Positions 1-64,000 of a stretch of 64,000 nt of DNA are shown one piece after another. The DNA comes from Sipunculus nudus. Lineage: Eukaryota; Annelida; Sipuncula; Golfingiida; Sipunculidae. The stretch spans positions 43,224,714 through 43,288,713 of the forward strand of contig CM049320.1 of the NCBI GenBank assembly GCA_026874595.1, read 5' to 3'. A program made the position numbers and the translations under genes. The stretch's first letter is position 1. Each line of letters starts with the position of its first letter. The notes below the pieces were generated by a model that was not told the origin of the DNA, did not search any database, and worked only from the letters and a program-made list of their open reading frames with translations.

Positions 1-177
1 TGAACCTTGGAATATGGGCCGAGTAAGGGAATGCTAACTTTTTTAACCTCCCAAATTTCGGACAGCCCGCATGGTGTTTTCCGGATGCTTGCATTCCGGA
101 GAATGCAGATTTCTAGTTTTTTAATATATAAAGGTCTCTATTATGTATGCCATGATATATTAATGCTAATGAAAAAA
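1..177. other. unique sequence at window start
   Basis: I see no gene here. The stretch is unique and moderately AT-rich, with a short inverted repeat at about 90-107 (TGCATTC, 4-nt loop, GAATGCA). It abuts the first 32-bp repeat module. Confidence 0.5.
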
Positions 178-942
178 TAGTGATAACTGATATTTTTAAA
201 TAAGCAAAACTGTAAAGTTCTGTTACATTAGATAAGCATAACTGTAAAGTTCTGTTATATTAGACAAGCATATAACTGTAAAATTCTGTTACATTAGACA
301 AGCATAACTGTAAAGTTCTGTTACATTAGACAAGCATAACTGTAAAGTTCTGTTACTTTAGACAAGCATAAATGTAAAGTTCTGTTACATTAGATAAGCA
401 TAACTGTAAAATTCTGTTACATTAGATAAACATAACTGTAAAGTTCTGTTACATTAGATAAGCATAACTGTAAAGTTCTGTTACATTAGATAAGCATAAC
501 TGTAAAGTTCTGTTGCTTTAAATAAGCATAACTGTAAAATTCTGTTACATTAGATAAGCATAACTGTAAAGTTCTGTTACATTAGATAAGCATAACTGTA
601 AAGTTCTGTTACATTAGATGAGCATAATTGTAAAGTTCTGTTACATTAGATGAGCATAACTGTAAAGTTCTGTTACATTAGATGAGCATAACTGTAAAGT
701 TCTGTTACTTTAGATAAGCATAACTGTAAAGTTCTGTTACATTAGATAAGCATAACTGTAAAGTTCTGTTACATTATAAGCATAACTGTAAAGTTCTGTT
801 ACATTAGATAAGCATAACTGTAAAATTCTGTTACATTAGATGAGCATAACTGTAAAGTTCTGTTACATTAGATAAGCATAACTGTAAAGGCTTCGAATAT
901 AGAAAATGAGTATTTCATAGTGATAAACAAAATATGCATACT
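178..942. repeat. 32-bp tandem array, module copy 1
   Basis: About 21 head-to-tail copies of a 32-bp unit run from 201 to 889. Each contains TAAGCATAACTGTAAAG followed by TTCTGTTACATTAGA, and the copies differ by few substitutions (TAAGC versus TGAGC, CATT versus CTTT). The array has a specific left flank (178-200, TAGTGATAACTGATATTTTT) and a specific right flank (889-942, starting GGCTTCGAATATAG). Both flanks recur around the second array, so array plus flanks behaves as one duplicated module. Many units contain AGATAAG, which fits the GATA-factor consensus WGATAR, and TAACTG, which fits the Myb consensus YAACKG. The array lies about 1.5 kb upstream of the start codon at 2478. Confidence 0.93.
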
Positions 943-948
943 AAGTTA

Positions 949-1489
949 TAGTGATAACTGATATTTTTAAATAAGCAAAACTGTAAAGTTCTGTTACATT
1001 AGATAAGCATTACTGTAAAGTTCTGTTACATTAGATGAGCATAACTGTAAAGTTCTGTTACATTAGATGAGCATAACTGTAAAGTTCTGTTACATTAGAT
1101 GAGCATAACTGTAAAGTTCTGTTACATTAGATAAGCATAACTGTAAAGTTCTGTTACATTAGATAAGCATAACTGTAAAGTTCTGTTACATTAGATAAGC
1201 ATAACTGTAAAGTTCTGTTACATTAGATGAGCATAACTGTAAAGTTCTGTTACATTAGATGAGCATAACTGTAAAGTTCTGTTACATTAGATGAGCATAA
1301 CTGTAAAGTTCTGTTACATTAGATAAGCATAACTGTAAAGTTCTGTTACATTAGATGAGCATAACTGTAAAGTTCTGTTACATTAGATGAGCATAACTGT
1401 AAAGTTCTGTTACATTAGATAAGCATAACTGTAAAGGCTTCGAATATAGAAAATGAGTATTTCATAGTGATAAACAAAATATGCATACT
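949..1489. repeat. 32-bp tandem array, module copy 2
   Basis: This is a second copy of the module at 178-942. The same left flank sits at 949-971, about 14 copies of the 32-bp unit at 972-1437, and the same right flank at 1436-1489 ending in ATGCATACT. It differs mainly in copy number and in having more TGAGC variants. The two modules are separated by only about 6 bp, so the larger block is itself a tandem duplication. Confidence 0.93.
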
Positions 1490-2099
1490 TAGTTTAAATG
1501 GCTGAGAAAATGTAAATGAAAGAGATAAAACCTGTTGGACTCATTTTGTGAGATTTGATTTAAAAAGAATAAACCAGTATTTATGCCAAATCTTACATAA
1601 TACCGTTTAAATTCAGCGTCTCACTCACTCATTCGACTGGCAGTTTTGCGTGAAGTACTTTATGGATACTTGTCAGACAGGTGGGTGGAGCTAAAGTTAC
1701 TTCATGAAAAAGTTTCAATCGAATAAATATAAATTGACATTTGCATTTTACTACGAAAAACGTGTTTATTGTATTTATGGAGTAATTTTGCTATACGTAT
1801 GTAGAACTGATCCATACTATAAGTAATGCATGAAATTTTTTTAACGACTTGGCAAAACCCATAGCGAATGTGAGTGAGGGCAAGTTGTCTGCGTACGGTA
1901 TGTCGTCTGCCAGGAGTGGATGCCAAGAAGTGCACAGATTTGCCAGATAGACCCACACGGCATCACCCCCGGCGTGCCACGTAGATCCCAGATTCCTCGC
2001 ACCTTACACGGGTTTCATGTTCAGTGATAGCCGCCAAACAAATATACTTCATGTATATCGCGATAACATGTACAAACTATTGCATGCAAACAATATACA
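1490..2099. other. unique upstream sequence
   Basis: This is non-repetitive sequence between the 32-bp modules and the promoter region. The short open frame on the minus strand here has no recognisable domain and I do not call it. CpG becomes more frequent from about 1860 onward, which may mark the upstream edge of the promoter. Confidence 0.4.
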
Positions 2100-2477
2100 G
2101 TGATTGTGTGGCGGGTCCCGGCCGGAGAGGTGTGTGTTCACGGAGATAGATCTGGGGGTACGGGGTGTGTGAGGGAGGCAGCGAGCAAGCTGTAACAGCC
2201 GCTAAGACACCAGAACCCCTCAGCTTGGACAGACAGCCTCTTGCTAGCAGGCTGTTCGGACCGGCGGCCTATCTGTCAAGTCGCAGAAACTCCGGCTGAA
2301 AGACTGTGTTTTAATCAGTTAATTTAACCTGTTTAGTTATGAACAGCTGACGTTTGGCGTAGTATTTCTCATAATTCTGGTTGTGCGCGGTTTGTATCGA
2401 GGAATACGCAGGAAGTCTATCAAACTTGAGAAGTTCCCGCTTTAGATACTGACTGAGTCGTCATCCAGCCCAGCTTG
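2100..2477 (+). promoter_or_regulatory. CpG-containing promoter/5'UTR region
   Basis: This stretch has far more CG dinucleotides and higher GC than its surroundings, as expected for the 5' end of a broadly expressed invertebrate gene. It leads directly into a start codon followed by a signal peptide. No clear TATA box at a fixed distance was found, and the transcription start cannot be placed. A three-codon upstream frame (ATG at 2339, stop at 2348-2350) would be a uORF if transcription starts before it. An in-frame TGA at 2454-2456 closes the main reading frame upstream, so 2478 is the first possible start in that frame. The promoter role is inferred from composition and position. Confidence 0.5.
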
Positions 2478-2558
2478 ATGATGGAAGGGCCAGGGAGGCT
2501 GATACCGGTCCTGGCGGTGTTCTTCTTGGTTTGTCTGGCGGCAGCTACCCCTCACTCG
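2478..2558 (+). CDS. first coding exon: signal peptide of a secreted or membrane protein (partial gene)
   Basis: Two tandem ATG codons (2478 and 2481) open a frame of 27 codons that ends exactly at a consensus splice donor, GTGAGT at 2559-2564. The second ATG has the better context (A at -3, G at +4). The peptide starts MMEGPGR, continues with the hydrophobic core LIPVLAVFFLVCLAAA and ends TPHS. This is a textbook secretory signal with a likely cleavage after the alanine run. The exon ends in phase 0. An in-frame stop 24 bp upstream supports this start. The mature protein is not in view, because no convincing downstream exon was found, so the family cannot be named. Receptors, adhesion molecules and secreted proteins often have such an exon followed by a long first intron. 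The exon call rests on start, signal peptide, donor and CpG-containing upstream region together. Confidence 0.72.
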
Positions 2559-4780
2559 GTGAGTCTTATAATGTACATGTAGATTTTAAAGTAGCTGGAA
2601 TATAGTATTTAATACCAACATCAAAGAATTTGTCAATTCCCTGGCACGCGGCAGTCGTTCAGTTCATCTCGTTTCCATATCACTTTCAATTATGTGCAAT
2701 CACTTAGCGCCCTGAGCCTCATGAATACCGTGTGAGCGTCTATAAATACATCAGCCAGATCAAATACTCAAGTATATATAAACATACTAAGTTATGTTTG
2801 ATCACAAGTCAACGGTACAGACACTGGTTTCTTTTACACGCCACTGCGGTTTTACTAGTAATATCAAGTTATGCGGTTCCACCAGTAATATAAAGTACTG
2901 CGGTTTTACTAGGTGTACGTCTTGTCTATTCAGCATTCAGCAACAACAATATAAATAATAACTTAAAACTTAATAACTGATCAGTAATCTAAATCTGATG
3001 CCATCACATATCTTAGATCATACATATGTGCTTGCTACATAAAAATAGATTATAGAAACAAAAGACCTTGGGTTAAAGTTCTTAGAAATTGGAATTGGAA
3101 ACATGTTTGAAATGATATATTTGAAATAAACAATATTGTTATTATTAAAAATTGTTAGAAATACAATTGGAATCAGGACAATATTTTAAAAGGTTTAATA
3201 GGGCAGCTGAGAGTAAACAGGATGGAGAGCTTTTAAATGTATTCATTATTAACTCTCCATAGTTTTATATATATCAGTGTTTGTACTTTCCTTATCTCTC
3301 TCTCTCTCTTTCTCTTTCTCTCTCATGTATCTTAGTTATCTGTTGCACCTACATGACTACAGAAATGGACATTTGCATGATAAAGCAGAAATGAAATTGG
3401 ACCTGTAAGTTTTGTGTGTAAAAAATGGTGTGTGTTCTCAGAATAAATTTTTGTCATTTAAATAATTTGAAAAAAAACCTTTTGTGTTAATGAAGACAGG
3501 CTGTGGGAGTCTTTCCAGCTTCTATGAATGTGTATCTAGAGTTTTATCATTTTGATAATTTTCCATAAATGAATTTCAGTAAATTAAAAAACCAATATTT
3601 CTGAATACTTAATATCTAATCATGAAGTATTCACTTTCTTTTACAAGTCATTTTGTTGACTCTGTGAACTCACAAAAACATCCTGGTGACAGTGATGTAA
3701 GCTCCAGAACGAGAAATGTATGGGGGAATCACTGACAAACCACAAAACAGGCACACAAAGATCAACTCAACAGCTTGCTAATTCAGAACAGACCTGTGAG
3801 GTTTTTACAGAACTATATTATATTTTCATTGTGATTCTTGATTTGTCAGTTTCAAGAAAAATAGCATAATAAGTTTCATTCAAGAAAACCTGTTAGAATG
3901 ATAATCTAATACACTCACTGTGTTATAAAATCATGGGAACAGTAAAGCTCCAATCAGCACAGGGAGAAGGGGTTCCCTGTGCTTCACAGAATACTATTGC
4001 GAACTTTGACCTGAGAAATGCACCAGTTGACCCCTGGGTCAATCAGCCCCATCTGACTGTCTTCCTATCAGCTTCCATGGTCTGTGTGCTGATAAGCCTG
4101 GGAAGTCTTTGCAGCCTCACACACTGATAAAGATATAAATTAAGGCAAGGTGTCAACTTTTAGTAAAGTCACTGAAGGTCTTCATTATACTCCGGCAAGA
4201 TGATGTATGAAATTAGACCATACATCACGCACATGACTGTCAGAGATGAGGGGGCTGTTGTCGTCTGGTTAGGATGCTGGGGGAAGGAATACATTAATAA
4301 ACAGGACAACCAGCTATACACCAGTTTGCCATCATCTATATGATCCCTGGAGCAAAGTACCTTTGGGGGTTAAGCCAAAGGCAATCTGGGAATATTTTTT
4401 TTTTGTCCAAAGGTAAAAATTATAAAATCTTGTTGGCTAATATTAAAACCCAGAAATGTAGCCAGAAAAGTACTCAAACACATGCAAAGGAGCATTTAAA
4501 CTGATTCATATAATAGGAAGTATTCAGTGAATTTTTACTTGGTTTACATTTCTTTTACATGATTTCAGCCACTTACAACAAACCCTAAAGTGTGTTGAAC
4601 ATCTTCTGATCCAGTGAATCTCCTGTGGTGGCCTGTAGTATCTCAGGGAAAAAATCCCCTGGAAAATAAACTAAATCTTTAATGTTGACATTGTTAATCT
4701 GTTATATTAAAACATGCATGCTTGGCTTCTGGTTGTCAAAATAGTTAGGTTGGAGACCACTCATAACAAGGGAGGCTTCC
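2559..4780 (+). other. start of a presumed long first intron, mostly unique
   Basis: The stretch begins with the GTGAGT donor and continues as unique AT-rich DNA with a short CT-rich run near 3293-3325. I see no exon with paired acceptor and donor plus an open frame. A short frame at 3933-4127 has no domain. The intron assignment is inferred from the upstream exon. If no exon is missed, the intron extends past the end of the window. Confidence 0.45.
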
Positions 4781-4930
4781 AGTGGCGGATCCAGAAATTT
4801 CTTTGGGGGGGGGGGGGGGGGGGAGCTAATATGTTGCAAAGTGTTACTGGCATCTTAAAGCCAGTCTTCCTATTGTATTTATGGGGGGGGGGGGGTGTTA
4901 AAGGTCTTTGTTGTCACTTAAAAAAGTAGG
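4781..4930 (+). repeat. fragment of an interspersed repeat with GTGGCGGATCCAGAAAT and long G tracts
   Basis: The sequence around 4783 reads AGTGGCGGATCCAGAAAT and is followed by 19 consecutive G (4805-4823) and a second run of 13 G (4883-4895). A GTGGCGGATCCAG start followed by a G run is, from memory, widespread in marine invertebrate genomes as the end of a dispersed repeat. I could not find a matching opposite end nearby, so this is called a fragment. The peptide read through it (WRIQKFLWGGG) is a repeat artefact and not a gene. Confidence 0.5.
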
Positions 4931-5204
4931 GATTTTTCCGTTGTGGTGTAAAACTGGGCTCAACAGACAATCTAGTGCCTGTTGTACAAATAAAGTGGTA
5001 GAATGTCATGTTTCTGAAAGATATAATCATTACTAGAATTATTTCTCAGTTTTACTGGGTTTTTGGAGTTTTTCTGGGTTTTATTATGCGCAAATATATT
5101 GGTGCTGTCAGGCTGATTGTACAAACTACATCTCTGCATTTAGTGCTTTGGGCCCCTTTTGTCTGAACTACAAGGCTGGCTTTTAACCCTGTCCTGATCA
5201 TCAT

Positions 5205-5615
5205 TTTAATACATAAGAGAACTTCTACCCTGTAAGGTTCTTACATTATCTAAATATCCCAGGTTTGTGGTGTTTAGCTCAGCTGACTGTAAGTCAACTG
5301 AGGTATAGGAATGGCGCTTTGTCCAGGCGTCCAGCTGTCCATTAGCAGGGCACAAATCATAACTGCTAGTCCTAGAAACTTCTAAGTGAACATCCAAGGA
5401 GGTCAATAAAAAATCTCCTTGGAAACCTAAATATAGGTCACTGCAACATATCCTCCTATGGGGCTTGAAAGTACCCCCATAGAATAATAAAAAATTTGAT
5501 ACAAAACCTCCAATATCTTGATAATTAATGCATAGATTGTCATGAATCTTGCCTTGAATATTGTCCATGACTAGTTTTGTCAGTTCCTGAATAGTGTTGG
5601 CGCCACCTGTATTTT
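5205..5615 (+). mobile_element. hairpin-headed dispersed element, copy A
   Basis: An imperfect inverted repeat at 5276-5302 (AGCTCAGCTGA, then GTAAGTCAACTGAG) closely matches the perfect-looking hairpin at 55201-55229. The segment 5540-5590 (CATGAATCTTGCC onward to GTCAGTTCC) matches 55130-55190. The order differs: here the hairpin precedes the CATGAATC segment, while near 55.1 kb that segment directly precedes a hairpin. A one-mismatch copy of the GGTGGCGCCACC palindrome sits at 5596-5607. Hairpin-headed families of this kind are frequent in mollusc genomes. There is no coding capacity; the 120-residue minus-strand frame here has no domain I recognise. Confidence 0.55.
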
Positions 5616-8135
5616 TTTATTATTTTAACAAATATTTTTCTATTTTTTCTTATGATCGATTGTGGCATTTCTTCCTTTTAAAAGTTTACAGCATGCATCA
5701 GTGATATTCATACCACAATTCAAATACATGTAGGTCCATCTGCTGAAAGTGGTTGTCTCATGATCTTGTTTGGTAAACAGATTTGTTGGATTAATGTGGT
5801 CAATCAGTTACGCAATTTATCATTACCACCCCTGCAATCAGGATAACTCACAAGATTCTTGTATTCTTGGCAAGGATTGAGGTATGGGTAAGACGTCAGA
5901 GCCTATATGTCAGATTCAAATAAACCTTTATTGGTTTCTTATAACATTTTTAAAAATTCCTGTAAAGATTGTAAGCAGGATATCTGTGAAATTTTAAGTG
6001 ACATGTTTCTTTAAATTCTAGCATGTCCATAGATATGAAGCAGAAGACAACATATTTAACTTTGTCAGGACCATGACTCGTGGGTGTGATCCTGATTGTA
6101 TATTGATCAATTAATGCAGCAGATCAGATTTGTCTTGAGTGGTTTCATGGATTGTCTAAAAATTAAGTTTACTCATAGGTCTTGGGGGGGGGGGGGGTGG
6201 AGGTTATACATTTCACAAGACTTTTGCTGTGACTCACAACTTTTGATTTCTTGAGAGTTGTTCCTAAGGAATCGTTATTCTTTGTGTGGCCTGGGACAGG
6301 TCAATTAATGTTATAAGACAAGTATATTGTATTGAATCATGTTACCGACTGGGTATACTGTGTCTGTTTAGGCATATTGTTTTTGTCAGAGTCAGGTTAG
6401 GCTGTCATCTGAATGTCATTTGTTATTATGGGTCATGTCAATTATTGTACAGGTCACTCAGGATATTTCAGCTGCTTATGAAGAAATCAAAGATCCCTCT
6501 TAAACTTTCGAGATTGAGTTCTGCACTCTGGATTGGCTAGGTTTCTGTTGCTGGTATCGGTGTGGGTTTGTATCCTGCCTGGCCTCTGTGGCTGTGGGTG
6601 CTGTGGCTTTCCCCAGGTCCTGGTATGGGTAAAACAGTGGCGGTCTCTCGCGGCTTCCTGCTTTTCTTGGTAGAATAACTTCTATTGGCTCCATCTAAAT
6701 TTCAAAATTAGGCTTAGGGGGTGCGCAGGGCTGAAGTCTTGACTACAGCAATCATTAGCTGCTCGATAAAGCAAAAACATCTTCAGTCAGTCCGGATATT
6801 TCAGCTTCATTGATTCATCTGCAACTTACTTTAGTTTGATCTTGAAAAGGTGAAATTGTCATTTTAATTTTACATAAAGAACTAAAGGGAATTAATGAAA
6901 ACTTGTTGACTAACAATATGAAATATAGCATGTCAGAAATCTAGTTGTCAGAGCAACCATTCTGCAATGTGGCCAGCCGAGATAGGCTCAAGTTTAGCCA
7001 AACAGAGTTTTAATACCTGATAACACCAAAAGTTGGTTCTCAAAAAGAAAACGGTACCCTACAAATAGGCCTATCTGTGGGCAGTCTAATGTTAGCAGGC
7101 CAACACCACTGTAAGATAGACATGTTATTATGTGATCAGGGACTAGCTATATACATGATATGATGTATTAATTAAGAATAAAACTATTTGCTTGAAATAA
7201 AATGGATACCTTGTAACATTTGTAAATTGACATGAACTCTTTTAAGCTAGCCAACATTTTGCCAAGCCGAGTCCAGCTGACCATTAAAGTCAGCCAAATT
7301 ATGTCCAAGTCAGCCACAGTGGTGTGGCTAAAACAGCTAGAGATATACCATAACATCGCTGTGAGAGATATATAATTTTATCAGTTAATTTCACAAGTTC
7401 TTTTAAACAATCATGACATGGCATAGATTATATTGTTTCAGGTCAGCCCTTGCTGTATCTGTTTACACAAACATTACTCACTCTGTTAAGTTATCAACAA
7501 AAATAATGATAGAATGTGTTGTTAGTGAGTGATAATCTATTGTGCAGTGAGTGGAAGTTCACAGCGGTGAATTTGTCAGGCCGCTTGGTCACAGACTCCC
7601 GTTACATAACACCCCCGCCTCCATCTGCCGGGGATTATCTGACAGAAGCCGCTTCCAGAGAGGAAGGCCTCCACAACCACAAAAATCTCTTCATGTTGAG
7701 AATCATAACTGGATGTATCCTGGGAGCATGTCCCTGCTGAGTGATACCTTGTATTCACTGTCACGACAGTCATCCTAAAATACATGTAACCATGACAACT
7801 CAATCACAGTAACAAAAATCACCACACATTATTAATGATAGATTATTTTATGTACCATCTGTATTACAGTGAATTACTCTGTATAGCATTACACCCAAAA
7901 TCGACATCTGGAGAAAATTCTGTCTATGTTGTACATCATGCCAAAAGGTCAGATTATGGACGGGTTATTGACACATTTGGTTGAACCCAGTTGTTCATTG
8001 CACAAAAGATAATTCTAAGACTGTAAAAAGAGGACTATATAATCAAAAACATTAGTAAAATTTCATTGCCTTCATCAGCTTGTTTAAGAGTTAAAGACCT
8101 GTGGCTTCTGTCATGCATGTTGACATAAACATTTT
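5616..8135. other. intronic sequence, mostly unique
   Basis: There is a 14-base G run at 6184-6197. Most of the rest is AT-rich and unique. A less AT-rich island at about 7540-7740 has short overlapping frames on both strands but no paired splice sites with a domain, so I treat it as a candidate conserved noncoding segment rather than an exon. Nothing else is seen. Confidence 0.4.
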
Positions 8136-11100
8136 GCGTATCTGGAGTAGTTTGGCTGGCACCTTGTGTAAGTATTTACCAGATCCATGTGTATCTGGTT
8201 GAGTTGGGCTGCCACCACTGTGTAACTGCCTTGTCTAAGTGTATGCCAGATCCATGCATATCTGGTTGAGTTGGGCTGGCACCACTATGTAACTGCCTTG
8301 TCTAAGTGTATGCCAGATCCATGCGTATCTGGATTAGATGGGCTGGCACCACTGCGTAACTGTCTTGTGTAAGTATATACCAGATCCATGCGTATCTGGG
8401 TGAGATGGGCTGGCACAAATGTGTAACTGCCTTGTCTAAGTGAATACCAGCTCCATGCGTATCTGGGTGAGTTGGGCTGGCACCACTGTGTAACTGCCTT
8501 GTGTAAGTATATACCAGATCCATGCATATCTGGTTGAGTTGGGCTGGCACCACTATGTAACTGCCTTGTCTAAGTGTATGCCAGATCCATGTGTATCTGG
8601 ATTAGATGGGCTGGCACCACTGTGTAACTGTCTTGTGTAAGTATATACCAGATCCATGCGTATCTGGGTGAGTTGGGCTGGCACCACTGTGTAACTGTTT
8701 TGTCTAAGTGAATACCAGCTCCATGCGTATCTGGGTGAGTTGGGCTGGCACCACTGTGTAAATGTCTTGTGTAAGTATATACCAGATCCATGCATATCTG
8801 GTTGAGTTGGGCTGGCACCACTATGTAACTGCCTTGTCTAAGTGTATGCCAGATCCATGTGTATCTGGATTAGATGGGCTGGCACCACTGTGTAACTGTC
8901 TTGTGTAAGTATATACCAGATCCATGCGTATCTGGGTGAGTTGGGCTGGCACCACTGTGTAACTGCCTTGTGTAAGTATTTACCAGATCCATGCATATCT
9001 GGTTGAGTTGGGCTGGCACCACTATGTAACTGCCTTGTCTAAGTGTATGCCAGATCCATGTGTATCTGGATTAGATGGGCTGGCACCACTGTGTTACTGT
9101 CTTGTGTAAGTATATACCAGATCCATGCGTATCTGGGTGAGTTGGGCTGGCACCACTGTGTAACTGCCTTGTGTAAGTATATACCAGATCCATGCGTATC
9201 TGGGTGAGTTGGGCTGGCACCACTGTGTAACTGTCTTGTGTAAGTAAATACCAGATCCATGCGTATCTGGGTGAGTTGGGCTGGCACCACTGTGTAACTG
9301 CCTTGTGTAAGTATATACCAGATCCATGCATATCTGGTTGAGTTGGGCTGGCACCACTATGTAACTGCCTTGTCTAAGTGTATGCCAGATCCATGTGTAT
9401 CTGGATTAGATGGGCTGGCACCACTGTGTAACTGCCTTGTGTAAGTATATACCAGATCCATGCGTATCTGGGTGAGTTGGGCTGGCACCACTGTGTAACT
9501 GCCTTGTGTAAGTATATACCAGATCCATGCATATCTGGTTGAGTTGTGCTGGCACCACTATGTAACTGCCTTGTCTAAGTGTATGCCAGATCCATGTGTA
9601 TCTGGATTAGATGGGCTGGCACAAATGTGTAACTGCCTTGTCTAAGTGAATACCAGCTCCATGCGTATCTGGGTGAGTTAGGCTGGCACCACTGTGTAAC
9701 TGCCTTGTGTAAGTATATACCAGATCCATGCATATCTGGTTGAGTTGGGCTGGCACCACTATGTAACTGCCTTGTCTAAGTGTATGCCAGATCCATGTGT
9801 ATCTGGATTAGATGGGCTGGCACCACTGTGTAACTGTCTTGTGTAAGTATATACCAGATCCATGCGTATCTGGGTGAGTTGGGCTGGCACCACTGTGTAA
9901 CTGTTTTGTCTAAGTGAATACCAGCTCCATGCGTATCTGGGTGAGTTGGGCTGGCACCACTGTGTAAATGTCTTGTGTAAGTATATACCAGATCCATGCA
10001 TATCTGGTTGAGTTGGGCTGGCACCACTATGTAACTGCCTTGTCTAAGTGTATGCCAGATCCATGTGTATCTGGATTAGATGGGCTGGCACCACTGTGTA
10101 ACTGTCTTGTGTAAGTATATACCAGATCCATGCGTATCTGGGTGAGTTGGGCTGGCACCACTGTGTAACTGTCTTGTGTAAGTAAATACCAGATCCATGC
10201 GTATCTGGGTGAGTTGGGCTGGCACCACTGTGTAACTGCCTTGTGTAAGTATATACCAGATCCATGCATATCTGGTTGAGTTGGGCTGGCACCACTATGT
10301 AACTGCCTTGTCTAAGTGTATGCCAGATCCATGTGTATCTGGATTAGATGGGCTGGCACCACTGTGTAACTGCCTTGTGTAAGTATATACCAGATCCATG
10401 CATATCTGGTTGAGTTGGGCTGGCACCACTATGTAACTGCCTTGTCTAAGTGTATGCCAGATCCATGTGTATCTGGATTAGATGGGCTGGCACCACTGTG
10501 TAACTGCCTTGTGTAAGTATATACCAGATCCATGCGTATCTGGGTGAGTTGGGCTGGCACCACTGTGTAACTGCCTTGTGTAAGTATATACCAGATCCAT
10601 GCATATCTGGTTGAGTTGGGCTGGCACCACTATGTAACTGCCTTGTCTAAGTGTATGCCAGATCCATGTGTATCTGGATTAGATGGGCTGGCACCACTGT
10701 GTAAATGTCTTGTGTAAGTATATACCAGATCCATGCGTATCTGGGTGAGTTGGGCTGGCACCACTGTGTAACTTCTTTGTCTAAGTGAATACCAGCTCCA
10801 TGCGTATCTGGGTGAGTTGGGCTGGCACCACTGTGTAAATGTCTTGTGTAAGTATATACCAGATCCATGCATATCTGGTTGAGTTGGGCTGGCACCACTA
10901 TGTAACTGCCTTGTCTAAGTGTATGCCAGATCCATGTGTATCTGGATTAGATGGGCTGGCACCACTGTGTAAATGTCTTGTGTAAGTATATACCAGATCC
11001 ATGGTATCTGGGTGAGTTGGGCTGGCACGACTGTGTAACTGCCTTGTGTAAGTATATACCAGATCCATGCATATCTGGTTGAGTTGGGCTGGCACCACTA

Positions 11101-13326
11101 TGTAACTGCCTTGTCTAAGTGTATGCCAGATCCATGTGTATCTGGATTAGATGGGCTGGCACCACTGTGTAAATGTCTTGTGTAAGTATATACCAGATCC
11201 ATGCGTATCTGGGTGAGTTGGGCTGGCACCACTGTGTAACTGCCTTGTGTAAGTATATACCAGATCCATGCATATCTGGTTGAGTTTGGCTGGCACCACT
11301 ATGTAACTGCCTTGTCTAAGTGTATGCCAGATCCATGTGTATCTGGATTAGATGGGCTGGCACCACTGTGTAACTGCCTTGTGTAAGTATATACCAGATC
11401 CATGCGTATCTGGGTGAGTTGGGCTGGCACCACTGTGTAACTGCCTTGTGTAAGTATATACCAGATCCATGCATATCTGGTTGAGTTGGGCTGGCACCAC
11501 TATGTAACTGCCTTGTCTAAGTGTATGCCAGATCCATGTGTATCTGGATTAGATGGGCTGGCACCACTGTGTAAATGTCTTGTGTAAGTATATACCAGAT
11601 CCATGCGTATCTGGGTGAGTTGGGCTGGCACCACTGTGTAACTGCCTTGTGTAAGTATATACCAGATCCATGCATATCTGGTTGAGTTGGGCTGGCACCA
11701 CTATGTAACTGCCTTGTCTAAGTGTATGCCAGATCCATGTGTATCTGGATTAGATGGGCTGGCACCACTGTGTAAATGTCTTGTGTAAGTATATACCAGA
11801 TCCATGCGTATCTGGGTGAGTTGGGCTGGCACCACTGTGTAACTGCCTTGTGTAAGTATATACCAGATCCATGCATATCTGGTTGAGTTGGGCTGGCACC
11901 ACTATGTAACTGCCTTGTCTAAGTGTATGCCAGATCCATGTGTATCTGGATTAGATGGGCTGGCACCACTGTGTAAATGTCTTGTGTAAGTATATACCAG
12001 ATCCATGCGTATCTGGGTGAGTTGGGCTGGCACCACTGTGTAACTGCCTTGTGTAAGTATATACCAGATCCATGCATATCTGGTTGAGTTGGGCTGGCAC
12101 CACTATGTAACTGCCTTGTCTAAGTGTATGCCAGATCCATGTGTATCTGGATGAGATGGGCTGGCACCACTGTGTAACTGTCTTGTGTAAGTATATACCA
12201 GATCCATGCGTATCTGGGTGAGATGGGCTGGCACCACTGTGTAACTGCCTTGTGTAAGTATATACCAGATCCATGCGTATCTGGGTGAGATGGGCTGGCA
12301 CCACTGTGTAACTGTCTTGTGTAAGTATATACCAGATCCATGCGTATCTGGGTGAGATGGGCTGGCACCACTGTGTAACTGTCTTGTGTAAGTATATACC
12401 AGATCCATGCGTATCTGGGTGAGATGGGCTGGCACCACTGTGTAACTGTCTTGTGTAAGTATATACCAGATCCATGCGTATCTGGTTGAGTTGGGCTGGC
12501 ACCACTATGTAACTGCCTTGTCTAAGTGTATGCCAGATCCATGTGTATCTGGATTAGATGGGCTGGCACCACTGTGTAACTGTCTTGTGTAAGTATATAC
12601 CAGATCCATGCATATCTGGTTGTGTTGGGCTGGCACCACTATGTAACTGCCTTGTCTAAGTGTATGCCAGATCCATGTGTATCTGGATTAGATGGGCTGG
12701 CACCACTGTGTAAATGTCTTGTGTAAGTATATACCAGATCCATGCGTATCTGGGTGAGTTGGGCTGGCACCACTGTGTAACTTCTTTGTCTAAGTGAATA
12801 CCAGCTCCATGCATATCTGGGTGAGTTGGGCTGGCACCACTGTGTAAATGTCTTGTGTAAGTATATACCAGATCCATGCGTATCTGGGTGAGTTGGGCTG
12901 GCACCACTGTGTAACTGCCTTGTGTAAGTATATACCAGATCCATGCATATCTGGTTGAGTTGGGCTGGCACCACTATGTAACTGCCTCGTCTAAGTGTAT
13001 GCCAGATCCATGTGTATCTGGATTAGATGGGCTGGCACCACTGTGTAAATGTCTTGTGTAAGTATATACCAGATCCATGCGTATCTGGGTGAGTTGGGCT
13101 GGCACCACTGTGTAACTTCTTTGTCTAAGTGAATACCAGCTCCATGCGTATCTGGGTGAGTTGGGCTGGCACCACTGTGTAAATGTCTTGTGTAAGTGTA
13201 TGCCAGATCCATGCGTATCTGGGTGAGTTGGGCTAGCACCACTGTGTAACTGCTTTGTCTAAGTGAATACCAGATCCATGCGTATCTGGATATGTTTGGC
13301 TGGCACCACTGTGTAACTGCCTTGTC
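8136..13326. repeat. 67-bp satellite-like array with higher-order structure
   Basis: About 77 head-to-tail copies of a 67-bp unit containing GGCTGGCACCACTGTGTAAC and CCAGATCCATGCGTATCTGG. The latter holds a small inverted repeat (CCAGAT, 8-nt loop, ATCTGG). Three main variants are visible: A (CTTGTCTAAGTGTATGCCAG with GTGTATCTGGATTAGAT), B (GCGTATCTGGGTGAGTT) and C (GCATATCTGGTTGAGTT followed by CCACTATG). They form higher-order units: a 268-bp period (4 units) at 8287 and 8555 and again near 9.8-10.3 kb, and a strict 201-bp period (3 units, A-B-C) from about 11097 to 12102. Minus-strand frames of 80-184 residues appear in all three frames because the unit lacks stops. They are not genes. Confidence 0.96.
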
Positions 13327-13704
13327 TCTGATTTCCTCTCTTCACTTATAATGGAGATGGTCCAATCTATCAGGGTAGTCTGGTAATAAACAGAATCACC
13401 CTCTCAGGTAAACAGGGGCGAGAGTCTGGTTAACAAAGGCATAAACACGGTCATTGTCTGGATGCCAGATGTCATTCCATTGACAGACTTGTAGAATTAA
13501 TGGTGGATGAGAACCTGGTTTATCTAGTGTACATCAAGTTCCTGGAGCCAGCCTTGAGGTCATGCTGATTGTAGAGTGAACAGGCTGCCAGTAGCCATCA
13601 GATCAGCGGTTACAGCACTCCAGTGTAATTTATGGTCATAATCCTAATTCACTTGTCTTATGGTGGTAATATCACCAACTGCTTTTTATCTGTGAAAACA
13701 CAGT
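13327..13704. other. unique spacer between two large arrays
   Basis: A 378-bp non-repetitive segment, less AT-rich than most of the intron, separates the 67-bp and 30-bp arrays. No gene or RNA is recognisable. It is one of several islands of complex sequence that could hold regulatory sites, but that is only a guess from composition. Confidence 0.4.
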
Positions 13705-15761
13705 CGGCCTGAGTGTAGAAAGACTGGACACAGGTGGCCTGAGTGTAGAAAGACTGGACACAGCCTGAATGTATGGAGACTGGACACAGGTGGCCTGAGT
13801 GTATGGAGACTGGACACAGGTGGCCTGAGTGAAGAAAGACTGGACACAGGTGGCCTGAGTGTAGAAAGACTGGACACAGGTGGCCTGAGTGTATGGAGAC
13901 TGGATACAGGTGACCTGAGTGTAGAAAGACTGGACACGGGTGGCCTGAGTGTATGGAGACTGGACACAGGTTGCCTGAGTGTAGAAAGACTGGACACAGG
14001 TGGCCTGAGTGTAGAAAGACTGGACACAGGTGGCCTGAGTGTAGAAAGACTGGACACAGCCTGAATGTATGGAGACTGGACACAGGTGGCCTGAGTGTAT
14101 GGAGACTGGACACAGGTGGCCTGAGTGTAGAAAGACTGGACACAGGTGGCCTGAGTGTAGAAAGACTGGACACAGGTGGCCTGAGTGTATGGAGACTGGA
14201 TACAGGTGACCTGAGTGTAGAAAGACTGGACACGGGTGGCCTGAGTGTAGAAAGACTGGACACAGGTGGCCTGAGTGTAGAAAGACTGGACACAGGTGGC
14301 CTGAGTGTATGGAGACTGGACACAGGTGGCCTGAGTGTAGAAAGACTGGACACGGGTGGCCTGAGTGTAGAAAGACTGGACACAGGTGGCCTGAGTGTAT
14401 GGAGACTGGACACAGGTGCCCTGAGTGTAGAAAGACTGGACACAGGTGGCCTGAGTGTATGGAGACTGGACACAGGTGGCCTGAGTGTATGGAGACTGGA
14501 CACAGGTGACCTGAGTGTAAAAGGACTGGACACAGGTGGCCTGAGTGTATGGAGACTGGACACTGGTGGCCTGAGTGTAGAAAGACTGGGCATAGGTGGC
14601 CTGAGTGTAGAAAGACTGGACACAGGTGGCCTGAGTGTATGGAGACTGGACACAGGTGGCCTGAGTGTATGGAGACTGGACACAGGTGACCTGAGTGAAA
14701 AAGGACTGGACACAGGTGGCCTGAGTGTAGAAAGACTGGACACAGGTGGCCTGAGTGTATGGAGACTGGACACAGGTGGCCTGAGTGTAGAAAGACTGGA
14801 CACAGGTGGCCTGAATGTAGAAAGACTGGGCATAGGTGGCCTGAGTGTATGGAGACTGGACACAGGTGGCCTGAGTGTAGAAAGACTGGACACAGGTGGC
14901 CTGAATGTAGAAAGACTGGACACAGGTGGCCTGAGTGTAGAAAGACTGGACACAGGTGGCCTGAATGTAGAAAGACTGGACACAGGTGGCCTGAGTGTAT
15001 GGAGACTGGACACAGGTGACCTGAGTGTAAAAGGACTGGACACAGGTGGCCTGAGTGTATGGAGACTGGACACTGGTGGCCTGAGTGTATGGAGACTGGG
15101 CACTGGTGGCCTGAGTGTAGAAAGACTGGGCATAGGTGGCCTGAGTGTAGAAAGACTGGACACAGGTGGCCTGAGTGTATGGAGACTGGACACAGGTGGC
15201 CTGAGTGTATGGAGACTGGACACAGGTGGCCTGAGTGTAGAAAGACTGGACACAGGTGGCCTGAGTGTATGGAGACTGGACACAGGTGGCCTGAGTGTAG
15301 AAAGACTGGACACAGGTGGCCTGAGTGTATGGAGACTGGACACAGGTGGCCTGAGTGTATGGAGACTGGACACAGGTGGCCTGAGTGTAGAAAGACTGGA
15401 CACAGGTGGCCTGAGTGTAGAAAGACTGGACACAGGTGGCCTGAGTGTAGAAAGACTGGACACAGGTGGCCTGAGTGTAGAAAGACTGGACACAGGTGGC
15501 CTGAGTGTAGAAAGACTGGACACAGGTGGCCTGAGTGTAGAAAGACTGGACACAGGTGGCCTGAGTGTAGAAAGACTGGACACAGGTGGCCTGAGTGTAG
15601 AAAGACTGGACACAGGTGACCTGAGTGTAGAAAGACTGGACACAGGTGGCCTGAGTGTAGAAAGACTGGACACAGGTGGCCTGAGTGTAGAAAGACTGGA
15701 CACAGGTGGCCTGAGTGTATGGAGACTGGACACAGGTGGCCTGAGTGTATGGAGACTGGAC
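13705..15761. repeat. 30-bp minisatellite open in several frames
   Basis: About 68 copies of a 30-bp unit (CTGAGTGTAGAAAGACTGGA then CACAGGTGGC) with a frequent variant replacing TAGAAAGAC by TATGGAGAC. Register is kept almost perfectly. Two units near 13761 and 14057 share the same 4-bp deletion and lie 296 bp apart inside a longer matching block, which shows a segmental duplication of about 10 units. Because 30 is a multiple of three and the unit is free of stops in four frames, the array reads as frames of about 618 codons on the plus strand and about 690-700 codons in three minus-strand frames. Such simultaneous openness is expected of the unit and argues against any one being a protein. 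Confidence 0.96.
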
Positions 15762-16775
15762 TTGGTGTATCATTCACAGATTCCTCTGACCTGTTGTATC
15801 ATTCACTGATCCCTCTGACTTGTTGTATCATTCACAGATCCCTTAGACTTGGTGTATCCTTCACTGATCCCTCTGACTTGTATCATTCACAGACCCCTCT
15901 GACTTGGTGTTACATTTACTGATCCCTCTCACCAGGTGTACCATTCACAGATTCCTTTGACTTGGAGAATCATTCACAGACCCCTCTGATTTGGTGTGTC
16001 ATTCACAGACCCCTCTGACTTGGTGTATCATTCACTGATCCCTCTGACTTGGTGTATCATTCACAGATCCCTCTGACTTGATGTATCATTCACTGATCCC
16101 TCTGACTTGATGTATCCTTCATGGATCCCTTTGATCCAGTGTATCATTCACAGACCCCTCTGACCTGGTGTATCATTCACTGATCCCTCTGACCTGGTGT
16201 ATCATTCACTGATCCCTCTGACTTGGTGTATCATTCACTGATCCCTCCGACTTTGTGTATCATTCACAGACCTCTCTGGCTTGTATCATTCACAGACCCC
16301 TCTGACTTGTATCATTCACTGATCCCTCTGACTTGGTGTATCATTCACTGATCCCTCTGACTTGGTGTATCATTCACAGACCCCTCTGACTTGTTGTATC
16401 ATTTACAGACCCCTCTGACTTGGTGTATCATTCACAGACCCCTCTGACTTGGTGTGTTATTCACTGATCCCTCTGACTTGGTGTATAATTCACAGACCCC
16501 TCTGACTTGGTGTATCATTCACATATCCCTCAGACTTGGTGTATCATTCACTGATCCCTCTGACTTGGTGTACAATTCACTGATCCCTCTGACTTGGTGT
16601 ATCATTCACTGATCCCTCTGACTTGTTGTATCATTCACAGGCCCCTCTGACTTGGAGTATCATTCACTGATCCCTCTGACTTGGTGTATCATTCACTGAT
16701 CCCTCTGACATGGTTGTCATTCACTGATCCCTCTGAATTGGTTGTCATTCACTGATCCCTCTGACTTGGTGTATT
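15761..16775. repeat. 29-bp minisatellite
   Basis: About 35 copies of a 29-bp unit (TGATCCCTCTGACTTGGTGT, then ATCATTCAC), with common variants CACAGACCCC and TGTTGTATC. It follows the 30-bp array with no spacer: the last GGAGACTGGAC at 15751-15761 runs straight into TTGGTGTATC. Copies are more diverged than in the 30-bp array and decay at the 3' end. Confidence 0.94.
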
Positions 16776-19390
16776 ATTTACATGTCCATCTATATGTATA
16801 TCCATGTACATGATTTCACTTTGTGACTTGGTTGTCCCATTTTAATTTGTTCTGTCTGGTTGTTGGACTGGGCTGTCTGGATTCTGGACATGGCCTGCTC
16901 GATTTTGTTCTGAAGGACATAGTTTCTGCCTTCAATGACACTTGAGTACTTGTGGTCTGTGTTTACATATGACAGTAATATGAGTGAATGGAAGAAACTA
17001 TAAAACTGTCTGGGTTTTAGAATTGGCCATGGATCCCGTTAGGAAGTGGTCCTCGCCACAGACAGCCAGGCAGGAAACACAGCTGTGTTAGTGTGGATAT
17101 AATACTAAGAGGCTCAGAATATTGTGTCAGCAGCTAAACATCTTGGTGACTTAGCGTGGTTTACACTGGTGTATATATAGACACAACCCATGGTCAGTAA
17201 CCCCCCCCCCCCCCCACACACAAACACACCCCCACCCCCTCCCAATATGAGCCCCAACCACCTTGCTTATACAAAAAAGCATCAAATGCAAATCCATCCA
17301 TCATTATATCATTGCAATTATTTTTCTTACCCACAGCTGTCAATTGTCATATTCCGCTTTTTCTCTCTTGTGATCAGTTGTTGGTCTTTGAATTTTTGAC
17401 AAGGTTGATATGAGCAAAATTTAACCAATAATACAGTTCAATTCTACATTGGCACAAGTGGAAATGCTTGCATATTTTACAGTATTTAAGGTAAAGTGTG
17501 TACAACTTGTTTGTTGTGATGTGCTTCACCTGTCAATCTGTGCCTGATCTCTGTGCCCCAGTGGCTCAGTGCTTCAGTCAGCTGTCCTCATAAATATGAA
17601 TAAATTAAACTGAAAATGAAAGAATATAGAATGCTTATCTGACCTGCAGTACTAGGGATATCTATGTATATTTTCATGTTCTCTTCACTTATCAATGTAA
17701 TAATGCACTATTGGATCATTGGATGTTTCCTATTAATGGAGAGGTGTGACAATATGGCTGTAGTTTCATATGATGAAACCTGATGGCTGAGTTTGAGAGA
17801 AATGATTCAACAAAAATAACAAGCCCTATTGTTTTGAGATGATATATAGTGGTAAGTTTTTTTTGTAAGATAGTTATCGTTGATGCTTTTGATTATTCTG
17901 TTACTAATAATGAGCTATATTTTAATTTGCTAAAAAACACTGTACTTTTGGTATATGGTCATCTGAGAACATGTATGGAATTTTGAACTTCTTTAGAGAA
18001 GGTCATTTGCATACAAATAAACCAACATTAAACAGAGTACTTCACACAATGTTGTGTGAAACAATAGAATATATAGTTGATAAGTGTTGTGTATGAATAT
18101 AAATATGCTTCAGTGTCACAGCAAACAAGATTTGATTAATCCCAATTGGCCGGAAACATTTTTCAGTTGACTCCAAGACAACTTGATAACACAACTTATC
18201 ATCTGTGTTTGTTAATCAAATTTCTCTTTAGCAAAAAAAAACCCACCCACAAATATGTAATAATTCATCACAACTCATCATTATATCATATATCATCATA
18301 ATTATATCACAGCTGAGTGCAGCACCAAATGGCATCTTATTTAGGACCTGCACCAGTAAATGAACAGCAGCACGCAGCCAGAGCAGTCAGACTGCTTTCT
18401 GTTCTTTATTCCTTTTTACCATCAACCTGACTTGAACATTTCTTTAATGATTCAAACATAATGATGAAGAACATTAAGAGCATTTGAAGTTGAGTACATA
18501 GACTTTCATAATCAGTGTAGAATTATTAATAATTGATGTTATTATAATTAATCACTGCCTTACAGTTACTTTATTTACCTGCAGATCAAATCTTATTTTC
18601 AGATTCAGTAGTAGACTGATTAGATTTGATAAAGTTACCATATTTACAACTACGATAGATTTGACTCAGACACGTTGGCACTGAATCTGGTGTCTGATTA
18701 AGGTTTGTGGCAAAGTCATTGTGGTAAAGTCAGTATATAATTATACCAGTAATACATGTATTGTATTGCAATGCACATAACTATATATCAACACCATGTA
18801 ATTATCTCATTTTTCACATAAAACACATTTGAGTACACATAAAAGCAATTTGTATTATAAAGCATTATACTATATATGTACATATCTTTGTCTTGTAGAG
18901 CGTATGCAGAAGGTTAATATATTTCACTTACATACACACACACACACATACAGGATCTCTTGAGCTGACTGGGATTGACTGGTTGAGTGAATGCCGTGTA
19001 TTTGAGCCTAACAGCTGCGTGGTATGACATATGTTTTATATCAGGCCAGCTGTTCAGAGTGACTGGGGTTATTCTTTCATCAGATTGCTTCATGACATCA
19101 GTCATTTTAATCCTCCCTGTTACCTTACAACTGGTATCACTAATCCCTATAGACATGTGACCAGCCTCACACAGCTCTGATTTACTGGTTATACTTGTCA
19201 TATGGAACACATCAATAACACCAACAAAATCTGGTCATATATAAACAGTTGTGTATTGCCCATTAAGTACACAGTAATATCTTTGAGTGGTGTAGGTGTG
19301 TGATCTTGTGTTGGAGAATTTGTCATGTTCACTTGAGCATGGTATGTTACTGGCTCATATAGCTGACAGATAGCTCAGGTGTTACAAGTA
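16776..19390. other. unique intronic sequence with simple repeats
   Basis: A 15-base C run lies at 17201-17215 followed by CA/C-rich sequence, and a CA repeat lies near 18930-18950. The rest is unique and AT-rich. Short frames (17190-17399 plus, 18914-19210 minus) have no domains and the first is driven by the C run. No exon with paired splice sites was found. Confidence 0.4.
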
Positions 19391-22300
19391 AATCATCCCT
19401 AGTCCTGATAAGGATAACCTATCATTATCCAATCAACATCACCCCATAAGCTTGAGTCATCATCCCTAGTCCTGATGAGGATAACCTATCATTATCCAAT
19501 CAACATCACTCCATAAGCTTGAGTCATCATCCCTAGTCCCCATAAGGATAACCTATCATTATCAAATCAACATCACTCCATAAGCATGAGTCATCATCCC
19601 TAGTCCTGATAAGGATAACCTATCATTATCCAATCAACATCACCCCATAAGCTTGAGTCATCATCCCTAGTCCTGATAAGGATAACCTATCATTATCAAA
19701 TCAACATCACTCCATAAGCATGAATCATCATCCCTGGTCCTGATAAGGATAACCTATCATTATCCAATCAACATCACCCCATAAGCTTGAGTCATCATCC
19801 CTAGTCCTGATAAGGATAACCTATCATTATCAAATCAACATCACTCCATAAGCATGAGTCATCATCCCTAGTCCTGATAAGAATAACCTATCATTATCCA
19901 ATCAACATCACCCCATAAGCTTGAGTCATCATCCCTAGTCCTGATAAGGATAACCTATCATTATCCAATAAACATCCCCCATAAGCATGAGTCATCATCC
20001 CTTGCCCTGATAAGGATAACCTATCATCAAATCAACATCACCCCATAAGCTTGAGTCATCATCACTAGTCCTGATAAGGATAACCTATCATTATCAAATC
20101 AACATCACCCCATAAGCTTGAGTCATCATCCCTAGTACTGATAAGGATAACCTATCATTATCCAATCAACATCACCCCATAAGCATGAGTCATCATCCCT
20201 TGCCCTGATAAGGATAACCTATCATTATCAAATCAGCATCACCCCATAAGCTTGAGTCATCATCCCTAGTCCTGATAAGGATAACCTATCATTATCCAAT
20301 CAACATCACCCCATAAGCATGTGTCATCATCCCTTGCCCTGTTAAGGATAACCTATCATTATCCAATCAACATCACCCCATAAGCTTGAGTCATCATCCC
20401 TAGTCCTGATAAGGATAACCTATCATTATCAAATCAACATCACTCCATAAGCATGAGTCATCATCCCTAGTCCTGATAAGGATAACCTATCATTATCCAA
20501 TCAACATCACCCCATAAGCTTGAGTCATCATCCCTAGTCCTGATAAGGATAACCTATCATTATCCAATAAACATCCCCCATAAGCATGAGTCATCATCCC
20601 TTGCCCTGATAAGGATAACCTATCATCAAATCAACATCACCCCATAAGCTTGAGTCATCATCACTAGTCCTGATAAGGATAACCTATCATTATCAAATCA
20701 ACATCACCCCATAAGCTTGAGTCATCATCCCTAGTCCTGATCAGGATAACCTATCATTATCCAATCAACATCACCCCATAAGCATGAGTCATCATCCCTT
20801 GCCCTGATAAGGATAACCTATCATTATCAAATCAACATCACCCCATAAGCTTGAGTCATCATCCCTAGTCCTGATAAGGATAACCTATCATTATCCAATC
20901 AACATCACCCCATAAGCATGTGTCATCATCCCTTGCCCTGTTAAGGATAACCTATCATTATCCAATCAACATCACCCCATAAGCTTGAGTCATCATCCCT
21001 AGTCCTGATAAGGATAACCTATCATTATCCAATCAATATCACTCCATAAGCTTGATTCATCATCCCTAGTCCCCATAAGGATAACCTATCATTATCCAAT
21101 CAACATCCCCCATAAGCATGAGTCATCATCCCTAGTTCCCATAAGGATAACTTATCATTATCCAATCAATATCACTCCATAAGCTTGAGTCATCATCACT
21201 AGTCCTGGTAAGAATAACCTGTCATTATCAAATCAACATCACTCCATAAGCATGAGTCATCATCCCTAGTCCTGATAAGGATAACCTATCATTATCCAAT
21301 CAACATCACCCCATAAGCTTGAGTCATCATCCCTAGCCCTGATAAGGATTACCTATCATTATCCAATCAACATCACTCCATAAGCTTGAGTCATCATCCC
21401 TAGTCCTGATAAAGATTACCTATCACTATCCAATCAACATCACCCCATAAGCTTGAGTCATCATCCCTAGTCCTGATAAGAATAACCTATCATTATCCAA
21501 TCAACATCACCCCATAAGCTTGAGTCATCATCACTGGTCCTGATAAGAATAACCTATCATTATCAAATCAACATCACTATAAGCTTGAGTCATCATCACT
21601 AGTCCTGATAAGGATAACCTTTCATTATCAAATCAACATCACTCCATAAGCTTGAGTCATCATCACTAGTCCTGATAAGAATTACCTATCATTATCAAAT
21701 CAACATCACTCCATAAGCATGAGTCATCCTCATTAGTCCTGATAAGAATAACCTATCATTATCAAATCAACATCACTCCATAAGCTTGAATCATCATCAC
21801 TAGTCCTGATAAGGATAACCTATCATTATCAAATCAACATCACTCCATAAGCTTGGGTCATCATCACTAGTCCTGATAAGGATAACCTATCATTATCCAA
21901 TTAAAAACATCATCCCATAAGCTTGAGTCATCATCCCTAGTCCTGATAAGAATAACCTATCATTATCAAATCAACATCACCCCATAAGCTTGAGTCATCA
22001 TCACTAGTCCTGATAAGAATAACCTATCATTATCAAATCAACATCACTCCATAAGCTTGAGTCATCATCACTAGTCCTGATAAGAATAACCTATCATTAT
22101 CCAATTAAAAACATCATCCCCATAAAATGGAGTCATCACCCCTAGTATCCCATCAACACCATCCCCTTAAGTTGGAGTCGCCATCACTAGTCCTGATTAG
22201 GATAACCTATCAATATCCAATTAAATACTTCGTTCCCTTAAGATGGAGTCATCATCCCTAGTCCTGATAAGGATAATCTATCATTATCCAATCAACATCA

Positions 22301-22393
22301 CCTTCATAAGATGGAGTCATCATCCCTAGTCCTGATAAGGATAACCTATCATTATCCCATCAACAACATCAATGTAAGATTGAGTCATCACAA
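19391..22393. repeat. second, unrelated 67-bp array, GATA-rich
   Basis: About 45 copies of a 67-bp unit (AAGCTTGAGTCATCATCCCT, AGTCCTGATAAGGATAACCT, ATCATTATCCAATCAACATC, ACCCCAT). Spacing is confirmed at 19448 and 19515. The unit has no resemblance to the 67-bp unit at 8136-13326. A near-perfect inverted repeat (GATAAGGATA, ACC, TATCATTATC) lies in each unit. It carries TGATAAG and CTATCA, both matching WGATAR on one strand or the other. A distinctive pair of variant units (AATAAACATCCCC with a shortened CTATCATCAAATC) recurs about 0.6 kb apart near 19.97 and 20.57 kb, showing a larger duplication. Units become degenerate after about 22100. Confidence 0.96.
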
Positions 22394-24512
22394 ATTTAGC
22401 AGCAGTACCTTTAATCATTCCTGTACAATTTTAGACATACCCTCAAAAGTTAAAGTGACCTGCATCAGGTATAACAGGTTTGTTTTAGGTTTTTATCAAG
22501 GATTCATTTGGAGGTTTTCCATACTGAGACCTGATTTCTTAGATCCTGACTCTACAACAGGAATTTTGATATGTAATCAGACATCATGAGCTGCACTGTG
22601 TGTGTGTGTGTGTGTGTGTGTAGCTTGGTGAGCAGGTAGATTGTGGCTGAGCCGTGTGTAATATTGTGTGCGGCCTGAGTAACCTGGGCTCGTACACCTG
22701 CTAGCTTCATCATCTGTGGATATACAAGTCAGGTAGCAGGGTGGGGAGCAGTATAGCAGATAATTTATATACTACCAGAATAGCTGCAACTATATTTACC
22801 TTAATATAAACCCTGAATAATCTGCTTGTACAGTCTTCCATCTGATGGGGGAACTTAACCCACATGTATAGGAACTGATTGGATAACTGTTCCAAACCAC
22901 TAGACAAATACATGAACAAGAGCTTTAAAAACTGAATACAATGGTTAAAAACATGTACTAAATGTATGAGGTTATTTTGCAAATAATGTTGTAATATTAT
23001 GTAGCGTGTTACAAATAGCAACATTTCAGACTTGCAGTACTCGTAAATTTACTTTTGTTTTGTAATGTACAGCATATGTGCTTATGTGCACATTACAATA
23101 ATATGAAGCATGTACAATAATTCTCAATGGATAACTTTTATAATTTATGATTAATACACTGCTTAAAAATTGGAAAAAAAGAAGTTAAAAGTGATATAAT
23201 GAAGGGTTTATCTTTTCTTGAATTATGCTTTTAATATGAAATACATCATTTTGCACTTTTATGCTCAAGTAGATCTAGTTTGGTAAGAGTATGATGTTGG
23301 TTATTGGCATGGAGTGTCCTTCATGGAGCTGTTGTTTTGAGCTGGTACCAGTTTTTTACAGCAGGGTCAGGTTACACAGTCATATTGATCAGCAATGAAA
23401 AACTGCTTCAGAATGCAACCATTTTAGTCTCTGACTAAAGATTTGATAAAATGATCCGATAAAGCGGTTCAATATCAGCGCCTGCAGCCTGTGTTATTTC
23501 AAGAGGCTCAGAAGAGTTATTAGTTCTCTAGTTGTATGTAACCTTGTTTATTTTCAATTAGCAGTGTTATATGAGTTGGTGGAGTTTGTCAAGGGGATTA
23601 GGCAATTGTCAGTTTTTTAAGGGTCTAGGGAATGTATGATGAAGACTACACAACACAGATGATACGATGAAGGTCATGGTCTCCAGATGTCATAAAAATT
23701 TTGAAATGGAGAAAGTAATTAAGAATGTTCTCTTTAACAGGACTCCTGATTGTAGCCAGGAATCATATATTTGCCTCGCCAGTTGTGCTTGGTATGAAAA
23801 TTGTCCACTGACTTTATTAGTAAGCTTATTTTCATGGGTTGACTTGACTCGATCAGCAAGGGTTTACTGGCTTCACATGATTCAAAGGAATTAATGTTAA
23901 TTTAGTAATTTTACAAAGTACCTACAGGTAATTTGTTATAGACATGGGTACTATCTATTTAAATATTATACAATGTATATTTTATGTCTTTATAACTAGT
24001 CCTTTATTAAATACTTTAGTTAACTATCTTTGCTGTTACTTTCACATCAAAGGCTCACTGTGGTGTTTGTGTCTACATTTGACACACCAAGGCACTATAT
24101 ACAAATTGTTTGGGGGAATTATCCCATGCAATTCATTTACTGACAGGTATGTGCATGTAAAATGCTCATTTAAATATATTCAAGTTAATCCTGGATGCAC
24201 AAACTTAATTACCACAGTTCTTGGCATAAGTGTGTTCTGATAATAAATTATACAATTGTGTTCAAATTAATTGCAAATTATTTTGTTGTTTATTCTTTCC
24301 ATTTAAAAGTGATCTCATTATGGCTTCTACTGCTATAGCTGTAATATTTGTTGTTATGAAGAAAATGGTTTATTTCTCAATTGTGGCTTTCAAAATATGT
24401 TTTATAAAATAATCTGGAAAGTGTAAATTGAAATTAATGCCTGATGTGATTGTTGCTTTTCTTAAACATCCATGTGACATTAATCCATAAAATTATCAGC
24501 CAATAGCAATAT
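22394..24512. other. unique intronic sequence with a TG microsatellite
   Basis: A (TG)n tract lies at about 22596-22621. The remainder is unique and strongly AT-rich. Short open frames (22710-23024 minus, 23944-24240 plus) show no domain, signal or splice context that would support a gene. Confidence 0.4.
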
Positions 24513-25928
24513 TCTGGTACACAGATATAAACCAAGAAGTATGAGGTAAGCCATGGTCCTCAGATATAAACCAAGTTGTGTGAGGTAAGCCATGGTCCTC
24601 AGATATAAACCAAGTAGTGTGAGGTAAGCCATGGTCCTCAGATATAAACCAAGTTGTGTGAGGTAAGCCATGGTCCACAGATATAAACCAAGTTGTGTGA
24701 GGTTAGCCATGGTCCACAGATATAAACCAAGTTGTGTGAGGTAAGCCATGGTCCACAGATATAAACCAAGAAGTATGAGTTGAGCCATGGTCCTCAGATA
24801 TAAACCAAGTTGTGTGAGGTAAGCCATGGTCCACAGATATAAACCAAGAAGTATGAGTTGAGCCATGGTCCTCAGATATAAACCAAGTTGTGTGAGGTAA
24901 GCCATGGTCCTCAGATATAAACCAAGTAGTGTGAGGTTAGCCTTGGTCCACAGATATAAACCAAGTTGTGTGAGGTAAGCCATGGTCCTCAGATATAAAC
25001 CAAGTTGTGTGAGGTCAGCCATGGTCCACAGATATAAACCAAGCTGTGTGAGGTAAGCCATGGTCCACAGATATAAACCAAGTTGTGTGAGGTAAGCCAT
25101 GGTCCACAGATATAAACCAAGTTGTGTGAGGTAAGCCATGGTCCACAGATATAAACCAAGAAGTATGAGTTGAGCCATGGTCCTCAGATATAAACCAAGT
25201 TGTGTGAGGTAAGCCATGGTCCTCAGATATAAACCAGGTAGTGTGAGGTTAGCCTTGGTCCACAGATATAAACCAAGTAGTGTGAGGTAAGCCATGGTCC
25301 TCAGATATAAACCAAGTTGTGTGAGGTAAGCCATGGTCCTCAGATATAAACCAAGCTGTGTGAGGTAAGCCATGGTCCACAGATATAAACCAAGTTGTGT
25401 GAGGTAAGCCATGGTCCACAGATATAAACCAAGTTGTGTGAGGTAAGCCATGGTCCACAGATATAAACCAAGTTGTGTGAGGTAAGCCATGGTCCACAGA
25501 TATAAACCAAGTTGTGTGAGGTAAGCAATGGTCCACAGATATAAACCAAGTTGTGTGAGGTAAGCCATGGTCCACAGATATAAACCAAGTAGTGTGAGGT
25601 TAGCCTTGGTCCACAGATATAAACCAAGAAGTATGAGTTGAGCCATGGTCCTCAGATATAAACCAAGTTGTGTGAGGTAAGCCATGGTCCACAGATATAA
25701 ACCAAGAAGTATGAGTTGAGCCATGGTCCTCAGATATAAACCAAGTTGTGTGAGGTAAGCCATGGTCCACAGATAGTAACCAAGTAGTGTGAGGTTAGCC
25801 TTGATCCACAGACATTAACCAAGTAGTGTGAGGTTAGCCATGGTCCACAGATATAAACCAAGTTGTGTGAGGTAAGCAATGGTCCAAGGATATAAACCAA
25901 GTTGTGTGAGTTAAGCCATGGTCCACAA
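24513..25928. repeat. 39-bp minisatellite with a 427-codon minus-strand frame
   Basis: About 36 copies of a 39-bp unit (AGCCATGGTCCACAGATATA, AACCAAGTTGTGTGAGGTA) with a variant carrying AAGTATGAGTTG and CCTCAG. Because 39 bp is 13 codons, the minus strand reads as a 427-codon frame (24480-25763) of a hydrophobic 13-residue repeat, MAYLTQLGLYLRT-like. The frame starts inside the array, and its downstream end is a short unique tail with no domain. A second minus frame is also partly open. I regard it as a by-product of unit length rather than a protein, although it would be worth checking against RNA. Confidence 0.95.
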
Positions 25929-27599
25929 TCGAATCAAATGAAACCCCACTCTTTAGGGCCTGTGAATTCTGAGCACTTAGAATTGTTCAGTGATCAATTC
26001 TCTTTCTTTGATTCGCCTTTTATTCAATTCAGTTATCACTTTAGTAGTATATTTCAGATTGTCTCTTAAATAAAAGCAAAATATTTTACAATAAAGGATT
26101 TAAGTTAATTTTAGCAAGCAAAGGAATGATGTCACTCTGTGTATTTATTGCAAATTAAAAAAAAAAAATTGTGTATGTGTGTGATCTGGTTGTCTGAATA
26201 CTGTTGAAACTAGGTCTAAGGTACATACATAATAAATAGTCTTGATATCATGTTATTCTTTGTAAAATTTGACAGCTCACAAAGGGCGACAGGGTGGTTC
26301 ATGCAACAAAATAATAATTATCAAAATGAATTAATTCAGAGGATAATAATTGACTACAATTAAATCATGTGGTTGCAGTTAAATGTGTTGATTGTTGCAT
26401 GCATTGTAACACCACTTCTCTCACTTGGTACTCTTGTTTGAATAAATTGCTGCAAATATGAATGACAAAGAGGGGAACATGAGAACAATGCACTAATTAA
26501 CTCAGGGAGGGAACGCCACTTGAGGTAGGAATGTCTGGAGACAAAAACAGGTCAGACAGCAGAAACCCTGATGACTTTAACATGGCTCAGCCTGTCTTCA
26601 ACCACAGAAAAATGGCTGTATTTAATTTGCTTACATCACTTGTGTCTTAGTTTAAAATTGTGTGTTTGATTGAATAGAAATATCCTCAGGACCATATGGT
26701 TGGAGACAGTGATTGAGCTTGACAATATAAATTATTCTCATGTATAAAGAATCTCAGCCATTTACGGTGACCATGAGTTTTGTAATTTGAATATGATACA
26801 AAATTTCATATTTACCAAGAAATTAAAACATGAAATTTATCAGTTTCTCTAACACTTTGCATGTATATGGATCTTTATTGATCAGATATGTGAAAGTTAG
26901 AAATATTTTATCCATACTGGGGTCACAAAATTGACTAGGAGAGTAAATTTTATCCCAAAGTTTAGTCTGTTCATTTAAAATTCTTAAAAAGATCACATGT
27001 ATCAGAAATGTCTTCATGGATTGTTCTTAAATTTGGTGTGCCCTTTGGTAATTTTGCATTATTAGATGTACAAGACTCATTGCATTACCTACAATTCTTA
27101 TTGGTTTCTTAGGAATGGCTTCAAAACCTACCTGTGCAGAATTGTGTGTCTTTTGTCAAGTCTGGTGTCTGCAGGCTGGAATACCTACAGGTGATCCAGT
27201 AAACTTCATCGGGATTACTATTGAATCTTTTGATAGCATATTAACCACAGAGCAAAACTTGAATATCAGCAGAAGCTGACAAAAGTTCTAATTGTTATTT
27301 TCTTCAGACTGACAATTTCTATTAGTTCCATATATTGCTCTGATTTATAAAATTTAACTTACCACTATCATTCACATGTCATCAGTCCTCATGTCATCAT
27401 TCACATGTAATCAGTCCTCATGTTATCATGTACTATCTGAAATAAATCACCTCAAGAAGTTCTCAGATTTTCCAGTAACATGCAGTTCTCAGGTTTCTAT
27501 TTCACCCATTGTAAACTTATGTCTCATTGTATCCTCAGACAAAGTAGGGACATGGTCGCACTGCTGCTGAGGAGAATTTGTTTGGAGGTGATAACTCAA
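25929..27599. other. unique AT-rich intronic sequence
   Basis: No repeats longer than a few units and no gene are visible. A short two-unit repeat (29 bp, CACATGTCATCAGTCCTCATG-like) lies at about 27373-27430. An A-run occurs near 26158-26167. Short frames have no support. Confidence 0.4.
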
Positions 27600-29075
27600 A
27601 AAATATATTACAGATCTTTACCAAACTCGACATGTGCATAGATATAGGTGAGAGGACGAAGCCTATTTAAATGGGGTCATGACCTTTACTAGGAGAGTGA
27701 CCTTGACCTTGAATAGGTCCAATTTGGGGGAAATTATCACACAAATTCTTAAATATCTCAAGAAACTGGCATGGATGATAAAAAAATCAAGTTGACCGAA
27801 GCCCATGGATAGTGTTGTTATGTACCAGAATCTGGTGGCGCCACCTGTTTTCCTTTTCTTGTGGTAGTGCCGTTTAATACCCCTATCATTGCCACTTAAC
27901 AGTACTGTGAGCAATGAAAGTCAAAAACTAATGGACAGATTTCTTTCATATTCTTGCATATATGTAGACATGGGTTATGGGATGATGTATATTTAAATTA
28001 GGGTCATTACCTCTCCTATGAGAGTGGCCTTTGACTTGAATATTGCCATATATGGTGAAAATCACACAAAATCATAAATATCTCAATAAAGGTTGCATGG
28101 TTCGGTTCAAAAATCAAATTGACCGAAGATCTTGGAGAGCTTTCTCTTCTGCAGAAGACAGGTTGCGCCACCTTCTGTCTTTTTCTTGTTTTTGCACCTT
28201 TAAATACCTCATCATTGCCACTTGACAGTACTGTGAGCATTATATGTCTAAAACTAATAGACAGATTTGGCTGAAATTGTGCATGTCCATTGATCTTGGA
28301 TTTCCCCATTTTGAATTCAAGACTAGTGGTGCTATCTGCCATCTTTATTGTTTGGCATCCATCCATACGTTTACTTTCGGTGAAAATTACTCATATCTCC
28401 GAAGTGGTTAAAGGTATTGGTCTGAAATTTGGCATGTTATCCATGTTGGAAAGTTTTTTCATAAACCAGACAGGTGGCGCAACCTACCTCCCCATTTTTG
28501 TAGAATAAATTAATGCTCTTTTCTAAGGAGTGATTTGCCCTATTAGTCTGAAAATGTGCATTTCCATTGATCTTGGACTCCTCCATCTTGTACTCAAGAC
28601 TAGTAGTGCCATCTGCAATTGTTTTGTGTGGGGTCCATCAGTACATGTGCTTTGGGTGAAATTTGCTCATATCTCTAGAGTGGTTCAAGGTAGTTGTCTG
28701 AAGATTTGGCATGTCCATCCATCTTGGAATGTTTTCTAGTAAACCAGACAGGTGGCGCCATCTACCCTCCCATTTTTGTAGAATAAATTGATGCCCTTTT
28801 CTGAGGAGTGTTTTGCCCTATTGACCTGAAAATGTGCATACCCATAGATCTTGGACTCTTCCATCTTGTACTTAAGACTGGTGGTGCCATCTGCAATGGT
28901 TTGTTCGTGGGGTCCATCTGTACATGTGCTTTGGGTGAAAATTGCTCATATCTCCGGAATGGTTCAAGGTATTGGTCTTAAATTTGGTTTGTCTATCCAT
29001 CTTGGAAAATTTTCTCATAAACCAGACAGGTGGCACCACTTACCTTCCTGTTTCTGTAAAATAAATTAATTTTCT
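27600..29075. repeat. diverged long-period tandem repeats carrying GGTGGCGCCACC-type palindromes
   Basis: Two related blocks are seen. At 27655-28270 two copies about 330 bp apart share GAGAGTGACC, ATCACACAAA and CACTT(A/G)ACAGTACTGTGAGC. At 28280-29060 three copies about 280 bp apart share ATCTTGGA, CATGTGCTTTGGGTGAAA, CAGACAGGTGGCGCCA and TTTTTGTAGAATAAATT. Each copy contains an exact or mutated GGTGGCGCCACC palindrome (exact at 27834-27845; variants near 28155, 28471, 28751 and 29032). Period and style resemble the tandem core of non-autonomous Helitron/Helentron-like elements in molluscs, but no termini were identified. Confidence 0.75.
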
Positions 29076-30389
29076 TTTCCTTAGACTTTTTAGAGTGATT
29101 CACTGTATTATCCCCCATATTTGGTGAAAAATATTGTTTTTCAAGTTGATAGATGAAAGAAACCATAGTTGCTTGCCAAGTGTCAGTATATGCTGCTGAA
29201 GATGGGGGGGGGGGGGGCTATTCTTAAAGGGGGAGGAGGGGAATAATTGTCTGGGGATACTATGGCACCACAGACATATCTAGTTTCTCTTATCTATTTT
29301 AACATTTATATTTTCTCAAATTCAGCTGACTTTCTTGGCCAATGGGCCACTTGTATAACCTATCCATCAGCCTTAGAAATTTAGAGCATAATCAAAGTTG
29401 TGTCCAAAAAAATCTGAAATAATTTGGAGTAGAGAAGTTCTTGATAGGAATAATCTGATAGAAAAGGGAGCAGAGGTCTAGATGGTGAGGTGCTGACATT
29501 CAATTTTATAATTCATGTGACATACAGAAGACCAGGCCTCTGTCACATTTAAACATCACAGTGCCACTGTGTGGATTATGTTCACTGTGGTATCAGTTTC
29601 CTCAGACTTCTGTAGTAGCTTATATACACACACTATCAAATTTCTCAACTTTAAAGAAATCTGACAGTTAACACTGCTAGAATGTTACAGGAGTGATTCA
29701 AGAGTTATTAGTGTACAAGAACTGCCCTGACACAACTTAAGGACTCCTGCCTGGCCACAAGACACAACAAACTGTCCCCATTGAACTGCCAGCTTCAAGC
29801 TCAGTCAGTTATTTTATATCCAAGGTCAGACAAGGTCAGTGTGATGTCAGGATGGCGAGGAGTTGAGGGCACAGAGAGACACCTGTGGTAGCCAGCAGCA
29901 TATATGAACCACAATTATCTAATGTTTCTTTAGTTACAACTCTATTTTGACCTATTTTAATCCACCCACAAAAAGTGAAGGATATGAAAAATTGAGTTAA
30001 ATAGATTTTATTTATAAATAAATAAACAAGGAAGATTGTGTTTATAAAAATTTGAATGACATTGGCATTTGTTAGTTATATTATTTTCCCAGTCACAAAA
30101 AAATCAAACCGAGCATGCTTAATAGCAGATGTTGTGAAATGCGGGCAACTGCCTAAATTAACCGCCACTGGATATCAGTCCCTTTTCAAATTCCATTATT
30201 TTATCTACATATAAACCTTATGAAATAGGACCGCCTGGCTTTTACAGATTACGGGCAGTTTTTTCTGACCAAAGTGATAAATTACTAACAAAATTGACCT
30301 GCCTAATGCAGGCATTCTTTGTGGTACTCTTTGACCAGCACTTACTGTCGGTGGATTGCCCATTGGTGAATGTTTCCATGTTTCTATGG
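29076..30389. other. unique intronic sequence
   Basis: A 14-base G run at 29204-29217 is followed by a G-rich stretch that could form a quadruplex. Otherwise the sequence is unique and I see no gene. Confidence 0.4.
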
Positions 30390-30715
30390 AGTGTGGTGGA
30401 TCTAAAGGCGCTGGACTTGTGACCGCAAGGTTGTGGGTTCGCGTCCTGTTCTGAAAGCTGTCTGCGACTGCGCTAAGACTCCTAGTCAAAGTCTTTACCA
30501 CAAGGGTGCGCTCTCTCGACCCAGGAGTGAATGGGTACTGGGCATGGGCAGCAGACAAATGTAGAACGAATAACTTTCTAGTGCCTGTTGTCTGCTTGGG
30601 TTGTATGCTCCCCAGGGAGCCAAGAAAAACTACAAGAATGAACAGGCCCAAAAGACCAGGAAGGCAAGATGTAAAGTCAGATGATATCAGACTATATACT
30701 GCCACCTTTCCTGTA
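30390..30715 (+). mobile_element. tRNA-derived SINE (full or near-full copy)
   Basis: The 5' part resembles a tRNA-derived head: GGATCTAAAGGCGCTGGACT at about 30398, then GGTTCGCGTCC at 30436-30446, which matches the Pol III B box GGTTCGANTCC well. The body contains CTCTCGACCCAGGAGTGAAT and TGGGTTGTATGCTCCCCAGG, and both motifs recur in a second copy at 44155-44345. The 166-codon minus-strand frame across it (30205-30705) is a by-product. The 3' limit is uncertain because no clear tail or target duplication was seen. SINEs with a tRNA head and a conserved body are established in molluscs. I cannot name the family without a database. Confidence 0.72.
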
Positions 30716-33065
30716 CATCTTGAAAACTGGTGACCTTGACCTGGATCATCAAGTCATTATAATAAGCTTATTATCTCTGTGGAATCCCATAACCTTTGAT
30801 GTATTGTGTATTTTGAGCAAATTTGACATAAAGTATTTTCCACCAATATCTTGGATCAGTTTAAAAATGTTTGAATGTAAACTTGATCAGCAAGGTCAGA
30901 TCTGTTAAAGTCTAGGATTTCTATTTAGTAATGCATATCTTTAGAAGTACTGCATATTATTTTTTCTCAATTTTATACAGTAATTCTTTTTAGTAAGATC
31001 TCAAAAGATATAAAAATTACCTTGATCTGTAACGTTAAATTGGTGGAATTATATGATTTCTTTAAACCCTGAACTTTTGAGATCATGTGCCTTATTTCCC
31101 CTAATTTATGATGAGGCCTTTGGGGTAGGAGTGATATCTGTTTTTGTGACTGCAAAGACAAAGCCACTCTAGTTCCCAATTACAATTGCCAATAAATTTG
31201 TTTTATGCACCAAATGAAAAATTTCTTATATTCAAATTTAATTCTTTCATTTTCAATGTAATATTTTAGCAATATCAGGTTTTTAACCATTCTGGAAGTC
31301 GTGGAACACATGGGGAAATTTAAGTCAGGGAAAACTCAGTTATTTGAGAAAAATACTTCAGATCAGGGAAAAGTCAGAGCAGCCAAAAAAGAGAAAACAG
31401 TCAAACTGTCATTTATGTCTTATATCTAGATGCCACTGTTTGATTGGCTCTCCTCTCTTGGCATTTTTGTGTGGAAATATGCTTCTTTATTGACCTTGTT
31501 CAGTGTAATTACTTTTTACTTAACAACACTGAAGTCTTATTTTCAAGGAAACTGGAATGAGCTAGGGCTTAATAATGACTGAATTCTATGAGACTACATA
31601 GTTGGGTGTCCCTGGGGCTGTTGGCCCTCAGACTCTGACCTAGAGGTGTAATCTGTTGATACCTTAATAAACCTGATCGGTGAGTTTATGTATAGAAATT
31701 GCATGTTTGTTGCTTGTGTTTGTTGATGGTGTTTGTTGATGATGGGTTTATGATTAGTGAGTTGTCCTGAGGTCTCTTCTGTCTGTCAATCTGCTTCTAG
31801 GGAAATCTTTATAACCACTGGCAGGGACATTTCAGATGGTATTAATTAAGTATTTATCAAGGTTAAAATGAAGGAAGTTGACCTGAGGAAGTGAACATCT
31901 CACGGTCAGATCAGCAGAGGCATGAAGCAGCAAGGTATAGACGATGCTGCTCCAGCCAAGTGGACTCCATTAGGGCCATCCCTTCCTTTGATTAGCGGCT
32001 GCACCAGACTCTGCTCCCTGGGGCAGTTACAAGGTCACCTAGAGGTCAGCTCAGCCCTCTCATGTTAGTTGTGGATCAGAGGAGGGATTCTCAGCTGTCA
32101 TTAGACCCAGGGATTGTCCGAATCCCACAAAGCAAATTGTTTGTGTCTCATGTTACATAAACTGTTATTGTATATGTACAGATAATGATAAAGGACATTC
32201 ACACCTATACCCATGTGATATGGCTTTCTCTAGCTGGTAACCAGTGATCACTATGTTACCTAGGTTACTCTTTAAGTGAAACCATAGCAGATTAGGGTAG
32301 CTATAAGGATGCAATGTGTTTGAACTTTTCAGTAATTTCTTAATAACATATCTTCATAATGTATTGTTGATGCACACAGGCACTTAGTCAGTATGATATA
32401 ATACATTTTGACCTATATTAAACTCCTGAAATAAGGATGTAGACAGGGCCAGTTTTATGAAAATCTTGACCCTGGAGGCAAATTGTGTTAATGTATGGCA
32501 TTCAGTCTATTCAGGGGCAATGAATGGTACTGCAGTATACATATAAACAGTTGGTCAATCACAAAGATTTGTTTCATTCTGACCTTGCACACTTACACAT
32601 GCTAAGTTCTTTCTGTTGTTCTCTGGGTAACCTCCCAGCAATATTGCTTTATATATATAAACTTTATTATAGTCAGTGTTATCAGCCACATCATTCCTCA
32701 CATTTATTCACCACAGATAGTCAGTATTCAGAGGAAAATGTATAGAGCGTCCAGCTCAATCCTGACTAGGCTTGTGACTACCCTGGAATAGATCAGATTG
32801 GGATATATAGCAGACTAAAGTTAGGTCACATCAAAATCTTGATTGGGCTTTTGGCTCTCAAGACTATACTTGGCATAATTAAAGACAAAATTTATTCAAG
32901 TAAGAATCCTTGTTTCCGATTGTAAAAGATAGAAAACTTATACAAGAGCACAATATGCAGCATCAAAAACATAAAAAATGGCAGATGCAATTTTTTTGTC
33001 CATGCAAAGCAGGAAAATCCCAAAATAATGATAAAATATTAAATGTGTCAGCTGATTTCTATTTT
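30716..33065. other. unique intronic sequence with a GC-richer island
   Basis: The sequence is mostly AT-rich and unique. At about 31880-32110 composition shifts to a more balanced, complex sequence without a splice-supported frame, which is a candidate conserved noncoding element. No gene was identified. Confidence 0.4.
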
Positions 33066-34605
33066 TATGCCCCCGCCACAAAGTGGCCGGGGCATATAGT
33101 TTTACCCATGTCCGTCATTCCGTCCTTCCGTCATTCCGAAATCAAACAGTTGTACGGACTTTTTTTCGCAATGCCTGCAGATATTGGCCTGAATTTTGGT
33201 GTGTGGGCAGATATAGACCAGTTACAGATCGAGTTCGCGTTTCGTCCCGGTTGACCTAATTTTGACCATTTTATGGCTCCTAAACTTAGAAAATTTCATG
33301 AAAAATAGAAATATTCATGACAGATACACATGTACGGACTTTTTTTCGCAATGCCTGCAGATATTGGCCTGATTTTTGGTGTGTGGACAGATATAGACCA
33401 GTTACAGATCAAGTTCGCGTTTCGTCCCAGTTGAACTATTTTTGACCATTTTACGGCTCCTAAACTTAGAAATTTTCATGAAAAATAGAAATATTCATGA
33501 CAGATACACATGTACAGACTTTTTTTCGCAATGCCTGCAGATTTTGGCCTGATTTTTGGTGTGTGGGCAGGTATAGACCAGTTACAGATCGAGTTCGCGT
33601 TTCGTCCCCGTTGACCTATTTTTGACCGTTTTACGGCTCCTGAACATAGAAAATTTCATGAAAAATATGAAATTTCATGACAAATGCACATGTACGGACT
33701 TTTTTTCGCAATGGCTGCAGATATTGGCCTGATTTTTGGTGTGTCGGCAGATATTGACCAATTACAGATGGAGTTCACATTTCGTCCCGGTTGACCTACT
33801 TTTGACTGTTTTACGGCTCCTGAACATAGAAAATTTTATGTAAAATATATATTTTCATGACAAATACACTTGTACAGACTTTTCTTCACAATACCTGCAG
33901 ATATTGGCCTGATTTTTGGTGTGTGGGCAGATAATGACCAGTTACAGATCAAGTTCATGTTTTGTCCCAGTTGACCTATTTTTGACCGTTTGACGGTGCT
34001 CTAACATAGAAAATTTCATAAAAAGGAGCACATGTATGGACTTTTTTTCGCAGTGCCTGCAGATACAGGCCTGATTTTTGGTGTGTAGGCAGATAATGAC
34101 CAGTTACAGATCGAGTTCTTGTTTTGTCTCAGTTGACCTACTTTTGACCATTTGACTGCTCCTGAACATAGAAAGTTTCATGAAAAATATAAATTTTCAT
34201 AACAAATGCATATGTACTGACTTTTTTTCCTCAATGCCTGCAGATACCACCCTGATTTTTTTTGTGTGGGCAGATAATGACAGTTACAGATTGAGTTTGC
34301 GTTTCATCCCGGTTGACCTACTTTTGATTGTTTTACGGCTCCTAAACATAGAAAATTTCATGAAAGACAGAAATTTTTATGGAAAATGCACATGTATGGA
34401 CTTTTTTTCACAATGCCTGCATATACTGGCATGATTTTTGGTGTATTGCTTGATAATGACCCGTTACAGATCGAGTTTGCATTTTGCCCTTGTTGACCTA
34501 CTTTTGACCATACGACACCTCCTGAACTTAAAAAATTTTCCAAAATTTACAAATGTTTCTAATTTGCCCAAGGCAGGGGCATTCGTGTCGTTCCGACACA
34601 TCTAG
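33066..34605 (+). mobile_element. Helitron/Helentron-like non-autonomous element with 180-bp tandem core
   Basis: The left end is a hairpin at 33066-33096 (TATGCCCC, GCC...GGC, GGGGCATA), followed by GTCCGTCATTCCGTCCTTCC. The body has about eight copies of a 180-bp unit beginning TGTACGGACTTTTTTTCGCA (33151, 33331, 33511, 33691 and onward, decaying toward the right). The right end has a 6-bp stem with 3-nt loop at 34585-34599 (GTGTCG, TTC, CGACAC), then CTAG at 34602-34605 and a following T. A hairpin just before CTAG/T is the signature of rolling-circle transposon 3' ends. Elements with a tandem core and hairpin ends (for example the pearl-type elements of bivalves) are known in molluscs. 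There is no Rep/helicase coding, so movement would depend on a partner element. Confidence 0.75.
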
Positions 34606-34859
34606 TTTAATATATTATATTATTAATAGTCATTATTAATGATAATTTAAATTTAGACATGTTCAAAGCAGTTTTGATGTACAGTTCACACTTCAAAAAA
34701 GTATCAGGGTTTTGGTTTGTTCAAATCTCAATTGATTTTACTCTATCTGAAATATTACATTTACTACAAATTGTAAATCTTGGTTTGTGCCAGTCTACAT
34801 CATTTAGGCATTTTCTGATTTGTCCAATTCAGGTTCTGGATGGTTACATTAATGTGGAC

Positions 34860-35095
34860 GATAGAGGTGGTTCGGTGGGACTTAGGTAGTGTATATTCAG
34901 AATTTGGAGGATGAAGGTGGTTCGGTGGGACTTGGCTAATGTATATCAAGAATTTGGAGGATGGGGGTGGTTGGGTGGGACTTGGGTAGTGTATATTCAG
35001 AATTTGGAGGATGGAGGTGGTTAGGTGGGTCTTGGGTAGTGTATATTAATAATTCGGAGGATGGGGGTGGTTGGGTGGGACTTGGCTAGTGTATA
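34860..35095. repeat. 50-bp tandem repeat, about 4.7 copies
   Basis: Units begin GATGGAGGTGGTTCGGTGGG and end GAATTTGGAG. They differ by scattered substitutions. There is no coding frame with support. Confidence 0.9.
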
Positions 35096-38000
35096 ATCAG
35101 GAGCTCTTGTTGTGAGTGCTGTAGTCACAACACTGTGTTTGTGTCACCTAATAACCTTGTACAGTTTTCTGTCACAAAACTCTGGCCTGTCTTGATCTGT
35201 CGGGGGTAATAGAGATAAACCCCCAGTTAACACCCTAAACCTCTGGCCGGCAAACCTGGAGGTACTCTCACATGAACCTGCCGAGGCTGAAGATGGCCCA
35301 GTTTACAGATACATGTACAACGGCCAGGGCTGGGGGATAGTTTATGGATATTATAAAACACATTTTCTCATTTTTACATCAATAACCAAAAGTAAAAATT
35401 GTTTTCTTCATCAGTTCCATGTTTAACTTACATATGCTAGCTATAGAGAGCAGGTTACCCGGGAACTTCAGACAAGTATGAACTGTAAACAGTCAGGACA
35501 TTACTTCAAGCTGATCCTGAGGTTTTTTACTGATTTTTATTTAAGTTGGTTATTTTGACACAATTTCTATTACCAGTAACTGTTAAGCAGGAATATCTCT
35601 CTAGTTCAAGCAACTAATCATTTTATATACCTGTCTAATTTCTGCCAGAACTGTGGTGTGATCCTGGTGTGAGCTGGGTTATTGACAGAGCCATAACCTA
35701 ACCGTTCGCCAAGGGGGGGGGGGGGGGGTCACGAGTGGCAATTAGGGCAGTTGCCCTCTCCCATTGATTTTAAATAAAAAGTCAAATGTTTGGATAAGGT
35801 GGAGAATAAAAATGCTTTTTCTTGAGTTAATTGAAGGAAAACTGAAAAAGTATTTAATTAATGCTAAATCAATGTAAAAATATAATTTTTGTGCATTGAA
35901 TATAATTTTAGAAATTAATTTCTGTATATAGATCTGGTGAAGGATTCCTTTTATTTTCTTTACAAAATGATCAGGTCATACTAACACCAGTCTATCAAAA
36001 GTTGAAAATCAACAGACACAAAATGAATTCATGCAGTACAGTACTTGAGATGTTCAGGAAAGTGTAAAAGTGTATATATTGTAACATGACTATTATAAAA
36101 ACACAAAGACACATGCAGGGGGCATTTAAGGGTGTTTCAGACCTTTTAAAGATTATGATATTCCAGTACATTCAGGAGTGGAAATTCATTATACATAGAA
36201 GGGGCTCTAGAATTCTCCATTTTGATTACATATTTAACAAATTTTCCCCACTAGAGATGGTGATATTATGTCATAATATAGCGATATAATGCACATGCCT
36301 TAAACAGTGACACAAGTCGGATCCAGTTGAGTATATGAACACCTTCTATATTCATGATCTAGTTGCACAGTATAGGTCTGGTAATGCCATACTTCCTTTC
36401 TATGAGCTTGAATGGACATGTAAATACAATTTAACCATTGGTAGCTGACAGATTCAGGGTATTAAGTTTTAATTACTTGTGCTAGTAACATGTAGTTCCG
36501 TAGAGTGATAATGGTGATGATTTGGCGTGGGTGTTGAAGTTTGTGGTGGGTGAACTCATTTTCTGTTTGAACGCCATATGTTGATGGTTATGAAACACTA
36601 TGAACAGGTCATACTGCCTGCCACTAATGGCCAACAGAATGGCTTCATTGACTGCTGGCTTTAATGCAGACTGTGTTGTTGTGGCTGCCAACGACTGGTA
36701 CAAGGGCTATTTACTGACCAGTAATCAGGGGTTGAACCAGGGGGATCTGTCTGTCATTGGGATGTGCCATGCAGCGGGAACTCTTTAAATTGGCCAGCTA
36801 GTTTACCTGTACATTGAGGAAACATTGCTCACCTGTTCTGTATTATGCTAATCCAAAACATACTTTGGTGAACCTGCATGGTTTCATGTCTATTACAGGT
36901 GTCAATTAACCAGGTGGACAGGGAAATAGACCAGGCTTTTGATTTGTAAATATATACAAGTATTATCATTATTAGAGAGACTCATCTTTTGGTAAAAGAT
37001 GATCTGTATAGCTGTTGATCACTACATGTCCAGTAACTGATCTCTTACCAGCCATCACCAGTACTGTTCTGTACAGTATGTGTAGATGTAGTATTTGGGT
37101 AAATGAACTTTATAACTTTTGCCATGTTCAGTAGGTGTTCTTTGTGAAACAGGACCAGACTCCTCTAAGAGCAGATAATGAAAAGTTATAACAAAACTGG
37201 GCCATGCAAACAATTAAAAAAGTGAACAAATATGAAATTTCCGTAAAATTAGTCCATATTAATCAAATTTATACCATTTCTCAATAATTGATTCATAATG
37301 ATTGAGAATAACTTATGCAATTTGGTCATGGATGTCTCTGTATTGAGCTACATTAGTGCGATAGCACTGCTTGCAATTTTTCTATGTGTTTCTGCATGCA
37401 CATTTAATGAACACAAACAGATATTTAAGAGTTATGTCAAAAGTATTAGCAAAGCAATGAAATAACTTGAATTTGGCCATCCAATCTGAATATTGTACTT
37501 TAATCAGATGTAATTTCCTGTCATACTGCTAAGGATAATACCAAAGATTTCTTGAAATATATGACAACAGTTACAAATTCCAGTACAGATAGTCTGTATT
37601 CTAAGGTAAAAATCACACAGAAGCATCCATTTCTAAAAAAAAAATTCTCACTTTAAATTTGCTATGCATTTCTTTTAGATTTATTAATTGTATTACACAA
37701 GTGGTGCCACCTATATATTGATTTTGTCTAGCTTAATGGCTATTTTGAGACTGAATAATATCATTGTTGTCCAAGTGTTGTCTGACCATCATATTTTTGC
37801 CCAGGCCTTCCAAGAAATTATCTTAAATAGACAAATACCCCTTTAAAAAAATATGCAGCACATTTGTTTTGGATGTTTGGCCTAACTTTTATACTGGTCA
37901 AATGAGCATCATTACCCTGGGGTCATTTATTTAACATAAAGTAAGCGATTCAATAATTTTGTTTTGGCAAACAAGCCTTAATTACACTTTCAATGTAAAG

Positions 38001-39569
38001 CAGTATAACCAGAGTCCTGTATAATATACATGCAGCCAAATTCCTGTATAATACATGCAACCAATGTTGACCTAAGGCAGCAGTAAAAAATGAATATGAT
38101 TGTCACTGGTGGCTGGTGTAGTGAGTCAGTCAGAGTCTGGTTCACAGGGACATGGGAGGATGCTGGAAGGTTGTATACACAGCAAGGGTGCAGCCAGCAG
38201 ACACAGAAATAAAACAGTTCACAGGTATACATCAGCGTGAAGGACTCAATCACAACACCCCAAGTCTGGAATGTATAACACAGCCTGCCCTGACATGAAC
38301 AAAAGACACTGGTATGCCTGGCAGCATTTGTGCTGTTACTACATCATACTTGAGGACTGGTGAGAGATTTATTCAGTAACCCCGGCCAAGTTAAAACCTT
38401 AGGTAAAAAGGTTGCCTTGGAAAACCATTGGTGTGTTTGCCAGCATTCCTCTTTTTCTAACTTTTGAAGCAGCAGGGCCACGAGAGGTTTTGTTAACACT
38501 ACAAGTACAGCTGGTGAGACAGCCACAGATGGATGTTTTCCTGTGTTCAGTCAGATGTGTTTTGGTGCAGGATTATAGGAATGAAACATCAGCCAGAAAT
38601 GTGGGCAGAGCCTACCTCCACCACTCACATGTCACATTTCACCAAGTCCTTGGTCAGCTTCCTTGCAACCTGTAATCGTGTGAATGGCCATAGCCCTCAC
38701 AAAGGAAAAAAAACTGTTAAATTAAAAGCATATTTTATTGATCCAGATTCTCTCAAAAGCCTAATAAATTGTTCATTTGGTGTTACCTCACAGAAGGTTC
38801 TGCCACAGTTGAACAGAACCAGGGAGTCACGATAGCTGAGTCCCGCTGACTGTAAATTGATGTGGGGGGTAGTTTTGATGGGTAAATATATATGACAGAG
38901 ACAGAGCACTGAGTGTCACTAATCAGGAGATCAGAGGAATGGGGTGAGGGAGGGGACAGCATGATGTAGTTGCCACACAGGAACTTACAGTAAAACATAT
39001 CACACAGCTCACCTGCCGCCAAAGCTTTTAGCCCCATATTCTTTCTACAACGGTTTTTGTTGCTCCACCAGAGGTCACCATAGGTGGTAGTTCCCTCATC
39101 AGACAGATGTACAGGCCAACAGATAGAACTTTGTGTCTGCATCAGATTTGTTGAACTTAAATCTATATTGAGGAGGTAACCTATTTTCAGTAAGTAAAGT
39201 CCTAGTATTTTGTATTAATAGTACCTTGGAATGAGAATGTATTCATGTTATAAATTCTCATTTTCGAGGCCTGGTGCCTTTATATTTAGAAATAGAAATA
39301 TACAAGGTACAGAATCAGACATGCAGATTGGAATCCTTCCAGTATAAGTACACGCAGTATAAATACTGTATGTTCTTTGGGAATGTGGATCAGCACAATA
39401 TAACAAGTAAAAGTTCATATAATTCATTGTGTCAGTCTGATGAAGACATGGACAAGTTGTGGTAACTGATGTGTCCACAACAAGAAAACTGCTGCAGATT
39501 GCCTGTTTTGTTTCTTCCAAGCTCCTTTGTTTTCACCAGTTGTGCTATGCATATTTCTAAATGATATTC
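35096..39569. other. unique intronic sequence
   Basis: A 16-base G run lies at 35713-35728. An island of less AT-rich sequence lies at about 35180-35340. The 62-codon plus-strand frame at 36600-36788 and the frames at 38344-38835 show no domain I recognise and overlap open frames on the other strand, so I do not call them. No exon with acceptor, frame and donor was found. Confidence 0.4.
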
Positions 39570-41392
39570 TGCTCTAGATGTGTGTATTGTGTGTATCAAG
39601 TTGGTATTCTGCTGTGTCTTATGCATTTTAAGTTGGTATCTTGCTGGGTATTTTACATTTCAAGTTTGTATTCTGCTGTGTAAAGTATGTTTCAAGTTGG
39701 TATTCTGCTGTGTATCGTGTTTTTTAAGTTGGTTGGTATTCTGCTGTGTATAGTATGTTTTAAGTATGTATTCTTTGGGTATTGTGTGATTAAAGTTGGT
39801 ATCTTGCTGGATATTTAACTTTTCAAGTTGGTTTTCTGTTGTGTATTGGATGTTTCAAATTGGTATTCTGCTGTGTATTGTATGTTTCAAGTTGTTATTC
39901 TGTTTTGTATTGTGTGATTTAAGTTGGTATCCTGCTGGGTATTTTACATTTCAAGTTTGTATTCTACTGTGTAATGTATGTTTCAAGTTGGTATTCTGCT
40001 GTGTATTGTGTGTTTTAAGTTGGTTGGTATTCTGCTGTGTTTAGTATGTTTCAAGTTGGTATTCTTTGGGTATTGTGTGATTAAAGTTGGTATCTTGCTT
40101 GGTATTTCACATTTCAAGTTGGTATTCTTTTGTGTATTGTGTGATTAAAGTTGGTTTCTTGCTGGGTATTTTACCTTCAAGTTTGTATTCTGTTGTTTAT
40201 TGTAGGTTTCAGGTTGTTATTCTGCTGTGTATTGTATGTTTCAAGTTGGTTGGTATTCTGCTGTGTATAGTATGTTTCAAGTATGTATTCTTTGGGTATT
40301 GTGTGATTATAGTTGGTATCTTGCTGGATATTTTACGTTTCAAGTTGGTTTTCTGTTGTGTATTGAATGTTTCAAATTGGTATTCTGCTGTGTATTGTAT
40401 GTTTCAAGTTGTTATTCTGTTTTGTATTATGTGATTTAAGTTGGTATCTTGCTGGGTATTTTACATTTCAAGTTGGTATTCTGTTGTGTATTGTGTGTTT
40501 TAAGTTGGTATTCTGCTGTGTACTGTATGTTTCAAGTTGGTATTCTGTTGTGTATTGTATGTTTCAAGTTGGTATTCTGTTGTGTATTAAGTGTTTTAGG
40601 TTGGTTGGTATTCTACTGTGTATTGTATATTTCAAGTTCATATTCTGCTGTGTATTGTGTTTTAGGTTTGTTCGTATTTTGCTGTGTATTGTGTTTTAGG
40701 TTGGTTTGTATTCTGCTGTGTATTGTGTTTTAGGTTGGTTTGTATTCTGCTGTGTATTGTGTTTTAGGTTGGTTGGTATTCTGCTGTGTATTGTGTTTTA
40801 GGTTGGTTGGTATTCTGCTGTGTATTGTGTTTTAGGTTGGTTGGTATTCTGCTGTGTATTGTGTTTTAGGTTGGTTGGTATTCTGCTGTGTATTGTGTTT
40901 TAGGTTGGTTGGTATTCTGCTGTGTATTGTGTTTTAGGCTGGTTGGTATTCTGCTGTGTATTGTGTTTTAGGTTGATTCGTATTCTGCTGTGTATTGTGT
41001 TTTAGGTTGGTTGGTATTCTGCTGTGTATTGTGTTTTAGGTTGGTTGGTATTCTGCTGTGTATTGTGTTTTAGGTTGGTTTGTATTCTGCTGTGTATTGT
41101 GTTTTAGGTTGGTTGGTATTCTGCTGTGTATTGTGTTTTAGGTTGGTTGGTATTCTGCTGTGTATTGTGTTTTAGGTTGGTTTGTATTCTGCTGTGTATT
41201 GTGTTTTAGGTTGGTGTGTATTCTGCTGTGTATTGTGTTTAGGTTGGTTTGTATTCTGCTGTGTATTGTGTTTTAGGTTGGTGTGTATTCTGCTGTGTAT
41301 TGTGTTTTAGGTTGGTTGGTATTCTGCTGTGTATTGTGTTTTAGGTTGGTTGGTATTCTGCTGTGTATTGTGTTTAAGGTTGGTATTCTTCT
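39570..41392. repeat. 32-35-bp minisatellite with an old and a young half
   Basis: The basic unit is GGTTGGTATTCTGCTGTGTA then TTGTGTTTTA. In 40660-41370 units are nearly identical 34-mers. In 39570-40660 units are diverged in length and sequence (TTTCAAGTTGG and GTGATTAAAG variants). The diverged half contains a duplication of about 517 bp: the unit TTCTTTGGGTATTGTGTGAT occurs at 39771 and 40288 with matching neighbours. Plus-strand frames rich in VLYVSSWYSVVYC are repeat artefacts. Confidence 0.94.
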
Positions 41393-41994
41393 AGTATTTC
41401 TGTAGAGGAGCAGGTAATACTAGGTCAGTGAGCCTGTGATTCTGGCATCATTTGGATCCTCTGTCACGAGCTTGGCCTCTCGGTGATTTGAGCCTGTAAA
41501 CTAAATCTGCTCCACATTAAAACCGTTTACACTGTCTCAGCTCTAAGGGCTGTCCATATGTACTGTACTGGCAACATTGGTTTAAACAGTGTAGTGTTTC
41601 AAATTCCACCCAGGATAACTTTACACAACCACTGTCAATAAGTACTGCCAAAGACCTTTTCAGTTGTAGGTCGCTCTTGTAGAGCCTGATGTAGAATCAT
41701 CAAGCAGTACAACAAGACTATGGGCTTGTCCTTTCATAATTAAGTAAAAGGGCTGATTGTTGCAAGATCCTTTAAAAGAGATAATCAGCCTGTGTCTGGC
41801 TGTTGATTATTAATTACTGGTGACTATCAGGAAAATGTCTACATCAATAATCAGCAACAAATTCTGAAAAAGATGTCAGTATTAACTATTCTTGACAACA
41901 GAGTAACAAAGTTATTTAAATAACCTCCTTGCAACAACATATATCTAGTTGATGAGAAATATAACTAGAATACGGGTAGTCGACAAGCGACTAC
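41393..41994. other. unique spacer ending in a hairpin
   Basis: Unique sequence with no gene. Its last bases, 41976-41994, form a hairpin (GTAGTCG, 5-nt loop, CGACTAC) directly outside the left inverted end of the next element and may belong to it. Confidence 0.45.
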
Positions 41995-43605
41995 TTGTAT
42001 CCGCCTAAATCAGAGTGGAACGGGTGAAGTGTTGCATATCAGCATGGATGTCTGCAGCCAAATTGTGTATGTTGGTTGCGCTACCTACCAAAAAATCCAG
42101 AAAGCCGTCCAAGTTGTATACATATGCAAAATTTAAGGCAGATAAGTCAAACCACTATATTGTATATGAGTGATTTTTGCCCTTGGCAGACAAACAGATG
42201 GACGCTGTGCAAAAAAGGGTTGCAGGTGGCGCCACCAGTTTAGCGTATGATAAAGAGCTTTGTGAGAACTATACACATGCAAAATTTTGGCCCAATTGGT
42301 CAAACGGTTCCCTAGATATGAGCTTGGATGTCTGCAGCGTAAACTTGATTGTAGGTGGCGCCACCTGTCATAAAATCAGAAAAGCTATCCAGGATGTATA
42401 AGCATGCAGAATTTCAGGTGAATTAGTCAAACCACTGCAGAGATATGAGTGATTTTAACCCAAGGCAGACAAACAGCTGGACACTGTGCAAACATGGTTG
42501 CAGGTGGCGCCACCATTTTTTGTGTATGTTATAAAGCTCTCCAAGGGCTACATTTGTGCAAAAAAATTTTCCTGATCAATCAAACGGTTCCTGAGATATG
42601 GGCTTGGATGTCTGCAGCGTAAACATGAATGTAGGTGGCGCCACCTGTCATAAAATCAGAAAAGCTATCCAGGATGTATACGCATGCCAAATTTCAGGTG
42701 AATTAGTCAAGTCACTGCAGAGATATGAGTGATTTTAACCCAAGGCAGACAAACAGATGGACACTGTACAAACATGGTTGCAGGTAGCGGCACCATTTTT
42801 GGTGTATGTTATAAAGCTCTCCAAGGGCTACATTTGTGCAAAAGAATTTTCCTGATCGGTCAAACGGTTCCCGAGATATGAGCTTGGATGTCTGCAGCGT
42901 AAACGTGAATGTAGGTGGCGCCACCTGTCATAAAATCAGATAAGCTATCCAGGATGTATACGCATGCCAAATTTCAGGTGAATTAGTCAAGTCACTGCAG
43001 AGATATGAGTGATTTTAACCCAAGGCAGACGAACAGATGGACACTGTGCAAACATGGTTGCAGGTGGCACCACCATTTTTGGTGTATGTTATAAAGCTCT
43101 CCAAGGGCTACATTTGTGCAAAAGAATTTTCCTGATCGGTCAAACGGTTCCCGAGATATGAGCTTGGATGTCTGCAGCGTCAACGTGAATGTAGGTGGCG
43201 CCACCTGTCATAAAATCAGAAAAGCTATCCAGGATGTTTGCGCATGCCGAATTTCAGGTGAATTAGTCAAGTCACTGCAGAGATATGAGTGATTTTAACC
43301 CAAGGCAGACGAACAGATGGACACTGTGCAAACATGGTTGCAGGTGGCGCCACCATTTTTGGTGTATGTTATAAAGCTCTCCGAGGGCTACATTTGTGCA
43401 AAAAAATTTTCCTGATCGGTCAAACGGTTCCCGAGATATGTGGGTTTATGTGTGGAAACAGACGCACAAACGGACGCAGAGCGCAGAGGAAAGGTCAGAG
43501 GTCAAAACAAAATCGGGGCGCAGCAGTTCACATGTGACCCGAATATAATCCCGGGTTTCGGAAAATTCCGCCCAGCGGTTACGGAGGAGTTCTCCGGACA
43601 CCTAC

Positions 43606-43648
<43 letters not shown>

Positions 43649-43695
43649 CCAGCTGAAAACATAGTATCCGCAAAACTCTGTTTTGGCGGATACAA
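41995..43695 (+). mobile_element. non-autonomous element with inverted ends and a 280-bp tandem core
   Basis: The left end 41995-42015 (TTGTATCCGCCTAAATCAGA) is mirrored by the right end 43676-43695 (CTCTGTTTTGGCGGATACAA). The right end is itself part of a hairpin at 43664-43693 (GTATCCGC...GCGGATAC). The core repeats a 280-bp unit (42634, 42914, 43194 share the same phase) made of two half-units of about 130 and 150 bp, each carrying a GGTGGCGCCACC palindrome. Exact copies lie at 42225, 42354, 42503, 42634, 42914, 43194 and 43343. A GC-rich tail before the right end includes a perfect (GGC)14 run at 43606-43647. No transposase is present. Tandem cores between hairpin or inverted ends fit Helentron-associated elements, but a DNA transposon with inverted repeats remains possible. 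Confidence 0.7.
43606..43647. repeat. (GGC)14 trinucleotide run
   Basis: Forty-two bases of uninterrupted GCG/GGC repeat lie inside the right part of the 41995-43695 element. CpG is fully retained. Poly-glycine, poly-arginine or poly-proline frames across it (43440-43664, 43502-43744) are artefacts. Confidence 0.95.
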
Positions 43696-43885
43696 TTACC
43701 ACATTGTCTTGATATGCTAATGTGCCCTTAATGTGCCTTGACATATCTTGACGAACAGTCTTTTGTCACACTATTTTGGGGATACAGAGTATAACTTCTT
43801 TCTGCAGCAGTTTGTGATATGATTGTATCAATATAGTTTACCATCACATCAGAGCCATTAGTAATCACTGATAGTATTGATTTTT

Positions 43886-44155
43886 ATACGCCCATCTATG
43901 ATGGGACGTATCATGGTATAGCGACCATCTGTCCGTCCGTAAACTTTTATTTTAGCCGTGATTACTTACCAGGGCCTTTGATGGATTTTCATGAAACTGA
44001 TCATAATTACTTTCCAATAGATTATCCCACCCCAGTTTGATTATGGGAAAAAACCATGCATATTTAATAAGGTCAGAGGTCACTAGGCTACTTTGTGGTG
44101 TTGCAGCAATAACTTATAAGGAATATGATGGATTTTGATAAAATTCAACAGAAAT
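43886..44155 (+). mobile_element. hairpin-headed dispersed element, interrupted by a SINE
   Basis: The left end is a hairpin at 43886-43911 (ATACG, CCCATC, TAT, GATGGG, ACGTAT) followed by CCATCTGTCCGTCCGTAAAC. The architecture (short hairpin, GTCCGTCCG run, then AT-rich body) is the same as at 33066 and 55201, although the sequences differ. The body stops at about 44155, where the SINE copy starts, so the SINE probably inserted into it. No coding frame. Confidence 0.55.
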
Positions 44156-44345
44156 AGACCAGTACAGGACCATTGTCTGCTCTAAGACACCCAGCCAAAA
44201 TCTTCACCACAAGAGACTGAGTGCACTCTCTCGACCCAGGAGCGAATGCGTACTGGTCATGGACTGCATGCATGCAAATGTAGAAGGAATAACCTTCTAG
44301 TCCCTGATATGGCTGCTTGGGTTGTATGCTCCCCAGGGCGCTGAG
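44155..44345 (+). mobile_element. truncated SINE copy
   Basis: This shares with 30490-30630 the order CTAAGAC, CACAAG, CTCTCTCGACCCAGGAG, GTACTGG, ATGTAGAA, CTTCTAGT and TGGGTTGTATGCTCCCCAGG. The tRNA-like head present in the copy at 30390-30450 is missing, so it is 5'-truncated. The 114-codon minus frame over it is a by-product. Confidence 0.7.
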
Positions 44346-45504
44346 GAAAGCTGCAAGAATGAAAAGGAAGATAGCCATTTGGCCACTTGTTTTGTCTTGC
44401 CAATTGGTGACAGGATCATTTGTTTGACCACCAGAGGTGTCCGTTCTTATCTTACTTGGTGCATTTTGACCAGTGTGGGGTTCTTTCATCAGGAGAGGTG
44501 CCTAAGAAACCTGAGGTGGTGTGAAGTTGAGTGTATGGTAAAAGCTGCAGACTTTCAAGTCAGACCTGGGTTTCAAATCATTTTAACACTGATAAAGGAA
44601 ATGGTGAAATTCCAACAGAGTCTGACAGTTTTGCTCTGCTGTAATAAAAACATGCTGTCTTTTTATTCACCTTGCAGCCTGCAAAGAGGAGCAAAATAAT
44701 TAACAAAAAAATATCAAGGGTCCACTGGTAATCTTGACACAGGTTCTGACTCTTTGTACAGTGCCAGATATTTGCACTGTTTGTGTATGTTTGCTGACAC
44801 CACTGCTGGGACAGGAATTGTTGTAATGAGTCTAGTCTGTCTGCTTCAGGGATGTCCACAGTAAATGAGATACCAAAAGGTAACTAGCAGAGAAACCTGA
44901 AGATCAGGGAGGTATAGAATCTATATCCAGAAGGCAAGTCCTTCTGATACTAACATAGTTTATACATACGGTAAGCCCTGACTGGGAGATCTTTGAGATG
45001 ACATATATAACATGTATTCTATGTATCTATGGTAGTAACATTGTAACACTGATTGACTGCTTGCCTGACACTGGGATATATAACGGTGTACAGGGTAGCA
45101 TTACTACAGGTGTATTGGGAACTGGCACATTTTTATGATGGAGTGTGTTCAGATGCACATAGTACACTACTAAGGCCTGGACGAGTTCACCAAGTATATA
45201 CCAAGTATCTGATGACTGTATCTGATCACTGTGTCTCATTTAATGGTGTTCCTAGTGTCACCATGCACTGAACATTAAGTAATTTATTTCATAAATGCTA
45301 TGTGCTATAAATGCTAATGCTACTACAAGCTGCCAGGTTGCCATATTTATAAAGAGGGAAGAATTAGAATCTGGGAAGATCCAGGACCAGCTTCCAGGGG
45401 AAAATGAGAATTCAAATTCTTCCCAGGAAAAACAGGAATCAATTCAAAATAATAATAACCATAACAGTTTACCCATAAAAACATTAAGAAAACTGTAATA
45501 TAAA
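44346..45504. other. unique intronic sequence
   Basis: No repeat array and no supported gene. Short frames on both strands overlap each other and have no domain. Confidence 0.4.
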
Positions 45505-46080
45505 TATTTATTAGAAAGGCTCTTGTTTTTCCTACTTTATAAGCCAGTATTTGCTACAATATGCTGTCTGACAGGTATTTATTAGAAAGCCTGTTGGTTT
45601 TCTTACTTTATAAGCCAATATTTGTTACAATATGCAGTCCCACAAGTATTTATTAGAAAGCCTGTTGGTTTTCTTACTTTATAAGCCAGTATTTGTCACA
45701 ATATGCAGTCCCACAAGTATTTATTAGAAAGCCTGTTGGTTTTCTTACTTTATAAGCCAGTATTTGTCACAATATGCAGTCCCACAAGTATTTATTATAA
45801 AGCCTGTTGGTTTTCTTACTTTATAAGCCAATATTTGTTACAATATGCTAATGCAGTCCCACAAGTATTTATTAGAAAGCCTGTTGGTTTTCTTACTTTA
45901 TAAGCCAATATTTGTCACAATATGCAGTCCCACAAGTATTTATTATAAAGCCTGTTGGTTTTCTTACTTTATAAGCCAATATTTGTTACAATATGCTAAT
46001 GCAGTCCCACAAGTATTTATTAGAAAGCCTGTTGGTTTTCTTACTTTATAAGCCAAAGTTTGTTACAATATGCAGTCCCA
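45505..46080. repeat. 71-bp tandem repeat, about 8 copies
   Basis: The unit is CACAAGTATTTATTAGAAAG, CCTGTTGGTTTTCTTACTTT, ATAAGCCAATATTTGTTACA, ATATGCAGTCC. Spacing is 71 bp, for example TATGCAGTCC at 45631 and 45702. Some units carry a 6-bp insertion (TATGCTAATGCAG). Short plus frames repeating a YLLESLLVFLLY-like peptide are artefacts. Confidence 0.94.
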
Positions 46081-47328
46081 ATCCAATACATAGACGTGCT
46101 TAATTAGTTTAAAATTTGTTTTTAGAATTTATGCAATACATCTTACATAAAGCAGCTAGTTAACATTGTACATTTGTATTCATGTATGTAACATGGTGTT
46201 CCTGTGACATATTATTCAGATAAATTATTTGATTGAGTTTGTCATGTTTGGCTGCCTGATGATGAGTCAAACTGGGACAATGGGTCATTTAACTTCAAGT
46301 CATATTGTAGCATGGCAACTTTAGGAAGGATTCAACTCAATTTTTGTGGATAATAGAATCATCTGAACACCAAAATTAATCTAGTTTTTCACAGTTGTCA
46401 GGTACATAAGCTATATTTGATTATTACAGTGTGAGTGAACAGTGTACTTTAGATTAGAATGAGGTTTTGGACACTTGAGATATACACACTTGAGTAGGTA
46501 GCTGGTTAGTATATGGTGACATTCAGTGATCGGGAGGTTGTCAGGATGGAAACATGTGTTCAGATAACAACTGACTTGTACCATTCCACTATTGGTGACT
46601 ACATTTGTCAAACCCCAGTTCATCCTGTGTGCATGTAAGAAAAACAAAAAAGGCCTTTGGTACATAAATTGAAGAATCAGTGTGAAGGCCCTTCAAAGTA
46701 GCAAATCCTGTAAATTCTACTGATTTGAGGAATTTCCCCATCATGCATGTTAGAGACACAAGTCCTCTCAGATACGGTTGAGGTACAACGGGCAAGCTTT
46801 GCTGGTTAAGTATTAATATTGATAGATACACTGAGTCTCAGCATGGCCATTGTAACAACACCAGGATAATTTTCAAAAGAAAATAAAGACAGAAATCTTA
46901 TGGATGATAGGTGTTTGGAATATGTAAGACATAGGTTGTATGTGTCAAAGAAGGTACAATGACCAGGTGATGTGACAAACTTAAATGAGATGAAGGTTTA
47001 AGCATGTCTGTTTGGTAAGTGTTACTTCTACTGTTCTGAAGGCCTGTCTGGTCCATTTGAGATTGGCTCATAGATATTAATTCTTAATTTGGCTAAATTT
47101 TCAGAGGACAAATATGGTGCATATTAATTTTCTGTCCTTCATATTTTTTAAACCAAAAGCAAGTCATCTCTCAAATTTCTCATATGTTGAAAATTTGGAA
47201 AAGATCAGGTGAAAACTGAGTGGGAGATTACCTGTATATAAATGTTATGTGTGTATGTTATTAAGTGTATGTTAAAATTTTTTAGAAATCTAAATATAAT
47301 ATGAACAAACAGTCAATAACTATTATAA

Positions 47329-47332
<4 letters not shown>
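46081..47332. other. unique AT-rich sequence
   Basis: No gene and no repeat array recognised. The stretch ends in a TA microsatellite. Confidence 0.4.

Positions 47333-47373
<41 letters not shown>
47333..47373. repeat. (TA)n microsatellite at the left edge of the foldback element
   Basis: About 20 TA units end directly at TGTCAGAGACG. A shorter (TA)n tract lies at 49540-49561 at the other edge, so the element either inserted in a TA tract or the tracts grew from a TA target duplication. Confidence 0.9.
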
Positions 47374-47377
<4 letters not shown>

Positions 47378-47415
47378 AGAGACGAGATTGAAATCCAGGC
47401 GGATTTTAAATTCGC

Positions 47416-47448
47416 CTAGACGAGATTGCGATTGTGATCTCGCCTAGG
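47416..47448 (+). repeat. 33-bp cassette in the left arm, same orientation as its right-arm counterpart
   Basis: The segment starts CTAGACGAGATTGCGATTGT and ends GATCTCGCCTAGG. In a true inverted arm the right side should carry its reverse complement. Instead 49467-49499 carries the identical sequence in the same orientation, so the cassette was flipped in one arm. Confidence 0.85.
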
Positions 47449-48193
47449 CGAGATTGCAATTGTGATCTCGGCTAGACAGATTTTAAACTCGCCTAGACGA
47501 GATCACAATCGCAATCTCGCCTAGGCGAGATTAAAATCCATCATGGAGCAGGCCAGGATTTTAATCTCGCCTAGGCGAGTTTAAAATCCGTCTGGTGTCA
47601 TCCAGGCGAGTTTAAAATCTGCCTGATATTACTTAGGCGAGTTTAAAATCTGCCTAGGCGAGATTAAAAGAGTGATCTGATCTAATTTCCTAATATATTA
47701 AGCATTGTAACTGACATATGAAAGATGTTTTCAGTCCGATTTTCAATATTTTAACACAATGGTTATATATAGTTAAAAGGTAATATATTTATTTATATTT
47801 ACAGAATATTATAGTATTAATGTAATAATTAACTTTTTTACAGTAATGTAATAATTATTCATGTGATAATTAACATTAATTTTGGAAACAGAATTATGAA
47901 ATAGATATTTGATTATTATTTGCTCCTTTGATGTGTTTCATGTGATCTGTAACAGCATCCTTATCATACCAATTATTTGCTAAACACTAATTAATCTTTA
48001 TTTTTTTTCTCCAGTTTTCTTAACAACCTTGTGATTGTAAATATCACTAATAATTTTTACCAAAAATAATTTGTAATTGTATTTAAATATATGGCAATTA
48101 GAGAGTAACAAGAGGTATATTGAAGCACACTTATGAGATATTATGAAGAGCAAATCTGGAGGAAAAAGTCATCCACTTGCATATTGAATCAAT

Positions 48194-48226
48194 CATAGAT
48201 AGATAGATAGACAGATAGATAGATTA
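48194..48226. repeat. (ATAG)n microsatellite inside the foldback loop
   Basis: About eight ATAG units with one CAG interruption lie in the AT-rich central loop of the foldback element. Confidence 0.9.
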
Positions 48227-48945
48227 GTCTAGTTAGCTATTACTTCACTATTTAATGAGTATATTACACATCAACAAAAACAATCATCCTATTTGATAAT
48301 TCTTACAGGACAAACAGAACAAATTAGTTGGTTGATCTAGTTCAAATGTTTCTTTTCACCCAGGTATTCAACACTCAACAGTCAAAACATGTACACTTAT
48401 GGTACAAAATATGCAGGGTATCAGTATTTATGATGGACTTTGATACACCATCCTTTTTTTTGGTAATTAAACATCATATGAGGAAAAGTAAAAGTTGATA
48501 CACAGATGTATGCATGTGAATATTTCTTTGTCTTATTTAGTCTTTTCTTAAAATGTATATAATATTCTTCTGATCTTTTTTTTTTTAATTTTTTGTGAGG
48601 CATTTTGTGAAGCTTCAATATTTATGTAGACTGTGTTACAAGATAACTGTCTTTTTTTGGACAGTATTATATCATATAAGAAAAAATATGATTTCTAGAT
48701 TCATAGAGTAATAGATCATTTATGCATGTGAACATACACTGAATTATATTGATAAAAAATAAATGAGATATGTTCCTTTTGTCTTTTTAAAATACTACAT
48801 TACTAATATTACTAATACCAGTTTCCCTTCAAATTAATATTGACAACAAAATTATTATGTAAATCAAATATCATTTTAATATGCCATAAACAATTCCAAT
48901 GTAAGTTTCTTATTACCTAGTTTATAAATAGAAATATAAAATAAA

Positions 48946-49150
48946 AAAATTAATGTTAATTATTACATAAATATTATAATATTCTGTAAATATTATTAAA
49001 TATATATTACTTGTGAACTTTACATAACCATATTAATAAAAAATATATAATATAAAATATTCCATTTCCAAAATTAATGTTAAATATTACATTAATAATA
49101 TAATATTCTGTAAATAGTAATAAATATATTACTTGTGAACTATACATAAC
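48946..49150. repeat. two-unit AT-rich repeat near the right arm
   Basis: AATTAATGTTA, ATATTCTGTAAATA and TATTACTTGTGAACT occur twice about 128 bp apart. The left side of the loop (47805-47888) has the complementary sequences, so this duplication affects the inner part of the inverted arms. Confidence 0.7.
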
Positions 49151-49540
49151 TATTTAGTGTTAAAATATTGAAAATCTGACTGAAAACATCTTTCCTAAGT
49201 CAATTACAATGCATAATTTATCGGGAAATTAGATCAGATCACTATTTTAATCTCGCCTAGGCAGATTTTAAACTCGCCCAAGTGATATAAGGCAGATTTT
49301 AAACTCGCCTGGATGACACCAGACAGATTTTAAACTCGCCTAGGCGAGATTAAAATCCTGGCCTGCTCCATGATGGATTTTAATCTCGCCTAGGCGAGAT
49401 TGCGATTGTGATCTCGTCTAGGCGAGTTTAAAATCTGTCTAGCCGAGATCACAATTGCAATCTCGCCTAGACGAGATTGCGATTGTGATCTCGCCTAGGC
49501 GAATTTAAAATCCGCCTGGATTTCAATCTCGTCTCTGACA

Positions 49541-52161
49541 TATATATATATATATATATATCTGACTATAAAAGCTTTATGGACTCAAGTTAATAGTCAG
49601 AATTATTATTAATCTAACTTTATTACTCCTTTGAACACTAGTTATTTACTATGAGTATCTTTGTTTATACTTATTGTATCAGACCCCACTATATACTGCA
49701 GCAAGTGTGTACTGCGGGATGGCAGGAATGTAGGCTGTGGTACAATGATTCCTGTATTGTTATGTAACTTGTGTTTATGACTGATATTTGACTGATATGT
49801 TCAGTAGATCATAGTGTTGACATTCTTTGGTCATCAGATCTGTAAAGTAAAGCTAGTAGATCTGGTCCTGTTCGTATTATTCTCTGCTTTGATACCCCAT
49901 GTAATCAAAGCTTTTTCCCAAAGGGTTTACCAGTGCGGTCACACAAGGTGTCCTTTCACAGTCTGAATAAGGCTATTACAATGTACTGGCAAGAAAGCCC
50001 AGCACAGAAAATGTGTAAACTGGATGAGACTTACATTATCAGTGATAACAAATAATAAATCTAGAATTTTCATATACTTAACACTCAAGCTGGTAAAAAC
50101 AATACAACTAAGTAACCTGACAGTGATGAATGAGGTGGTATGTTGTGATGAATTGACTTAAATTCAGGAATTATCAATTACAAGTTATTTAGGAATCTTA
50201 ACACCTCAACTCTAAGCTGTTCATTCAGTGATGGGTAAAAAATAATGGGAAGAAGAAATGAAACAATGCACCTAGTATTAATTCATTTAGTCAGCATATA
50301 ATGTATGATGTAATAACTTCTTTGATTTGGGTAAATTAGCATGACCACAAAGATATGATACCAAAAATGAGATTAGTTTTTTGTGTCTAGCTTGTAATAA
50401 AAAAAAAAAAAGGCCGAGCAGCTGGGATGGTTAAGTGGGTAACAGACGTGACAAAATCAGTCATTTGTATTTATTCAGAAATCGTTGTGTGTATCTGTGA
50501 AGGCACAATAAACAAGGTCCAGCCCAACTGCACAGAATAAAGTCAGATTTTATAGGTCACATCAATCTTTGTTTATCTCTGTAAAGCAGTAGCTGGCACA
50601 ATTATACTGCAGACAGGAAACAAAAAAGTCTGCTTGAACTGTTTAGCAGATAATGCACAAACAAAACCACTTTACAGACTACAATGCTGAGATGCCAGAC
50701 CTGGGGATGTTTAGTACTACAGTTGCTGTCTGGTGGTTCACAGCTCTCTGCTCAGGCCAGACACAGATATTTTAAGGCTTAGAATCTTTTAGTTTTATGG
50801 TTGATTGTATTGATGCTTGTCTTATATCTGATCATTCGATGGTTTGGTTATCCTTTACATCTGGTTTCTTAAAAAATACATTTTTTGTCTGATTGAATGT
50901 GACATTATGTTTACCAATACCAGGTAAATAAGGGCTAGCTGTTCACTAAGGAGCTGTGTCTTGCCAGTAGATATTGCTGTGTGTATTTTAGAAAAGTTAA
51001 GATTGGAATCAGCCTGTTGAGTTTCCAAGGTGATATATATGTAGTTAATACAACACCAGTACTTCTAATGTCGTACTGTTCTATGAGCTACTGTACCTAC
51101 ATAATTAACTTGTCAACTGTTAAGTGATGAGTTCCTTTTAACTTACTAAAAATATGCCCTTTTTAAATGACAATCTCTGTTTCAGTATTCAGTAATATGA
51201 TTTAAGTCTGGTATGATACATAGCAATATGTAAGAGACCTCATCGCTAAGGTGATCAGTTTAATTACTTGGAATCCCATAAGTTTCCAGAAAAACAATGT
51301 CCTGACCAGTGATACCACCAAACAATTAATTTGGGATTCATTAAAATGGAAACAACACAAAACAGATAAAGTCTGTGTGACTCAATTAAGATTCCAAAAT
51401 TGTTAAAAAAAAGTTTTTTAAATTCATCAACAGATCTTTCCAAAGAGTGTTTCATTGTCATCTCCTGTCCATGTATTGACTGGTGTGGCATACACAGCTG
51501 ATGGAGGGGTCAGAGTCAGTCTCCATGAAGGATCAGTGATACCTTTCAGATTAAGAATGTATTCTGTCAGCCCTTGTGAACTCTCATCTGGGTATCATTT
51601 ACCTTGGATGCTGTATTTACTTTGATATATGTTTTCACCAGCAAGGGCCACTTAAACCTTTCCGTTTCTCTTAGGAGTTTACCTGTTTTTTCTTGTTAAT
51701 GAAGAATGCCAGATGAGTTTGTAGTGTTTTATTAGTGTGAGGGATTTTGACGTAGCATGTTGGATGATAATGATGATGCCACCCTCGATGCACTGGTAAA
51801 ACATGTCAGGGGATGATATATGTGGTGAGCACTAAACACAATGTTTCAAACTAAATGTTTACAATAAGGGGTACAGTGGAAAACTTTTGCCTGGGCTAGT
51901 ACAAAGAATAAGGCACAAAGTTCTATAGATGGGAAGGATCGAACCTAATGGATTCAGGTAAGAAGGCTCTAGATCAGAAATGAAGATGCCTAAAAAGCTT
52001 GTCAAAATTTATTAACTCATGGAGAGGCCATCATATATATGCCTTCAACAATCAGCATTGAACAAATTCTTTTGTCCTTCACAAACAAGATTTTATATAT
52101 GTCTCTCGTGCATGAAATGCCATTTTCATTTGCTATGGAAGGATTGTGGGGGTGGTTTCCA
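49541..52161. other. TA tract then unique intronic sequence
   Basis: After (TA)n to 49561 the sequence is unique and AT-rich. An A-run at 50399-50411 followed by a tRNA-like GGGATGGTTAAGTGGGTAAC is too short to call a SINE. Short frames (51264-51491 minus, 52039-52251 plus) have no domain. Confidence 0.4.
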
Positions 52162-55133
52162 GATGATTTAGACTGGGATCAATGTACAGCTAGCAGCTTA
52201 CTGATGATTAAGACTTGGATCAATGTACAGCTGGCAGCATACTCATACTGATGATTCAGACTTGGATCCGTGTACAGCTTGCAGCTTATTGATGATTAAG
52301 ACTGGGATCCATATACAGCTGGAACCTTACTGGTGATTCAGACTGGGATCCATGTACAGCTGGCAACTTACTGATGATTCAGACTGGGATCAATGTACAG
52401 CTAGCAGCTAACAAATGATTAAGACTGGGATCCATATACAGCTGGCAGCTTACTGATGATTCAGACTGGGATCCATGTACAACTGGCAGCTCACTGATGA
52501 TTCAGACTGGGATCCATGTACAGCTGGCAGCTTATTGATGGTTAAGACTGGGATCCATGTACAGCTGGCAACTTACTGATGATTCAGTCTCGGATCCATT
52601 TACAGCTAGAATTTTACTATTGATTTGGACTGGGATCCATGTACAGCTGGCAACTTACTGATGATTCAGACTGATCTAGTACAGCTGGCAGCTTACTGAT
52701 GATTCAGACTGGGATCCATATACAGCTGGCAGCTTACTGATGATTCAGACTGGGATCCATGTACAACTGGCACCTCACTGATGATTCAGACTGGGATCCA
52801 TGTACAGCTGGCAGCTTATTGATGGTTAAGACTGGGATCCATGTACAGCTGGCAGCTTACTGATGATTCAGACTGGGATCCATTTACAGCTAGAAACTTA
52901 CTGTTGATTTGGACTGGGATCCATGTACAGCTGGCAACTTACTGATGATTCAGACTGATCTAGTACAGCTGGCAGCTTACTGATGATTCAGACTGGGATC
53001 CATGTACAGCTGGCAGCTTACTGATGATTAAGACTGGGATCCATGTACAGCCAGCAGCTTACTGATGATTTGGAATGGGATCCATATACAGCTGGCAACT
53101 TACTGATGATTCAGACTGGGATCCATGTACAGCTGGCAGCTTACTGATGATTCAGACAGGGATCCATATACAGCTGGCAGCTTACTGATGATTCAGACTT
53201 GGATCCATGTAAAGCTGACAGCTTACTGATGATTCAGACAGGGATCCATATACAGCTGGCAGCTAACTGATGATTCAGACTTGGATCCATGTAAAGCTGA
53301 CGGCATACTGATGATTCAGACTGGGATCCATGTACAGCTGGCAAATTACTGATGATTAAGACTGGGATCCATATACAGTCAGCAACTTACTGATGATTCA
53401 GACTGGGATCCATGTACAGCTGGCAACTTACTGATGATTAAATGTGGGATCAATGTACAGCTGACAACTTACTAATGATTCAGACTGGGATCCATGTACA
53501 GCTGGCAGCATACTGATGATTCAGACTGGAATCCATGTACAGCTGGCAGCTTACTGATGATTCAGACTGGGATCCATGTACAGCTGGCAGCATACTGATG
53601 ATTCAGACTGGGATCCATGTGCAGCTGGCAGCTTACTGATGATTCAGACTGGGATCCATGTACAGCTGGCAGCATACTGATGATTCAGACTGGGATCCAT
53701 GTACAGCTGGCAGCATACTGATGAATCAGACTGGGATCCATGTACAGCTGGCAGCATACTGATGATTCAGACTGGGACCCATGTACAGCTCACAGCATAC
53801 TGATGATTCAGACTGGGATCCATGTACAGCTGGCAGCATACTGATGATTCAGACTGGGATCCATGTACAGCTGGCAGCTTACTGATGATTCAGACTGGGA
53901 TCCATGTACAGCTGGCAGCTTACTGATGATTCAGACTGGGATCCATGTACAGCTGGCAGCATACTGATGATTCAGACTGGGATCCATGTACAGCTGGCAG
54001 CATACTGATGAATCAGACTGGGATCCATGTACAGCTGGCAGCATACTGATGATTCAGACTGGGATCCATGTACAGCTGGCAGCATACTGATGATTCAGAC
54101 TGGGATCCATGTACAGCTGGCAACATACTGATGATTCAGACTGGGATCCATGTACAGCTGGCAGCATACTGATGATTCAGACTGGGATCCATGTACAGCT
54201 GGCAGCTTACTGATGATTCAGACTGGGATCCATGTAAAGCTGACAGCATACTGATGATTCAGACTGGGATCCATGTACAGCTGGCATCTTACTGATGATT
54301 AAGACTGGGATCCATGTACAGCTGGCAGCATACTGATGATTCAGACTGGGATCCATGTACAGCTGGCAGCATACTGATGATTCAGACTTGGATCCATGTA
54401 CAGCTCACAGCATACTGATGATTCAGACTGGGACCCATGTACAGCTCACAGCATACTGATGATTCAGACTGGGATCCATGTAAAGCTGACAGCATACTGA
54501 TGATTCAGACTGGGACCCATGTACAGCTCACAGCATACTGATGATTCAGACTGGGATCCATGTACAGCTGGCATCTTACTGATGATTCAGACTGGGATCC
54601 ATGTACAGCTGGCAGCATACTGATGATTCAGACTGGGATCCATGTACAGCTGGCATCTTACTGATGATTCAGACTGGGATCCATGTACAGCTGGCAGCAT
54701 ACTGATGATTCAGACTGGGATCCATGTACAGCTGGCAGCATACTGATGATTCAGACTTGGATCCATGTACAGCTCACAGCATACTGATGATTCAGACTGG
54801 GACCCATGTACAGCTCACAGCATACTGATGATTCAGACTGGGATCCATGTAAAGCTGACAGCATACTGATGATTCAGACTGGGACCCATGTACAGCTCAC
54901 AGCATACTGATGATTCAGACTGGGATCCATGTACAGCTGGCAGCATACTGATGATTCAGACTGGGACCCATGTACAGCTCACAGCATACTGATGATTCAG
55001 ACTGGGATCCATGTACAGCTGGCAGCATACTGATGATTCAGACTGGGACCCATGTACAGCTCACAGCATACTGATGATTCAGACTGGGATCCATGTACAG
55101 CTGGCATCTTACTGATGATTCAGACTGGGATCA
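52162..55133. repeat. 41-bp minisatellite
   Basis: About 72 copies of a 41-bp unit: CTGATGATTCAGACTGGGAT, CCATGTACAGCTGGCAGCAT, A. Spacing is confirmed at 53641 and 53682. The left third is diverged, and the right half is nearly uniform with two alternating variants (GGATCCATGTACAGCTGGCA and GGACCCATGTACAGCTCACA). A distinctive short unit with CTGATCTAGT occurs at 52671 and 52955, 284 bp apart, which marks a seven-unit duplication. No credible frame. Confidence 0.96.
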
Positions 55134-55200
55134 TCATGAATCTTTCCTTGATTATTGACCGTGACTAGCTTTGTCAGTTCCAGAAAAGTGGTGTATTTTT
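55134..55200 (+). mobile_element. 3' remnant of a hairpin-headed element
   Basis: CATGAATCTTTCCTTGATTA then GTGACTAGCTTTGTCAGTTC matches 5540-5590, where the same segment lies downstream of a hairpin. Here it abuts the hairpin of the next element, as if one copy ended where another began. Confidence 0.55.
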
Positions 55201-56650
55201 AGCTCAGCTGACTATAAGTCATCTGAGCTATAGTCGTGGTCCATTGTCCGTCCGTCTGTCTGTCCGTCCGTCCGTCCGTAGATGTGGCACGTTTTGAAAC
55301 CGTAAGACCTAGGAATCCAAAATTCAGCATAATGTTAGATGTCCCCAAGATCTCCTACCAAGCCGAAAACTGGGTCTTTGCGACTTCATTCCTTTGAGAA
55401 ATTAAGGAAAAACCTCAATTTTTTATTAAAAACCTATTTTCACACTTAAGAACTGCCTAATATCAAAACCACTCATCTGTTTTTCCTCATATTTCCTATA
55501 AATAATCCTCTATATAATTCCTATGTACATGCCAGAAATTAGGTCTGTATTATTTAATTTAAAAAAGTTATGGGCCCAAACATAATGCATTTTGTAAATA
55601 ATCAGGAAAGAAATTTTATCACTTAACACAAAACTTGTTAAAGCTAAGCTCTTTTTTTCCAGTAATATTACTTTTATTAATCAAAATTAAATTTTATACC
55701 CAAAATTAGATCAAAATCTTTTAAATTTTTAAAAATATTAGAAAAAATAAAAAATTGGTACCTTAAATTTTGCCCAACTTTGACCATGGCACGTTTTTTT
55801 GCTGTAACTGCTGTGGATTTAATTTTCACAGCATGTTTTTTGTTAGCATTACAACTGTTAACACCAAAAATTTGAAACCAGTTGATCAAAAACTGTAGAT
55901 TTTATTCAAGTTTTCAAGCACCATGTCACTTATTGCCAGTGTTATGCAGTTTGCTAGAGCTCAGCTCCTGAGCTTCAGCTCTAAGTTCCTTAAATTTGGC
56001 ATACAGTTAGATTTCTCCAAAATCCCCTACCATGCCAAGAATTTGGTCACTAGGACTTAATTCCTTTGAGATATCAATGAAAAACTTCATTTTTCCATTA
56101 AAAACCCAATGTTACACTTTAAGACTGCCTAATATCAAAACCACTGATCTGACTTTGATCATATATAATATACATATTTTTCTATACATTCACTATGCAC
56201 ATGCCAGAAATGATGTCAGTATTGTATTTTTTTTTTAAGTTATGGGCCCAAACATAATGCACTTTGTAAAAAAATCAAGAAATATATTTACTCCCTTAAC
56301 AAGGGCATTGCTGAAGCTAGAGATCTTTTTTGTCAGGGATGTAACATTATTTAATCAAGATTCAATTGAATACCCAAAATTAGTTCTGAATTTTTCAAAT
56401 TTTATAAGTTATTAGTATAAATATAAAATTAGTACCTTAAATTTTGCCCAACTGTGACCATTCCACGTTTGTTTCCCGTGAGCACTGTTGATATAATTTT
56501 CATATCATGCACACATAAGGATTTCAGCTTTTTAGTTTAGAAAGCTGAAAGAAATTTGCCAAATATTGTAGCTTTTATTAATGTTTTTTATGAGACCCTG
56601 TCAGACTTTGGCTCTCTCCAGCCCCTCTTGAGTCACCTGTATGTTGACCT
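55201..56650 (+). mobile_element. hairpin-headed element with two 660-bp internal repeats
   Basis: It starts with a long hairpin at 55201-55229 (AGCTCAG, TGACT, ATA, AGTCA, CTGAGCT, with one mismatch), followed by GTCCGTCCGTCTGTCTGTCC (55246-55283). The body has two diverged copies about 660 bp apart that share CCTTTGAGA, AACTGCCTAATATCAAAACCA, TGGGCCCAAACATAATGCA and TTAAATTTTGCCCAACT. The right end is placed near GAGTCACCTGTATG at about 56630. There is no protein; short frames are artefacts. The structure parallels the 33066-34605 element with a longer core unit. Confidence 0.65.
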
Positions 56651-58523
56651 TGTTGACCTTTCATCAAATTATGCACGCTTGAGGGGAGAATCCAGGCAGC
56701 TTATGGCCAGCCACAGTTGATCCAGGTGTTCAACCCAACTCATCTAGTAGTTTTAACCAACAACATAACAATAAACAATAAATTAATAAATTTTTATTGG
56801 TTTTTAATAACAAATTAAAGAAAAATAGAAAAGGAATTTGTTAGTTTATAATAACAGGAAATTAACTTGCAGTTACTGATGATATAAGAATCTTGTATCG
56901 ATGGGTAGAATGTCACATATTCCAAATAACACCATGCAGTCACCTATGGCATTTTTCAGTTCATTTTTAATGATAAAGAAGTAAATCATATTATTCATTA
57001 CTAATCATTAAGGATTATATGAAGGAAATTAATGATAGACAAAGATGCAGTTGATAATATTAATCTAGATTCCTACTGTGTCTAGTGTGTACATTGATGT
57101 GAAATTAGTCCAAAATGAATTTTTTACAGTTATTTTTTAATATAAATAAAAGCCATTAAACCAGGTACTTATGATCATTATTTAAATGTGTGAATTTTGT
57201 ATATTCTGGATTCTCAACATCATTGTTTGGTGAAAACAGAATAAATACCAGACATGGTGCGAATACTTTGTAATTGTATTTAAATACGAATATAATTATG
57301 TACTCCATTATAAAATTTCTTGCATAAAGAATGGGAATTCAGGTACAAATTAAAGTATATGAATACTCGTGCAAATACTTTCAAAATGTATTCATGAATG
57401 CATTCATGAATATATTCTTTAATATTATTTTAATAATCATATCAGTTATATTTCATTTTAAAAAAATCATATGATTCTCTTATTTTTTTTAATAAAAATT
57501 ATATTTGGGACAATATTTATAATTTTTTTAATAAATAGTTAAACTCTTATATTATATGTTCTGCTTATAAGTTATATGGCCAAGTCAAAATCTGTGTGAC
57601 AGTAGTACTCCATTTGTTAATAAAATAAATGAAATCAATCCTCTTCACTGTCTCCAAAGGTACTATCAAAATCATACATAAGCTAAACAACAACAACTCA
57701 TAATACAGCTTATATTTATTACCACACAAAACCAGCATGTGCCTCATTTCTAAATAATATTTTTTTATCATATATAACAGCTGAGCGTCGTGACCCATAG
57801 GTCCCTTGTTTTTAATTTTAAACAAATATTTTTCAATTTTTTCACTATAAAATGACAACAGGCATGTCAGTTTATCAGTTGTGATTACATCTCGCCCAAA
57901 AACCTAGTGTGTTTATTGATCACAAGTGGACGGCCTTTAGTAATCACCCTGTCTGTCTGCTGTTTGTCTAGCTGTCTGTCTGTCCTACCGTCCATCCACA
58001 CAAATATGTTTCCAGTTGGTAACTACAGGTTGGATTGACACATGGATTTCAAACTTGACTTTTATATGACCTACCACTAAAGCAAGACCCTATATGATTT
58101 TTTTGTCATGAGGTCAAAGGTCAAGGGTACAGGACTCACTTATTTAAAATATTATGGCTGCATTTTAAGGCAAGCTTTTCATCCCAAACTTTCCATCTTG
58201 CACATTTAGCTTACTTTAATAGAATGAAAAGCTGCTATAATAAGATATAGACATTTGGAATACATTTAGTAATACACACCTGATACTCAAAAGGTCTGCC
58301 AAGTGCAGACTGTGTAGTGTTAGCCCTCGGACAGTGACCTGGGTCACACTCAAACACAGATCTACAAGCAAAACAAAGACTAGGAAAAGCTGAAGTTTGT
58401 GCAGTTCTGGGAAAAACATTTGTTAAAAGAAAATTGAAGAAAATACAGAGGGGGACATCAAAGACAGAACTCACTGTGGATCACTGGAACCATATGTGGG
58501 AATCAAGTGCAGAGATGATTGGC
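56651..58523. other. unique AT-rich sequence with a repeat fragment
   Basis: The sequence is mostly very AT-rich and unique. At about 57890-58160 a CTGTCTGTCTGCTGTTTGTC run and GTCAAAGGTCAAGG resemble the body of the hairpin-headed dispersed families, so a decayed fragment is likely. No gene. Confidence 0.4.
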
Positions 58524-58735
58524 TTGTACTCTGGTTGGTCTGTAATCTGGTTAGTCTGTACTCTGGTTGGTCTGTACTCTGGTTGGTCTGTAATCTGGTT
58601 GGTCTGTACTCTGGTTGGTCTGTAATCTGGTTGGTCTGTACTCTGGTTGGTCTGTAATCTGGTTGGTCTGTACTCTGGTTGGTCTGTAATCTGGTTGGTC
58701 TGTACTCTGGTTGGTCTGTACTCTGGTTGGTCTCT
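58524..58735. repeat. 16-bp tandem repeat with 32-bp alternation
   Basis: TCTGGTTGGTCTGTAA and TCTGGTTGGTCTGTAC alternate for much of the array, giving a 32-bp higher-order period. From 58735 to about 59120 the sequence still contains scattered degenerate TCTGGTTGGTC units, so the homogeneous block is the active core of an older, decayed array. Confidence 0.92.
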
Positions 58736-59319
58736 TTCTGGATGACCGTTACTCTAGTTGGTCTCTTTCTGATTGTCAGCTTCTGGTTGTTTTGAACTCT
58801 GGTTGATGTATTTCTGATTGGTCTTCACTCTCATGACTGTCTCTGGTTGACCCATACTGTTCTGTTGCTAGATGGTCTGTTTGGTCTATTCTGGTTGGTC
58901 AGCTTTGGTCTCTCCTTTGGATGGTCTGTTTAAAGATTGTCTCTATCTCTTTCTGGTGGTTCTATTTCATGTTGATCTGTACTCATATTGATATATTTTT
59001 GGTGGTTGGTTTGTTTATGGTGGGTATGTTTCTGATAGCTCTGTATGTTTGGTCATTACTTTTGTGGTTGTTGCTGATGGTTATGCTTGTGGTTGGGCTT
59101 TACTCTGGAGGTTCTGCTGCTGGTGGATCTGTTTAAGCTGGTGGTCTGTTTCTATGAAGAGCCTTTCTTAGTCTGTTGTGATCTTCATGACTACAGCCTG
59201 TACTGGTGAACTTGATCTTCTGATGGGCTGGAGGTGTTTCTGTAGCAGCATGTGGTAGCTCCTGAAACTTTATCAAGTACCAGTGCAGGATAGGTCTGTA
59301 CTAGTGGTAGGTTCACACC
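58736..59319. repeat. decayed flank of the 16-bp array, then unique sequence
   Basis: GGTTGGTC, TCTGGTTG and GGTCTGTTT pieces recur without fixed spacing up to about 59150, then the sequence becomes unique. Confidence 0.55.
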
Positions 59320-59582
59320 AGGTTCAAGACTGCCATGGACTCTCAAACCTGGTAATGATTGTAACAAATACCACCATGGACTCTCAGTCTTGGTTATGTC
59401 ATTGTAACAGGTACCACCATGGACTCTCAGTCTTGGTAATGTCATTGTAACAGGTACCACCATGGACTCTCAGTCTTGGTAATGTCATTGTAACAGGTAC
59501 CACCATGGACTCTCAAACCCTGTTATGATAGTAACAGGTACCACCACAGACTCTGAGACTTTGTAATGATTGTAACAGGCTA
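59320..59582. repeat. 43-bp tandem repeat, about 6 copies
   Basis: The unit is ACCACCATGGACTCTCAGTC, TTGGTAATGTCATTGTAACA, GGT. Central copies are identical or nearly so and the outer copies diverged. The minus-strand 90-codon frame over it is an artefact. Confidence 0.92.
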
Positions 59583-60072
59583 ACTCTTACTTTCAGCTTG
59601 GTATACCAAATAGTAAATGCAAAAAAAAAAATTTAAAACTGTTACTTTAAAAAATATTTTCTGTTAGCAGTTGTAAACAGAAAGCTAAACTGAAGATCAG
59701 GTTCCAAAAATCCTTGTTTAAGCAAGTTGATTCAGCATTTAAAAAGTTTAACTCTAACTGGCATGATTTCTTTTTTTTTAAAAATCACTATTTGATACTG
59801 ATCAACAATGAAATTTGTATTTATTTGGACAGGTGAGTCAATTTTAAAAGCATATAGGGTTGTGTGTTGTTCATTTTATTTTTACTTATCTTGACAGAAC
59901 ATGACCTTTCCGAATTCTGCAAAATCTTTTGTTCAGTCGTATTAGCATTTTGTAAGTATTATAAGCTAGATAACTTAAGCTGAAGCCAAATGTCATGGGC
60001 ATGGAGCACTTGTAATCTTTTCTGAGGAGCTTTTCAGAAGTGGAAAGTTGTTAGATTTAATCTTTCACTGCT
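59583..60072. other. unique AT-rich sequence
   Basis: No gene or repeat seen before the TTAA at 60073. Confidence 0.4.
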
Positions 60073-61194
60073 TTAACACTTTCGCTGCCTATGACGAGTA
60101 TACTCGTCATATTTTCTGATTCCTCCAGTGCCTATGACGGGTATTCTCGTCATGAATTTATCAGCAATTTTCAGTAAGAAATCCCTTAAATTTATCAATA
60201 AACTCTGCGCAGGTGAGTAGTAGTTCATTTATAAATTAGTTTCTTGTCATGAAATAGTAAAATTTTTAATTCATCAGTGCGCTTGATAACTCGAAAGCAA
60301 GAAAGGTTTTGGGGCGTGAAAATATCCACGGCTCTCGTCCTTTACCGTGAAATAAGTTCATGACCCGCTGTAGTGTAAAATTGATACCGTGTAGAAGTAT
60401 TCCTTAGATTCAAACGAAAGCGAGGACCGCATAAAAATCTTTCTAGTTTTATATTTGGGCGTATTTTAGCCACTTACTTGCGGCAAACCCGCTGGTGAGA
60501 CGGAGGTGTGACAGATCGCACCTTAGGTGTGAACTTGAGATAGCGAGGCGTGAAGTCGTTCAGGTTTATTGCCCCGCGAGGACAGCCTATTGCGCAATCA
60601 ACAACAATAGGGCGCGTGCCACATGCCTGACACACAGATCGGCAGGGTAATCAGAACGCGGCTGCATATTATTTGTTTGGCATATTTGGATATCTCACGT
60701 ATCCTATACATTTAGAGAAAGCAATATGCTTGTGTAAGTACCTTCGCCAACAAGTGCATGTAAATTGTAAAATTCTGAAAGCAAACTCGGACGATCACTT
60801 GCGGAACATGTCAACTGGCCCTTTTGTGCACCAACAATCCCAACCGCACTTTGGAATTCACCATATGCACCCCGATGTATGACTTTCAGACAATTCATAA
60901 TAAAGTATTATATCATGAGCCCTAGAGTTGATCATATTAGGTTACACTTTGATCACACGCAATTTTCAATTTTCGTATAATTCCCGGCTTCATTTGACGG
61001 TGACAATGACGAGGTCCACTTATCATGCTGTCGCCACGGTATGTAAATAACTCTATGACTGTGTGTAATAAAAGATAAAACAATTTTTAGAATTATAATG
61101 ATTGGTAGAATCAGTTTGTTCATAATGAAAAGCAAAATTGTAATTTTTTTCAGTAAAAATAAAAGTTTGTAAAATGAAAGAAAAAGAAAAAAAA

Positions 61195-61272
61195 GGAAAG
61201 GGGAATCGAACTTGCGCGGTTTTCCATCTCTCGTCACTTGACCTGCTACATAACCCCTAAGCCATCTTTTCC
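61195..61272 (-). ncRNA. tRNA-like (SINE head or tRNA pseudogene), minus strand
   Basis: On the minus strand the segment reads GATGGCTTAGGGGTTATGTA, which resembles a Pol III A box (TGGCTTAGGGG), and about 45 bp later AGTTCGATTCC (B box, one change from GGTTCGATTCC). A T-rich tail follows. The T-arm and anticodon arm do not pair properly, so it is not a functional tRNA. It sits inside the piggyBac-type element and could be a nested SINE head. Confidence 0.4.
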
Positions 61273-61520
61273 ACATGTACAAGTGTTCCATGAAAGTTTC
61301 TAGCAATCATAAACCAGAATAAGACACAAACCCTCTCGAGTTCTACCAGATCGAAGAAGTGACATTAGAACTGTGATGATCATACATGATGATAACTGTG
61401 ACGTTTTATAATCTTCATCGATTATTTCAACTAATACATCGAAGGTCGATCCGAGTGTGTACAGGAGCCGCTATTGCGTGAACCGCTGGACTTTCCAGGT
61501 CCTGGTGTAAACATATGAAT

Positions 61521-61524
61521 TCTT

Positions 61525-61590
<66 letters not shown>

Positions 61591-61629
61591 AATTATACAT
61601 ATATTATATATATATTATATATATATATT
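61521..61629. repeat. (CT)n then (TA)n microsatellite
   Basis: About 24 CT units with one interruption are followed by an imperfect TA/ATTATA tract, inside the piggyBac-type element. Confidence 0.92.
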
Positions 61630-61694
61630 TGTGCATGTGAGGGCGCATCTGTGTTTGTGTGCGCTTGTTTCCTTTGAAGTCCTTTCTGGCTGTA

Positions 61695-61716
61695 GGCCTA
61701 ATTAGCTAATTAGGCC
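61695..61716. repeat. 22-bp perfect palindrome
   Basis: The sequence is GGCCTAATTAG followed by its exact reverse complement CTAATTAGGCC. It contains two TAATTA homeodomain-type cores. It lies about 180 bp inside the right end of the piggyBac-type element. Confidence 0.9.
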
Positions 61717-61900
61717 GAACAGGGTTATGACATCCTTCTATGCATAACACCTCAGGCAAGTTTTATGGCCCTTGCACCAGGTGGACTTCACACCCTCGTT
61801 ATCAGCTTTTCACACCTAGAACTTACTCACCCGGACCTCCCCGAGACTGTTGCAGGACCTGGCACTGGGGGAATATTTGGCTGGGCAGCGAATGTGTTAA

Positions 61901-62329
61901 GACTAATGATTCTTGTGAATTTCTTAAATTTTGAAATACTACATAATTTTTTCTCCAATTTAATAAACCTGAAGTTTCAACCAAGTGCTCGGAGAGTTTG
62001 TAAATGGAGAAGTGTGTAAACCTGTAACTGTGAACTTGATATTTAAGGTCAAATCTGTGGAACTAAATGATTTCTCTAAACACCATAACATTTGAAGTAG
62101 TGCATATTCTTTTCCTTGAATTTGGAGATGGGGGGCCCACAGAGAGGGCAGAGGTATTTGTTTTTTTTTTCAAAAACAAACCCATTCTAGTTTATATCTG
62201 TCATTGTCACATGACCTGCTTTACCTACCCATAATGCAGAATAATATGATTTAGAATACACAGGTGAAATCTCCAGCTTATCATAGTCAGAGCTTTCTGT
62301 AAAATCATCAATAACAATTTAAATAAGAA
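61901..62329. other. unique sequence
   Basis: No gene or array seen between the piggyBac-type element and the next tandem element. Confidence 0.4.
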
Positions 62330-63550
62330 AAGTCATTTTTAGCGAACCTGTGAGCTTATGCGATGGTGTGGCGTCGTCTGGTGTCCATCATCTGTTGTCT
62401 GTACGTTAACCCATACTTTCTTGAAAACGGCACGAATTAGCATCACAAAATTTTATGCATAAAATTAGTCATCTAAAAAACTCTATCGGTTTTTGCTTAT
62501 TTTTTGGCTAACTGCATTTTCTTAGATTTTATAGGGAAAAAGCTAAAAAAAAAATTTAAAAATCTTCTTCTCCGAATCTGTTCAGCCAAATTGTCCAATA
62601 TTTTACAGAAATGATTCCTGGAACAATTTCTCTCAAGTTTGTTCAAATGGTTTAAGTTCGGTGATTTTTGGCCGAGTTACAGGAAGTTGAACTTAGTCAT
62701 CTGTCCAAAAATGCATACTAAAATTACAATCTCAGAAATGGCTTGAGCTATCATCACAAAATTTTATGCCAATGTTGGTCACATGAGTCATATCTGAAAT
62801 TGAGGTATTGGTGGCGCCACCTGTATCGGCCTTTTTTGTACAGGGGTCATCACTGCCTGTATCATACTGACAGCTACAAATAACTTCTTCTCTAAAACGA
62901 AATGGCCAAATTGTTTAATATCGCACAGAAATGATCCTAGGGTAGTGCTTTCTGAAGTTTGTTCAAATGGTCTCAGTTCAGTGACTTTTTAAGTTATGGG
63001 AAGCTGAATTTAGTCATATGCCATAACAGCCCATGTAAGCTAAGTGGCATCAAAAATCTTCTTCTCAAAAACCACTGGGCCAAATTCTGAAATCTCACAC
63101 AATAATTATCCTTAGATGTTGATAATTCAAGTTTGTTCAAATGGTCTCAGTTCAGTGACTTTGGGCTGAGTTATGGGAAGCTGAATTTAGTCATATGCCA
63201 TAACAGCCCATGTAAGCTAAGTGGCTACAAAAATCTTCTTCTCAAAAACCACTGGGCCAAATTCTGAAATCTCACACAATAATTATCCTTAGATGTTGAT
63301 AATTCAAGTTTGTTCAAATGGTCTCAGTTCAGTGACTTTTGGCTGAGTTATTGGAAGCTGAATTTAGTCATATGCCATAACAGCCCATGTAAGCTAAGTG
63401 GCTACAAAAATCTTCTCAAAAACCCTGGGGCCAAATTCTTAAATCTCACACAATAATTATCCTTAGAAGTTGATAATTCAAGTTTGTTCAAATGGTTTTG
63501 GTTCAATGATTTTTGGCTGAGTTATGGGAAGCTGAACTTTGCCATTTTGC
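62330..63550 (+). mobile_element. dispersed element with a 176-bp tandem core
   Basis: It starts with AGCGAACCTGTGAGCTTATG (62341), followed by GGTGTCCATCATCTGTTGTC, a style of 5' end seen, from memory, in many mollusc repeats. The core has about five units of roughly 176 bp sharing CTTCTCAAAAACCACTGGGC, AAGTTTGTTCAAATGGT and GGGAAGCTGAATTTAGTCAT; the phase is clear at 63064, 63241 and 63415. The second unit carries an exact GGTGGCGCCACC palindrome at 62810-62821. No protein coding. Confidence 0.7.
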
Positions 63551-63639
63551 TGTATTTTTCCATATGAGTTATAAACCTACAAACTGTTTTTCTACTGATG
63601 ATACTGAGGCCAGTTTGTTTAATATTTGGCAAGAATACC

Positions 63640-63700
63640 GTATTCGACGTAATAAGCGCCCCTCCTGTAATAAGCGCCCCCTCCCCCCCCCACCGGATTT
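63640..63700. repeat. short dispersed repeat fragment with two AATAAGCGCCCC motifs
   Basis: ACCGTATTCGACGTAATAAG is followed by two AATAAGCGCCCC-type motifs and a C run. From memory this motif pair is widespread in marine invertebrate genomes. Only a fragment is present. Confidence 0.45.
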
Positions 63701-64000
63701 GGGAGATCACTTCATGAAACTAAAGGATGAGCCATCCTAACCTCACTTTTCTCCCTAGCCAATATAACACAGGACAATGTAATGCTTTCATTTCTTCCCC
63801 CCAAGCTTAAAAGTTAACACCAGTTTTTATTCAATCTCCGTTAAGCTTTATCATCTAATATAATAATAATATTAGTTACACATAACAGAATCAGTGGTCA
63901 AGTATATCATAGATAACACTGAATGACGGTGTCTGTGAAGGCAGACCCTGCAGGTTACCATGCTGATCGGGTGACCTGAATTCAGGTACGTATTTGGATG
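63701..64000. other. unique sequence to window end
   Basis: A donor-like CAG/GTACGT occurs near 63983-63991, but all three frames before it contain stops, so no exon is called. Confidence 0.45.

Follow-up and report, generated by a model that had tools for sequence, protein, structure and literature searches.

A foldback element with nested palindromic arms in Sipunculus nudus, provisionally placed as a Ginger2-like transposon

The window analysed here is a stretch of 64,000 nucleotides from Sipunculus nudus (GenBank assembly GCA_026874595.1, contig CM049320.1, positions 43,224,714 to 43,288,713 of the forward strand). It holds a complete foldback element that begins with TGTCAGAG, finishes with CTCTGACA and is flanked by (TA)n at both ends (Table 1). 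The original prediction of a foldback element with arms of about 0.5 kb and matching ends was exact in its coordinates: the 46 outermost bp of the two arms are identical, and the outer 330 bp differ by 5.2% (about 95% identity). Arm pairing extends over 414 nt at 94% complementarity (30 nt of flank per side counted in) and then over 79 nt at 87%. The left arm is rich in palindromes in its outer ~300 bp and AT-rich in its inner part, and in the common 2.17-kb form of the element the arms measure about 460–480 bp. The TATA tetranucleotides next to the ends sit in (TA)n and are therefore not diagnostic; the length of the target duplication was set by other copies. As no gene was shown around the element, the intron setting that had been presumed for it is without support; 10 window ORFs of 101–182 aa, a subset of the ORFs in the window, gave no Pfam family at E≤0.01. 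Long tandem arrays at 8000–16000 and 24480–25814 contain coincidental open frames in several frames (e.g. at 13.6–15.8 kb), and a dispersed repeat at 55239–55877 recurs in L006, within two foldback copies (L078, L081) and in the sequence that follows the arm of L101 (L095/L102).

Table 1. Parts of the foldback element and its immediate flanks, in window coordinates.
Feature	Position	Strand	Basis
Complete foldback element, 2,167 bp, TGTCAGAG...CTCTGACA	47374..49540	.	sequence and arm alignment
TATA, left copy of 4-bp target duplication	47370..47373	.	
TATA, right copy of 4-bp target duplication	49541..49544	.	
Left arm (terminal inverted repeat)	47374..47836	+	arm pairing and alignment
Right arm (terminal inverted repeat)	49076..49540	-	arm pairing and alignment
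AT-rich middle without recognisable gene	47837..49075	.	sequence and Pfam search
Exact CTCGCCTAGGCGAG palindromes (n=5)	47439..47452, 47516-47529, 47566-47579, 49335-49348, 49385-49398	.	
Second-level palindrome, left arm: 60-nt arms 88% complementary, 19-nt loop	47401..47539	.	pairing, centre 47484, fold
Second-level palindrome, right arm: 60-nt arms 82% complementary, 19-nt loop	49375..49513	.	pairing; nearby centre 49430
Left-arm spacer unit GACGAGATTGCGATTGTGATCTCGCCTA, standard orientation	47419..47446	+	arm comparison
Right-arm counterpart of GACGAGATTGCGATTGTGATCTCGCCTA, inverted between flanking palindromes	49468..49495	-	arm comparison

When up to three mismatches were allowed, 13 palindromes of the CTCGCCTAGGCGAG kind were found in the window and 12 of these lie within the element (5 exact, 7 with 1–3 mismatches), whereas 100 shufflings of the window gave 0.21 on average and never more than 2. 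Together with a second level of about 139 bp they bear out the hierarchical arm of small palindromes that had been predicted. The spacers between the palindromes are indeed of two kinds, a ATTGCGATTGTGAT type and a GTTTAAAATC type, but the regular alternation ascribed to them did not hold. The best score in an ungapped scan of the element for palindrome centres was 30, and none of 20 two-base block shuffles exceeded 11. For a 300-nt stretch of the left arm the predicted fold has −90.9 kcal/mol (200 shuffles, mean −34.6; z −15.3), with an outer stem that spans ~200 bp and encloses two hairpins. The palindromes nest at several levels: the 14-bp units, the ~139-bp hairpins, the ~200-bp outer stem of the predicted fold and the whole 2.17-kb element. 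Both forms originally proposed as alternatives, one long duplex or many local hairpins, are supported by the sequence and by predicted folding.

The genome (1.43 Gb, 153 contigs) contains 1,481 exact occurrences of the CTCGCCTAGGCGAG palindrome and 662 of the terminal 16-mer (334 + 328), with 0 for the reversed control in both cases. The proposed check for other copies therefore succeeded, and the terminal 16-mers amount to the equivalent of ~330 elements or more. Viral contigs, searched with an exact 18-mer, gave no match. Among the first 100 listed ends, which cover contig C1 and part of C2, there are 38 left–right pairs with at most 10 kb between their ends, which leaves 24 ends without a partner. 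The pairs span 2,050–2,300 bp in 21 cases, less in 9 (194–1,866 bp) and more in 8 (3,032–8,120 bp). Other full copies comprise six at 2,160–2,273 bp and twelve more at 2,056–2,184 bp. Seven full copies diverge from each other by a median of 3.1% (range 2.3–3.9%). The left and right arms of the same copy differ on average by 4.9% (7 copies), more than left arms (2.6%) or right arms (3.6%) differ between copies, which indicates that the copies descend from a master whose arms already differed. Homogenisation of the arms within an element was rejected on the same comparison.

The ends were collected by the motif TGTCAGAGACGAGATT with 2 mismatches allowed; seven loci that duplicate the window or a different locus were excluded. 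The resulting 56 ends have an outward flank consensus of ATRTATA, followed at the element border by TGTCAG. TATA forms the last four flank bases at 50 of the 56 ends (30 of the 36 outside (TA)6 runs), and position −5 is A or G in all ends except one (55/56). Every collected end starts with TGTCA (56/56) and agrees with TGTNR, an agreement that is partly circular for a motif-based collection. The duplication, which lies directly outside the motif, supports its first base as the true end. The target duplication, whose definition had been proposed as a check, was found at a length of 4 bp. It matches in 10 of 11 pairs of a first set, five of the ten lying in long (TA)n and being uninformative; the sole mismatching pair is L013, a rearranged copy. 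A second set comprised 20 copies, 12 of which had their other end in the expected 451-bp interval; the duplication matched in 10 of these 12, the failures being L031 (one base off) and L036 (one base off, with a second end 155 bp upstream). Informative duplications, outside (TA)n, include TATT/TATT in L015 and L032 and GTATA...TATAC in L016 and L023.

The joined flanks of 18 copies, of which L016 and L049 are the same place, were compared with the available DNA. Empty sites, also proposed as a check, were recovered for two insertions, L086 (317 bp) and L088 (523 bp). Both are inserted within a few bp of one position in a dispersed repeat with 280-bp spacing. The window carries four empty units of this host repeat at ~42340–43302, and weaker ones at 42061 and near 28.4–29.1 kb. 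The six comparisons of empty-site joins stem from these two insertions and are not independent; dropping 4 bp scored best in five of them (in L088-L076 by only 73 vs 72 for 3 bp), 5 bp scored 65 vs 64 for 4 bp in L088-W42330, and 2 bp remained below 4 bp in all six. The empty units read GTATAC (two window units) and GTATAA or TTATAA (two other units compared). Flank alignments of L085 were discounted as evidence of an empty site, as their only matches were L085 itself and further copies of the element together with the adjoining flanks.

Compact, composite, deleted and inverted forms accompany the common element. The compact copy L049 (C1:21180957) is a near-perfect palindrome of 348 bp, with ~166-bp arms that differ by 3 mismatches and a ~16-bp loop; L050 (C4:92746052) has 347 bp, with 7 mismatches and one 1-bp gap between its arms, counted on the alignment. 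TATA flanks both copies on both sides. Each arm of the large element has one half of the compact palindrome as its outer part, together with the loop, the beginning of the second half and additional repeats. In two copies (L017:1498-1671 and L101:26-199) the arm breaks off at position 174, which is where the compact palindrome has its centre. An insert at element positions 831–844 is common to L025, L033 and L035 (its far end confirmed in L025 and L033 only), and the presence of three copies with an insert at one site implies that composites multiplied; a further insert at about 1208–1210 is common to L078 and L081. Interior sequence was sampled for six of the 24 unpaired ends, and in two it corresponds to the middle of the element. 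In the other four, the element gives way to other sequence after ~575 bp (L098) or to dispersed repeats after 174 bp (L101), is reduced to 66 bp (L100), or forms a shortened copy about 0.5 kb long (L099). A head-to-tail dimer at L085:64-1647 (C1:76776963-76778546) consists of two 791-bp deleted copies 2 bp (CA) apart with CATA flanks; it may derive from an intermediate, either circular or dimeric, or from tandem duplication at a later time. In L090 (C1:110646380-110646700) the flank and the first ~80 bp of the arm are tandemly duplicated, with ends 167 bp apart, a rearrangement of the end. The right arm of the window's element carries one spacer inversion, for which a local assembly error is possible: its 28-bp unit matches the inverted unit with 0 mismatches, differs from the standard unit at 8 positions and carries an asymmetric marker base along. 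The GACGAGATTGCGATTGTGATCTCGCCTA unit has the standard orientation in 55 of 56 arms, this right arm being the only inverted case, and spacer flipping was dropped as a general behaviour.

No autonomous copy with a transposase was found among the copies read. Seven of the eight pairs over 3 kb (all but the 3,032-bp one) were read whole or in part and contain no ORF >108 aa there; each of these, as well as L024, is the common element interrupted by other sequence. Pfam matches above the cut-off were absent for all twelve ORFs taken from the element middle, from inserts and from flanks, one of which had two sub-threshold matches. Among the twelve are four window ORFs (48–66 aa) and the 99-aa ORF of copy L014, all from the middle, and the longest L080 ORFs (125 and 140 aa). 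The 125-aa frame (L080:458-832) lies in sequence that interrupts copy L039 and presumably resembles the endonuclease part of a Penelope-like retroelement. On contig C1, 23 integrase-like Pfam matches stood against 72 ends, the nearest at 19 kb, a comparison of low power with 150 of 4,779 PF00665 candidates scored. PF24764 gave 40 matches, and the element's motifs were absent from the 2 loci examined. The five best PF00665 matches among the 150 scored (E 1e-24 to 3e-27 vs 1e-17) are on contigs C106, C110, C118, C128 and C135, which are perhaps bacterial contamination.

Long inverted repeats built of internal subrepeats, with a snap-back structure, are known from FB of Drosophila and TU of sea urchin, and the present element shares this foldback architecture. 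It differs from both in that its subrepeats are palindromes nested at several levels and in that its ends, duplication and target are Ginger2-like. On these three sequence features the family, which the original prediction did not recognise, can provisionally be placed, and the element is probably a non-autonomous foldback DNA transposon of Ginger2/TDD type, moved by an integrase-like transposase. Ginger2 elements are described with TGTNR ends, RTATAY targets and duplications of 4 bp, or of 5 bp in the case of TDD-4 and TDD-5 (PMC2836005; Bao et al. 2010). The copies in S. nudus share these ends, the 4-bp duplication expected of metazoan Ginger2/TDD members and the RTATAY preference, and they depart from the CCGG or CCGT duplication of Ginger1, as TATA stands at 50 of 56 ends. 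A non-autonomous member, Ginger2-1N1_NV (252 bp), is listed in the same source (PMC2836005), and Repbase practice, as outlined in PMC4455052, is to class non-autonomous elements largely by ends and duplication. The arms of the large form, at ~460–480 bp, exceed the inverted repeats of 45–297 bp in the published table, which is a range described there and not a stated requirement (PMC2836005); those of the compact form have ~166 bp. Further differences are the nested palindromes of the arms and the transposase with its H2C2 finger and DDE domain, which was not recognised in the copies read here. Membership in Ginger2 is therefore probable rather than demonstrated, given an arm length outside the published range and a search in which the family-defining transposase was not found. 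The placement was set by published descriptions of Ginger2 ends, duplications and targets. Among the open-licence PMC papers searched none combines Ginger2 with foldback, and ginger and foldback co-occur in PMC10794571 and PMC6431247.

The main rival to this placement is a foldback transposon moved by another TG...CA integrase-like transposase, of IS481EU or an unnamed group, that shares 4-bp duplications and TATA-like targets by coincidence. It draws support from the TGT...ACA or TNT...AYA ends of IS481EU families and the 4-bp duplications of some of them (PMC10045372), the former in common with our element, and from the copies and candidates examined here, in which no Ginger2 transposase was found. 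However, IS481EU was characterised from parabasalids, its inverted repeats are mostly <50 bp and many copies have 15–16-bp duplications, as described in PMC10045372, and RTATAY is the target preference published for Ginger2 (PMC2836005); we consider this rival unlikely. A cut-and-paste element of the Tc1/mariner kind, with a TA duplication and lodged in microsatellites, might be suspected from the many copies, including that of the window, that sit in (TA)n, a context compatible with every TA-based duplication. Outside microsatellites, however, the duplication has 4 bp instead of 2 (TATT/TATT in L015 and L032, CATA around the L085 dimer), and the empty-site joins favour 4 bp over 2 bp in all six comparisons from two insertions, so that such an origin is highly improbable.

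The arms could in principle serve a host locus kept for double-stranded RNA, a Dicer or ADAR substrate as originally suggested, given that they are near-complementary and that one arm is predicted to fold strongly on itself. Against this, hundreds of dispersed copies with target duplications suit a mobile element, and a host function of this type appears very unlikely; double-stranded RNA could instead be a side effect of the mobile element. The caution attached to the original prediction, that the structure might have no other copy and be an artefact of assembly, is disposed of by the 662 ends and 1,481 palindromes with controls of 0. An assembly artefact or a one-off inverted duplication is further contradicted by the similar length of 21 of the 38 end pairs and by the differing flanks that the copies read with flanks occupy outside (TA)n, which leaves it a negligible probability.

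For the Ginger2-type transposon that we favour, we propose that an integrase-like DDE transposase of the Ginger2 kind, supplied in trans, would recognise the TGTCAGAG ends and join the TG...CA ends to staggered cuts in ATRTATAYAT-like targets, which would yield the 4-bp, mostly TATA, duplication. The palindromes may serve as sites at which transposase dimers bind. The model for this is piggyBac, where each of the two transposase monomers contributes a domain that binds the palindrome (PMC11707139). In our element the palindromes might just as well be inhibitory, as is the extra subterminal site of piggyBat in the same description (PMC11707139). Both systems share subterminal palindromes with our element, but they belong to another superfamily and have far fewer motifs than found here (PMC11707139). 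The nested arms may have arisen by repeated inverted duplication, through template switching between palindromes or hairpin repair, perhaps during transposition, and the spacer inversion in the window would be one visible event of the template-switching class. A more speculative reading, which we regard as rather improbable, takes the compact 348-bp palindrome as the mobile core, with arms that grow and are remodelled via hairpin or circular transposition intermediates. It would explain the many-level nesting, the spacer inversion, the two deletion junctions at position 174 and the head-to-tail dimer with its 2-bp separation, and, if true, it would make the family a Ginger2-type element with a previously undescribed self-palindromising evolution.

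If the Ginger2 placement is right, transposition of this type tolerates, or drove, very large palindromic ends, and a single genome contains hundreds of little-diverged copies together with compact, composite, deleted and inverted derivatives. This series is suited to asking how foldback arms form and whether nested palindromes bind transposase dimers, and the potential of the arms for double-stranded RNA makes the family a possible, as yet unproven, test case for silencing.
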